From a virus, in IMG/VR virus record IMGVR_UViG_3300023174_000249, positions 1 through 48,868 of that record: a stretch of 48,868 bases of DNA; one strand, given 5' to 3'. A program made the translations under genes and the position numbers. Shown here in pieces: positions 1-48,868 of the stretch (the stretch's first letter is position 1; every line of letters starts with the position of its first letter). Under the pieces are notes generated by a model. That model was not told the origin of the DNA. It ran no database searches and worked only from the letters and a program-made list of their open reading frames with translations.

Positions 1-78
1 CCTGACTTTTCAAAAGTGCATGGTAGCTTAGTGAATAACGAAGCGTATAAGGTACAGCCACCAAATACATTTTATTAA
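1..78 (+). CDS. 3' end of an upstream gene, possibly the N-terminal half of RNA polymerase beta
   Basis: An open frame runs from the window edge to a TAA at 76-78 and encodes the last 25 residues of a protein ending in PPNTFY. Only 2 bases separate its stop from the next ATG, so the two genes are probably co-transcribed and translationally coupled. The next gene starts partway into the beta subunit, so this gene may encode the missing N-terminal half. That identity is inferred from position only; 25 residues are too few to recognise a family. Confidence 0.6.
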   Translation, partial: PDFSKVHGSLVNNEAYKVQPPNTFY

Positions 79-80
79 CG

Positions 81-3000
81 ATGCCTCTGCATTTTAAAAA
101 AGCCTTTGCCCTCAGGGATAACAAAATCCAAGAAGTCGACGATAATGAAGTCGATGTAGAGTTATTGTCGTCTAATAACTTTTTCAGTACGCATATTAAT
201 TTAATTCCTATGCATTCAGCAGTGCAGGGTCCTCGTTTGTTTTATGGTGCTCGCTTTTATAACCAAGCGTTACCTCTTGTAAATCCTGACGCGCCACTTG
301 TACAGAATTTGGATTCGCAGGATAAGGATGGGCAGTCATTCGATGAAAAGCTAGGCAAGATAGCTGGTTCAGTAATTGCGGATGATGATGGCGAGGTTGT
401 TGATTTAACTAATGATTTTGTAAAGCTGAGGAAGGCGGACGGCTCCATTAAATCATTCGACCTTTATAATAATTTTCCGTTTAACAGAAAATCAGTTTCA
501 GGCACCTCAACTGTTTTAATAAAAAGAGATGGTGCTATTTCTAAATATAATATTGAAGACTATGTTTTTGAAAAAGGAGATCGTGTACTGTCCTATGATA
601 CAGAAAACAAGAAATCTGCCTGGCAGGAGGTAACAGCGTATTTAAAGCACACTAACGACAAAAAACTTTATACAGTCGCATTTGAATCCGGGAGATCTGT
701 CACAGTCACTGAGGATCATAGCCTATTAACGTTAGACAGAAACTGTAACATTGTTCCTGTGTATCCTTTGGATTGCATAGTTAACCGTACCAAATCCCCG
801 GTTGCCTTCGGTAATATAGAAGAAACAGGGGGAGAAAAGGATAGAGATTTAGGTACCTTAGTGGGGTTATATTTGGCTGAGGGCAGTTTAGGGAAGCAAA
901 AGGGTTTAGTTAGCATTGCTGTACAGTCGGAGGTACGCAGCGCAGAAGCTAAGGAGCTTGTAAGGCGCGTATTGGGGGTAAAACCACATGATGCGCTTGT
1001 TAACTGTTCTTTTACTTCCCATGAATTTCAAAGGTTCTTGCGGGATAACTGTGGTTCCGGTAGCAGCAACAAATTTATTAGTAATACAATATTAAGCAAG
1101 TCCCGCGCGTATCTTGAGGGGCTTATATGTGGGTACATGGCTGGCGATGGTTGTTTGTGGGCGGATACAAATGGCGCGTTACAACTTACCGCTGTTACAG
1201 TTTCTAAAAAACTAAGGGACGATTTAGTAGATGTGTTAAATATTCTTGGAGTATTTACTACTCTGTTCGATGTCCCTAGGAGTCACATAAATGACAAATG
1301 GAATGACGGATACGGCTTTCGTATTATCTCCTGCCACGCAAATAAATTAGCCCGTTGGTTTTTTTATAACGATAGACACATTAAATTTAACGCAATAGTT
1401 AAAAGTAAATACAGAGCTTCACCGTTCGAGCACATACCTTTAGTACCAGAAGCTAAAAAGAATCTTTATAAATCTTTTGCCTCAAAGGTGCCGCATTTCG
1501 TATACAAGTCGGCATTTATTGGTGCTGTATCGAAACACAGGCTGACGGCTAGTAAAGGAAACTTTGGTTTACTCGCAAACTCCGACTTGTTATGGGATAA
1601 AATTATTTCCATTGTTCCGGCTCCGTATGAAGCCTTTGTTTATGATTTAGAAGTTAACTCTTCCGAAGCTTTTGCTGTTAACGGTGGGTTGCTAGTGCAT
1701 AACACAGCAATTACGCATAAACCTTTAATTAACAAAGGTGATGTTGTGACCAAGGGACAGATGCTGGCTAAAAGTAACTATACCAGTGACAATGGTTCGT
1801 TGGCATTAGGAGCTAACGCGAGAGTAGGGCTGGTGCCGTTTAAAGGTTATAGTATGGACGACGCTATTGTTGTCAGTAATAGCTTTGCAAAAAGACTTAC
1901 GAGCGATCACTCGTATACGATGGAACAAGACTATGATAATGATGTTAAAGGAGGTCTTAATCATTATGTGTCATTGTTTCCTACACAATTCACTAAGGAT
2001 CAATTAAAGAGATTTGATCCCAGTGGTGTAGTTAAACCTGGTACAGTTGTAAAGCAGGGCGACCCATTAATTTTAGCCACCCGCCCACGTGTCTTTTCAT
2101 CTACTACCGCGCAGCTCGGTAAGCTTTCTAAAGCCATGCGGCAGAGCAGACATGACAGCTCCCAGATTTGGGATTCTGAATTCGATGGTACAGTTACTGA
2201 TGTAGCTAAAACAAAAACGGGCTATAAAGTTATTGTTAAGTCTGAAGCACCTGCGCAGATGGGGGACAAGATTGTTTTTCGTTCCGGGCAGAAAGGTGTT
2301 ATCGCGAATATTCTTTCTGACGATCATATGCCGCGTACGAAGGATGGAGCACCTTTGGAAGTACTGTTAAATCCTCTCGGTATTCCTTGCTATGATAGCG
2401 AGACTGAATTTTTAACGGATACAGGTTGGATTCCTGCTGCAGAAGTCAATGAAGAGCACAAGGTCGCTACCCTAAATACAAAAACTTTTTGTATTGAATT
2501 TCAAAAACCAACAGAAATTCATCATATTCCTTACGAGGGATTGATGTATAAATTCGTTAATCAACAACTAGATATATTAGTTACACCAGAGCATAATCAA
2601 TTCTCGGCCCCGCGCAGTTCACCCAAAATATACGGCAGTATCACTCCCAGTGATTCTGCGGTTTGGCCTCTGTTCGAATTAAATAAAGCAAAGGATATTT
2701 TTGGACAGCCTAGGCGTTACGCCAAGGCTGCTCTATGGCAGGGGCATACTCCGTCTGAATTCTATATTCCCTCGGGAAGCGTTAAATGCAATACTAACAA
2801 ACCCAAAGATGGTTTTTATGTAGATGCGGAAAAATGGGTAAAGTTTATGGGTTGGTATATTTCAGAAGGTAGTGCCTATATAAATAAAGGTAAAAAAGGG
2901 AATAGCTACACAGTAGAGATTTCGCAGTCTCTTATGGCCAATCCAGATAAGTATTCAGAAATAAGCGAGTTGCTAGATTCCATGCCTTTTGACTATGTTT

Positions 3001-4322
3001 ACAAAGGCAAGACTGGCTTTAGAATCTTTCATAAAGGCCTATATGAAAAATTAAGTATTTTGGGGAAAGCTAGAGATAAATACATCCCCAGGGATATACT
3101 TGATCTTAGTCCTAAGTTTCTACATTTATTTTTATCTTGCGCTATCAAAGGAGACGGCAATAAGTACAGTAACGCTAAAACTGGGCATGTAGATTGCTTG
3201 ACTTACACAACAGCGTCTAAAACTCTTGCTGGTAATATTCAAGAAATAACAGCTAAATTAGGTATTTCTGTTAATGTTAAGAAGGAGAATAGAAGGGGAT
3301 GCCAAGCCTGTTACTATCTTTCATTGAAAAAAAGAAGTCCTTTTGTGTGGACTAATTGGTCCGCTAAGACTAAGCAAGCAGACAGACAGGAAGAGGCATG
3401 GATTAGCTACAAAGGGCTGGTACATTGCGTCACAGTTCCAAATGGTGTTTTATTCGTGCGGCGTAATGGTAAAGCTGTTTTTAGTGGCAACTCCCGTGTG
3501 AACAATGGAATCATTTATGAGCTCTTGCTTGGAAAAGCAGCTGCCAAAATGGGACAACCAGTTAAAGTCCCCAGCTTCAATAAACCCGGAGAGAAGTGGT
3601 ATGACTTTGTGGCTAAAACACTGAAGGATAATGACTTGGCAGAAACTGAAGAAGTTTTTGATCCTATGAGCAATAAATTGCTCGAGAACCCCATTACTGT
3701 CGGCGTAGGTCATGTTTTAAAATTACATCATACTTCCGCCAGTAAAGCTTCGGCGCGCGGCCAGGGCGGCTATGATTTAGACCAGCAACCACTAAAAGGT
3801 GGCAGCGAAGCAGCACAAGCTAAAAGGTTATCGGGTTTAGAGGTACACAGTTTATTATCCGCCGGGGCGTATAAAACTCTAAAGGAAGGAGCAACTTTAA
3901 GAGGACAAAAAAACGATGAATACTGGAGAGCTTTACGCCAAGGTTATCAACCCAAACCGCCCGGAGCACCCTTTGCCTGGGAGAAATTTCAAACTCTACT
4001 TACTGGTGCTGGGCTGCAAGCCAGAAAAGTTGATGGCGGTAAATTACGTCTTGGGCCGTTTACAGATGATGATTTAGATAAACGTGGAGCTGTAGATATT
4101 AAGTCTGGCGACTTGGTTGATATGAATACTATGGACCCAGTTCCGGGTGGTTTGTTTGATCAATCAGTAGTTGGTAATAATAAGTGGGGTAAGATTTCGT
4201 TACCTTTTAAAGTACCGAATCCTGCATTTGAACCTGCAGTACGTCACTTGCTGGGTTTGACTGAAAAAGAACTTAGGGGTATTATGTCTGGACAAATGGA
4301 GCTGCCCGCGCACCTGCGATGA
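81..4322 (+). CDS. rpoB: RNA polymerase beta subunit, C-terminal part, with two inteins
   Basis: The 1413-residue precursor should splice to about 641 residues. Extein motifs are those of cellular RpoB: PMHSAVQGPRLFYGARF and QALPLV near residues 43-66; GYSMDDAIVVS near 590; MGDKIVFRSGQKGV near 725-740, holding the two conserved active-site lysines; LNPLGIP then SRVNNG, split by intein 2; and the GGSEAAQAKRLSGLEVHSL segment near 1250. The end, GLTEKELRGIMSGQ, is degenerate. The N-terminal half of beta (lobes, first half of the fork region) is absent and is probably encoded just upstream, as in phages with split polymerase subunits. Inteins occupy residues 138-541 and 770-1137. The ATG at 81 follows the previous stop by 2 bases, without a clear Shine-Dalgarno. 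It should pair with the beta-prime fragments at 5879 and 10840. Confidence 0.93.
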   Translation: MPLHFKKAFALRDNKIQEVDDNEVDVELLSSNNFFSTHINLIPMHSAVQGPRLFYGARFYNQALPLVNPDAPLVQNLDSQDKDGQSFDEKLGKIAGSVIADDDGEVVDLTNDFVKLRKADGSIKSFDLYNNFPFNRKSVSGTSTVLIKRDGAISKYNIEDYVFEKGDRVLSYDTENKKSAWQEVTAYLKHTNDKKLYTVAFESGRSVTVTEDHSLLTLDRNCNIVPVYPLDCIVNRTKSPVAFGNIEETGGEKDRDLGTLVGLYLAEGSLGKQKGLVSIAVQSEVRSAEAKELVRRVLGVKPHDALVNCSFTSHEFQRFLRDNCGSGSSNKFISNTILSKSRAYLEGLICGYMAGDGCLWADTNGALQLTAVTVSKKLRDDLVDVLNILGVFTTLFDVPRSHINDKWNDGYGFRIISCHANKLARWFFYNDRHIKFNAIVKSKYRASPFEHIPLVPEAKKNLYKSFASKVPHFVYKSAFIGAVSKHRLTASKGNFGLLANSDLLWDKIISIVPAPYEAFVYDLEVNSSEAFAVNGGLLVHNTAITHKPLINKGDVVTKGQMLAKSNYTSDNGSLALGANARVGLVPFKGYSMDDAIVVSNSFAKRLTSDHSYTMEQDYDNDVKGGLNHYVSLFPTQFTKDQLKRFDPSGVVKPGTVVKQGDPLILATRPRVFSSTTAQLGKLSKAMRQSRHDSSQIWDSEFDGTVTDVAKTKTGYKVIVKSEAPAQMGDKIVFRSGQKGVIANILSDDHMPRTKDGAPLEVLLNPLGIPCYDSETEFLTDTGWIPAAEVNEEHKVATLNTKTFCIEFQKPTEIHHIPYEGLMYKFVNQQLDILVTPEHNQFSAPRSSPKIYGSITPSDSAVWPLFELNKAKDIFGQPRRYAKAALWQGHTPSEFYIPSGSVKCNTNKPKDGFYVDAEKWVKFMGWYISEGSAYINKGKKGNSYTVEISQSLMANPDKYSEISELLDSMPFDYVYKGKTGFRIFHKGLYEKLSILGKARDKYIPRDILDLSPKFLHLFLSCAIKGDGNKYSNAKTGHVDCLTYTTASKTLAGNIQEITAKLGISVNVKKENRRGCQACYYLSLKKRSPFVWTNWSAKTKQADRQEEAWISYKGLVHCVTVPNGVLFVRRNGKAVFSGNSRVNNGIIYELLLGKAAAKMGQPVKVPSFNKPGEKWYDFVAKTLKDNDLAETEEVFDPMSNKLLENPITVGVGHVLKLHHTSASKASARGQGGYDLDQQPLKGGSEAAQAKRLSGLEVHSLLSAGAYKTLKEGATLRGQKNDEYWRALRQGYQPKPPGAPFAWEKFQTLLTGAGLQARKVDGGKLRLGPFTDDDLDKRGAVDIKSGDLVDMNTMDPVPGGLFDQSVVGNNKWGKISLPFKVPNPAFEPAVRHLLGLTEKELRGIMSGQMELPAHLR
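492..1703 (+). other. Intein 1 in RNA polymerase beta (Ser1 class, LAGLIDADG endonuclease)
   Basis: Residues 138-541 of the precursor (404 aa). The N-terminal block reads SVSGTSTVLIKRDG with Ser as residue 1. The TxxH block is TEDHSLL. The C-terminal blocks are FVYDLEVNSSEAFAVNGG and LLVHN, followed by Thr as +1 nucleophile. Two LAGLIDADG motifs, LVGLYLAEGSL (about 257-270) and LEGLICGYMAGDGCL (about 345-359), keep Glu and Asp, so the homing endonuclease may be active. The extein junction falls in the stretch equivalent to bacterial RSNQNTCINQRP. The first residue could instead be Ser140, but Ser138 fits the usual block spacing. Confidence 0.9.
2388..3491 (+). other. Intein 2 in RNA polymerase beta
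   Basis: Residues 770-1137 (368 aa), starting CYDSETEFLTDTGW and ending FSGN before Ser1138. The TxxH block is TPEHNQF; the C-terminal helper block is VHCVTVPNGVLFVRRNG. Endonuclease-type motifs are FMGWYISEGSAY (about 922-933) and FLSCAIKGDGN (about 1017-1027). The penultimate residue is Gly rather than the common His. Removal joins LNPLGIP to SRVNNG, restoring the invariant beta motif LNPLGVPSRMN. That exact reconstruction is strong evidence for the boundaries. Confidence 0.95.
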
Positions 4323-4349
4323 AGTGCAATACGCATTATTATTGTGCTA

Positions 4350-4355
4350 TATAAT
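4350..4355 (+). promoter_or_regulatory. Possible -10 box before the lipoprotein gene
   Basis: TATAAT lies 58 bases upstream of the ATG at 4413. No good -35 box is seen at the expected distance, so this is a weak call. The leader from about 4381 to 4412 is rich in A and C and should be unstructured. Confidence 0.35.
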
Positions 4356-4412
4356 TACGATGGCTAGTATTACGTACTAAGCCAAAATAAACGCAAACCA
4401 AAAACAAACACA

Positions 4413-4580
4413 ATGAAAAACATCGTCATTCCATTGCTGGTCATCGCCAGCCTGACTGGTCTAGTGAGCTGCGATAGTAAGAAACTCTTCAAGGCCCCCG
4501 CCGGGTACATGGTCATCCCGGTTTACAAGGAGGACATTGAAAAGGCTGCGGACCAGGCTGTACAAGCGGCCCAGAAGTAA
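4413..4580 (+). CDS. Small lipoprotein, possible outer spanin
   Basis: A 55-residue protein starting MKNIVIPLLVIASLTGLVSC. It has a short positive N-terminus, a hydrophobic core and the lipobox LVSC with Cys20, so it should be exported, cleaved and lipidated. The mature part is about 36 residues (DSKKLFKAPAGYMVIPVYKE, then a helical, Ala-rich end). The next gene encodes a helical protein with a hydrophobic N-terminus; such neighbours can be outer and inner spanins that fuse host membranes at lysis. That role is a guess, and the usual inner-before-outer order is reversed. Codons are richer in G+C than in neighbouring polymerase genes, which may mean transfer or high expression. The leader is A/C-rich without a Shine-Dalgarno. 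Confidence 0.72.
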   Translation: MKNIVIPLLVIASLTGLVSCDSKKLFKAPAGYMVIPVYKEDIEKAADQAVQAAQK

Positions 4581-4613
4581 TCACCACAAGCAACACAAAC
4601 ACAAATATATCCT

Positions 4614-5006
4614 ATGAAACAATACATCAGTAACATACTTCTGCTCGCCTCCGCCGCCCTCTCCACGGACCCACAAGTCCTAACCGCGCGCCGCGAAGGT
4701 GTCGAAAAGATCCGCGAGGCAAAGGCCGAAGCGAAAGAGCTCAAAAAGAGCTCGTGCGCGCGCCGCAGGGAAATCAAGAACCTTCACAAGCAGGAACGCG
4801 CTGCTGTGAAGGCCAAACAGAAAAGCGAGTTCTCGCTTCTCGTTGAGGAGCAAAAGCTCGCGCAGCAGGCTCAGGCCAAGGTCATCGAATCCAGAAAGGA
4901 TGAGATGATCGCGGATTTGCACAAGGTTCGCAGGGACCAGAGCGAGAAGATCGCAAGAGCAAACGCCTATGTCTATCCGACAGAGGCGGCTGCGGCTGCA
5001 GGATAA
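4614..5006 (+). CDS. Helical Lys/Glu/Ala-rich protein with hydrophobic N-terminus, possible inner-spanin-like
   Basis: 130 residues. An N-terminal hydrophobic stretch (YISNILLLASAALS, about 4-17) resembles a signal peptide or short anchor. Residues 25-115 are strongly charged and probably one long helix or coiled coil (REAKAEAKELKK, QERAAVKAKQKSE). The tail is Ala-rich. It lies 33 bases after the lipoprotein gene, shares its A/C-rich leader style and G+C-rich codons, and is followed by a strong terminator, so the pair looks like a small operon. I do not recognise the family. A spanin role is possible but the hydrophobic segment is short; a periplasmic or internal virion protein is equally possible. 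Confidence 0.7.
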   Translation: MKQYISNILLLASAALSTDPQVLTARREGVEKIREAKAEAKELKKSSCARRREIKNLHKQERAAVKAKQKSEFSLLVEEQKLAQQAQAKVIESRKDEMIADLHKVRRDQSEKIARANAYVYPTEAAAAAG

Positions 5007-5017
5007 ATGCAGCTTGA

Positions 5018-5053
5018 AAAATAAAAGCGGGGATCACTCTCCGCTTTTATTTT
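5018..5053. terminator. Bidirectional rho-independent terminator
   Basis: A 13-bp perfect stem (AAAATAAAAGCGG at 5018-5030 with its complement at 5041-5053) closes a 10-base loop. The A-rich left arm and T-rich right arm give a U-tract in both directions. It can end transcription of the + strand pair ending at 5006 and of the minus-strand group ending at 5084. Confidence 0.88.
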
Positions 5054-5083
5054 ATTTGTCAGATCTTTTTTAGCTATCAGGTG

Positions 5084-5353
5084 TTAGTTAAATGAATCTG
5101 CAATTGCTTTAGGTGCGTAGTAACCTCCTAATGCAGCGCCTCCGCCAGCGCCTCCCAGTAACCCAGAAGCCATAAGTATCAACTGAGTTAAATTTTTATT
5201 CATTGCTAAAAATTTTCTAGCTGGTATATCTTTGAAAACTCTTCTAATTGGTTTACGTAAAATTTTACTAACAGGTTCGCTTGCTAAGTCGCCAGCAAGC
5301 ATTCCAGCTCCTCCAAAGCCAACGGCTCCGGCAGCGCCAAGAGGAAGTCCCAA
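5084..5353 (-). CDS. Gly/Ala-rich small membrane-type protein, probably the 3' part of a broken gene
   Basis: The open frame of up to 89 residues starts from a TTG (MGLPLGAAGAVGFGGAGMLAG) and ends YYAPKAIADSFN. It has two Gly/Ala-rich hydrophobic segments (about 1-22 and 57-78) around a basic stretch (ILRKPIRRVFKDIP). Upstream in the same frame, past a single TAA at 5390-5392, is a 31-residue start whose sequence matches the N-terminus of the neighbouring minus-strand protein. It therefore looks like one ancestral gene cut by a nonsense codon. Independent initiation at the TTG cannot be ruled out. Function is unknown. Confidence 0.5.
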   Translation of the reverse strand: MGLPLGAAGAVGFGGAGMLAGDLASEPVSKILRKPIRRVFKDIPARKFLAMNKNLTQLILMASGLLGGAGGGAALGGYYAPKAIADSFN

Positions 5354-5389
5354 ACCTAACCTTAAAAACGTATTATTACTTTTAGGGGT

Positions 5390-5485
5390 TTATTTATCTT
5401 TTTTAACTAAATCTAGAATATCAGCCTGTAGCTCTGCTTTCTTGATAAGATAAGCGGCGCTAGCTAATTTTTCGGTTTGCTTCAT
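5390..5485 (-). CDS. 31-residue peptide, N-terminal remnant similar to the adjacent gene
   Basis: ATG at 5485 to TAA at 5390 encodes MKQTEKLASAAYLIKKAE, then a short acidic/basic tail. It matches the start of the neighbouring protein (MNQIEKLASAHYLIKKAK), showing a duplication. Its ATG overlaps the upstream TGA (ATGA), so it is translationally coupled. After the stop the same frame continues into the Gly-rich 89-residue frame, so it may be the front of a disrupted gene rather than a separate peptide. Confidence 0.5.
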   Translation of the reverse strand: MKQTEKLASAAYLIKKAELQADILDLVKKDK

Positions 5486-5811
5486 GGTGTAATAGCTGTT
5501 GTCAATTTGTCAGCTGGTTTTTTAGCTATCAGGTATTTACTTTTCGATTCTCTGCCTTTTTGTGAAATGTCTTTTAGGATTAATTCCAATCCTTTTACTA
5601 AATCTTGCTGGGTTGTAGCACCGCCTGTATTATAACCTGTATTATAACCTCTGTTGTATCCTGCGCGGTCGCCAATAACCCCACCAACAACGCCGCCAGT
5701 CGCCACTCCCGAACCAAGAAGGCCTAAAGATTTCAATACTGCCATAAGTTGTCCACTCTTGGCTTTTTTAATTAAATAGTGAGCACTTGCTAGTTTTTCG
5801 ATTTGATTCAT
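5482..5811 (-). CDS. Small protein with glycine-zipper-like segment and YNTG repeats
   Basis: 109 residues from the ATG at 5811; a longer frame exists, but this start has a well-placed promoter upstream. The N-terminal MNQIEKLASAHYLIKKAKSG is followed by a hydrophobic Gly-rich segment (LLGSGVATGGVVGGVIG, about 40-56), then RGYNTGYNTGG encoded by a 12-bp tandem repeat, then a basic C-terminal helix. This composition fits a membrane-inserting or internal virion peptide, but the family is not recognised. It is the first gene of the leftward group and its stop overlaps the next ATG. Confidence 0.68.
   Translation of the reverse strand: MNQIEKLASAHYLIKKAKSGQLMAVLKSLGLLGSGVATGGVVGGVIGDRAGYNRGYNTGYNTGGATTQQDLVKGLELILKDISQKGRESKSKYLIAKKPADKLTTAITP
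5624..5647. repeat. 12-bp tandem repeat, two copies
   Basis: CCTGTATTATAA occurs twice head to tail and encodes the repeated GYNT units of the minus-strand protein. A diverged third unit follows. Confidence 0.85.
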
Positions 5812-5824
5812 GCTATGTAATATG

Positions 5825-5852
5825 TTGTTAAACCCTAACACTGTACTATAAT
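5825..5852 (+). promoter_or_regulatory. Sigma70-like promoter for the beta-prime N-terminal gene
   Basis: TTGTTA (5825-5830), 16-bp spacer, TATAAT (5847-5852). Predicted start near 5859, giving a 20-base leader to the ATG at 5879. The -10 box overlaps the -10 box of the opposing promoter. Confidence 0.6.
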
Positions 5853-5873
5853 ACAAACAACAAATACAGTCAA
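5845..5873 (-). promoter_or_regulatory. Sigma70-like promoter for the minus-strand group
   Basis: On the minus strand, TTGACT (5873-5868), 17-bp spacer, TATAGT (5850-5845). Predicted start near 5838, 27 bases before the ATG at 5811. It shares its -10 bases with the rightward promoter, so the two probably exclude one another. Confidence 0.6.
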
Positions 5874-5878
5874 AAAAA

Positions 5879-7009
5879 ATGCAACAAGCAGAAATACCTC
5901 TCACAGGTCCAGCGGCAATTCAATATGCGTTATCTAAAATTAATTTAGATGGGCTAAGAGAAAAGCATCTGCAGATCATTAGGTCTGGCGCTAAAAGCAA
6001 AAGAACAAAGTCGGTGCAGGCACTGAACACTATCGAAGGATTGAAAAGAAATGACCTGACGCCTGATAAACTTCTGGTTGGAAATGTTCCTGTAATACCT
6101 CCTGCGTTTCGTCCATTCAGTGTAGTCGGCAACACCTTTGTTCCCGGGGATGCAAACGAGTTGTACAGAGACTTGTTTCAGTATAGAGATATGCACAATG
6201 AAACCGAATCTATTTTGGGTGCTAAAGGATCAGCACAAGCAAAGCTAGATTTATATGATACTGTAAAAGCACTATATGGTTACGGAACTCCTATAGCTCC
6301 TAAAACCAAGCAAAGGGGCGTGGCCGGATTTTTAACACAAGTTACAGGCACTAACCCCAAGTATAGTTATTTTCAACGTAAACTAGTTTCCAAACCGCAG
6401 GACTCTGTAAGTCGCGGAACTATTGCTGTCGACCCTGATTTATCATTAGATGAGATTGGCGTACCTTTAACTATGGCATGGACTATGTATGCGCCATACA
6501 TACAAAGACGCTTGGTGCAGAATGGTATGAGTCCGTCCTCTGCATTACAAAATATTAAAGATAGAACTGACTATGCCAGAAAAGCTTTGGACCGGGAAGT
6601 CGGAGAACGTCCAGTGATTTATTCTAGAGCACCTTCATGGCATAAGTTCAATGTGCTTGCTGGTAGACCTAAACTTATTGAAGGTAATACCATTGCAATT
6701 AATCCATTAGTTACGACAGGGTTAAACGCTGACTTCGATGGTGACGCTATGAATTTACATGTTCCTAGTCAGCCTGAAGCAGTAGATGAAGCTTGGAAAA
6801 AACTAATGCCATCTAAAATGTTATTTTCTATTAGAGATCAAGATCAGGTTGTCCCTATTCCCAAACAGGAACTTGTTCTTGGGTTGTACACAGCCAATCG
6901 ACGTGAATCTAAAGCATCGCACGTATTCGATAATGAAGAAGACGCGTTGAAAGCTATTCGAACTGGCGGTATAAGTTTATCAGATGAAATTGAAATCCGC
7001 GCAAAGTAA
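5879..7009 (+). CDS. rpoC: RNA polymerase beta-prime subunit, N-terminal catalytic part
   Basis: 376 residues. It carries the universal catalytic motif NADFDGDAMNLHVP at 283-296, with the three Mg-binding aspartates D285, D287 and D289. Upstream are the conserved PVIPPAFRPF (about 70-80), DANELYRDLFQYR, RKLVSKPQDSVSRGTI (the RVDYSGRSVI-like block) and RPVIYSRAPSWHKFNVLAGRP blocks. It begins at a point equivalent to about residue 180-190 of E. coli RpoC, so the N-terminal zinc ribbon and start of the clamp are missing. It stops soon after LVLGLYTANR. The next part of the subunit is encoded 3.8 kb away at 10840. ATG 5879 follows an A-rich leader. No intein is present. Confidence 0.95.
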   Translation: MQQAEIPLTGPAAIQYALSKINLDGLREKHLQIIRSGAKSKRTKSVQALNTIEGLKRNDLTPDKLLVGNVPVIPPAFRPFSVVGNTFVPGDANELYRDLFQYRDMHNETESILGAKGSAQAKLDLYDTVKALYGYGTPIAPKTKQRGVAGFLTQVTGTNPKYSYFQRKLVSKPQDSVSRGTIAVDPDLSLDEIGVPLTMAWTMYAPYIQRRLVQNGMSPSSALQNIKDRTDYARKALDREVGERPVIYSRAPSWHKFNVLAGRPKLIEGNTIAINPLVTTGLNADFDGDAMNLHVPSQPEAVDEAWKKLMPSKMLFSIRDQDQVVPIPKQELVLGLYTANRRESKASHVFDNEEDALKAIRTGGISLSDEIEIRAK

Positions 7010-7021
7010 GCATTACTTTCC

Positions 7022-7050
7022 TTGCCTATTTTTAAAACATCACTTATAAT
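7022..7050 (+). promoter_or_regulatory. Sigma70-like promoter giving a nearly leaderless mRNA
   Basis: TTGCCT (7022-7027), 17-bp spacer, TATAAT (7045-7050). The expected start near 7057 is only about 3 bases before the ATG at 7060, leaving no room for a Shine-Dalgarno. Confidence 0.6.
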
Positions 7051-7059
7051 ACTTTACTT

Positions 7060-7488
7060 ATGTCAAACTACGACGAAAAGATTGCCCGCATATCAGAGCT
7101 TACCTCTATGTTAAAAAAAGCTTTTCAGCCGATGCCAGCTATGGCCGCGCCTGGCGGTGCTCCTCCTGCGGACCCTAACGCAGCTGCGGCTGCTGGCGCT
7201 CCTCCGATGGACCCTGCGATGATGGCCGCAGCGGGTGGTGATCCTAATGCAGCTCCTCCTGCGGGCGACCCCGCGCAGATGGAAGCTATGTTATCTGAAA
7301 TGATGGCGGCTATCGAGCAAATGGCCGGGGCTATGGAACAACAAGGACAACTGGTGGGACAACTACAGCAGCAATTACAGCAAGTACAACAAGAGCATAT
7401 GCAAATGGGGTCGCAGATGCAAATGATGGAAAAAGCATTAAAAGATTCTATGTCCCCCATGGAAGGTGTACCTGCAGAAGCAATGTGA
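7060..7488 (+). CDS. Low-complexity Pro/Ala/Met/Gln-rich protein
   Basis: 142 residues. A helical N-terminus (MSNYDEKIARISELTSMLKKAF) is followed by a Pro/Gly/Ala-rich middle with repeated DPNAA/DPAMM units (about 25-75). Then comes a Met/Gln-rich helix likely to form a coiled coil (MEAMLSEMMAAIEQMAG and QLQQQLQQVQQEHMQ, about 75-128). No enzyme motif is visible. It opens the cassette between the two beta-prime fragments and has its own promoter. A virion linker or assembly protein is possible, but the function is unknown. Confidence 0.75.
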   Translation: MSNYDEKIARISELTSMLKKAFQPMPAMAAPGGAPPADPNAAAAAGAPPMDPAMMAAAGGDPNAAPPAGDPAQMEAMLSEMMAAIEQMAGAMEQQGQLVGQLQQQLQQVQQEHMQMGSQMQMMEKALKDSMSPMEGVPAEAM

Positions 7489-7490
7489 TT

Positions 7491-7715
7491 ATGATTAGAC
7501 TGAGAGACAAACATGGTAATGAATTCTCGGAAGACAATCTAGGATTTGTTGAAGTGTGTGATATGGATGGTAATGTTGCTTGCGCTGTGTATCCTGATAG
7601 TCATGGTTTTGTGCATGTCATCACCGCACAGTCAAAAGAAGCAGCTAGATACGAGCAAATTTTCAAAGTTAAATTTTCTAAAATAGTAAACATTTCACCG
7701 GAAATTAAAGACTAG
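7491..7715 (+). CDS. Small hypothetical protein
   Basis: 74 residues starting MIRLRDKHGNEFSEDNLGF and rich in short beta-like segments (VEVCDMDGNVACAVY, GFVHVITA). The ATG at 7491 is preferred; an in-frame GTG at 7485 would overlap the previous stop. No family recognised. It sits directly between the low-complexity protein and the lectin-like fibre protein, with 1 base to the next ATG, so it is probably co-expressed with them. Confidence 0.7.
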   Translation: MIRLRDKHGNEFSEDNLGFVEVCDMDGNVACAVYPDSHGFVHVITAQSKEAARYEQIFKVKFSKIVNISPEIKD

Positions 7716-7716
7716 T

Positions 7717-8253
7717 ATGTTCAGAGCCGGAAAAACGTCTATAAGTAATGGAGCGACAAGTGTTTCGGTCGCTTTTGGTGCTACATTTTCTACAGCACCA
7801 ACTACTATTCTTGGAACAGTTTCTAATACGGCGGGAGGTACTTATTTTCTATTATATCCAACTGTAATAGTCGCAGGTACTACTAGTTGTAGGTTTGAAT
7901 TAAATGGTATTACGGACAGCACTAGTTACGCTATATCCTGGATAGCAACAGATGACGCAACCATTACAGGCGGTGGCGGCGCGACCGGCCCTACCGGCGC
8001 AACGGGCTCAGCAGGAGCTACCGGAGCTACCGGAGCTACCGGAGCTACTGGTGCTGCTTCCACTGTTCCTGGACCTACGGGGCCCTCTGGGAATACAGGC
8101 GCAAACGCGGTACCCGCCAAACCCATCAATAGAGTCACACCCAGTGCGTCGGTACAGGGCGCTGACTCTATTATTTTACAATCATCTTCTGGTGGTATAC
8201 CTATTACTGTTCGCGTTTCTCTGGATACTTTAAAAACATTTATTAATGCGTAA
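7717..8253 (+). CDS. Fibre-type protein: lectin-like domain plus collagen-like repeat
   Basis: 178 residues. The N-terminal domain (about 1-86) has the pattern of H-type lectin domains, SVSVAFGATFSTAPTTIL and a terminal YAISWIATDD strand. A collagen-like Gly-x-x tract (about 88-131: GATGPTGATGSAG, GPTGPSGNTG) follows, encoded in part by 9-bp repeats near 8016-8051. The C-terminal segment ends VRVSLDTLKTFINA, like the ends of phage fibres that trimerise. It probably is a trimeric surface-binding fibre or head/tail appendage. The lectin call is from pattern only. Confidence 0.78.
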   Translation: MFRAGKTSISNGATSVSVAFGATFSTAPTTILGTVSNTAGGTYFLLYPTVIVAGTTSCRFELNGITDSTSYAISWIATDDATITGGGGATGPTGATGSAGATGATGATGATGAASTVPGPTGPSGNTGANAVPAKPINRVTPSASVQGADSIILQSSSGGIPITVRVSLDTLKTFINA

Positions 8254-8255
8254 CC

Positions 8256-9119
8256 ATGCCCGGACAGACTCCTTTAAGAAATACTAAATTTACAAATACG
8301 CCTGATTTTGATAATCAAAGCGTAAAAGGTGTCCTGCGCACGTTTATCTGGAATAATTATGGCGCACCTACAAAAACACTACAAACTGTAGATTTGTGGA
8401 CTGTTATAGAGATGCCTGGAAATTCTGTCGTTACTATACCAGTGTCAGGTATGTCTGCCGCTATAGGTGACGAAATAATTATTATCCCCGCCGCCGGTAC
8501 TGTTTCTTTTACGGTGTCTGGCGGCGCTGTGCTGTTAAGCAGTTCTTTGTATGTTTCACCGAATCTCCGCCCCGCCCGCTTGATTTATGCGGGATCTAAT
8601 ACTTGGATTTTAGCCGGAGCAAAAACAGCCTACTATGTTAATAGTCTGCTAGATTGTTGCGGTGATGCGGTGTTGGGTGTGTATTCATATGATTCAACAA
8701 TTGACAACGCGACCGACTCTCCTGAGAATGTAACGGCCTACGCCAACGCTTTCGGAACCTCCTTATTTTCTCTTGATACGCGGAATAGGGTAATAATCGA
8801 TTCCTTAGCATATCGCATTACTTCCGGTATAATAACAGAAAATGCGTGCGAATTGTTAAATTATAACACTGAATATACACTTTATGATTCTGCTGGAGAC
8901 GAGGTTGCTGTATATTACTATGAGGCTATAGATATGGCAGATAGCGCGGCAATACTGGGTCAGCATTTTAAACGTCAAATACTTGGGGATGTTTACATCT
9001 GCAATAGAGATGACGCCGTCGACCCTGGAACTTTATATAGAGTTAATAATATGTATGGGCTATCTAATCCTATATGCTTTGGTGCAGGCGGTGTAGTTGT
9101 CGCCTCAGACGCATGCTAA
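8256..9119 (+). CDS. Fibre-cassette paralogue A (two-module structural protein)
   Basis: 287 residues, 2 bases after the collagen-like gene. The N-terminal module (about 1-125: MPGQTPLRNTKF ... IYAGSNTWILAG) is shared with the genes at 9158 and 9525. The C-terminal module (about 130-287) begins with a Cys-Cys pair (LLDCCGDAV) and has an ACELLNYNTEYTLYDSAGD strand region and ends VVASDAC. It resembles the C-terminal module of the gene at 9525. Beta-rich, Thr/Ser/Tyr-rich composition suggests a receptor-binding or decoration protein. No named domain recognised. Confidence 0.78.
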   Translation: MPGQTPLRNTKFTNTPDFDNQSVKGVLRTFIWNNYGAPTKTLQTVDLWTVIEMPGNSVVTIPVSGMSAAIGDEIIIIPAAGTVSFTVSGGAVLLSSSLYVSPNLRPARLIYAGSNTWILAGAKTAYYVNSLLDCCGDAVLGVYSYDSTIDNATDSPENVTAYANAFGTSLFSLDTRNRVIIDSLAYRITSGIITENACELLNYNTEYTLYDSAGDEVAVYYYEAIDMADSAAILGQHFKRQILGDVYICNRDDAVDPGTLYRVNNMYGLSNPICFGAGGVVVASDAC

Positions 9120-9157
9120 TAATTAATAAAATATAAATATACAATATCTTTACTGCT

Positions 9158-9523
9158 ATGCCTGCCATCGTTCCTTTATCTAATATTAAATTGCAGAGTC
9201 CTTTGGACTTGAGTAACAAAGGCGTGTCTTCTGCCAATCTAGCTAAAAGATTTATATTCAAAGATCCAGGGGCGACGAGTAAAGTAATAGATGCTAGTGA
9301 TGTGGGCAAGTTACTAAAATTTCCAGGTGCATGTACTATATCGCTGAGTAACAATATTTCTGATATTGTGGCCGGGGATACCTTCAGAGTAACTGCCCCC
9401 GCCAGCATGGGCGATACTGGCCCGGCCACCCGGCACGTGACTTTTTCGGATGCGACTGCAAATTCCGTAAAGCAGTATGTATACATAGGAGCAAATAATT
9501 GGATTGTTATAAACAGTAATTGA
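9158..9523 (+). CDS. Fibre-cassette paralogue B (N-terminal module only)
   Basis: 121 residues: MPAIVPLSNIKLQSPLDL ... YIGANNWIVINSN. It corresponds to the N-terminal module of its two neighbours and stops just after the GANNWIV strand, so the C-terminal module is absent. It may be a natural short form that provides the anchoring domain, or a shortened copy. A TACAAT box at 9140-9145 lies 12 bases before the ATG but no convincing -35 is seen. Confidence 0.75.
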   Translation: MPAIVPLSNIKLQSPLDLSNKGVSSANLAKRFIFKDPGATSKVIDASDVGKLLKFPGACTISLSNNISDIVAGDTFRVTAPASMGDTGPATRHVTFSDATANSVKQYVYIGANNWIVINSN

Positions 9524-9524
9524 A

Positions 9525-10397
9525 ATGCCATCTCTCGTTCCATTACATAATGCTTTATCGCAAAATAGTGTTGATTTCAACAGTCAGACACCTATAAACG
9601 ACCGAGGCTTGCTTCGCTATAGCGTGCAAGATTATAATACTAATAGTCATACATTAACACCCGCTGATTTTAATTCCGTTTGTATATTCGCCGGAGATAC
9701 TCAACTAGTATTGAGTAATTTTGGAGGTGTTACACCCCCTACAGGCACAGAAATTATTTTTTTATCTAGAACTGGTTACGTAAGGGTTTCTACGCTAAAT
9801 GCCTCTTTGTACACTTCAAATGGTCCTTTTACCCAGGGCCCGTATTTCGCTGGTAAAATTATACACCTTAATAATAATGTGTGGGTATTTGCTGGTACTA
9901 ATTGGAATCCTAATGCATTCACGGTTAATAATTGTTGCGCGGACACTACCACTATATATCAATTAAATACAAGCGCGGTATTTGAAGGCGCTATGCGCGC
10001 CTACACCACAGTAGATTTGACAGTACCATTTAATGGCACGATTGAAAGTTACAGCGATCCTGTTTACTATTGGAATATATTTAAAAACGGCTATTTAACC
10101 TCTACGACTGCGGACGACTGCGCTACGTACGACTACAGCGTCCCGTATACTTTTTACGCAGGTCCAGATCCTATATACGACGCGATATCTTTTTATTCTG
10201 TTACCGGACAAACTCCGACTGTGCGTGCTTCACTTAACGGTAATAAATTTTTTCTTTCTGATGTGGGCACACAGCACGACTGTTACTCTACCGATGCCGT
10301 TAGCCCAGGCGCACCCCTTAATTATCACGCTAACCCGGGAGACTTCCCAAACAGCCCATTAATATTTATGGATGGTTATGTAATAAATATAACATAA
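9525..10397 (+). CDS. Fibre-cassette paralogue C (two-module structural protein)
   Basis: 290 residues, one base after the stop of paralogue B. The N-terminal module (MPSLVPLHNALSQNSVDF ... NNVWVFAGTNW, about 1-127) aligns with paralogues A and B. The C-terminal module starts with NNCCADTTTIY and contains DCATYDYSVPYTFYAGPD, matching the position and pattern of paralogue A. These look like repeated duplications of a surface protein gene with divergence in the distal part, as expected for receptor-binding proteins. Confidence 0.78.
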   Translation: MPSLVPLHNALSQNSVDFNSQTPINDRGLLRYSVQDYNTNSHTLTPADFNSVCIFAGDTQLVLSNFGGVTPPTGTEIIFLSRTGYVRVSTLNASLYTSNGPFTQGPYFAGKIIHLNNNVWVFAGTNWNPNAFTVNNCCADTTTIYQLNTSAVFEGAMRAYTTVDLTVPFNGTIESYSDPVYYWNIFKNGYLTSTTADDCATYDYSVPYTFYAGPDPIYDAISFYSVTGQTPTVRASLNGNKFFLSDVGTQHDCYSTDAVSPGAPLNYHANPGDFPNSPLIFMDGYVINIT

Positions 10398-10480
10398 TAG
10401 CTGTTGTGGGGTTTTATAGGTTTGCTGTTGCATAGAATTTGCTATCTGTTAGTATTGCTGTAACTTATTACATTAATTTT

Positions 10481-10840
10481 ATGCCTATTCAAATCAATCC
10501 CGCCTCGCAACAATATACCTTATTGCGAGGCGTAACTGGAGCTGGTGTGACCAGCGATGCTGTATTCCGTGGTTGGTACACCAATCATATGATTCAAGTC
10601 AGTACGTCTGGATCGACTGCGCAAACTTTCACTTTGTATACCAGCGCAGATGGTAATATATGGACAGCAATTAGAGATCATACTGACGTAGACAGCACTG
10701 TTGTAGGTTATACCGGAGCTAATGCGTCTGGCGTTATTAATCTGATCGGTAGCTACCCGTGGTTTCAAATTTCAACTGTAGGCGCTAGTAATAATCCATT
10801 CACTGCCGTAATTTACAGCACGAACAGAACTACGACCTAA
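10481..10840 (+). CDS. Small beta-rich structural protein
   Basis: 119 residues from the ATG at 10481 (MPIQINPASQQYTLL); the longer frame from an upstream TTG reads through promoter-like DNA and is less likely. Beta-strand-rich with FTLYTSADGNIWTAIRD and GSYPWFQISTVGASNN, resembling small phage head or fibre proteins. The TAA overlaps the ATG of the beta-prime C-terminal gene (TAATG), tying polymerase translation to this structural gene. Confidence 0.7.
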   Translation: MPIQINPASQQYTLLRGVTGAGVTSDAVFRGWYTNHMIQVSTSGSTAQTFTLYTSADGNIWTAIRDHTDVDSTVVGYTGANASGVINLIGSYPWFQISTVGASNNPFTAVIYSTNRTTT

Positions 10841-13800
10841 TGAAGGCAATTCAGCTTTTGGTAAACAGCCAATTACCGCCAGACCTTCGTGACTATAGCA
10901 GAGAATTAGATTCTAAGTCACTTGGCTCGTTGATGGCGGAAGTTGCGCGTAAATATCCGGAACAGTATGAACGGATATCCAAAGCTATTTCTGATATCGG
11001 ACGCAAAGCATCTTATTTCCAAGGCGAGTCATTAACCTTATCCGACAATCGTCCGGTTATTGATCGTGATAAATTGTTAATAGAAATGGATAATGAGATC
11101 GAAGAATCGAAAAGAACATCAACAGATAAGGATGACTTCGAAAATAAAAAGGTAAATATCTGGCATAAATACAATGACAGAATCCAAAAAGAAACAGCCA
11201 CAGAAGCATTAGCTAGAAAAAACAATCTCGCTTACTCGGTTATGTCTGGTGCGCGCGGAAAACCTGCGCAGCTGAAAATGATGTTATCTACCCCCGGGCT
11301 GTATACCGATGCGCAGGATAATATTATTCCATTGTTTGTTCGTACATCGTTTGCTGAGGGACTGAGGCCTGCTGAATATCTCGCCGGTACTTATGGTGCT
11401 CGTAAAGCAGTGCTTTGTTTACATCAGGACACATTGGTAAGACTAGCGGATGGCGCATCCTTACCTATTAAAGGCATACAAGAAGGTATGTATGTTTTGG
11501 GCGCGGATAAAGAAGGAAATACATTTCCTGTTCGCGTAGTGCGCGTTTATAACCAAGGTCTTCAGCCTGTATCTCGTTATACGTTTAGGCGCGGATGTGG
11601 TGATGGCAGACATGAAGTAGTCTGTACATCTAAACATGCGTTTCTTCAAAACGATTATAAAGCATATAATCAGGCGTATAATAGATTTCTTAAAGGAAAA
11701 GCACCGAGACCGCAAGCGGAGTTAATTCATAGCAAGGCAGTGTACCCAATAGGGGAAAAAAGATCCCGCCAAGCGGCAGTATTGGCGGGAGGCATGCAAT
11801 TTAACGGACGCGAGGAGCCGTACGCGCTGATGCTCGGTCTTTTAACCGGGGATGGTTGTCTCACAGATTCAAACTTAAGAATTAGACTTTCCTGCGCTGA
11901 TGAAAGTATGATAAATGATTTAGCGGGCTATATGCATAGCCTGAAACTAAAAATATCAGATCGTCGTTCGGCGGATAATTTTGATTGGGAAATTGTAGCC
12001 GCTAATTACACAGCTTCTGATAACAAGAGTATTCAGAAAGGCGTTCAGGGGTTTGTTGCTGACGCACGCATGGCGCACAAGCAGATTTTAATAGATGAAG
12101 GTCTAGCGTTTCATCGTGCCGAAACTAAAAAGCTTCCTACTAATATACATGCGTGGAATAATAAGTCTGTGGCAGCTTACCTTACTGGGCTGCTGGCTAC
12201 GGACGGCTCTATATATTTTGATGCAAACACTGGATATCCGCGTATATCATTTGCTATGACAGCTAAAGATGTAATCTTTGGATTACATAAATTATTACAG
12301 CATAGATTTGGCGTTTACGGTACAGAAATATCTTTCCGGGACGAGGGGGGATTTGGCGATAGTACCTCATTAAGAAAAAATCGTTTATGGGAATTTAGTG
12401 TAACAACTGACACAGGTATTAAACGGCTCCTGTCCGCGCTACCAACTATTCCCGGATGTAAGGAAGCCAAAAGACAACAAGCTTTACTAACTAAGCTTAA
12501 ACAAAAAAATCCATATCCGAAGGCGCGGTTAGAATTTGTTAAAGACGAGGGCCTCGCGCATTGTTACGATATTGAAGTGGACCATCCAGATCATCTATTC
12601 GTTTTAGACTCTGGTTTGATTACTAGCAACTCGACAAAAAGAGCGACCGCTAAAGGTGGTGACCTAGCTAAGCAAATGGTGCAGTCTGCGGCTAATTTAG
12701 TGGTATCTGAAAATGACTGCGGCGCTGCTAATGGTATTGACTTGGAATCCGATGATAAAAGTTTAAGAGGTCGTGTGCTGGCTCGAGATCTTGGTAACAT
12801 TACAGCTGGTACGGTGCTTGATAAAAATGCCTTAGCTTCTGTTCGGAAGCAAGGATTTGAAAAATTAATTGTGCGTAGCCCTATGACTTGTCAGGCTAAA
12901 GAAGGCGTATGTGCCCGCTGCATGGGATTAAACGCGCTTGGTAAGTTTCCAGCCAAAGGCGAGGCAGTTGGTATCACGGCAGCGCAGGCCATAGGCGAGC
13001 CTATTACGCAAGGAGCTCTAAACGTGAAGCACCAAGGCGGTGCCGCAGGTACTGATCGTCGTTACGCTGGGTTTTCCGTAATTAATCAATTCGTACAGAC
13101 TCCAGATACATTTCCTGATAAGGCTGTACTGTCTAAAATAGACGGACAAGTTAATAGCGTTATAGAGGCACCGCAAGGCGGTTACTATGTGACAGTAGAT
13201 AACGAACCACATTATATAGCACCTGGATACCCGGTCACAGTTAAAGTAGGTGATCGCGTTGAATCTGGCGATATGATGTCCGAAGGTCTGGCAGACCCGG
13301 GTGAAGTAGTTGAGTTGCGGGGCTTGGGCGAAGGTAGAAAATATTATGCAGATAAGCTTAAACAATTATTAGATGACTCTGGTATGGAGGCTGATAGGCG
13401 TAATACAGAGCTTATGTCGCGCGCAGCTTTGGATCACCTTCAAATTACAGATGTAAAAGAAGATGATGAATACTTACCGGATGATGTTGTCAGCTACTCG
13501 TATTTCTCGAATAGATATACACCACCTAAAGACACAACTAAATATAAATCAGATAAAGCGGTTGGTGTATACTTACAGAGTCCTGCTTTACATTATACTA
13601 TTGGTACTAAGATCACTCCTAAAATTGCTAAGCATCTTCAGTCAGCGGGATTCCAGGAAGTATTTGCTAGCCCTGCTTCTCCAACATTTAAACCGCACAT
13701 GGTGCGCCTGCGCGCAGCAACGCATCATGGTACAGACTGGCTAGCTTCGATGCACACTTCTTATCTGAAGAAGCAGCTAAGCGACTCTGCTCTTAGAGGT

Positions 13801-13896
13801 GAGGAGTCTAATGTAGAACAGAATATTCATTTTGCGCCAAGACTTGCAATTGGTACAAACTTCGGTGAAAATATAGAACAAACAGGGAAATTTTAA
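10840..13896 (+). CDS. rpoC: RNA polymerase beta-prime subunit, C-terminal part, with intein in the trigger-loop region
   Basis: The 1018-residue precursor splices to about 613. Extein blocks match bacterial RpoC: YSVMSGARGKPAQLKMML (bridge-helix lead-in, about 130-147), FAEGLRPAEYLAGTYGARKAVL (172-192), then after the intein STKRATAKGGDLAKQMV, SENDCG and MTCQAKEGVCARC (the second zinc site with four Cys), and GEAVGITAAQAIGEPITQGALNVKHQGG. The C-terminus is longer and less familiar. The intein is residues 193-597. The gene begins at about the level of E. coli residue 620, so the segment between NADFDGD and the bridge helix is shortened. The start overlaps the previous stop (TAATG). Confidence 0.95.
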   Translation: MKAIQLLVNSQLPPDLRDYSRELDSKSLGSLMAEVARKYPEQYERISKAISDIGRKASYFQGESLTLSDNRPVIDRDKLLIEMDNEIEESKRTSTDKDDFENKKVNIWHKYNDRIQKETATEALARKNNLAYSVMSGARGKPAQLKMMLSTPGLYTDAQDNIIPLFVRTSFAEGLRPAEYLAGTYGARKAVLCLHQDTLVRLADGASLPIKGIQEGMYVLGADKEGNTFPVRVVRVYNQGLQPVSRYTFRRGCGDGRHEVVCTSKHAFLQNDYKAYNQAYNRFLKGKAPRPQAELIHSKAVYPIGEKRSRQAAVLAGGMQFNGREEPYALMLGLLTGDGCLTDSNLRIRLSCADESMINDLAGYMHSLKLKISDRRSADNFDWEIVAANYTASDNKSIQKGVQGFVADARMAHKQILIDEGLAFHRAETKKLPTNIHAWNNKSVAAYLTGLLATDGSIYFDANTGYPRISFAMTAKDVIFGLHKLLQHRFGVYGTEISFRDEGGFGDSTSLRKNRLWEFSVTTDTGIKRLLSALPTIPGCKEAKRQQALLTKLKQKNPYPKARLEFVKDEGLAHCYDIEVDHPDHLFVLDSGLITSNSTKRATAKGGDLAKQMVQSAANLVVSENDCGAANGIDLESDDKSLRGRVLARDLGNITAGTVLDKNALASVRKQGFEKLIVRSPMTCQAKEGVCARCMGLNALGKFPAKGEAVGITAAQAIGEPITQGALNVKHQGGAAGTDRRYAGFSVINQFVQTPDTFPDKAVLSKIDGQVNSVIEAPQGGYYVTVDNEPHYIAPGYPVTVKVGDRVESGDMMSEGLADPGEVVELRGLGEGRKYYADKLKQLLDDSGMEADRRNTELMSRAALDHLQITDVKEDDEYLPDDVVSYSYFSNRYTPPKDTTKYKSDKAVGVYLQSPALHYTIGTKITPKIAKHLQSAGFQEVFASPASPTFKPHMVRLRAATHHGTDWLASMHTSYLKKQLSDSALRGEESNVEQNIHFAPRLAIGTNFGENIEQTGKF
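11416..12630 (+). other. Intein 3 in RNA polymerase beta-prime
   Basis: Residues 193-597 (405 aa), starting CLHQDTLVRLADGASLPIKG and ending LITSN before Ser598. The TxxH block is TSKHAF; the C-terminal block is HCYDIEVDHPDHLFVLDSG. LAGLIDADG motifs are LMLGLLTGDGCLT (about 330-342) and YLTGLLATDGSIY (about 448-460), both acidic residues kept. The penultimate residue is Ser instead of His. The host site is between GARKAVL and STKRATAKGG, within the stretch that forms the mobile trigger loop. Confidence 0.95.
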
Positions 13897-13897
13897 T

Positions 13898-15184
13898 ATG
13901 GCAGCTAAATTACAACTTATATCTGGTCCCGTATCTTCAAATATGGAAAAATCGGCTTTTATACCTAAACTTATCGGTGGTGTAGTGCGTGGTGTAGCAT
14001 CTCGCATGCCTGCTCGCGGTTTCTCTGATAGACTTTATGATTTGGCGTCCAGGCGCGACTTTGTAGGTGGTTTAGCTGCTCCGGTTACAAAGCTGTTTGG
14101 AGGGCTGCAAAAAGTACACGGTAGAGCGCAGCAAGGTATCGCGGCCATGCAGCAAGGTTTGGGCGGTTCTATGGATGATCTATTAAAAAATCCATTGTAT
14201 CAAAGAGGCGCTAAAAATGTTTCTGCTGGCGGCGCGACCAGACAGCAATCAGGTTTAAGGTCTGGTTTAAAAGCTCCTAATCCTTTGAGCTACCGTATTG
14301 GGCGTGGTGTAGGCGCGGCTACTATAGGCGCTCCATTATTTAATCTGCCTTTTACCGCTGCTGAATACGCAGGCGCGGCAGCAGCAGATCCCGCTTTAGC
14401 GGAAGAATATGCTAAAAATGTGGCGTATCAAAGAGTTGAAGATAGGTTAAATCAGTTTTCAGAAATACCATTCATGGATAGGATAAAGTCTATAGTTAAT
14501 CCTAGTATAACTACACAAAAATTTCAAGTACCTGAAGCGGCGGACTTATATCAAAATATGGTGAGTAATAATCTTAATAACCCTGGTATCATGAAGTACC
14601 TCGCAAGTTTCAATCCCTTTTTTGGATCTCCTTCATCTGTTATAGATCAGAAGGTAAGAAGTGCAATGTTCGATGCCTTACAGCCAAAAGCAGCTTACGA
14701 GAAAAAAGCTAATGCATTATTTAAGTTACTTGGTAACGCCTGGAAATCCGGAAGGGGTGTCGCTAAAGCCACAAGCGCAAGAGGGGCTCCTAGAGGTACA
14801 ATCCCTTTCCCCGGACGCGCTGCGGCTATGCCAGGGAATACACGCACTACGCCCTCTAATATATTAGAACACGCGTTACATAAAGGTGTGTATAACATCG
14901 CCAAGTCTCCGGGTTCCGCTTTACAGGGGGCTGCTTTTTTAGGTTTAACGCCAGTTGGTCTCAACATGATGTACAACTCAGGAAAACAGACCGTTTATGA
15001 TTCTGCAGCTAATAACGCAGCGGGCTTAGCCGATTTACAACTTATGGAAAAGTTCAATCAACCTGGATTTATGGGCGGACTTGGTCGTACCGGTATGGCT
15101 ATTGCTCCTGGTATGGGGCGAGATATGATTTTAAATCAGATTAGACAATCTATGTTTCCTGAAGTAAATCAAGCGCAGGGCTAA
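13898..15184 (+). CDS. Gly/Ala-rich virion-type protein
   Basis: 428 residues, one base after beta-prime. Rich in Gly, Ala and Arg, with hydrophobic segments near 129-150 (GAATIGAPLFNLPFTAAEY) and 345-365 (GAAFLGLTPVGLNMMY). Two Lys/Ala cleavage-like sites (NMEKSAF near 18; AAYEKKANALF near 265) follow the style of proteins in such phages. No enzymatic motif seen. Position between the polymerase and other internal-protein candidates, and the amphipathic composition, suggest a packaged or ejected protein. Function not recognised. Confidence 0.72.
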   Translation: MAAKLQLISGPVSSNMEKSAFIPKLIGGVVRGVASRMPARGFSDRLYDLASRRDFVGGLAAPVTKLFGGLQKVHGRAQQGIAAMQQGLGGSMDDLLKNPLYQRGAKNVSAGGATRQQSGLRSGLKAPNPLSYRIGRGVGAATIGAPLFNLPFTAAEYAGAAAADPALAEEYAKNVAYQRVEDRLNQFSEIPFMDRIKSIVNPSITTQKFQVPEAADLYQNMVSNNLNNPGIMKYLASFNPFFGSPSSVIDQKVRSAMFDALQPKAAYEKKANALFKLLGNAWKSGRGVAKATSARGAPRGTIPFPGRAAAMPGNTRTTPSNILEHALHKGVYNIAKSPGSALQGAAFLGLTPVGLNMMYNSGKQTVYDSAANNAAGLADLQLMEKFNQPGFMGGLGRTGMAIAPGMGRDMILNQIRQSMFPEVNQAQG

Positions 15185-15191
15185 CAAACGC

Positions 15192-15220
15192 TTGCTAAAA
15201 AGTTTCACGCATTTTATATT
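15192..15220 (+). promoter_or_regulatory. Sigma70-like promoter giving a nearly leaderless mRNA
   Basis: TTGCTA (15192-15197), 17-bp spacer, TATATT (15215-15220). The ATG at 15228 is only 7 bases after the -10 box, so transcription should begin at or beside the start codon. Confidence 0.58.
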
Positions 15221-15227
15221 TAACAAT

Positions 15228-17837
15228 ATGTCTTTAGAATCTTACGACTGGAAAAAAGCAGCTGCGCAAGTCATGGATGACGGCTCTGTGGAGCGCGCAT
15301 TCATGGATCAAGCTTACGGCTTCCTTGCAAACAAAGCAGGCAAACTCATGCAAGATCCGCATCGCCTCGGCTTTGAAGTTGTTTATAAAAATGATTCAAA
15401 TACACGGATGGTGGGTATATTTGCCTTTCGTGTAAATGATCAGATTATGTACGTGCCTGTATTCTTCCTTAATGGGGATATCAAAGGCACGGACCTGCTT
15501 TACCGCCAAGAAACCAAAAGTTTTGTACCGTTAAATGATGAGTGGGTAACTTTTCTTGTTGAAAAGAATAACTATGATCCTGGCGTTCCTGTTGACCGCA
15601 AAGAGTTTACCCGGGCAAATAACCACGTTCGTCTTGAAGACATTGCGTATCCACCTAACTACAAACGCGACAAACGTGCTTCTGAACTAGACGCTGTAGG
15701 TCAAGAAGATGCAGACGTAAATAATGACGGCAAAACAGACACTACAGACGCTTATTTAAAAAAACGCCGCGAAATCGTCTCCAAGAAAGTTAAAGAAAAG
15801 AAAGCAGATAGCGATTCTATCGAAACTCTTGGAGATATCGATATGGTCTTGCAGGCGGCTTTTGATAAAAAAATTCCGGCTGAAGGTAAGATGCTCGATC
15901 CTGTGAATGCGGAGGATGCGGACATTAACAACGATAAAAAAGTTGATAAGACAGATAAGTATTTAGCTGCGCGCAGAAAGGCTGTTGCTGAAAGTATTGA
16001 TAAAGGCGCTGGTTATCTTATCCGTAAGTTTATAACAGAAGACGGTGGAATTGAGGCGCTGAATAAAGTTGCCGCAATGTTTGAAGGTAGCTATGAATTT
16101 GCCGAAGCTTTAGTTTCTAGTATCGACGAGAAGGATTACCTCCCTCAGGATATGCAGGTTAAATCTGCTGCGGCTCAAGAAGATAAACCAACGCTCGTGC
16201 TGTTCACGGGTAAGCCCGGAAAAAGCGAGCACTCGTATCTTTTAAAACAAGCTGATGCTACTAAAGATCCCAATAAGAGCCCCGCTGTAAATAAATTTGC
16301 AGATAAATTCTTCTCTCAAGGTTATTACCTTTGGGATGACAGAGCAGAAAGCGACATTGTACCGGTCTATAAAGACAATGAAGAAAAATTGGATATGATC
16401 GGTAGCGCTGGTATTTACGACGTGCTGCTGCATGATGGTTCGTTTAGAAAAGCTATTGTCGCACCTAAAAGTCAAACAGACTTTAAATGCGGTAATGCGC
16501 CTTTAACTTCTGCTAGCTATGCGGGCGACTCCTGGAACATTGGTGGTGTTGTTGAAAACATACAGTATAACTCTACTTCGAGAAGTATGTATCCTGATGT
16601 TGTCATCTGCTATATGGATGGTGAAAAAGAATCAGACATGCGTCGTCAGGTGCATGGTAAATTTGTTAAAGACCAAGCGCAAATGCTTCGCGATGGTGAC
16701 CTTGATACAGAAATGAAAGCAAAAGCCTCATACCGTATCTTTGATGTAGAGGCTGGGGCGTTGAGTGCTCCTTTTTATGTAGATAGCAAAAAAGAGGAGG
16801 ACGGTATTACTTACTACTCTGTAGTCCCAATGCATGGTGGTGATTTATTGACTTTGACGCACAATCCTGATATGTCAGAGAATGACTTGCGTGTTGGTTT
16901 TCTTGGTAACGCTGTTGCCTTCGTGCCTGTTGGTACTGAATCGTACAAGGTCAAAACAGACACATACGACGGACGTCCATACCACCAATATAGCTTTAAG
17001 AGAATTGAAGATTCAGAAATTGGAGATGTCGCCTCGTTGGATGCCTGGGTAACTGAATACGTAAAGAAAGCATCATTGCTGTACGACGTGGATTCCGATA
17101 CTTATAGCTGGAAAACAGGATACAAAGAACAAACCGACTACATGGAGAGAATCAATATGGCTGTCAAACTTGCTTCGGCGGGTTTCCATGCTGACGCTGT
17201 TGATGAGATGTTAACGGCTACGAAACAGGCAGGACATACCAATTGGTATTTCGGTGACCCGGAAATGCATAAATCTGCGTTTCCTATAATTCAGAACCGC
17301 GATGCTATTTTTCGCACTACGACTGACCAAGACTTTAAAGTTAATAAAGAATACCCTCAGTCGTTTATTCTGAGAACATCTAAAGACAGTTTACAATTGC
17401 CGCCACAGATTGTAGGTGACGCCTACGATCCGGGTATGGGTGTTAAGCCGGATGACACGGGTAACAGCAATAATAGCGGTATGTCAAAAGAGCAGCTCAT
17501 GACTATGAGCCCAGAACAGATAGCGCAGTTTGCTTCCTCCAATCAACTTCCCAATGTATTTGAGCATGGACTTGTCGGTTCCTTGGTGCAGGTGTACGAC
17601 TCCATGTCCATGATTGATAAATATTTGCCTGACATGGAAGAAGCGCTGGATCGTATGGGGCGTATATTGTTTCTGTTTTACTGGAAGCCACGTGATTTTG
17701 AAGATGCATACGGAGCGGATGACATGACCAACCTTGAAAATCAGATCCTGTCTAATTTCAAATCATTTGGTTCATTGACTCTGGATTTACTTCGGCGTTC
17801 TAAAAAGCGTAAGCTTGGTAATGTGTCTTTGAATTAA
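15228..17837 (+). CDS. Large structural protein with two EF-hand/dockerin-like calcium loops
   Basis: 869 residues from the ATG at 15228 (MSLESYDWKKAAAQVMDD); an upstream TTG frame overlaps the promoter and is rejected. Two loops, DADVNNDGKTDTTDAYL (about 161-177) and DADINNDKKVDKTDKYL (about 230-246), match the DxNxDGxxxxxD pattern of EF-hand or dockerin calcium sites. Each is followed by a basic helix. The rest is mixed alpha/beta with no named domain. It lies among proposed internal virion proteins. Calcium-dependent folding or assembly is inferred from the loops. Confidence 0.78.
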   Translation: MSLESYDWKKAAAQVMDDGSVERAFMDQAYGFLANKAGKLMQDPHRLGFEVVYKNDSNTRMVGIFAFRVNDQIMYVPVFFLNGDIKGTDLLYRQETKSFVPLNDEWVTFLVEKNNYDPGVPVDRKEFTRANNHVRLEDIAYPPNYKRDKRASELDAVGQEDADVNNDGKTDTTDAYLKKRREIVSKKVKEKKADSDSIETLGDIDMVLQAAFDKKIPAEGKMLDPVNAEDADINNDKKVDKTDKYLAARRKAVAESIDKGAGYLIRKFITEDGGIEALNKVAAMFEGSYEFAEALVSSIDEKDYLPQDMQVKSAAAQEDKPTLVLFTGKPGKSEHSYLLKQADATKDPNKSPAVNKFADKFFSQGYYLWDDRAESDIVPVYKDNEEKLDMIGSAGIYDVLLHDGSFRKAIVAPKSQTDFKCGNAPLTSASYAGDSWNIGGVVENIQYNSTSRSMYPDVVICYMDGEKESDMRRQVHGKFVKDQAQMLRDGDLDTEMKAKASYRIFDVEAGALSAPFYVDSKKEEDGITYYSVVPMHGGDLLTLTHNPDMSENDLRVGFLGNAVAFVPVGTESYKVKTDTYDGRPYHQYSFKRIEDSEIGDVASLDAWVTEYVKKASLLYDVDSDTYSWKTGYKEQTDYMERINMAVKLASAGFHADAVDEMLTATKQAGHTNWYFGDPEMHKSAFPIIQNRDAIFRTTTDQDFKVNKEYPQSFILRTSKDSLQLPPQIVGDAYDPGMGVKPDDTGNSNNSGMSKEQLMTMSPEQIAQFASSNQLPNVFEHGLVGSLVQVYDSMSMIDKYLPDMEEALDRMGRILFLFYWKPRDFEDAYGADDMTNLENQILSNFKSFGSLTLDLLRRSKKRKLGNVSLN

Positions 17838-17839
17838 TA

Positions 17840-18772
17840 ATGAATTACAGCACTATCAGTACTCTTCTGGAGTACTTGCCTGAGGATGAAGATTTTGCTA
17901 CCTCTAATTTTTTTGGGGGTAGCAATTCTTCTTTAACGCATGGTGTGCTAGATCAAGCGAGCGCCAGATTCATTATAGCATATAAAGATTTATCTTTGGG
18001 TTGGAAAAGCGCACAGCTTTTAGCTAATTCCGCTATTTCATTTCCATGTTTCTTAAGCGGAGATGATCTGTGGTTATTCAAAGCTTACCTTTATTGCCTA
18101 GACAGTAAGAAATTTTTTAATCGCGCCGTCGCAGAAGCCAGAGGTCTAGCGAGCAATCACATGGCACGTGATAATGAAACAATTAGAGCGCTGTTAATAT
18201 CTGATGACGTAGATTACAAATACATAGCGCGCAGAACTTCGCTAAGCGAGGATACGATTAAAGCATATGAGCGCCTATTCTTTAATATTGTAGATCGCAA
18301 ACAAGATCACATGTTTATTAAAAACGTAGTCTACCCGGACGGACGTATGGTTGAGATGTTCGATGATTACTTAAAGAATGAAGATCTAGGTAAAATATTG
18401 TTGCGTACGGGCTACAATAACGGCGCGGAACATGTCTTACATTTTGCCGGTTTCAAAAGCGGACTGGTGCATAGTTTGGCGAATGGAAATAACATGCCTG
18501 CGCAGCTAGAAGCATTATTCATGGCCAATGGATATTTGCTCGCACGTAATGGTTGGCTTAATCAACGAGCAAATGCTGTCGGGCTACACAACGCTAGAAA
18601 CATTCTCCAGGCATCTAAACAAGGCGGCGTTGAAGAGCAGAAAGCTTCTCCTTTCGCTGGCGTGGCTGATATTCTTAGCTCGGAAATGCTTAACAATCTG
18701 CAAGTCGACGCTACAGTGAGACTACAAAAAACACAGGACTTTTATGCCGGGAAAAATATTGTAGATGTTTAA
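17840..18772 (+). CDS. Helical protein with helix-turn-helix motif
   Basis: 310 residues, starting 2 bases after the previous stop. Residues about 127-150 (DYKYIARRTSLSEDTIKAYE) look like a helix-turn-helix of the sigma region 4 / LuxR style, followed by RLFFNIVDRKQDHMF. The rest is mainly helical with no visible catalytic residues. In a region with polymerase genes, it could be a promoter-recognition or DNA-binding partner, but one motif does not establish this. It may equally be a structural protein. Confidence 0.65.
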   Translation: MNYSTISTLLEYLPEDEDFATSNFFGGSNSSLTHGVLDQASARFIIAYKDLSLGWKSAQLLANSAISFPCFLSGDDLWLFKAYLYCLDSKKFFNRAVAEARGLASNHMARDNETIRALLISDDVDYKYIARRTSLSEDTIKAYERLFFNIVDRKQDHMFIKNVVYPDGRMVEMFDDYLKNEDLGKILLRTGYNNGAEHVLHFAGFKSGLVHSLANGNNMPAQLEALFMANGYLLARNGWLNQRANAVGLHNARNILQASKQGGVEEQKASPFAGVADILSSEMLNNLQVDATVRLQKTQDFYAGKNIVDV

Positions 18773-18821
18773 TCGTCCTTGCGTCCCGCAGGGTTTAGAA
18801 GTATCCTTATTAATATCAGTT

Positions 18822-20480
18822 ATGAATCACCAAGCCATCATTGAACAACTTAGCGTTTTGGCTCCCCAACTTAAGATAGCGGAATCTCCGGAAACCGTTT
18901 TAGTTAAGTACGCGAGTGACCGCAATTTATCTCCTGCTCAGTTAGAGAGAATAGGGCAGGTTTATAATATAGCCAAGACTTTAAATTTCATGGATAAATC
19001 CGCTAATCGCGGTGATTCTTTCCGTGTACTGAATACGGATAAAATGATGGCAGATTTTACAACCTTCAAACCCCAGCCTCAAAAAGAAGCTACTAATAAT
19101 ACCGACTGGAACGGCTGGTTCGACGCTCCTTTATCTAAAGCTGCTTCTAGTTCAAATCCAGATGACCTTAGCGCTTGGTTCGACATGACAGAGAAAAGTG
19201 CTAAGATCGTAGAATCGGATGGCCAGTACACCGTGTATAGCGAGGATGGTTCCAAGCGCTTATCCAAGCCAGGTACTAAAACTGAGGCGGTTAAACGCTT
19301 ACGGCAAGTAGAATACTTTAAGAAACACAAACAGGCTAATACGGTGCCTAATCTTATGGCCATGGCGCGCGATGAAGAATACGCAGCAGCTGAAACAGAT
19401 GCTGTCGCTGAGCTTCCTAAAACAGCCGCCGTGCAAATTAAAAAAGAGCTTCGCGAAGAATCGTTTTATAAATTCGAACTTGAAACGGCTAAACAGATAA
19501 CGGATGACTCGGCGGAGGAAGCCCGTAAAATCGCCAGCGAGCTTCTGGAAATACATCGGACTAGTCCGATTCCCTTTGCTGTGATGGAGCATGATGCGTA
19601 CTACTGTTCTGAAGACGAAACAGGAACAAAGACCGCTACAGAATTCATTGCTAACTTCTTCAAATCAAAAGGCTGGGATTTGGAAAGACATGACTTCTCT
19701 AAAGGAATGCCCAAGCTTGCCCGGGATCGGCATAACATTCTTCCTCTTTTTAACTCCTTACTTGAACAATTAGAGTTGCATAAATCCGCTTCTTCGTATG
19801 TGGAGGAGCTCGAAAAAAAGTCTGTAGCTACGGAGACTGAACGTCGCCGTAGAACAAGCACAGAAGAGGATATCGATTTCCCTACTTCTGGGCGTGCAGG
19901 GCGTAGAGACGCAGGCTCAGAAGATGTAGAGTTTCCGGAAGCAGAATCAGGACGCAGGCCTTCTATTATCGATTTGATTTCTGGTAGTAAGGACAAGTCG
20001 AGCGAGAATAGTAATAAGCCGAAAGACACCACCCGCGAAAACTTAACCGATGCTAAAGATATCGCGCAAGGGTTAGTTTCGATGTATCGCCCTTCTAATT
20101 ATCTTAACAAACAGACACAGGATTTTGTCGGCAACCTTATAAAGGCACCTGAGTTTTCTAAGGTTAACAAAAGACAAAAAGAAGTGGACGTTGCTGCGGA
20201 TGATGTGGGACGCGTCACAGAACTCCAGCGTTTGCTTTTAACGGATCCTATTATTGGCGAAGCAGACCCCGATACAGTCGTTAGTCTGTATAATACTTTA
20301 GCTAAAGCAAATCCTGAAATTGTAAAAGATAAAAATCTACTTAGATTTGCACTGAGAGAAGCATTACAGTATGATGCAGTTCCTCTGCATACATATAAAG
20401 ATTTAATATCTATGGGTAAGGACCGCGCAGACATGCAGGAAACAACGCAGAAATTAGAAGATCGTAAATATACAATTTAA
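18822..20480 (+). CDS. Virion-associated protein of unknown function, charged
   Basis: 552 residues from the ATG at 18822; an upstream frame from 18765 overlaps the previous gene. Helical N-terminus (about 1-65). A short beta-alpha module near 140-175 (GQYTVYSEDGSKRLSKPG then EAVKRLRQVEYFKKHK) resembles a module common in phage structural proteins. A charged, Arg/Ser/Glu-rich disordered stretch at about 335-410 follows, then a helical C-terminal domain. No enzymatic motif recognised. Confidence 0.7.
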   Translation: MNHQAIIEQLSVLAPQLKIAESPETVLVKYASDRNLSPAQLERIGQVYNIAKTLNFMDKSANRGDSFRVLNTDKMMADFTTFKPQPQKEATNNTDWNGWFDAPLSKAASSSNPDDLSAWFDMTEKSAKIVESDGQYTVYSEDGSKRLSKPGTKTEAVKRLRQVEYFKKHKQANTVPNLMAMARDEEYAAAETDAVAELPKTAAVQIKKELREESFYKFELETAKQITDDSAEEARKIASELLEIHRTSPIPFAVMEHDAYYCSEDETGTKTATEFIANFFKSKGWDLERHDFSKGMPKLARDRHNILPLFNSLLEQLELHKSASSYVEELEKKSVATETERRRRTSTEEDIDFPTSGRAGRRDAGSEDVEFPEAESGRRPSIIDLISGSKDKSSENSNKPKDTTRENLTDAKDIAQGLVSMYRPSNYLNKQTQDFVGNLIKAPEFSKVNKRQKEVDVAADDVGRVTELQRLLLTDPIIGEADPDTVVSLYNTLAKANPEIVKDKNLLRFALREALQYDAVPLHTYKDLISMGKDRADMQETTQKLEDRKYTI

Positions 20481-20481
20481 T

Positions 20482-20901
20482 ATGGAAATTAGATCTATTA
20501 TTCGTTTAACTAATAACCTGTATCAGGCCGAGATCTCTTTAGGCGAGAACGGTCTCACTCCTGTAGAGACTGAAGCTCTTTCGCGGTTTGGGCAACCGTC
20601 TATTGAATGTGGTGCTTCATTCGGTGTAACAGGTACTACTGGAGCTACAGGCACAAACACGTATTTTACTTTACCTGTTAATGCCAGACTCTTCCCGGCG
20701 AACTTCCCTATTAAAGAAAGCTTCAGCCTGCTGGATTTTCCGGTAGGTACTACCGCCCCTCCTAATGCTGCCGTACGCGCAGATACTTGGAGAGACACAA
20801 TTGTGGCTAGAATTACTACTGGTGTACAAGAAAAGAGATCTGAAGCCGCATCAGCGGACATCGGTACAACCGTACAAAATATTGACACTACTCCCGTTTA
20901 A
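20482..20901 (+). CDS. Small structural-type protein
   Basis: 139 residues starting MEIRSIIRLTNNLYQAE. It contains a short Gly-Thr-rich linker (GVTGTTGATGTN, about 49-60), a beta-rich segment and a hydrophilic C-terminus. Spacing of one base to the previous gene and 6 to the next fits one operon. No family recognised. Confidence 0.68.
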   Translation: MEIRSIIRLTNNLYQAEISLGENGLTPVETEALSRFGQPSIECGASFGVTGTTGATGTNTYFTLPVNARLFPANFPIKESFSLLDFPVGTTAPPNAAVRADTWRDTIVARITTGVQEKRSEAASADIGTTVQNIDTTPV

Positions 20902-20907
20902 TATTAT

Positions 20908-21849
20908 ATGCAAGATATAGTAGAAAAATTAAAATCATTTGCCGGGAAGACCGGTGAAGGAATCAGTCAAGGCTTTGATGTTTTAAAAGACAAAGCATCG
21001 CAGGCTGGCGAAGGTATTGGTAAAGGGTTGGATACTTTAAAAGATACAGCGTCGGAAGCTGGAGACTACCTTCAAGCTAATCCCACTATAGCGGCCATGT
21101 TGTTGGCTGGCGGCGGATCTGGTTTACTTGGTGGTTATTTGACCTCACAACAGAAGGAAGATGAGAGTGAGAGCAAAATGTCCCGCCGTGGTAGAATTTT
21201 AAGGAACGCCCTGATGTCAGCAGCTGCTGGTGCTGGCGCTGTTGGGTTAGGAGTTGAAGGTTATAGAAGACTTGCTGAAGCGACTCCTGCGGGCAGCTTA
21301 AATCCTGTTCAAGAAAAACTTACCAGTCCAATAGCACGAGGAGCGGGCGCGGCGGGAGTTGGTGCCCTGGGTTTCTCCGCTGGGAGAAAGGCCGATCAAG
21401 CGGATTTAGCCGAACAAGCCTTTAGAAGTTTAAGCGCTAAAGACCAACGAATGGTACGTGCCAGTAAATATTCGCCGCAGGACATTATTACGCACGCAGA
21501 GCAAAATTACAACTTCAAACCTAAAGCAAATAATATTACTGATTTTGTATCTAAGTTACGCCTGGATTTAAAGGCCAATATCAACGACCCGAAACTGCAA
21601 AAAAATTTAGCCAAAGTACTTGGTAAATCTCGTGTCGCTGCGCTATTAATGAATTTGCATGCTAATCCGAAAGGTATTAACAGCGCCCAAAAGGGAGTAG
21701 ACAAAGTTCTTGGAGCTTCGCGTTACGTTATAAACAAAATTCTTGGCACTTCCAGAGCAGGACAACTGGCGCGCGTTGGTGGCGCTGCCGGATTATTCTT
21801 ACCTGAACTAATCGGCGGAGCTAAAGATTTGATGCTACAAAACGACTAA
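20908..21849 (+). CDS. Amphipathic/Gly-rich protein, probable internal virion protein
   Basis: 313 residues. Two near-identical amphipathic repeats begin the protein (GEGISQGFDVLKDKASQA and GEGIGKGLDTLKDTASEA, about 16-52). Hydrophobic Gly/Ala-rich segments (IAAMLLAGGGSGLLGGYL about 61-78; MSAAAGAGAVGLGVEGY about 108-124; GAGAAGVGALGFSAG about 145-160) and a basic helical C-terminus follow. This pattern fits proteins that line or cross membranes during DNA ejection. The role is inferred from composition and from its place just before the prohead protease. Confidence 0.68.
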   Translation: MQDIVEKLKSFAGKTGEGISQGFDVLKDKASQAGEGIGKGLDTLKDTASEAGDYLQANPTIAAMLLAGGGSGLLGGYLTSQQKEDESESKMSRRGRILRNALMSAAAGAGAVGLGVEGYRRLAEATPAGSLNPVQEKLTSPIARGAGAAGVGALGFSAGRKADQADLAEQAFRSLSAKDQRMVRASKYSPQDIITHAEQNYNFKPKANNITDFVSKLRLDLKANINDPKLQKNLAKVLGKSRVAALLMNLHANPKGINSAQKGVDKVLGASRYVINKILGTSRAGQLARVGGAAGLFLPELIGGAKDLMLQND

Positions 21850-21856
21850 TAGTTTT

Positions 21857-24562
21857 ATGGATAAAATTCATTATCAAACAGACCAAGAAGATTTGCTGCG
21901 TCTTTGCGATGGGCAGATGTTTACGCTTTATGATGACAACATCAAATCAGCGGCATCTGATACATTCACTAAAGATATGCTTCGCGAGTATGCCCCTGAT
22001 AAAGATCACTTCATGCTACATGTTGTAGCCATGGGTGACCAGGAGACTTATGGTCCAAATAAGAACGGAGATGGATTTCCTAAAGAAGCTTTAGAAAAAT
22101 ATCATCCTACATTTATCAGTGATGGGTGTTTCTTCCGGGAGCATCGGAACCGTTGCCAGCAAACCCAGGGTATTGGCTCTATTAAAGCGTCTGCGTACAA
22201 TCCTAAAATGCGCCGCGTGGAATTAATTGTCCATGGCAATAAGGAGAAGGCAGCGAAGGAATATGAAATGGCTAAGTCTGGTAAGGCTTTGTCATTTAGT
22301 ATGTCCTGCTTTCCTGCCGGAACTTTAGTGCGCTTAGCAGACGGTACAGAAAAACCTATTGAATTAATTAATGTAGGAGAAAAAGTAATTACACACAAAG
22401 GTAATATCGGTTATGTGGCGCATACTATGAGTAGATCCTACACAGGTTCTGCTACGCAACTTAGGGCCTACGGCTTGCCCGAAGCTATAGTATGTACGCC
22501 AGACCATGGTGTCTGGGCTCGCCCCACCATAAGAAGTAATACCGAATGCCCGGTGTGCGGTAGTAAATTTAAAAGTCTTAAAGCGCATTTACGCCAGAAG
22601 AAGGATGGCAAGCATGCTAAGGCTTATGCTGACTATTCTAGATATGCAGAGGGCTTTATTGGTGCTCACTTACTTATGCCGGGTGACTTTGTGCGCACAG
22701 CATTTTTAAAACGCGCTATTACGTATACTCCTGCAGCGCATCTACCTAGACTTCTTGGCCTATATTTAGCCGAAGGTTCCTTATCTGTAATAAAAAGTAA
22801 TTATAAAAATTTGGATGGTGCAGTTAGTGCCTACTTTGATTACAGAACAGAGCTTACTTTTAATATAAATGAAACTAACTTAGTAGAGGAAACGAAGTAT
22901 TTAATCGAATGCTTTACTGGTAAAAGACCATCTTCTTTTGATTACGAGGATGAACACAGAACGGTTGTACGCGCGCACTCTAAAGATTTGCATGACTGGT
23001 TGTTAACCAACGGCGGTAAGTACGGCAATTCTAAGCGTATATCTGAAGAAGTGATGGGTTGGGATACGCCTTATCTGAAACAAGTTTTAGAAGCCTGGAT
23101 GGAAGGTGATGGTACTTGGAATAAAGCTAACGAAGTCTTGGCAGGTACTACAGTATCACGTAACTTAATGTGGCAAATTACCGAGATAGCCGCCAGATTA
23201 AATCTGATAGCTAATGTTAGTTCGTACACTTCTAAAAATACAAGTAAACAAACAGCTTACACGATTGCTTTCAATAGTAGTGCTACTGCTTCGTTAAATA
23301 TTTCTAAAGTTCCTAGCTCCTGGAAACCATATACGGGCACGCATAGAGCAGTAGGTCATTTAAAGAATCAAACACAAGGTCAATTAACTGCACAACCTGT
23401 AATCACAAGTCGCCCGCAGTGCTTTGTCGAGAATGGATTTATTTACAGAAAGCTGCGCGCAGTAAAAAGTATTTTTATAAACGAACTTGTATATGACCTG
23501 ACTATTCCTGGCGATCACGGTTTTCAGGTTCATGGTTACGGCGTAAGTAACTGCAGAGTTCCTTACGATATTTGTAACTGCTGCGAAAAGAAAGCCTCTT
23601 CCCCGTCTAATTACTGCGATCATTTAAAGCATAACATGCTGCAGTATCTGCCTGAGTTTAAGAAGTACGCATTCGCTATTAATGATAAACCTAAATTCTT
23701 TGATATTTCTGCTGTAGAGAAACCAGCGGATAGAATTGCGCATTATCTGGATTACGCATTTCCTGCTGGCGAAAAAGCTGCATCGTTTAATGGTATAATA
23801 ACAGGCACGCAGTGGGCTTCATTTGAAGGAGTTAAACTTCCCGGTAATGAACCTGCCTGGGACTCGGAACAATATGCTTTACTTGAAAAGTTAGCAGCTG
23901 CTGAAGAATATGTGCAGCACACACTAACTACGAAGTCGGCAGCTAAAGATCAAAAAACAGCTTTTGTTCGTGACGTAATCCCTAATGCTTTTAATGAAGA
24001 ATTAGAAGAAAAAGATATTGAGAAGCTTAGAACATTACAAGTTGGCACTATGTGTCGGGAACTTGCGAAGCGTGCGAGTATCTTGCCTTTCTATTCTTTC
24101 ATTTCTTACGCGACCGGTAGGTCGTTACAGGAAACTAAAGATGATCCAATTACAAAGCGTGCCTGCAGTATGCTTCCAGACATTTTCAAAAAGCTTATGA
24201 CGTCCAACTGCGGCTGTGAGTTAGGTAACATGTTTGATAGCAGTTCCGACTATTCATGTGGCGCGGACTCTGCCAATGACGATGAAGTTCAGAAACTAAT
24301 GGATATGGCAGAACAAAAGTTTTCCATTAAGACTGAGCCTGTTAAAAATCGTGTCATGACGATTATGATTATTAAAGGTGCTAGTGAAAAAATTCCACAA
24401 ACACCGCGCATTGAACTTACAGAAAGTTTTGAAAAACGTGCATTAGCACTTGCTGAAACTTACGGATTGTATAAACTTAGTGCCTTACAAGACATAATGA
24501 ATTTTCATGGTGACGAAATCGACGAACCACAGTATTTGTTGGTAGTAGGACAAAACATTTAA
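21857..24562 (+). CDS. Prohead (head maturation) protease with intein at the active site
   Basis: The 901-residue precursor splices to about 486. The extein has the phage prohead protease pattern: YGPNKNGDGFPKEAL (about 63-77), FFREHRNR with the likely catalytic His96, and LSFSMS then CRVPYD with the likely catalytic Ser148. The intein (151-565) sits three residues after that serine. A Cys-rich segment follows (DICNCCEKKASSPSNYCDH), probably metal-binding as in related proteases. The remaining C-terminal ~300 residues are helical and may be a scaffold-interacting domain. It precedes the scaffold candidate and capsid genes, as expected. It should cleave scaffold and internal proteins during head maturation, only after splicing. 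Confidence 0.88.
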   Translation: MDKIHYQTDQEDLLRLCDGQMFTLYDDNIKSAASDTFTKDMLREYAPDKDHFMLHVVAMGDQETYGPNKNGDGFPKEALEKYHPTFISDGCFFREHRNRCQQTQGIGSIKASAYNPKMRRVELIVHGNKEKAAKEYEMAKSGKALSFSMSCFPAGTLVRLADGTEKPIELINVGEKVITHKGNIGYVAHTMSRSYTGSATQLRAYGLPEAIVCTPDHGVWARPTIRSNTECPVCGSKFKSLKAHLRQKKDGKHAKAYADYSRYAEGFIGAHLLMPGDFVRTAFLKRAITYTPAAHLPRLLGLYLAEGSLSVIKSNYKNLDGAVSAYFDYRTELTFNINETNLVEETKYLIECFTGKRPSSFDYEDEHRTVVRAHSKDLHDWLLTNGGKYGNSKRISEEVMGWDTPYLKQVLEAWMEGDGTWNKANEVLAGTTVSRNLMWQITEIAARLNLIANVSSYTSKNTSKQTAYTIAFNSSATASLNISKVPSSWKPYTGTHRAVGHLKNQTQGQLTAQPVITSRPQCFVENGFIYRKLRAVKSIFINELVYDLTIPGDHGFQVHGYGVSNCRVPYDICNCCEKKASSPSNYCDHLKHNMLQYLPEFKKYAFAINDKPKFFDISAVEKPADRIAHYLDYAFPAGEKAASFNGIITGTQWASFEGVKLPGNEPAWDSEQYALLEKLAAAEEYVQHTLTTKSAAKDQKTAFVRDVIPNAFNEELEEKDIEKLRTLQVGTMCRELAKRASILPFYSFISYATGRSLQETKDDPITKRACSMLPDIFKKLMTSNCGCELGNMFDSSSDYSCGADSANDDEVQKLMDMAEQKFSIKTEPVKNRVMTIMIIKGASEKIPQTPRIELTESFEKRALALAETYGLYKLSALQDIMNFHGDEIDEPQYLLVVGQNI
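22307..23551 (+). other. Intein 4 in the prohead protease, with zinc-finger insert
   Basis: Residues 151-565 (415 aa), starting CFPAGTLVRLADGTEKPIEL and ending GVSN before Cys566. The TxxH block is TPDHGVW; the C-terminal helper block is YDLTIPGDHGFQVHGYG. LAGLIDADG motifs are LLGLYLAEGSLS (about 299-310) and LEAWMEGDGTW (about 412-422). Between the splicing block and the endonuclease lies a C2H2-like motif (C231, C234, H244, H253). The penultimate residue is Ser rather than His. Confidence 0.95.
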
Positions 24563-24568
24563 ATACGA

Positions 24569-24598
24569 TTGACAGATAACAAAAACCGCTGATATTTA
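24569..24598 (+). promoter_or_regulatory. Promoter before the scaffold/capsid genes
   Basis: A perfect TTGACA (24569-24574) with an 18-bp spacer to TATTTA (24593-24598). Predicted start near 24605, 14 bases before the ATG at 24619. It would drive the scaffold candidate and capsid genes. Confidence 0.55.
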
Positions 24599-24618
24599 AA
24601 CCAGTTACACTTTTTCAA

Positions 24619-25797
24619 ATGGACACGACAAAACCACTCCAGTTCGCCAGCGTACTCGACCGCATCAAGTCTTTTCAACAAAGTAAGCTTGCTGCTGACA
24701 CTTCTTCTGTGAAAGATCCCGCAGATAAAGGTACTGTTGGAATCCCTACGGATCCAGAAAATACCCCCGCAAAAGAAAACATGCCTGCTGACCAGGACAA
24801 CATGTCTTCGAATGAAGGTACAAAACTGGAAGACAAACAGCTTCAGCCTGTTTCCACTGGTAAAAATGTTCCTTCGGCTTCCAATGGTAATGCCAAGGAA
24901 CATGTTTCTTCTTCCACTGATTCTCTTAGCAAAATCGCTAAGCGCGTCGCCTCCGTTACTAGCAAGCTGAAAAGCGCTGGTATGCTGGACGTTAAAGACG
25001 AAGATGAGTCTAAGGCCGATAAACCTAAAATGGATAAAATTGAAGGCGAACCTGAGTCATCTGAAAATACTGATAAAGGAAATAAAACCAAACCCCCTTT
25101 TGGTAAAACTAAAGGCAAGGACGAGAAGACCGAAAAAGAAGCAGCTAATGACACCCTTGCTTCCGATCTTTCTCCTGAAGCACTTATGAAACTGGCTTCA
25201 ACAATTATCGCCACTGAAGGCGGACTTGCTGCTGTCGAACCTGTGCTTATGAAAGCTGCTGGAATTGAAGCCGCCAGACAAATCATGACACAAGCTGTAG
25301 ATTCATATAGCCATTTTGCAAACCAGCAAGCTGCTTATCAAGAGTACGCGAAACAAGCTTCCGAAGAGCAAGCGTATAATGATTTAGCCTTTGAAGAATT
25401 CTTCAAATCTGCCTCAGATCAAGATCAACAGCATATCGTGAAATTTGCACAAGTACATGGTGAGGCGCTTAGTAATATCGAAAACGATATGCTTAAGCAA
25501 GCTTACATGCAGGGCGCTGAAGACGCTGCTGCCATGGAAGATGCTGGTGGCGAACTTCCCGGAGCAGAAGGTCCTGCGACTATTGAACAAATCGCTCAAC
25601 TGTTGGAAACCATGATAGCCTCTGGTGAAATCGACGAAGAAACCGCTATGGGTATTCTGCAGGAGCTGGCAGCTGGCTCTGAAGGCGAAGCTATGGAAGG
25701 CGAAGCTATGGAAGATCCTGAAGCCCCGATGGAAAGCGAAGAGTTCAAGCAAGCTTCAGAGCTGTGCGCGGAGCTGATTTCAAAAGTATATAAATAA
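24619..25797 (+). CDS. Putative scaffold / prohead core protein
   Basis: 392 residues, strongly acidic, rich in Lys/Glu/Ser/Pro in the first 180 residues (low complexity) and helical afterwards. Acidic repeats near the C-terminus (GEAMEGEAMEDPEAP) are encoded by short DNA repeats around 25680-25725. Position between the prohead protease and the major capsid protein, plus this composition, matches scaffold proteins that are digested during maturation. No sequence family is recognised, so the role rests on context and composition. Confidence 0.68.
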   Translation: MDTTKPLQFASVLDRIKSFQQSKLAADTSSVKDPADKGTVGIPTDPENTPAKENMPADQDNMSSNEGTKLEDKQLQPVSTGKNVPSASNGNAKEHVSSSTDSLSKIAKRVASVTSKLKSAGMLDVKDEDESKADKPKMDKIEGEPESSENTDKGNKTKPPFGKTKGKDEKTEKEAANDTLASDLSPEALMKLASTIIATEGGLAAVEPVLMKAAGIEAARQIMTQAVDSYSHFANQQAAYQEYAKQASEEQAYNDLAFEEFFKSASDQDQQHIVKFAQVHGEALSNIENDMLKQAYMQGAEDAAAMEDAGGELPGAEGPATIEQIAQLLETMIASGEIDEETAMGILQELAAGSEGEAMEGEAMEDPEAPMESEEFKQASELCAELISKVYK

Positions 25798-25801
25798 TAT
25801 A

Positions 25802-26215
25802 ATGCAGCCTGAATCCAACATCGTTTCGAAAGTAGATTCCGAAATCCTAAACATTTGTTTAGAAGCTTTGGAAGAAGTAAAAGCTGCCTACGTTGAAGCG
25901 CAACAACACCATGAGCGTGTTATTGAGTTGGAGAAGGTTGCTACTGAAACGCGAGTCACGAAGATTGATGCGGCTCTGGTCGACCAGACTATCCGCAATC
26001 TTGTGGCCAGTTCATTTTTAGAGGCTGATCATTCGGAAAAGCTTGCGTCGGAAATTAAGAAAGATCCCGCAGTGGCTTTACGTTTAGTTCAGCGTTTCAT
26101 AGAAATTTCTACTCCACCCTTCTCTGAAGGTCAGGGAGTTCAGAAAACCGCATCTGAAGATACTAATCTTGGTGATCCTGATGGATGGTCAAGAATTTTA
26201 TCTAAAGGAGCATAA
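25802..26215 (+). CDS. Small helical head-region protein
   Basis: 137 residues, helical and acidic (MQPESNIVSKVDSEILNI, EALEEVKAAYVEAQQHHE, HSEKLASEIKKDPAVALRL), with a flexible end. It has KTAS (about 116-119), similar to protease-site-like KxA motifs in this region. It lies 4 bases after the scaffold candidate and may be a scaffold partner or minor core protein. Not recognised. Confidence 0.65.
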   Translation: MQPESNIVSKVDSEILNICLEALEEVKAAYVEAQQHHERVIELEKVATETRVTKIDAALVDQTIRNLVASSFLEADHSEKLASEIKKDPAVALRLVQRFIEISTPPFSEGQGVQKTASEDTNLGDPDGWSRILSKGA

Positions 26216-26251
26216 CCCACAAACCTATAAACACACAAGGAGATACCAACA

Positions 26252-26908
26252 ATGCCTAGATCAGGTCTTGTCAATACTCGGGTCAAACCGAGAGTTACTG
26301 TTCTTCGTGGCTTCGATCCGAATGCCCCGATGACTTTAACGCAATCGCTCCCCGCCTTCACCGGCGTGTCGTCTAGCACGGGCATCAGCTCAGGCCAACT
26401 CATCTCATCAGCGTGGGATTCTGCAAAGAATCAACACTGTTGGGTGCTCGGCATGACTGGCTCTGTTAACACACCGTTCATCGCGCTGCAAGACATTGCA
26501 GATCAAGATGTTTCCGAAGCAGGCAGACTCACCGGGCTCTCATGCGCCGGTCAGTTCGAAATCCAGACAGCCTTCTACACAGCAGGCGCAACCGCAGCTT
26601 TCGTTGGTGCCCTAGTGGTCCCGTCTGCGACTACCGGCTCTATCGCGCCTTCTTCGGCCACTGGCCAACTCATCCTCGGCTCTATATCCAGAGCTCCTAA
26701 CGGGGAAGGTATGACACCAAGCACTCGTGGTTTTGGTGTCGGTTCTCAGTTTGCTCCTATCACTATCTCTCCGTCTTACACGGGCGGTACTGCTGGTGGA
26801 ACTGGCGCTGGCGCAATATTCTACCCTGGCATTGACTCTAGCTCAGTCCCACCTGCTATCGTTATTACCTTCACTACAGGTTACAACGGTACGAAGACTG
26901 TGGCTTAA
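26252..26908 (+). CDS. Head decoration or minor capsid-type protein
   Basis: 218 residues, Ser/Thr/Gly/Ala-rich and beta-rich, with no charged helices. It starts MPRSGLVNTRVKPRVTVLRG. It is immediately upstream of the major capsid gene, has an A/C-rich leader with a real Shine-Dalgarno (AGGAGA, 26238-26243) and G+C-richer codons, all signs of heavy expression. A capsid-cementing protein is the natural guess, but no family was recognised. Confidence 0.65.
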   Translation: MPRSGLVNTRVKPRVTVLRGFDPNAPMTLTQSLPAFTGVSSSTGISSGQLISSAWDSAKNQHCWVLGMTGSVNTPFIALQDIADQDVSEAGRLTGLSCAGQFEIQTAFYTAGATAAFVGALVVPSATTGSIAPSSATGQLILGSISRAPNGEGMTPSTRGFGVGSQFAPITISPSYTGGTAGGTGAGAIFYPGIDSSSVPPAIVITFTTGYNGTKTVA

Positions 26909-26933
26909 CACTAACCAATAAAGGAACAATAAT

Positions 26934-27884
26934 ATGTCTCAAGAAGCCAATTTAGAATCAACCGAAGTTCTGAGCAAGAAGCTCCTCGACGCGATCTCTC
27001 GCGCTGATGACGGCCTGCTTAAGAATGCATCGGATGCCGGTACTCAAATGATTCGCCGCAGGTTGCGTGAAAACGGGTTCTCCCGTTTGATCCTGCCTTA
27101 TAAGCAAGTCTCGGACGCTGATCTCAACTACCTCCCTGACACCGAATTACCGGTGATAGTGGAAGAAATGGAGCCAGAATCCCCCGGTGCCAAAGCCATT
27201 CCGTTCAATGACACAGCCGATACTGCGTTCTATCGCGGTGACAAGTTTGTCGTGTATTTTTGCAAAATCACGACTCCCGAGTTCACCAAGAACGTTGACG
27301 AGTTGCGTACTTACAAAAACGACCTGCGTCAAGTGATCACCGACAACGCTCTGAAGGATATTCAGACCGAAGAAGATGGTCGCTTCATTAAGGAAGTGGA
27401 CCGTATTTGCGCTGCTGCCGAAGCTGGTGTCGATCAGGACTACACGATTAATACACTAATCACGCGCGATTCATACGCGGAAGCTCTCAGCTTCCTGGAA
27501 GATCGTAACCTTAACAACGGTGTGTTCCTCATGAACCGCCGCACTGCTAAGGACATCCTCCGCTTGAATCGTACAGAAATAGGTGGTGATCTCGCAGAAA
27601 CTCTGTTCAAGTCTGGTCTTAGCGGTCTTCAGTCCGCAGAGATCATGGGCGTTCGTCATATCTTCACCATGAAGCGCGATCTCGTCGCTGATGGTGTTGT
27701 TTATCAGTTCGCTGAACCGAATTTCCTGGGTCGCGCTTATGTCCTTCAGGACGTCACCATGTATGTTGAGAAGAAGAAGGATATCCTTCGCTTCTCAGCA
27801 CAAGAAAAGATCGGTATCACGTTTGCTAACGTGGCTGGTCTTAACAAGGTGACCTTCTCGGGCGTGCGTATTAGCGCAGTTTAA
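26934..27884 (+). CDS. Major capsid protein
   Basis: 316 residues, starting MSQEANLESTEVLSKKLLDA. The pattern of a helical N-arm, central long helix (VDELRTYKNDLRQVITDNAL, about 122-141), spine-like segment and C-terminal beta region (YVLQDVTMYVEKKKDILRF, then VAGLNKVTFSGVRIS) fits an HK97-fold major capsid protein. Supporting context: protease and scaffold candidate upstream, strong AAGGA Shine-Dalgarno (26922-26926), codons richer in G+C than most neighbours, and a strong terminator straight after. The identity is by context and general pattern rather than a named motif. Confidence 0.78.
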   Translation: MSQEANLESTEVLSKKLLDAISRADDGLLKNASDAGTQMIRRRLRENGFSRLILPYKQVSDADLNYLPDTELPVIVEEMEPESPGAKAIPFNDTADTAFYRGDKFVVYFCKITTPEFTKNVDELRTYKNDLRQVITDNALKDIQTEEDGRFIKEVDRICAAAEAGVDQDYTINTLITRDSYAEALSFLEDRNLNNGVFLMNRRTAKDILRLNRTEIGGDLAETLFKSGLSGLQSAEIMGVRHIFTMKRDLVADGVVYQFAEPNFLGRAYVLQDVTMYVEKKKDILRFSAQEKIGITFANVAGLNKVTFSGVRISAV

Positions 27885-27906
27885 TTGCGGTTAGATTGAC
27901 TGCACA

Positions 27907-27938
27907 GGGCCGTAGGATTTTACTCCTACGGCCCTTTT
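27907..27938 (+). terminator. Rho-independent terminator after the major capsid gene
   Basis: An 11-bp perfect G+C-rich stem (GGGCCGTAGGA at 27907-27917 with 27924-27934) with a 6-base loop and a T4 tract. It separates the capsid operon from the neck/tail genes. Confidence 0.92.
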
Positions 27939-27947
27939 ACTTTACTA

Positions 27948-27976
27948 ATGACATAAGTTAAGTTACAGTATAAATT
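27948..27976 (+). promoter_or_regulatory. Possible promoter for the neck-gene operon
   Basis: ATGACA (27948-27953) with TAAATT 17 bp downstream (27971-27976), or TATAAA (27969-27974) at 15 bp. Located between the terminator and the ATG at 27983, which is again very close to the -10 box. Box matches are imperfect. Confidence 0.4.
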
Positions 27977-27982
27977 ACTAAT

Positions 27983-29149
27983 ATGAGTAAACATCTCGTC
28001 GCACATCCGGAGTTCATTAAAGCGTTTGTAAAAGAATGTTTTGCCAACGGCTTTAATGAAAAACAAGCCTCCGAGCTTTTAGACACTTACGCGAAAGCTG
28101 AATTTTATACTACTGACAATTCTTTTAGAGAAGGAGTAGATACATTTTTTAAAGAGGCTTATCCTTTAAAACTTCTTGCGGCTCCTGCAGCTGGCGTGTT
28201 GGCCGGTGCACTAGCACCTGAAGGCGTGTTGCCTGAAAATTTTCAAGGCGGTGCTATTTCCGGTGCGGCGTTGGGTGGCTTGCTTGGTGCAATAGGTACT
28301 AGAGGGCGTGGGCTGGGTGCTTCTCTGGGTAGAATCGGCAAAGCTGTTTCGGGCGGTGGTGTTGGGCGTACAGCGCTTGGCGAGGCCGGGCGTCTAGTTA
28401 CTAATAAGTCCATACTTAAAGGTATGGGACGCGGTGCTTTAGGTGGTCTAGCCGCAGCAGGCACCACAAAAGCTATAGACTCCGCAAGAAAACCCAGTAT
28501 TGATCCGAACACAGGCGCGCCCTGGTATCTCAGAAGTGGAGCAGGCGCGGCAGGAGCATCAACCGCTACTCCTGAGATAGCTAATCCTTTTGATTTGCCT
28601 CCTGAAATAATGGCGCGTATGCAAGGATCCACAACAAACACAGCAGGCGCTGCAGCTGCAGGAGGTCCTATTGCAAGTCTTTCAGTGAATAAAAATCAAC
28701 TGTTGCAGTTAGAAAATCAAATTTCATCATTACAAAATTCATTACCTTCAGGATCTACACCTACATCTTATGCACAAAGACAAGCGCTGCAAAGCCAGCT
28801 CGACAATTTGAAAATGCAGAGAAACCTGTTAGCTGGAAATATTGGGAAATTAGAAGCGCAAATAAGCACTGATAAGTCGAATATGTTTAACACCGCTTCG
28901 CGCGCACAGCAGCTAGCGACACAAGGACTTACATCTTCTCGCAACGAATTTGATATGTTGCGGAAAAGGCAGGAAATTGGTGCACAGGGAGGCATTCTTG
29001 GAGCCTTGATGAACGCGTATAACCGAGTATCTGGTGCGTATAACCGAGTATCTGGTGCGGATCAGCGCGTAGCCGAATTAGATCCAATTTATGCTGGGTA
29101 TGAAAACGAATTAGAGCAAGCTAGAAGACTACAAGAATTAGCCCGATAA
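27983..29149 (+). CDS. Gly/Ala-rich virion-type protein with coiled coil
   Basis: 388 residues. A helical N-terminal domain (MSKHLVAHPEFIKAFVKECF ..., about 1-60) is followed by Gly/Ala-rich hydrophobic segments (about 62-85 and 88-115), a Pro/Thr-rich linker, then a long helical coiled-coil-like part from about 230 (LQLENQISSLQNSL, LQSQLDNLKMQRNLL). Near the end is a perfect 21-bp tandem duplication encoding AYNRVSG twice. The composition is similar to other proposed internal proteins here. Function unknown. Confidence 0.7.
   Translation: MSKHLVAHPEFIKAFVKECFANGFNEKQASELLDTYAKAEFYTTDNSFREGVDTFFKEAYPLKLLAAPAAGVLAGALAPEGVLPENFQGGAISGAALGGLLGAIGTRGRGLGASLGRIGKAVSGGGVGRTALGEAGRLVTNKSILKGMGRGALGGLAAAGTTKAIDSARKPSIDPNTGAPWYLRSGAGAAGASTATPEIANPFDLPPEIMARMQGSTTNTAGAAAAGGPIASLSVNKNQLLQLENQISSLQNSLPSGSTPTSYAQRQALQSQLDNLKMQRNLLAGNIGKLEAQISTDKSNMFNTASRAQQLATQGLTSSRNEFDMLRKRQEIGAQGGILGALMNAYNRVSGAYNRVSGADQRVAELDPIYAGYENELEQARRLQELAR
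29015..29056. repeat. 21-bp perfect tandem duplication inside a gene
   Basis: GCGTATAACCGAGTATCTGG plus T occurs twice (29015-29035 and 29036-29056), in frame, duplicating AYNRVSG; a partial third unit (ADQRV) follows. The exact identity suggests a recent slippage event. Confidence 0.93.
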
Positions 29150-29156
29150 TAATACT

Positions 29157-29573
29157 ATGGCATGTATCACATCAGAAGATGTCAGAATGTATATCTTTGA
29201 TAGAAGTATCGAAGATAACGATTTACTGTTAGACTTGAATTTTAGTGAGGAGGAGATTGCCAATTGCATGGTCCGCGCTGCCCGGGAATATGCGAGTATT
29301 CCTCCATACACTAGTACTGTTTCACCTGCATGTTTACCCGCAGATACGAATATGTTTCTAGACGCTACCGTTGCTCAGCTATATATGAGCGAAATGAATA
29401 AATTGATGCGTAATGACATCGATTATACATCTGGTAATGTTACTACAAATTTAGTGGCCAAGCGGATTAAACATTTATCTGATTTAGTTAGGTTCTATCA
29501 GGAAAGGTTTAAAACCGCAGCTAAAGATTGGAAAATCAGTGAAAACGTCAGCGCGGGTTTCTTTCATTATTAA
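29157..29573 (+). CDS. Neck / head-completion-like protein
   Basis: 138 residues, mostly helical (MACITSEDVRMYIFDRSIED; FSEEEIANCMVRAAREYASI; DATVAQLYMSEMNKLMR; RIKHLSDLVRFYQERFKTAA). Size, helical content and position between capsid and sheath genes match head-tail connector proteins. Its stop overlaps the next ATG (TAATG). No definite family motif. Confidence 0.68.
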   Translation: MACITSEDVRMYIFDRSIEDNDLLLDLNFSEEEIANCMVRAAREYASIPPYTSTVSPACLPADTNMFLDATVAQLYMSEMNKLMRNDIDYTSGNVTTNLVAKRIKHLSDLVRFYQERFKTAAKDWKISENVSAGFFHY

Positions 29574-30394
29574 TGCAAAATCCCTTTTTAAATGTTCATG
29601 TTCAGCCTTCTTATGCCAGAGATCAGGCTGTAATAACCTGGATTATCCGTCCTGGATACGCCGGAGCGGAGTATTACGTTTTTAAGTCATACAACAAAGG
29701 TGTAGCGCCTTGGACACTTGTTAATGATCTGCCTGTATACACTAATATGTTACAGGATCAAAATCTTTTTGTGGATGGCGATCCTTATTACAGAGTGCTG
29801 ATGGTTTGGAATGGGAACGAGTTCGATAGTCCTATTGTCGGTACATTTGATAAGTTGTCTAAAGCGCAATATGGCGGTGTAAGCCGCATGATGCAGCTGG
29901 AGTATTTACGCATGAGTACAGGTAATGGTATTCAAGTGTTACATTACGTTCCTTTAATAGATGGCGAATACGTAGAGGGTGTAGATCCAGAAACACAACA
30001 AATGTATAGCTTGCCCTGTCAAGATGACTTTACAGAAAATCTAGGCGAGCGATTTAAAGGTGGTTTTTCTAGCGCCGTATATACATGGATTGAAATTTCC
30101 AAATTTGGCGACGATCTAAGAACAGATGGCGATCAGGGATTGGGTATCGATAATAAACTTGTTCACGCAGGGCGACTTTTGGCATTCCCGCGTCCCAAGC
30201 CAAATCATTTGATTATTCATCCGCCTACCGATAATAGATACGTGGTAACAGAAAAAGTTCAGGGTAATTTTTTTAGAGGTGTATTTCCTATATCTTATGA
30301 TGTAGGTTTGCAGTTAATTAGAAAATCGGATCCACGCTATAAAGTTCCAGTGCCCGCGCCGCTTCCACATCCTTTATGGGCTAAATATGAATAA
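29573..30394 (+). CDS. Neck/connector protein
   Basis: 273 residues. The first ~90 residues (DQAVITWIIRPGYAGAEYYV, LVNDLPVYTNMLQDQN, DPYYRVLMVWNGNEFDSPIV) look like a fibronectin type III-like fold. The rest is a mixed alpha/beta domain with RLLAFPRPKPNHLIIHPPTD. Located between a head-completion-like protein and a tail-terminator candidate. The specific role (neck protein) is inferred from order only. Confidence 0.65.
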   Translation: MQNPFLNVHVQPSYARDQAVITWIIRPGYAGAEYYVFKSYNKGVAPWTLVNDLPVYTNMLQDQNLFVDGDPYYRVLMVWNGNEFDSPIVGTFDKLSKAQYGGVSRMMQLEYLRMSTGNGIQVLHYVPLIDGEYVEGVDPETQQMYSLPCQDDFTENLGERFKGGFSSAVYTWIEISKFGDDLRTDGDQGLGIDNKLVHAGRLLAFPRPKPNHLIIHPPTDNRYVVTEKVQGNFFRGVFPISYDVGLQLIRKSDPRYKVPVPAPLPHPLWAKYE

Positions 30395-31022
30395 AGAAGA
30401 TTACGTTCAGCTATTCAATTGCATGAGCGAACCTTTGAACGGTTCGAACTTACGCACAATATTTTTATTAATGACTAGAGCTCATTATTCTGATTCAAAG
30501 AATTTCGGGTACCTAGAAGAACAATTGAAATGCGTGGTTTGGGATCCTGACCATTCCAAATCCCCATTAGAAATTGATCCAACTTATCAATACGACATAA
30601 ATAGAGACAATCGTAAACCGGGTATTTATGTCGGTGTTGATCAACCTAGCCAGTTTAGCAAAATAGATTTAAATTCCAGACAAGGTAATCTCGAAGATAA
30701 CAGCGGGTTCTTCTCTGGCCAACTGTTAAAGACCGCCATTAGCTTTATCCACGTATTCGAAAGCCCGGACCAGGCGTTATTGGCCGCTGATTGCACAACT
30801 TCATTTTTTGTTGGTATAAAAGAAGCATTACGGTCTAAATTAAATCTTAGCTCTTTTGAGCCTATTTCTATTTCGGCACCTGCGGCAATAGAAAAAGCAC
30901 CAGAAAGATTTTTTAGAGTTGACTCTACATTTGGTATAGCGTTTAATTATAGCGTGTTAGTGAATATAGAAAGCCACAGACTTAAAAAATTCGCTATTGA
31001 ATTCACGCCACAAGCGAGTTAA
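30387..31022 (+). CDS. Tail completion/terminator-type protein
   Basis: 211 residues, overlapping the previous gene by 8 bases. Alpha/beta composition with RKPGIYVGVDQPSQFSK and TTSFFVGIKEALRSKLNL. Its position just before the sheath gene is where tail-terminator or neck proteins occur in myoviruses. There is no motif that settles the function. Confidence 0.62.
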   Translation: MNKEDYVQLFNCMSEPLNGSNLRTIFLLMTRAHYSDSKNFGYLEEQLKCVVWDPDHSKSPLEIDPTYQYDINRDNRKPGIYVGVDQPSQFSKIDLNSRQGNLEDNSGFFSGQLLKTAISFIHVFESPDQALLAADCTTSFFVGIKEALRSKLNLSSFEPISISAPAAIEKAPERFFRVDSTFGIAFNYSVLVNIESHRLKKFAIEFTPQAS

Positions 31023-31078
31023 ACTTGCACTGAACATTTTTTCACTTAAAGTATAGCAACTGCACACCTCAGAAGAAT

Positions 31079-33424
31079 ATGCCTATTCCTAATTACGTCC
31101 GCCCGCAACTCACTATTGAGCAAATTCTGCAGCGCACCCCAGATGCCACGACGGATCGTATTTCCGCTCTTGTTATTGGGCGCGAGTATTTAATCAATCG
31201 TGTAGGCGTTACATCAAATGTTTATAGCGTTGATTTCAGCGCCACTGGTTACTCTGGCACTGGTGCAACCGCCGGTATTCCATTCAGAACTTATAACAGT
31301 GCTTCTAACAGCTATGTGCCTTTAGATACTGTATACAGTGTCACGGCGGGGAACACGGACCTTTACATTCAAAATGGCGAAGGTATTCACCTTAACTTGG
31401 GTCAAACTGCCATGGCTGGCGGTGCGACAGCCGCAGGTGCGTGGAGAGTGAAAAGCGAACAAGAAGCAAACGTTCTTGTGGTCTATTCAGCTACAGGTCC
31501 TAATAAGCTAGTATCGTCTTCAACGGCTGAGCTTTACACGGCATTGAATGGTCGTTCTGTAACGCCTGGTGATGTTTTCTATGTTACATCAGCTACAGGT
31601 ACAACTCCTAGCCGCCGCACCGTGACTGCTGTTACTTCTAATGAAATTACTCTTAGCGGTCCTGCTGTAGGTGCCACTGCTGCCACGCCAATAACTACAA
31701 CATTAAGCGCTACAGCTTCTGGCGCGGTGGCATTAACATTAAGTTCTACCGCTGGTTTAGCTATAGGACAGCCTGTTATCAGTCTTTCTGGTGCTACAGC
31801 TTATGTTACACCAGGCGCTTATATTTCCGCAGTAGGCGGGACTGGTGTGACTTTGACCGCAGGTGCGACTGCTAATAACGGCGCTACCATCAGCTTTGCT
31901 AGGTTAATTAACGCATTGCAGTCTACAATCATAGTTAGTGAAAACTTACCTACCAGCCAGTTCACGGTAGACGTCACAAACAGACAAGTGCGCACTGTCG
32001 CCAGCCCTGTTGCTGACATCGCTGAATTCAATTCGGGGAGCACAGGCCGCGCGCTCAAGGACGGAAGAGGCCAGCTTATTGTTTCTTACAGAGCGCAACG
32101 CGCAACAACAGCTACAGAATCGCTTATCGAGATTGCCACTGTTTCTGATATCACAGACAAGCTTGGTACTATCGATATGGAGAATGAAATTGCCTTCGGT
32201 GCTAATGAAGCTTTCTCAGGTTCTCAAGGTAAGACGATATACGCGCTTCGTGTAGCAGATGACACTACTACAGCTTACTCTGACGCACTCAAGAAAATCG
32301 AGGCCACTGACACGGTGTACGCTTTAACGCCTATGACTGATAAGCAGAGTGTGCAGCAATTAGTTGCTACGCACTGCGAGTCGATGTCGCAGAAAGATGT
32401 GAAAAACTTCCGCAGATGCTACGTAGGCACCAATTCTCCCGGTTCTTATTCGGCTCTAGCTAGACATAATGGCGAGGAAATTCAAGTTTCCATTACTGTT
32501 TCCAATGCTGGTTATGTACTGGACGTGGTTACAGCCGGTGTAAACCTTGAAACATTTGGTATTACACAAGGTGATATTGTTAAGATGATTGACTCTAACG
32601 GTAACTATACCGGCGCAGAGTACACAGTCTTACAAGTCACCGATGCTAACACTGCGTATCTTAGTACCGGGCCTGTGGCTAGCCAAACTCAAGTTTTTGC
32701 TGAGTTCTGGAAAGCTGATACTCCTGAAAGCCAAGCGGCCTATATCGCTGATGTTTCAGCGGCATTAGGAAGCCGTCGCGCAATTAATATTTGGGTCGAG
32801 AACGGTACGCGTATCATTGATGGGGTACGCACTGTAATCCCGAACAAGTATGTTGCCGCTGAAGTCGCTGGCCTTCGTTCGGCAGTGATTCCTTGGCAGG
32901 GTCTGACTCTCACAGAGATCAACTCTATCACGGACGCTCCTGCGATGTATACGCGCTATTCGAGAACGCTGCTTAATACGGTAGCTGCTGCGGGTACATT
33001 TATCATTACGCAGGAAGCTGAAAGCGGTGGTGTATTCATCAGACATCAGCTTACTACGCAGTCTAATGAAGGCAGTCTCGCTTATGAAGATAGCGTCGGT
33101 GTTTCCCTGGATGCAATTTCTTTCCAGATCAAAGATGCATTGAATATTTTCGTAGGCCGCAAAAACGTTACACGGCAGACGCTGGATGAAATATATGACA
33201 CTGTTTGGACTATCCTTAATGATGCAACTACGTCATCGGCGGTTGCTGACTATGGTCCTCAGCTTAATGGCTTCACTAACAAAGCAGGCGAAAGAAATAA
33301 ATTGGATGTCGCAGCGCACCCGACTCTTAAAGATAGAGTTCAGGTATACGCCAGACTCCTCATGCCTCTTCCGTTGAATACTTTGGAAGTTATATTAGAC
33401 GCCACTGTTGACTTCGCACTTTAA
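31079..33424 (+). CDS. Contractile tail sheath protein
   Basis: 781 residues. It begins MPIPNYVRPQLTIEQILQRT, and a Ser/Thr/Gly/Ala-rich variable domain of about 200 residues (about 140-310) follows, as in sheath proteins with surface insertions. The C-terminal part has the sheath-style ending: VGRKNVTRQTLDEIYDTVW, then a final strand region LPLNTLEVILDATVDFAL. It is directly followed by a small tail-tube-type gene, the standard sheath-tube order. Size, order and C-terminal pattern support the call. Confidence 0.82.
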   Translation: MPIPNYVRPQLTIEQILQRTPDATTDRISALVIGREYLINRVGVTSNVYSVDFSATGYSGTGATAGIPFRTYNSASNSYVPLDTVYSVTAGNTDLYIQNGEGIHLNLGQTAMAGGATAAGAWRVKSEQEANVLVVYSATGPNKLVSSSTAELYTALNGRSVTPGDVFYVTSATGTTPSRRTVTAVTSNEITLSGPAVGATAATPITTTLSATASGAVALTLSSTAGLAIGQPVISLSGATAYVTPGAYISAVGGTGVTLTAGATANNGATISFARLINALQSTIIVSENLPTSQFTVDVTNRQVRTVASPVADIAEFNSGSTGRALKDGRGQLIVSYRAQRATTATESLIEIATVSDITDKLGTIDMENEIAFGANEAFSGSQGKTIYALRVADDTTTAYSDALKKIEATDTVYALTPMTDKQSVQQLVATHCESMSQKDVKNFRRCYVGTNSPGSYSALARHNGEEIQVSITVSNAGYVLDVVTAGVNLETFGITQGDIVKMIDSNGNYTGAEYTVLQVTDANTAYLSTGPVASQTQVFAEFWKADTPESQAAYIADVSAALGSRRAINIWVENGTRIIDGVRTVIPNKYVAAEVAGLRSAVIPWQGLTLTEINSITDAPAMYTRYSRTLLNTVAAAGTFIITQEAESGGVFIRHQLTTQSNEGSLAYEDSVGVSLDAISFQIKDALNIFVGRKNVTRQTLDEIYDTVWTILNDATTSSAVADYGPQLNGFTNKAGERNKLDVAAHPTLKDRVQVYARLLMPLPLNTLEVILDATVDFAL

Positions 33425-33445
33425 TTCTTAACTTAATATACACAT

Positions 33446-33877
33446 ATGGCCCAAGACTTTTTCGGTTATAACAGAACAGTAGGTTCAAGCAAACAGCTGT
33501 CCAGCTCTGAATTTGCTGCGCTTACCGTTGGTTCTCGTGTGATGCTCTGTCAGAGCGTTAACGCGACCTATCAACAAGAGATCAAACCAATTTATGAAGT
33601 AGGTAATCCCGCCATCTACTTTGTACCCGGGCATGCATCGGGTAACGTTACCTTCTCGCGGCTAGCTGGAGAAGGTGGGTTCTTTGCGCAACTTAGAGGT
33701 AACAACTGCGGACAAATCAATCCGGTTAGTATTAACTCGTCAGGGAGTGCTTGTTTCGCACAAAGTGGCAATCTTAATTTTGCTGGTGCTGTAATTCGTA
33801 GTGTTTCTTTGACTATGAACACTGGCGCAATTGAAATCACAGAACAAGCTGAATTAGTTGTTGCCTCTATGAGCTAA
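33446..33877 (+). CDS. Tail tube protein
   Basis: 143 residues, beta-rich, with no charged helices: MAQDFFGYNRTVGSSKQL, AIYFVPGHASGNVTFSRL, GAVIRSVSLTMNTGAIEITE. Size and beta-barrel-like pattern match myovirus tube proteins. It follows the sheath and is followed by a strong hairpin, as expected for a gene needed in many copies. Confidence 0.8.
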   Translation: MAQDFFGYNRTVGSSKQLSSSEFAALTVGSRVMLCQSVNATYQQEIKPIYEVGNPAIYFVPGHASGNVTFSRLAGEGGFFAQLRGNNCGQINPVSINSSGSACFAQSGNLNFAGAVIRSVSLTMNTGAIEITEQAELVVASMS

Positions 33878-33916
33878 TACTCACGGTAGTTCTTGACATA
33901 TACAATTTAAAACCTT

Positions 33917-33950
33917 AAATAGCGGTTATCGAAAGGTAACCGCTATTTTA
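33917..33950 (+). terminator. Hairpin (terminator or attenuator) between tube and spike genes
   Basis: A 14-pair stem (33917-33930 with 33935-33948, one G-T pair) closed by a GAAA tetraloop and followed by T-rich sequence. It ends only 5 bases before the ATG at 33955, so it can act as terminator for the tube gene and also cover the start of the spike mRNA. Confidence 0.82.
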
Positions 33951-33954
33951 TATT

Positions 33955-36510
33955 ATGCCTGCTTGGAATTTACATAACAACGCTGCTGCCCAGATGGGAG
34001 ATTTAATGTCTGCCGGTGCAGGACAGGCAGGATCGACACGCGTAGAAGCTGGGCGCGTCTACACTGGGCGCATAACAAAAACGCACCACGGCGATGGTTT
34101 GTATTCCGTGGATTTAGATGGTCTTAACACGACAATCATTTGTAACTGGGCCGCAGGTATATTCTCTCCTATCCTGGGCATTAGAACAAAATATTATCCG
34201 ACTCTAGATACTAAAGTTGCGGTGCTTATTAACGGGCTAAATACGGGCTGGATCATCACTACCGCGCCTAGTGAGTCATACGACTTTGCAGCGGGCGGGG
34301 TTAATACTATGGTCGGTATGCAACTGGATGAAGAAAAGCTAGAGCCTTTTGAGTCTGAGCTTGAGGGTATGGGTTTAACTGTAACCAACCCTAATGACCT
34401 ACTAGAAGGTGAATTCGCTATAGCTAATAATTTTGGCGTAGCGATTCAATTCCTTACTACCATGATAAAAATGCAAGCATCGGAACGCGCCAAGGTAGAG
34501 GCGCTTTTAATGGATGATATGGTGCGAATTGTGAGTGAAACATTCAAGCACTACAGTTCTTTTGGTGACTTCCAAATTTATAATGACGGAAGACTGAATG
34601 TTCGCTTCGATGGTACTAGTTATGAATTTGAATCATTTGGGAAAGAAACTAATACAGATCCGCTTGTTCAGTTGGATAATAAACAGGTAGATTTCCAGAA
34701 AACATTTACGGAGACAGGTAGATGGAGATTCAGCGAATACATAGGCTTTTTGGGAGACTTTATTCACACGTTCGTAACAGAACCTAATGAAGCGCTCGCT
34801 GCCATCGCTGAAAACGCCATACGCCCCGGGAAGGCCAGGATGCAGATGCACAGCGATGGGTCCATCTTGATGCAGAGTGTGGCGGACATCTCCATTGAGC
34901 GTGTGTGTCGCGTGGTCGCTCCCACAGAGATTAAAAGACAGGATGATCCTGAAGGTAATAAGAAAGATCAATTTGATAACCTGAATAAACAGTATTTGAA
35001 GATCTGGAATTATGGGCAAGATATGAGGCAAGCGCATTACGCATCATATCAGTTACGACAATACGCCCGCTGGTTATCATGTTTCCATTCCTTTGCCCGG
35101 TTCCATCAATTAGACAAAGACTGGAAAATTCCTAAAGAAACAGAGTTTGAACATTCTTGGACTAATCAAGAAGAAGATGTAGAGCAGGCCAATGCGGGAC
35201 AGGATACTTTTTATGATGTGTACGCCACGTTTAGAATAATGCGTGATGGATCCATATTAATTATGGATGGTTTTAATTCTGCCATTTCTATGGTCCGGGG
35301 TAATATTCAAATGTCTGCAGTTAGACATATTGAATTAGATGCTGCAGGTGATATTAGAATTAACGCGGGACAGAACATATATATTAAAGCCCGACGGAAT
35401 ATTGAAATATCTGCTATTGTCGGCGGGCTTACACTTAAATCGCGCGCCTGGTGGAAAGCACTGTGCGAATGGGGAACTGTGTGGATAAAATCAGATGCAA
35501 TTGATCCATCATCTGGCGAAGAACCACCAGACCCTGAAAATGAAGAACAAGATCCTAAACCAGAAGTTCATGGCGCTGCTATATTTCTAGATGCGGCCAA
35601 AGGGCAAGCGTTAATTCAAAGCGAGCGTAGAGCTACTATATCTGTCATTGGCAATCCTGAAGACAACGAATCACTTGAAGACACAACAGCTTCTGTCGTA
35701 ATGCAAAGTAAAAATCAGGATGTACGCGCCATAGGTGCGAGACATGTTATCCTTAAATCTGAAGGGCGCAGCAAAGGCAATATTATTTTGGATGCTGCTA
35801 ACACAGTTATCACTACTGCTTCAAGCTTCTTGATAAAAGTAAAAAGAATTTTCGACATCAACGAAAAGTTTACTTTGCGTAAAGATAATATAGTTAATGT
35901 GGAAGAAATGCGCGCTAAAAGGACGCATGTGCAGACAACCATATCAGGCCCTGAAAACCTGGGCGTAGATCATGTGAAAGACAATATTCCGCATCACGGC
36001 CACGGCCACCATATGCTAAAATTTAAAGAACAATCTACGCCTATTAAATTTCCTACAGAAGAAGAAATTAAAGATTTAAATGAATATGTTTCAGAAGAAG
36101 TACAAGATGTAAGACCTCATGAAGCTGCAGGCGACCCAGAAGACGGACCGGATTGGGAGTATACACCAGAAGATAAAAAATTTGATAATCAAGGTTATAA
36201 AAGAGAACCTAAAGAAGACGAAACATTTCAACCTATGGCGCAACAACGGTTGGATGATACTGATGACGAATTAATTGATACAAGTTCCTATGAAGAATGG
36301 AACTGGGATCAAGACAACAAACTTAAATCGGGTAGAAGAACTACATCTTCTAGCCTCCCCTTTCCAGGCGCTGGCGCGCAGGAAAAGAAATTTGAAGATG
36401 GCGAATCCTTGAGTAAACCGTTAAATGAGGATTATTCTGCGCAGTCGCCAGACAACGCCCAAGACCCAACGAACCAACCTATAAAACGTAAGTTTATCAA
36501 ATACAGTTAA
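33955..36510 (+). CDS. Baseplate spike (gp5/gpV-type) protein
   Basis: 851 residues. An N-terminal OB-fold-like domain (about 30-105: GRVYTGRITKTHHGDGLYSV, TLDTKVAVLINGLNTGWIIT) is typical of spike proteins. The central region has repeating short beta segments (AGDIRINAGQNIYIKARRNI, HIELDAAGD, IERVCRVV; about 450-660), fitting a trimeric beta-helix. A His-rich HHGHGHH motif at 680-686 recalls the metal-binding HxH tips of phage spikes. It is followed by an acidic, disordered tail to 851. The long tail after the His motif is unusual. Located between tube and chaperone genes. Confidence 0.8.
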   Translation: MPAWNLHNNAAAQMGDLMSAGAGQAGSTRVEAGRVYTGRITKTHHGDGLYSVDLDGLNTTIICNWAAGIFSPILGIRTKYYPTLDTKVAVLINGLNTGWIITTAPSESYDFAAGGVNTMVGMQLDEEKLEPFESELEGMGLTVTNPNDLLEGEFAIANNFGVAIQFLTTMIKMQASERAKVEALLMDDMVRIVSETFKHYSSFGDFQIYNDGRLNVRFDGTSYEFESFGKETNTDPLVQLDNKQVDFQKTFTETGRWRFSEYIGFLGDFIHTFVTEPNEALAAIAENAIRPGKARMQMHSDGSILMQSVADISIERVCRVVAPTEIKRQDDPEGNKKDQFDNLNKQYLKIWNYGQDMRQAHYASYQLRQYARWLSCFHSFARFHQLDKDWKIPKETEFEHSWTNQEEDVEQANAGQDTFYDVYATFRIMRDGSILIMDGFNSAISMVRGNIQMSAVRHIELDAAGDIRINAGQNIYIKARRNIEISAIVGGLTLKSRAWWKALCEWGTVWIKSDAIDPSSGEEPPDPENEEQDPKPEVHGAAIFLDAAKGQALIQSERRATISVIGNPEDNESLEDTTASVVMQSKNQDVRAIGARHVILKSEGRSKGNIILDAANTVITTASSFLIKVKRIFDINEKFTLRKDNIVNVEEMRAKRTHVQTTISGPENLGVDHVKDNIPHHGHGHHMLKFKEQSTPIKFPTEEEIKDLNEYVSEEVQDVRPHEAAGDPEDGPDWEYTPEDKKFDNQGYKREPKEDETFQPMAQQRLDDTDDELIDTSSYEEWNWDQDNKLKSGRRTTSSSLPFPGAGAQEKKFEDGESLSKPLNEDYSAQSPDNAQDPTNQPIKRKFIKYS

Positions 36511-36514
36511 TACT

Positions 36515-37246
36515 ATGAATCAAATCAATTCAAATGATGTAAAAGAGTTTCTGGCACAGCAAGAGCAGATTTCTGAAACCGCAGAGGTTACAACAGAATC
36601 TCAAATGCCGGGGCATTCGGTTATAAATCTCGATGACGCACGCAAACAGGCGGAGGAAGAAACATCCGCAATTAAAGAACTACAAGATAAAGTGGAAAAA
36701 GACCGCAATAAATTATTTGAGCCTGATACCTCCAGTCTCGCGCACTTATCTTCGTGGGTGTTCGATCAAGGTAATTTAAAAGTTGAAGTCGACGCCTACG
36801 ACAAGGCACTTTATCTTAAATCTCTTTTTAACGACGTTCCATTAGAGCTTAATATTAAGTTAGAGATGGGTATCGACGTCGCAGTACGCGCGACAACCAA
36901 TTATGATCTTGATATAGTTTTCAAAGTAATGGAGAAATATAGCGAAGAAAGCAAAGTTCCCGGCCCGGCACAGTACGCTAGCTTGGTTCAGAAATGCGCA
37001 GCAGCCCTGCAGATTACCAAATTCGGTGATACGTTATTGAATCCTCCCACATTCGCGCCTGGAAAAGGCAGCGTTGATTCTGCCGCAGTAGAATTAAAAA
37101 GTAGAGTGGACAATTTGATTGGTACCTGGGCGTGGCCAAAATGGAATGCCGCATTAACCGCGCTTAGAATTTTCGAAACTAAACTATCACTTTGTAACGA
37201 GAATGCCAGACAAGCAAATTTTTGGCAGACCGCAGATGCCAATTAA
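36515..37246 (+). CDS. Tail assembly chaperone, upstream frame
   Basis: 243 residues. Acidic helical N-terminus (about 1-70), then an alpha/beta core (LKVEVDAYDKALYLKSLFND; YASLVQKCAAALQITKFGDT). The position straight before the tape measure gene, with an overlapping short -1 frame, is the standard arrangement of lambda gpG/gpGT-type chaperones. A slippery A_AAT_TTT lies in frame at 37216-37222, eight codons before the TAA. Frameshifting would give a 365-residue fusion with the next frame. Confidence 0.78.
   Translation: MNQINSNDVKEFLAQQEQISETAEVTTESQMPGHSVINLDDARKQAEEETSAIKELQDKVEKDRNKLFEPDTSSLAHLSSWVFDQGNLKVEVDAYDKALYLKSLFNDVPLELNIKLEMGIDVAVRATTNYDLDIVFKVMEKYSEESKVPGPAQYASLVQKCAAALQITKFGDTLLNPPTFAPGKGSVDSAAVELKSRVDNLIGTWAWPKWNAALTALRIFETKLSLCNENARQANFWQTADAN
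37216..37222 (+). promoter_or_regulatory. Putative -1 ribosomal frameshift site
   Basis: The heptamer A_AAT_TTT lies in the zero frame of the upstream chaperone gene (codons Ala-Asn-Phe). Slippage by -1 enters the next frame at 37222. The heptamer follows the X_XXY_YYZ rule. The alternative is restart at the ATG of TAATG at 37244-37248. Confidence 0.68.
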
Positions 37247-37611
37247 TGCTGGTAGCCTACCTGCGGGGGCTGTTAAAACCTGATTACCCACAAGGTATTC
37301 GGTCCATCATTAGAGAAAATTTTATCCTTCAAGCTCTATCGCGAGAGCTTGATGCGGATGAATTACTGGCACGCGTGCAGCACGAGGGAACTTTTACTTC
37401 GCTATTAACGCATGACAATGCGAACAAGCTATTGAAACAACAGGATAAAATGTTATCTTTAGCTTTTGATAACTTAAGGCATAAGACAGAACGCCTCGGT
37501 AATAAATTAGTCAATATGCACGCAATAGACAAACTTATAGCTACTTACGCAGCCCTTAAGAAACAAGGTATTGTTGGCGAGAAATTAGATAATAGTCAAA
37601 ATGTCGATTAA
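37222..37611 (+). CDS. Tail assembly chaperone, downstream (-1) frame
   Basis: Up to 129 residues in the -1 frame, with helical segments (YPQGIRSIIRENFILQALSR, NANKLLKQQDKMLSLAFDNL). It may be made as an extension of the upstream chaperone by frameshift at 37216-37222, or separately from the ATG at 37246 overlapping the stop (TAATG), giving 121 residues. The end overlaps the tape measure start by 11 bases. Chaperone extensions of this kind bind the tape measure protein. Confidence 0.72.
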   Translation: MADRRCQLMLVAYLRGLLKPDYPQGIRSIIRENFILQALSRELDADELLARVQHEGTFTSLLTHDNANKLLKQQDKMLSLAFDNLRHKTERLGNKLVNMHAIDKLIATYAALKKQGIVGEKLDNSQNVD

Positions 37612-40300
37612 CCAAAACTTCTTCGCTAGCTCTAGTGGTATCGGGCCGCAAACAGGAGGATTCAATCCTACACCTGCCGACGCTATATCGTCTTTGTTGA
37701 GACAGAATGCTAGCTCAGGATTGCTGGAATACGCTTTATATAGCGACCCTCGCGTGCGTGCGTTATCAGGGTTATTAGCGACTGGTGTAGCGGGCGATGC
37801 AGCCCAAGCGTCAAAACTAATTCACAATTCGTCACAAGGTCAATTGCTAAAAGATATATCGGCGTTAGCCGTGGGCGCTGGCCTCGTTCCCGGAGGTAGT
37901 CCGGTGCAACTGGCCTCTAACGTACAACAAATGGTTGCCACGCAAGGTTTTACTGTGGGTGGTAATATGGGCCGGGGTGGTCCTGTTTTTGGTGGTGGTG
38001 TGGTTACGGACGCGATGTCCCGTAGTGTTTTCGACACTGTTAAAAATAACTTTTTCGATCAAGTCACAGGGCTGCCTAAAAAAGCAGCACACGGCCTGAA
38101 CATGAGCCAGATGGGAGAAGCTATGGGGCAACTTACTTCTAGAGGCGCATTCCGGGGAATGGAAATTGGAGATATTAATCTAAACGAAAAGGGCGTTTAT
38201 GAGTTTAAACAAAATGAACAAAAAATGGAAAAGGTTAATAAAATCTTTTCTGATTACGCAGGGATGTTGAAAGATGCGCGGCAGATATTTGGTGATTTAC
38301 CAATCGCTGATTTGACACAAAATGCCGAGCGGCTCGTTGGGACTTCGTTGCGAGAAATGGGTAGTGTTAGCGCAATGCGTAATCGTATGGCAAACATTAC
38401 AGCTACGTCAGCTGCTTTTGGTTTAAATCCTGCAGCTGTGGCTGAGAACATGATGCAGATGACCGATGGTATTCAACAAGGAATGTATAACAAAGCTATG
38501 AGGGATCCTAGGGTGGCTAACGAACCTGCTTTAGAAGCGCTGACACCTACAGCTTTTGGGCGTATGGCTTCCAATATTTCAGAGTCTGCCGTATTAGGAG
38601 GCATGTTGGTGGGGCACAGCTCGACAGCGGCATCCAATGCTTACGCCGAGCAAGGTAAATACATGCCTACCATGGACGCATCTGCCGCTTCTAGAATGAA
38701 GGCGCAAGCTATGATGGAGATTGCCAGCGAACGTGACACGCCTGTTACGGGTAACGTGTTAGCGGCACGGACTATGCTCGATAGGGGTATGATTAGTGAT
38801 CCTAATATTGCAGCACAAGTGGATGATTTGATCACGCAAATGGGGAAGACAGGCGATGTAAATCAACAAGCTATACTCAATCAACAACTAGCGAGTCTTG
38901 TTAATTCGAGTGGCGCAGACATAGAAGGTTTTAAACATGCCTATTCTCGGACCGAAATGGCAAATATGCTATCCGCAGAGGGCACCAATAAAATGTCGCA
39001 ATTTTATGACGACACATATACTAATCGTTACCCTATGGAAGGGACTAAGAGCCTGCACATGGCTAAACAGGATTTTGGTTTATTTGGAATCGGTGATGCG
39101 GAATCTACAGGTTATAAAAATAAAGAAGCGTTTGTCGATATGTTCGGAGCTGTAGACAAGCAAGCGCAAGACGCGCTTATGACGGCTGTAGGTGCGAATG
39201 GAGAAATAGATGAAAAAGCTCTAGACAAAGCCTATGCCGATACACCCGGGCTATCTAAAGTATTTTCAAAAGAGAAATTTAAACAGACTATAAATCAGTT
39301 CGCCAAAGATCCAAATAGAGCGCAAGGTAATTTGAAGGATCAACTCACAGGTATATTCGATGCAGCCAGAGCTAATCCTAGGTTTGGGGTTGCTGGTTCA
39401 GATAGAGAAAAATTGTTGGCCGACGAGCGTGGCGTGCAATCTTATTTAGCGTCAGCATCTTTAGGAGAGCCGCTAACATCGGAAGATTTAGGCACTGAAT
39501 TAATGCGTGGATTTTTTGGATCTGGTAAAATTGATAATAACGTTGTTTTAGAAAGTCTTAAAAATAAAGGAATGGCTAGTAGCTTCGCTATTAAGGCAGA
39601 CAAGACAGGCCTCAATTTAGATGCAGCGGGTGTAGATAGTTTAGCTTCTACACTTGGTGAAAATCAGATGGCTGCTTTGGCGCGTAGTTTAAATTTAGAT
39701 ATTAACGATAAAGAGGGACTGGCTAAAGCACTGTCCACACCAGAAGGTTTTAAAGCATTACAAAGCAACCTCGGCGGTGCCTTGATGGGTGTTAATAAAG
39801 ACGGCACACTGTCTATAGCTTCAGCTTCCGCAGCAGAAAAAGAAACTAAAGAATTAGAAACACAGTCAATGGTGACCGCTGCGCAGCGGTTACTGGGTGA
39901 AGGCGTAAAGGTTGGTGGTGACTTAAATACCGTTGAAGGGCGTGAGCAATATAACAAAGATGTAGTCAGCGAGCTCACCAAAGATACTGGTGGTTTTTTC
40001 TCTGGTGAAAGTAATAAACTCAGCGAATTCGCAAGCAAGTTTAAAGAAGAGGGTTATGGTGGGCAAGAATTTGAAGCGCTCAGATTGATGTCTGAAAGTA
40101 ATCCTAATATAAGAAAAGCGATTCGTGATTCGGCTAACGATGCCCGCGCGAAGGGCGGTGAAGATAATATTCAAAAATATAATGAACTTATGTCACTGGA
40201 CAGACAACTACAGTCATCCGGCGCTGACGGCGGAAAATATCTAGGCGTGCTTGAACTCATGGCTGAAGGTATAGCGCAAATCAAATTATTTGGTGGATAA
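37601..40300 (+). CDS. Tape measure protein
   Basis: 899 residues, mostly helical, Ala/Gly/Met/Gln-rich, with a hydrophobic segment near 80-100 (ISALAVGAGLVPGG). It follows the overlapping chaperone frames, the normal place for the tape measure gene. At roughly 0.15 nm per residue it would correspond to a tail near 130 nm. It should occupy the tube lumen and set tail length. Confidence 0.82.
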   Translation: MSINQNFFASSSGIGPQTGGFNPTPADAISSLLRQNASSGLLEYALYSDPRVRALSGLLATGVAGDAAQASKLIHNSSQGQLLKDISALAVGAGLVPGGSPVQLASNVQQMVATQGFTVGGNMGRGGPVFGGGVVTDAMSRSVFDTVKNNFFDQVTGLPKKAAHGLNMSQMGEAMGQLTSRGAFRGMEIGDINLNEKGVYEFKQNEQKMEKVNKIFSDYAGMLKDARQIFGDLPIADLTQNAERLVGTSLREMGSVSAMRNRMANITATSAAFGLNPAAVAENMMQMTDGIQQGMYNKAMRDPRVANEPALEALTPTAFGRMASNISESAVLGGMLVGHSSTAASNAYAEQGKYMPTMDASAASRMKAQAMMEIASERDTPVTGNVLAARTMLDRGMISDPNIAAQVDDLITQMGKTGDVNQQAILNQQLASLVNSSGADIEGFKHAYSRTEMANMLSAEGTNKMSQFYDDTYTNRYPMEGTKSLHMAKQDFGLFGIGDAESTGYKNKEAFVDMFGAVDKQAQDALMTAVGANGEIDEKALDKAYADTPGLSKVFSKEKFKQTINQFAKDPNRAQGNLKDQLTGIFDAARANPRFGVAGSDREKLLADERGVQSYLASASLGEPLTSEDLGTELMRGFFGSGKIDNNVVLESLKNKGMASSFAIKADKTGLNLDAAGVDSLASTLGENQMAALARSLNLDINDKEGLAKALSTPEGFKALQSNLGGALMGVNKDGTLSIASASAAEKETKELETQSMVTAAQRLLGEGVKVGGDLNTVEGREQYNKDVVSELTKDTGGFFSGESNKLSEFASKFKEEGYGGQEFEALRLMSESNPNIRKAIRDSANDARAKGGEDNIQKYNELMSLDRQLQSSGADGGKYLGVLELMAEGIAQIKLFGG

Positions 40301-40304
40301 AAAT

Positions 40305-40766
40305 ATGGCTATCTTAACTCCTTGTCGTGGTAACGTATATAAAGTAAATCCAGTTGAAGGCTCTGGGGATTCAGGCTTTTATAAAGTCGATGGACTTGAA
40401 GCTAAAAAAGGACCTGGTGATGCCTTGCTGATTATGAGCGTCAGTCCGCAGAAAAGCGATGTGGTGGCTCCTGTCATAACCCTTGAGAACACCAGAATTC
40501 TATATTCGTTCGGAGCCAACTTCGGGAATATAACTATATCTGGTCTGCTTCTTCTAGGAAAATCAGGGCAACCCGGGCAGTGCTTGAAAACACTGACAGA
40601 TTTCTTTGAAAGTAAAAGAGTATCTAAATCATCCAGCTCTATAAATGTATCGGGGCCTAGTTCCGGCTGGAAAGTATTCTTAACCGGATTAAGTGTTGGC
40701 GAAGCCGATAGTGTAAATAACACGCAATCATTTGCGCTAACCGGTATTATTGCCGAACCTAAATAA
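40305..40766 (+). CDS. Tail tube-initiator/baseplate-type protein
   Basis: 153 residues from the ATG at 40305 (MAILTPCRGNVYKVNPVE); an upstream TTG at 40290 overlaps the tape measure stop region and is less likely. It is beta-rich, and the pattern ILYSFGANFGNITISGLLLL ... LTGLSVGEADSV ... ALTGIIAE resembles tube-like folds, suggesting a tube initiator between tape measure and hub. This is a fold-level guess. Confidence 0.65.
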   Translation: MAILTPCRGNVYKVNPVEGSGDSGFYKVDGLEAKKGPGDALLIMSVSPQKSDVVAPVITLENTRILYSFGANFGNITISGLLLLGKSGQPGQCLKTLTDFFESKRVSKSSSSINVSGPSSGWKVFLTGLSVGEADSVNNTQSFALTGIIAEPK

Positions 40767-40769
40767 GAT

Positions 40770-41531
40770 ATGCGTAACGCTGTATTACATTTAATTACAA
40801 ACCAATCGGGATTTGCGAGTTCTGAAGTATTTCCTATTAATAGCTTCTATGTCCCACACACACCCAACGCGGCAGAAGAATTCATTAGATCTAGACTACT
40901 GATCAACGAATCGAATTACCATTTGACTAATAGCATGCTAGCCGTATACGCTTTTCCGGAGATACTGGCTGATTTCAGAGAAAGCTCTATAACTTTCAGT
41001 TTTAAAGAACTACAAAGAAATACAGTGACTATTTCTGGCGCGTCATACGCCAACACACCAACTGAAAATTTTAACATTTTAAATGTCCCTAATACTTATC
41101 CTTCTAGTAATTATTTTAATTGGACTGTTAAATACCAGGATTATGAAAACCTAGTTTTCGTAGGCTGTGATTCTGCCTATACCATTCCTTATACATTAAC
41201 AGAAACAATGCAAGGCGCTACGGCCTACAGAATTATTTCAGCAGCATGGCCTGCGGTGGCAGGTATAAGGGGTGGGTTCGCATTAGATGCTACAACAGAT
41301 TGGAGCACTGGTAATTCGTTTTCTTTAAATGTATACCCTGCTATATTTCCTTATGAGGCGGCTATTAATTACATAAATAATTTTGCTGAAACTTCTACTT
41401 TATTGAATAATACAGGATTGGCTCGTAATTATTATAATGCGCAATCTTATATTGAAAAGTATGCCACGCTGATGTTAGCACTAGCCGATGCAGATAAAAA
41501 TAATCCTAAAACCGCAAGTGATTGTAAATAA
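40770..41531 (+). CDS. Baseplate-region protein of unknown function
   Basis: 253 residues, beta-rich and aromatic (PTENFNILNVPNTYPSSNYF, NWTVKYQDYENLVFVGCDSA). The C-terminal part is helical (NYINNFAETSTLLNNTGLAR). No motif recognised; placement between a tube-initiator candidate and a hub candidate points to the baseplate. Confidence 0.62.
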   Translation: MRNAVLHLITNQSGFASSEVFPINSFYVPHTPNAAEEFIRSRLLINESNYHLTNSMLAVYAFPEILADFRESSITFSFKELQRNTVTISGASYANTPTENFNILNVPNTYPSSNYFNWTVKYQDYENLVFVGCDSAYTIPYTLTETMQGATAYRIISAAWPAVAGIRGGFALDATTDWSTGNSFSLNVYPAIFPYEAAINYINNFAETSTLLNNTGLARNYYNAQSYIEKYATLMLALADADKNNPKTASDCK

Positions 41532-41533
41532 AC

Positions 41534-42970
41534 ATGGCCGCTGCAAATACAGTCGAAGTAAGAAAGCCCAAAGTTACAGTTCCCGGAGAGTCAACGGATT
41601 CTATACAGTATCAGGCTAGCATGCCTTTGAGCGAGGGAGCGCCTAGTATTCGCTATTCTTCCCACGGCGCTGGAAGCGATAGTGTGGAAAATCCTACAGC
41701 AAGTGAATTGATTCAAAAGGTAGCGCAAGCGCAAAACGCTATGTTTGAAGAGCCCACTAAGAACACGATTACCATGGAAGACGGTTCTGGAAACAGCGCG
41801 ACTTTTAATGGTTATGACACGGGACCGCATCATGATATAATGTTTGGCGGTGTAAACAATGGTAAAAATTTAGTGCACCGCTGCTCTCGTTTAGCCTATA
41901 TCAACACTTCTATTTATAGACCCGCCAGAGAGGCTGTAGTAGGTGAAGTAATTGAAAAGGCAGCTAGTGCCGCCAATCCATGTGCGGCATTAAAACTTAT
42001 ATTGGAAGAAATAATAGCGCAGTTTCTTCAGTCACGCCAAGAACCAGAAGGCACAACGGATTTTGAAGTGAGAAACAAAATTCATGAAGCCAACAAAAAG
42101 ATTATAGATGAGGAGTGGTATCCTATACTAGATGCCAGTACAGAATCTGGAATAAACGATTTTTCCGCAGTCGCCTCTAAGACGTCTATACAACTAACCA
42201 TGTATAACAGCATTAGAAGTGTTTATTTAAGCGGGTCGAACGACTTCTCTGTTATCATCGCTCAGTTTGAAACCATGTTTCAAATGTGCTTTGTGCCGGG
42301 GCACATGGGACAGGATCCGGGAAAATTCATCCCTATGAGCGCTAAGCTATCAAATCCGGAAGACAGAGAGGTTAATATAGTAAGCCTCTCTATGAACCCC
42401 GGTCCGCGTAAATTTTTATCTCCAACCGCTGTTGCTGTACGTGGTGCGCCTAACGCACAGCCGCCTGTGGCGGGGCAGGTCACTAGACCCGCAGGTTACG
42501 ACATGATTACTTGGCCTGAAAGTTTGCCAGCATCAGGTCAAACTGTTGTAATTCAAATGCCGTCATGGCTACCGCAAGAATTATATCCCTTACAAATTCC
42601 TAAAACAGGTAATAATTTAGACTTTGATTCTAATTACCAATCAGTCCAATCTGCACAACAAGAGTCTGCTGATGCCGCAACACTAGTGGCAAACATTTGC
42701 AAAGACATAGCGCGCTTAACTTATAATGATATTTCTTTGGCATCTGCATCTGCTAGTATAAATTGTCCTTTTGATGTCAGCTGGGAAATAGGTAAAAGAT
42801 ATTCTGTTAAGCAGCCCAGTACAGGATCTGGAGGAGGCTCGGTTTTATTCTCTGGGTTCTTGCGAACAGTGACTCATCGCGTAAGTTCTAGTCCCGCAAG
42901 AGCTGAAGCGATTACGCAGTTGATTTTTTCGCACGTAGAGGCTAATGGATTCACTTTACCTAACAAATAA
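41534..42970 (+). CDS. Baseplate hub-type protein
   Basis: 478 residues. A helical middle (about 130-230) precedes a beta-rich C-terminal domain (about 390-478: INCPFDVSWEIGKRYSVKQP, LFSGFLRTVTHRVSSSPARA, ending FSHVEANGFTLP). Such a sandwich domain with a final strand pair fits hub proteins of contractile tails. The stop overlaps the next ATG (TAATG), so it is coupled to the adhesin gene. Confidence 0.65.
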   Translation: MAAANTVEVRKPKVTVPGESTDSIQYQASMPLSEGAPSIRYSSHGAGSDSVENPTASELIQKVAQAQNAMFEEPTKNTITMEDGSGNSATFNGYDTGPHHDIMFGGVNNGKNLVHRCSRLAYINTSIYRPAREAVVGEVIEKAASAANPCAALKLILEEIIAQFLQSRQEPEGTTDFEVRNKIHEANKKIIDEEWYPILDASTESGINDFSAVASKTSIQLTMYNSIRSVYLSGSNDFSVIIAQFETMFQMCFVPGHMGQDPGKFIPMSAKLSNPEDREVNIVSLSMNPGPRKFLSPTAVAVRGAPNAQPPVAGQVTRPAGYDMITWPESLPASGQTVVIQMPSWLPQELYPLQIPKTGNNLDFDSNYQSVQSAQQESADAATLVANICKDIARLTYNDISLASASASINCPFDVSWEIGKRYSVKQPSTGSGGGSVLFSGFLRTVTHRVSSSPARAEAITQLIFSHVEANGFTLPNK

Positions 42971-45900
42971 TGGACAGAGATCAACAACGGAAAAACAAGC
43001 GCAACACTGTTTCAGGGTTTTCGTGTACTTCTGGCGCTGAATTAACACCGCTTAAAAGTCCTACGGGTAGACCTGGGGTTGCTTGCGATCCGACGCCAGC
43101 AGCGCCACTTCCCCTTAGTCCTTCGACGCCAGCGCCCTGTCCTCCTCTTCTTCCAGTCCCGCTAAATCTACCTCCAGGGCTTATAATCAATAATGACCCT
43201 GCTGTTGCTTTTTGTCCTTCAACTGGCGGCTATAGTGTGACGGGTACTACTGCTACATCTGTAGCCGCAGGAACACAGCAACAAGTTGTTATTTTTACGG
43301 CGTTAGAAAATATTACCGAAAACCAACTGAATTATTTGTTTGAAGTGATGCCTAGCTCTAGCGCTGCTATTGTTGCGGCAGCTTTGAGTGGTGCGACGAG
43401 TACTGTTATAAACTTAACGCATTTAAACTACGCGCAGTCTGAAGAGTTAATAATTACTATTCAAGATGCAAAATTTACAGTTAACACGCTTGCAGTAGAA
43501 CAGGCTAGAAATTTGCTAATTTGCCAGGTAGAAAATGATTTACAGTTCGCGACGTGTCCTACGTCTGCTTACTTTGGGCCGTCTGCCGCTGTACCTGCTG
43601 GTTTACTTTATACGCCCACTGCCACTGCGGCGACTGGATCTGTTTTAGTAAATTTCGCACTAACTCCCACTTCCGGAAACCAGACTGCTTTTACGTTAAT
43701 TAATATTCCCAGCTTAACTGCTGCGGCAGCCCAAGCCAATAGTCTTGCGTTCTCGCAGGCCGACAGTTTGTTACGCTGCGTATTCGGGAACGCGGCAACA
43801 GCTGCTGCGTGTTGCGCCACAGGATCTCCTGGTAACAATCTAGGGTTCACTTATTGCGTGCCTACAACTGGGCCTACTATCGAGGGTTCGGCTACAGCTG
43901 TTGGTTATTTTTCTGTATCTGCTAATACTGTTTTTTCTGCAGTGTCGGCAACAGAAGCGAATAGCGTTGCTAGAGAATTGTCGCGCGAATCTTTAAACTG
44001 TTATTTCCCCAGTACAGGAGTTACAGCGACTTGCGTAGGCCTAGGTTTAACTGCCCCGTTCGCGCCGGATGCAACTACCGCAGCCTATCTACCGCCTGGA
44101 TCAGTTATTTTATACGACACTGATGCGAGTGTGACTGCGGCTAATGCGCAAGCCTCGGCTATAGCTTTTGCTTCTTTGAATTGTTTCTGGAGCAACGCAG
44201 AAATAACAGCATTTTGCCCACCGTCCGGGACTTTCACAGCTATCAATAATTCAGTTTATAATTTAGCCGCTAGCGCTTCGGCTTCTCTGAATTATTCAAG
44301 TACGATTTTAGCGAACACAGTAATTTCTTACACCAGTTATGCTGATGCAAACACGCAAGCATTAGGATTGGCTTCCGCTAATGTGTCTTGTATTTATTGT
44401 AACGCTGTAGTAGCGCCTACGTGTATCGGAGGCATCAACGGGACTATAGGCGCAACAGCTAATTTAATTTGTAGCGTATTGGCGAATGTGGCGCAAAACA
44501 CGGCTATATCCGTGGGTAATATATTAGTCAGCTCATCAGAAGGCGGAATAAACTGTTGCTACGGAAGTGATGCGGTAAATAATACAATCAATTGCGGCGG
44601 CGAAGCCTATCGAAACGCTGGTAGTAATTTTACCAGCGTAGATAGTTTCTTCTTACCTGCCAATATAATTACAGTATGTGAAGATACTCCCGCGCCCCCA
44701 CCACCTCCAGTATTATTTAGTTATGAGAGATTATTCGCGACTAACGTTGCGCAAGTCGGTTGCTGCTCGGATATATTACTATGCGGCGGGCTAACAGGAT
44801 CAGTAACTGCGTTGCCGCCTCTTTGGTCCTACACTTCTAATTTATTTGACGCGTATCCATATGGTGCAACTTTTTATACTAATAGTTCCGGAGAGACGCC
44901 TTACGCGTTTCCTGCCGGATTTGGTTATGTAGTCTCCCGCGACGTTACGCCTAGAGCGTATAGAACTGTTACCGGGGGTACTGGCTACACTAATAGTCTA
45001 ACCAGTTGTATTAGCTGTAGCCTCGACACTACTGCCTATACTTTAAAAGGATCGACTGCTGTAAATTACTCATCAACAGCCGCCGCCATGGTTGACATGT
45101 TCTGCGGCGGTCCCACTGCGCAGAATGTAACGTTGTACACAAGCACAGATAATATTTTATCTTCTACGTCTACATGGTACACAGATGTCTGCGGATTATC
45201 CGCGTTTACCCCGGTCACAGTCGCGTCTCCTACTGGACGTTATTTTATAGGTTATAGAGCTGGTTCTACCGGGTATTTACTGGCTTTTGCAAGTACCGGA
45301 AGTAATGCAGCCAATGTAGTGGCGTCTTATAACACAACAAGTTGCCCTGTGTCTGTGTATCCCTACGCTGTATATTTGGGTAGTATATGCGCGACAGGCG
45401 TAGGAGCTACAACCCTATATGGCTCGCTTCCAGCGCCTCAATTATTTACATCGCCCACAGGCAGTTCAGCTACTTTTTATACAAGTCAATTTAATGACGC
45501 AGCTATTTATTCAGTTGGCGCTACAAGCTACATTAACTATCTAGCGGCGGACGCGACAGTTTATTCGCGGTCTATATATGGTAACACCGCAGCCCCGCCG
45601 TTCACTTGCACTACTGTATATAAAACAACGGTGCAGTGGTCCAATGTATCAGCAGCTGAGGTTTGTGATTATCCAAATTTCTACAGCCCTACTGCTGATG
45701 GTATATTTAACACCAATATAAGAACACTTTGGTGTGATGTGGAAAACCCTTTCGTTAGCAGCGCAACAGCTAAATTTTTTACGAGTCCGGTTGGTATTTC
45801 TGGCTCCGAATTTAAACCCGGCGTGTCCGGTCCTGTATACCTATCCAAATTTACTCCAGGCGATAAATACAGATCATCTTACCGCCAATACTCCTGGAGT

Positions 45901-48480
45901 AACGTAAATTCGACATTAAAAAGTTACACGGCTGCGTTCAAAGAAAGTCCATTTATTCAGACGCAAGGTTTTACCGGAACGAATATATGGTTACATAGCG
46001 CGACTGCGGACCTTATGGGTGTATCTAATGTGGGTTCTCGACCAAGAACAAAAGAGTTTCTGAATATGCCAGCAAGTAATACGTGCGCGCAATCTCCGGT
46101 CTATTCAGATATTAAATTTGCCTTAACCACGCCAGCTGCGCTATTTGCTACATACAAACGACTTCCGTTTCCTCCAGCCGTAGCGCAAGGTCTCTATAGC
46201 AATAACTTATTGTTTGACGGCATAGGTTATCAACTTTCTTCTAGTGTTAATGGTACTACGGGCGCTAACACTATAACTCTAAACGACTTAACTAAAGTTG
46301 GCGCTGGCTTCGCTGGAGCGATCATTTCTACAAATGCGACAGGCATTAGTGATATAGGCATACGCCCGTATCCTACGTATATCGCCGGAATTAATGAAAC
46401 GTCTGGTGTGGTAACGTTAGGTGGTTATTATAATAGTGTAAATGCTGGCTTTACGGGACGTCCAGTGCATGTGACGGGTTTTAAAATTGACGCGACCGGT
46501 TGGACAGGCGGCGGAGGGAGTCCTAATTTTCAGTGTAGTGGGCCTCATTGTAATAAATTAGAAGTAGGTCATTCTTTATTTTCGTACAAAATAGTAAGCC
46601 CAGGCGGTGGTTTTATATCTAGTGGTTTCGTGACACGCGTAATTGGTTCAACGGTTTATTATTCTTCTTCTCCAGGTTTCGATAATTTCCTTGCTACGTT
46701 TGACGGTACAGGCGCGTCTGATGGTTCAGGCCATGTGTATGTGCAAGGACGCCAATTCGCTAGATTTTGGTTGGGTGATAATAAACAAAATCCAGTACTC
46801 AGTAATCTTTATTCGAATAATCACAATTATATTTGGAAACAAGGCAATCCGGCAACAGCATACACTACTGCTAAAAATTTAGTACTGGGTAATACAGCAG
46901 GGTCTACTGCGGAATTTATAGTTGCCGGTGTCAACTATGCTGGCTTATTAGATTACGTTCCGCGCCCTTACAGCTATACAGGTCCTGTAGAATGGAATGC
47001 GGGAATGAACGCGTATTTAGAGCCTACTTGGACTTACAGCTGTACTGGAGCTGTATCAAGCGGCCTGATTCCTCGATTTAATCGCGCCATCGGCTATATT
47101 AATTCTTGTTGTGATTTAATTACAGCTGCGAATACGGCGGAGTACGGTAATACCGCAGTATCTGCCTGTAAATATTATGAAACGTATCTACCCTATGCGC
47201 TGTATGGTGAGGTTCCTGCGCCAGCATACCATGGGTTTTTACAGTATTTGCCTTTTAATAATACTTATTACTACAACGCAACGACCACACCTGTAAATGG
47301 TGACTATGTAGTAGATAAAAATACAAGTGATCCCGGCAACGGACGATTTGAAAATACTATGTTTGCAGCGGGGCAGGTAGAGCTTAGCTACCCGTGTAGC
47401 GCTAATCAGCTATGGAACGAGCAGCCAAATACTATCTGGATGCGTAAATACATAGGTTACTTTAACGATGATCCGATATACCCAGAATACCCAACGGATG
47501 CCACGTACCCTGGTGGGTGGTTATTAAATGATGCTTCTTATTGGTCCGGTCCGGGAAAATCCAACACGGGCGCAGGTGCCTCTGGCGGCTATGTGTTTAA
47601 AGAATACGAACCAGCTACTGGCGCTGAGACGGGATGTAACTGCGGTAATTTCATACACGAAGAGTACAGCCCTACTTCTGGCGTGCGATACAGTATTTGG
47701 CCTTCTATAAATGCCGGGTGGAATAGTTGTTACGCGGGTTCTCTTTATATGCCGGAAATGATTAGCGTTACCGCTGCGAATCAACCCGTTTTAGATTTCA
47801 ATGAATGCGCGACGGCGTGCAACCCTATCTATACGTGCGCAGGTCCAAGTGATTGTGATATAGGCGCACCAGGTGCTTTTGCTGCCCCGCTTATAGATAC
47901 AGAAGTTATAGCCTTTAACTCCAGTAGCTACGGCATACCCACGTTATTTGATTTTTCCGAAAACCCTATTGTTGGAGGTACCGCTGAAACCTTAAAAGCC
48001 GAAGCGACGGAAATCGCACAGAATCTTGTTAATAGCTTTGTATCTTGTTACTATTTTAATGACTTTCAATTAGGAGAGACCTGCGCAGCCGAAACAGAAA
48101 TTTTATTTAGGCTAGGCTCGGTCGCTGCGGGCGAAGTGATCAGTCAAATATCCAAAGCTGACGCAAATGTAAGAGCTAAAGATATTGCTAATTCCAGAAC
48201 GATCTGCGTGGACGAAAACATTATACCGAATCCGGGTGGGGGCTGTTCGGGTACTTCTATTACTAATGCTGTCTTAGCAGACGAGTTTTTTACAATAGAC
48301 TTGAAGTTTGAGCAAGACTTATGCGCATTCGCTACTACCCTCGAAATCGACCAAAGACTGACAATGCAGACCGTCACGCTAGTAGCTATGACTGTTTGCG
48401 CGTCTAATGGTGAAAATAAAACTATTTATGTGCCAGATTTCGGCAGCGGCGGTAGTAAAAATATGGTTTTGAAACTGTAA
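42970..48480 (+). CDS. Giant Cys-rich repeat tail protein, probable adhesin
   Basis: 1836 residues. After a Pro-rich N-terminus (about 40-75), repeated units of about 65 residues carry an Ala-rich helix followed by Cys: QANSLAFSQADSLLRCVF, EANSVARELSRESLNCYF, ANAQASAIAFASLNCFW, DANTQALGLASANVSCIY (about 252-476). Two similar units return at the C-terminus (about 1677-1750). A Pro stretch (TPAPPPPPVLF, about 575-585) separates a long Tyr/Thr/Ser-rich beta region. The final segment (LTMQTVTLVAMTVCASNGENK) is short strands. Many Cys suggest disulfides or metal sites. Placement after the hub suggests a baseplate fibre or receptor-binding protein. Related repeats exist in surface proteins of Bacteroidota, by memory only. 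Confidence 0.75.
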   Translation: MDRDQQRKNKRNTVSGFSCTSGAELTPLKSPTGRPGVACDPTPAAPLPLSPSTPAPCPPLLPVPLNLPPGLIINNDPAVAFCPSTGGYSVTGTTATSVAAGTQQQVVIFTALENITENQLNYLFEVMPSSSAAIVAAALSGATSTVINLTHLNYAQSEELIITIQDAKFTVNTLAVEQARNLLICQVENDLQFATCPTSAYFGPSAAVPAGLLYTPTATAATGSVLVNFALTPTSGNQTAFTLINIPSLTAAAAQANSLAFSQADSLLRCVFGNAATAAACCATGSPGNNLGFTYCVPTTGPTIEGSATAVGYFSVSANTVFSAVSATEANSVARELSRESLNCYFPSTGVTATCVGLGLTAPFAPDATTAAYLPPGSVILYDTDASVTAANAQASAIAFASLNCFWSNAEITAFCPPSGTFTAINNSVYNLAASASASLNYSSTILANTVISYTSYADANTQALGLASANVSCIYCNAVVAPTCIGGINGTIGATANLICSVLANVAQNTAISVGNILVSSSEGGINCCYGSDAVNNTINCGGEAYRNAGSNFTSVDSFFLPANIITVCEDTPAPPPPPVLFSYERLFATNVAQVGCCSDILLCGGLTGSVTALPPLWSYTSNLFDAYPYGATFYTNSSGETPYAFPAGFGYVVSRDVTPRAYRTVTGGTGYTNSLTSCISCSLDTTAYTLKGSTAVNYSSTAAAMVDMFCGGPTAQNVTLYTSTDNILSSTSTWYTDVCGLSAFTPVTVASPTGRYFIGYRAGSTGYLLAFASTGSNAANVVASYNTTSCPVSVYPYAVYLGSICATGVGATTLYGSLPAPQLFTSPTGSSATFYTSQFNDAAIYSVGATSYINYLAADATVYSRSIYGNTAAPPFTCTTVYKTTVQWSNVSAAEVCDYPNFYSPTADGIFNTNIRTLWCDVENPFVSSATAKFFTSPVGISGSEFKPGVSGPVYLSKFTPGDKYRSSYRQYSWSNVNSTLKSYTAAFKESPFIQTQGFTGTNIWLHSATADLMGVSNVGSRPRTKEFLNMPASNTCAQSPVYSDIKFALTTPAALFATYKRLPFPPAVAQGLYSNNLLFDGIGYQLSSSVNGTTGANTITLNDLTKVGAGFAGAIISTNATGISDIGIRPYPTYIAGINETSGVVTLGGYYNSVNAGFTGRPVHVTGFKIDATGWTGGGGSPNFQCSGPHCNKLEVGHSLFSYKIVSPGGGFISSGFVTRVIGSTVYYSSSPGFDNFLATFDGTGASDGSGHVYVQGRQFARFWLGDNKQNPVLSNLYSNNHNYIWKQGNPATAYTTAKNLVLGNTAGSTAEFIVAGVNYAGLLDYVPRPYSYTGPVEWNAGMNAYLEPTWTYSCTGAVSSGLIPRFNRAIGYINSCCDLITAANTAEYGNTAVSACKYYETYLPYALYGEVPAPAYHGFLQYLPFNNTYYYNATTTPVNGDYVVDKNTSDPGNGRFENTMFAAGQVELSYPCSANQLWNEQPNTIWMRKYIGYFNDDPIYPEYPTDATYPGGWLLNDASYWSGPGKSNTGAGASGGYVFKEYEPATGAETGCNCGNFIHEEYSPTSGVRYSIWPSINAGWNSCYAGSLYMPEMISVTAANQPVLDFNECATACNPIYTCAGPSDCDIGAPGAFAAPLIDTEVIAFNSSSYGIPTLFDFSENPIVGGTAETLKAEATEIAQNLVNSFVSCYYFNDFQLGETCAAETEILFRLGSVAAGEVISQISKADANVRAKDIANSRTICVDENIIPNPGGGCSGTSITNAVLADEFFTIDLKFEQDLCAFATTLEIDQRLTMQTVTLVAMTVCASNGENKTIYVPDFGSGGSKNMVLKL

Positions 48481-48504
48481 CATTATTTTTAAATATATAA
48501 AATT

Positions 48505-48868
48505 ATGAGTAAAATTGAGATATACGTGTTAGGCTCGTTATGTGTAAGTAGTATGATGTTGTGGTGGTTTACTACCAACTTACCTATTCATGTTGTGCAA
48601 ATTCTGCACTGGCTTGGTTTAAAGAAGAATGACAAGGCGTTCTGGGAATCAGACACGCCTATTCATTTGTGGACACAGATGGATTTTAATAACTGGAAAA
48701 TGCGGAGCATTCCCGCGTGGCTGGATGAGCTCACCGCCTGCCCGGGATGTTTGAGTATGCATTTAAGTTTTTGGACATCTTTACTATTGACGGTTCTGAC
48801 TTGGACAGGTTATGATTCTTTGCTTCTTTTTTTACTTGCATGGTTGGGTTGGCCGTATATAGCTAACC
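48505..48868 (+). CDS. Membrane protein, 3' end outside the window
   Basis: The ATG at 48505 opens a frame that runs off the window (121 full codons). It starts MSKIEIYVLGSLCVSSMMLW with a hydrophobic segment (about 5-22). A hydrophilic stretch and a CPGC motif (about 79-82: TACPGCLSMH) follow, then at least one more hydrophobic region (SFWTSLLLTVLTW; LLLFLLAWLGWPY). The CxxC before membrane segments resembles DUF1360-like small membrane proteins of phages. It does not look like a virion protein. Confidence 0.7.
   Translation, partial: MSKIEIYVLGSLCVSSMMLWWFTTNLPIHVVQILHWLGLKKNDKAFWESDTPIHLWTQMDFNNWKMRSIPAWLDELTACPGCLSMHLSFWTSLLLTVLTWTGYDSLLLFLLAWLGWPYIAN

Follow-up and report, generated by a model that had tools for sequence, protein, structure and literature searches.

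An intein at the catalytic-serine motif of a phage prohead protease, with related inteins at the same site

Within the stretch of viral DNA analysed here (IMG/VR record IMGVR_UViG_3300023174_000249, positions 1 to 48,868, 48,868 nucleotides in all; hereafter the window), we identified an intein at an exact position in the catalytic-serine motif of a prohead protease, with an empty allele of the same site in a related contig, intact splicing and endonuclease residues, and related inteins that recur at this site and carry interchangeable modules in a shared slot. From sequence comparison, this is very probably a homing-competent class 1 intein in which a C2H2-like finger acts as an accessory DNA-recognition module, and we infer both splicing and homing in vivo. 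Taken with its relatives, it makes the prohead protease appear to be an unrecognised hot spot for inteins.

A class 1 intein in a prohead-protease gene

The protease precursor is encoded by an open reading frame at 21857-24562 (901 amino acids plus stop; all features described here lie on the plus strand), which reads in-frame through the intein without a stop codon. The N-extein (residues 1-150, 21857-22306) ends in SFSMS and the C-extein (23552-24559) begins with CRVPYD, flanks already read in this way by the earlier note, while the intein between them occupies precursor residues 151-565, i.e. 415 amino acids from C1 to N415 (22307-23551). The end residues are those of a class 1 intein, with C151 at position 1, N565 as the terminal Asn, and C566 as the +1 nucleophile. 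In an alignment of 32 inteins, we located splicing block A with the C1 nucleophile (CFPAGT..ADG, 22307-22345) and block B (T64-x2-H67, 22496-22507; H67 invariant, T64 conserved in at least 90%), followed at 23489-23551 by block F (V395-Y396-D397 with H404, intein numbering) and block G (S414-N415, then C). The two motifs of a LAGLIDADG homing endonuclease lie in between, LLGLYLAEG at 22751-22777 and LEAWMEGDG at 23087-23113, and both acidic residues (E156 and D268, respectively) are intact and invariant across the alignment.

Hint and LAGLIDADG Pfam models matched the intein below their curated cut-offs, NCBIfam searches gave chance-like matches only, and a scan of genome contigs yielded two weak matches, both endonuclease-only. 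A PDB sequence search with the intein or extein profile returned nothing useful, so that fold comparison was needed. An AlphaFold2 model built from the 32-intein alignment had a mean pLDDT of 86, and a Foldseek search of the PDB matched it to TliVMA (E 6e-18), PI-SceI, PI-PfuI, PI-TkoII, and I-DmoI, the last a fold match for the endonuclease.

The decisive test of intein identity came from an empty allele. Viral contig L001 carries an intein-free version of the gene, which reads LSFSMS|CRVPYDIC across the site and otherwise aligns without gaps; the two exteins share 94% amino-acid identity over the aligned protease part, and DNA alignments between window and L001 break off at 22309 and restart at 23551. 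Together with the splicing blocks and the fold match, this allele confirmed to the base the earlier placement of an intein at 22307-23551, just after the catalytic serine. Around the insertion site (codons 136-200), only 5 of 63 identical residues differ synonymously from L001, compared to 137 of 382 elsewhere (Fisher p 2e-6; the tract was delimited after inspection, and other causes are possible). Since few synonymous differences are expected after a recent exchange near a homing site, recent exchange by homing would be the simplest reading of this pattern.

The extein was assigned to the prohead proteases, of the T4 gp21/HK97 type, through its relatives and its fold. PHROG 18299 ("head maturation protease") matched seven of seven aligned extein relatives (E 1e-4 for the L001 extein, 2.5e-26 at best), Pfam searches of the exteins were uninformative, and a major head protein match was found at 26934-27884, 2.4 kb downstream of the protease gene; the presumed scaffold is encoded at 24619-25797. 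The spliced-form model had a core pLDDT above 90; its best PDB match was T4 gp21 (5jbl), at modest significance (E 0.07, prob 0.92), and many named prohead proteases were recovered among predicted viral proteins at E < 1e-6. Across 58 aligned relatives, H96 (the presumed catalytic His, codon 22142-22144), S148 (the presumed catalytic Ser, codon 22298-22300), M149, and an N-x-N-G-D motif that includes N68-x-N70 of the N-extein are invariant. In T4 gp21, the catalytic residues are, we assume, H85 and S140. A weak hhalign alignment (E 0.023, probability 2%) paired S148 with gp21 residue 140 and E95 with H85, leaving H96 one gap position away. A metal-like knuckle in the C-extein, C573-x2-C576...C587-x-H589 (23573-23623), starts seven residues after C566 and is near-invariant in the same 58-sequence alignment (C158 equivalent invariant; C161, C172, and H174 in at least 90%). 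Because the insertion point (150/151) falls within the predicted strand 146-152 that carries S148, the unspliced precursor should be inactive, which lends predicted structural support to the earlier suggestion that protease activity depends on splicing.

Other genes in the window carry inteins as well. Two lie at 492-1703 and 2388-3491 in a phage RNA polymerase beta-like subunit gene (81-4322), one with Ser1 and a following Thr (RK^S...HN^T) and the other with the junctions GIP^C...GN^SRVNNG, and a fourth window intein, at 11416-12630 in a beta'-like gene (10840-13896; AVL^C...TSN^STKR), also has a penultimate Ser. The beta' subunit itself looks split into an N-terminal part with NADFDGD (5879-7009) and the 10840-13896 part, with about 3.8 kb of other open reading frames between them, including one that matches tail fibre families. 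A protein with EF-hand/dockerin-like repeats (DADVNNDGKTD, DADINNDKKVD) is encoded at 15192-17837, upstream of the head genes.

Recurrence of inteins in prohead proteases

IMG/VR scans with intein and junction alignments, combined with a count of inteins at SM[GS]^C junctions, revealed that at least 32 different inteins interrupt the protease serine motif, and hence at least 31 phage sequences besides the window. These comprise the window intein, that of Eggerthella phage LE2-3, 28 others, and those of L138 and L180; a further candidate, L130 (KTMG^C), was dropped because its extein is unlike the protease. Counting the window's, 31 inteins share one codon boundary (SM[GS]^C), and the LE2-3 intein sits two codons downstream. 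Four of the 32 are incomplete at their ends, and joining the exteins in silico restored an SMG-C...CxxC-type sequence in 26 complete cases. Two mini-inteins at this site (L237, 182 amino acids; L239, 134 amino acids) consist of a complete set of splicing blocks only, with neither endonuclease nor finger.

Insertions also occur elsewhere in these proteases, at the N-x-N and His motifs and at others nearby: INNN^ (6 inteins), KPYKN^CNGD (2), HH^C (L002 and L171), F[ST]H^CTIVASV (2), and GGENY^CEH (L114), and PHROG matches back several of these hosts as proteases. Four loci (L106, L114, L148, and L171) have at least two inteins each within one protease gene. The 80 loci recovered by an extein-profile search were all uninterrupted, in a set biased towards contiguous matches.

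The finger, its slot, and the control of splicing

After block B and before its first LAGLIDADG motif, the window intein carries the pattern C-x2-C-x9-H-x8-H (22547-22615; precursor C231, C234, H244, and H253, all present as the earlier note had listed them). This pattern appears in only 0.5% of composition-shuffled copies of the intein, and L233, a divergent phage whose intein occupies this site too, has CPVCNKKFNQVLTHIIRSTNKEH, with identical spacing. The spacing departs from the canonical C2H2 arrangement (C-x2-4-C-x12-H-x3-5-H), the region is modeled at low confidence (pLDDT about 58-66, with helices predicted over residues 91-100 and 102-113 of the intein), and a finger-only search of phages gave matches at E > 1 only. 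Membership in the Ros/MucR or Dbf4 finger types was rejected, the ROS_MUCR and zf-DBF matches being weak, below Pfam cut-offs, and thus a resemblance only. The zinc-finger insert described in the earlier note thus holds up only as a finger-like one: its ligand spacing is kept in L233 and varied in LE2-3, but that spacing is non-canonical and the predicted structure of the finger is of low confidence.

C2H2-type fingers were found in only three cases (the window, L233, and LE2-3, the last with CxC in place of CxxC). A metal-like motif was present in the slot of 25 of 43 relatives against 0.2 expected on shuffling, and Cys density reaches 4.0% in the slot vs. 1.7% elsewhere. Four or more patterns, unrelated to one another, are represented (C2H2-like, C-x-CGCG...GH, CxxC...CxxxC, and spaced C4), and some inteins have no module: by inspection, the 32 serine-site inteins include 3 with C2H2-like, 10 with CxCGCG, 3 with CC-CC, and 2 with C4 modules, and 14 without, the two mini-inteins among them. 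In the intein tree, most combinations of site and module form their own clade, and the finger-bearing LE2-3 and finger-less L118 inteins are sisters (support 100/98). Related inteins with a spaced-Cys module were also seen at a conserved portal-protein site (IDFH^TDVPMSK) in L128, L134, L137, L152, and L179, where close relatives without the module exist.

The finger would be dispensable for splicing, since both L118, the finger-less sister of the LE2-3 intein, and the finger-less mini-inteins have complete splicing blocks. A slot that swaps metal-like modules among relatives fits a role in DNA recognition for homing, one of two functions raised in the earlier note, and accessory domains of endonuclease-bearing archaeal inteins do modulate DNA cleavage in experiment (PMC8966425). 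By this analogy, homing-site recognition would be a better reading of the finger than a zinc switch, with the finger presumably binding zinc and contacting DNA. C1, C566, and N415 would then drive splicing after translation and re-form SFSMS-CRVPYD, restoring the active-site strand. Once excised, the intein would act on DNA as a LAGLIDADG endonuclease cutting empty alleles at the conserved codon stretch, whose repair would copy the intein in, and the finger would serve as a swappable accessory DNA-recognition module of the kind carried in this slot by related inteins.

The window intein ends in Ser414-Asn415, whereas 31 of 33 complete inteins keep a penultimate His. This block G residue is usual for class 1 inteins but not obligatory. 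As splicing without it has been documented (PMC5050341), Ser414 does not exclude class 1 membership. In mycobacteriophage inteins, the penultimate position is variable, with His often lost, and affects the level of precursor; in one published phage case, splicing was slower in the His mutant than in the non-His original, so that the direction of any effect is unpredictable (PMC5050341). The penultimate Ser is nonetheless a better lead on splicing rate than the finger.

Several other explanations were weighed against a homing intein with an accessory recognition module. An open frame with no stop would also be expected of a permanent protease domain that is not an intein, but the empty allele, the full set of splicing blocks, and the intein fold leave that idea almost no probability. 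It is unlikely, if conceivable, that the intein is a decaying passenger that still splices while its endonuclease and finger no longer function: its very long tree branch and the mini-inteins at the site would suit such decay, but both LAGLIDADG acidic residues and all four finger ligands are intact, and the low synonymous divergence near the site suggests recent exchange.

The remaining alternatives give the intein a role in the timing of protease activation. If zinc on the finger altered the splicing rate, it would control when the protease is activated, in line with a finger of conserved ligand spacing adjoining block B, a second metal-like knuckle in the extein just past the junction, and the reversible inhibition of inteins by zinc (PMC7360933). 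The published site of that inhibition, however, is the catalytic cysteine, not a finger (PMC7360933), and zinc sensitivity might thus extend to any Cys1 intein, whether or not it has a finger; the slot modules of relatives are non-homologous, and finger-less sisters and mini-inteins at the same site keep complete splicing blocks. With 14 of the 32 serine-site inteins lacking a module, zinc-sensitive splicing through the finger, the other function raised in the earlier note, is thus disfavoured, and zinc gating seems to us very improbable. Hardly more probable is a zymogen timer, in which slow splicing tuned by the penultimate Ser delays the protease until the procapsid is assembled and the intein is retained as beneficial. 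It would account for an insertion within the predicted active-site strand, for the recurrence of inteins at catalytic motifs, and for the penultimate Ser, a position with an effect on the amount of precursor in a phage intein (PMC5050341), but the close relative L001 manages without an intein, inteins have selfish reasons to favour conserved motifs, most relatives at the serine site keep His, and the faster splicing of the published non-His intein (PMC5050341) leaves the direction of the effect unpredictable. Intein-dependent timing of capsid maturation, as the earlier note had envisaged, is possible but unsupported. We would give only slightly more credit, and still very little, to the broader proposal that catalytic-motif inteins of large-phage prohead proteases are built-in zymogen timers, whose delayed splicing, at a rate set by non-canonical residues or metal modules, keeps the protease off during scaffold assembly.

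Significance and comparison with known systems

Precedents exist for inteins in catalytic motifs, for inteins in phages, and for accessory DNA-binding domains. In the open-licence papers covered, we found no report of an intein in a prohead protease or of metal modules exchanged within the slot that separates block B from the endonuclease; a survey of mycobacteriophage inteins lists none in a protease (PMC5050341), and the prohead protease genes of Jug phages have been described as fragmented or highly divergent, with the cause unstated (PMC12363816). Prohead proteases that bear inteins are mislabeled by annotators, as in LE2-3. They offer natural test cases for regulation vs. mere parasitism, since each intein splits an enzyme whose premature activity is expected to destroy the capsid scaffold. 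The interchangeable metal-binding-like modules likewise form a natural library in which to study how targets change in homing endonucleases, and from which meganuclease specificity might be engineered.

Among characterized systems, T4 gp21 (PDB 5jbl) resembles the extein in fold, as the top PDB match with the serine aligned at residue 140, but T4 gene 21 (212 amino acids) has no intein and its sequence similarity is low. TliVMA, PI-SceI, and PI-TkoII share the Hint plus LAGLIDADG architecture and fold of the window intein and have an accessory domain to which modulation of DNA recognition has been ascribed (PMC8966425); they differ in their host genes and in accessory domains of other folds, with no zinc finger described in the excerpted text of that study. 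Mycobacteriophage inteins (TerL, RecB-like, RDF, and portal; PMC5050341) similarly occupy functional motifs of packaging and DNA proteins and have often lost the penultimate His, but the prohead protease is absent from their host genes. Much closer is gp71 of Eggerthella phage LE2-3 (MW679026; L022 7848-10961), annotated as a "tRNA synthetase" in a record that does not recognise the intein. Its intein is 29.6% identical to that of the window over the full length, interrupts a homologous protease, and has a C2H2-like finger in the same slot, but it differs in a site two codons downstream (SMGLN^C), a finger with CxC and longer spacing, and a penultimate His. L233 (IMG/VR 3300001598_000034) also has a penultimate His and comes from a divergent host phage, but resembles the window in its intein, inserted at SMG^C with a C-x2-C-x9-H-x8-H finger and followed by the C-extein CRVKFDVCSLCG.
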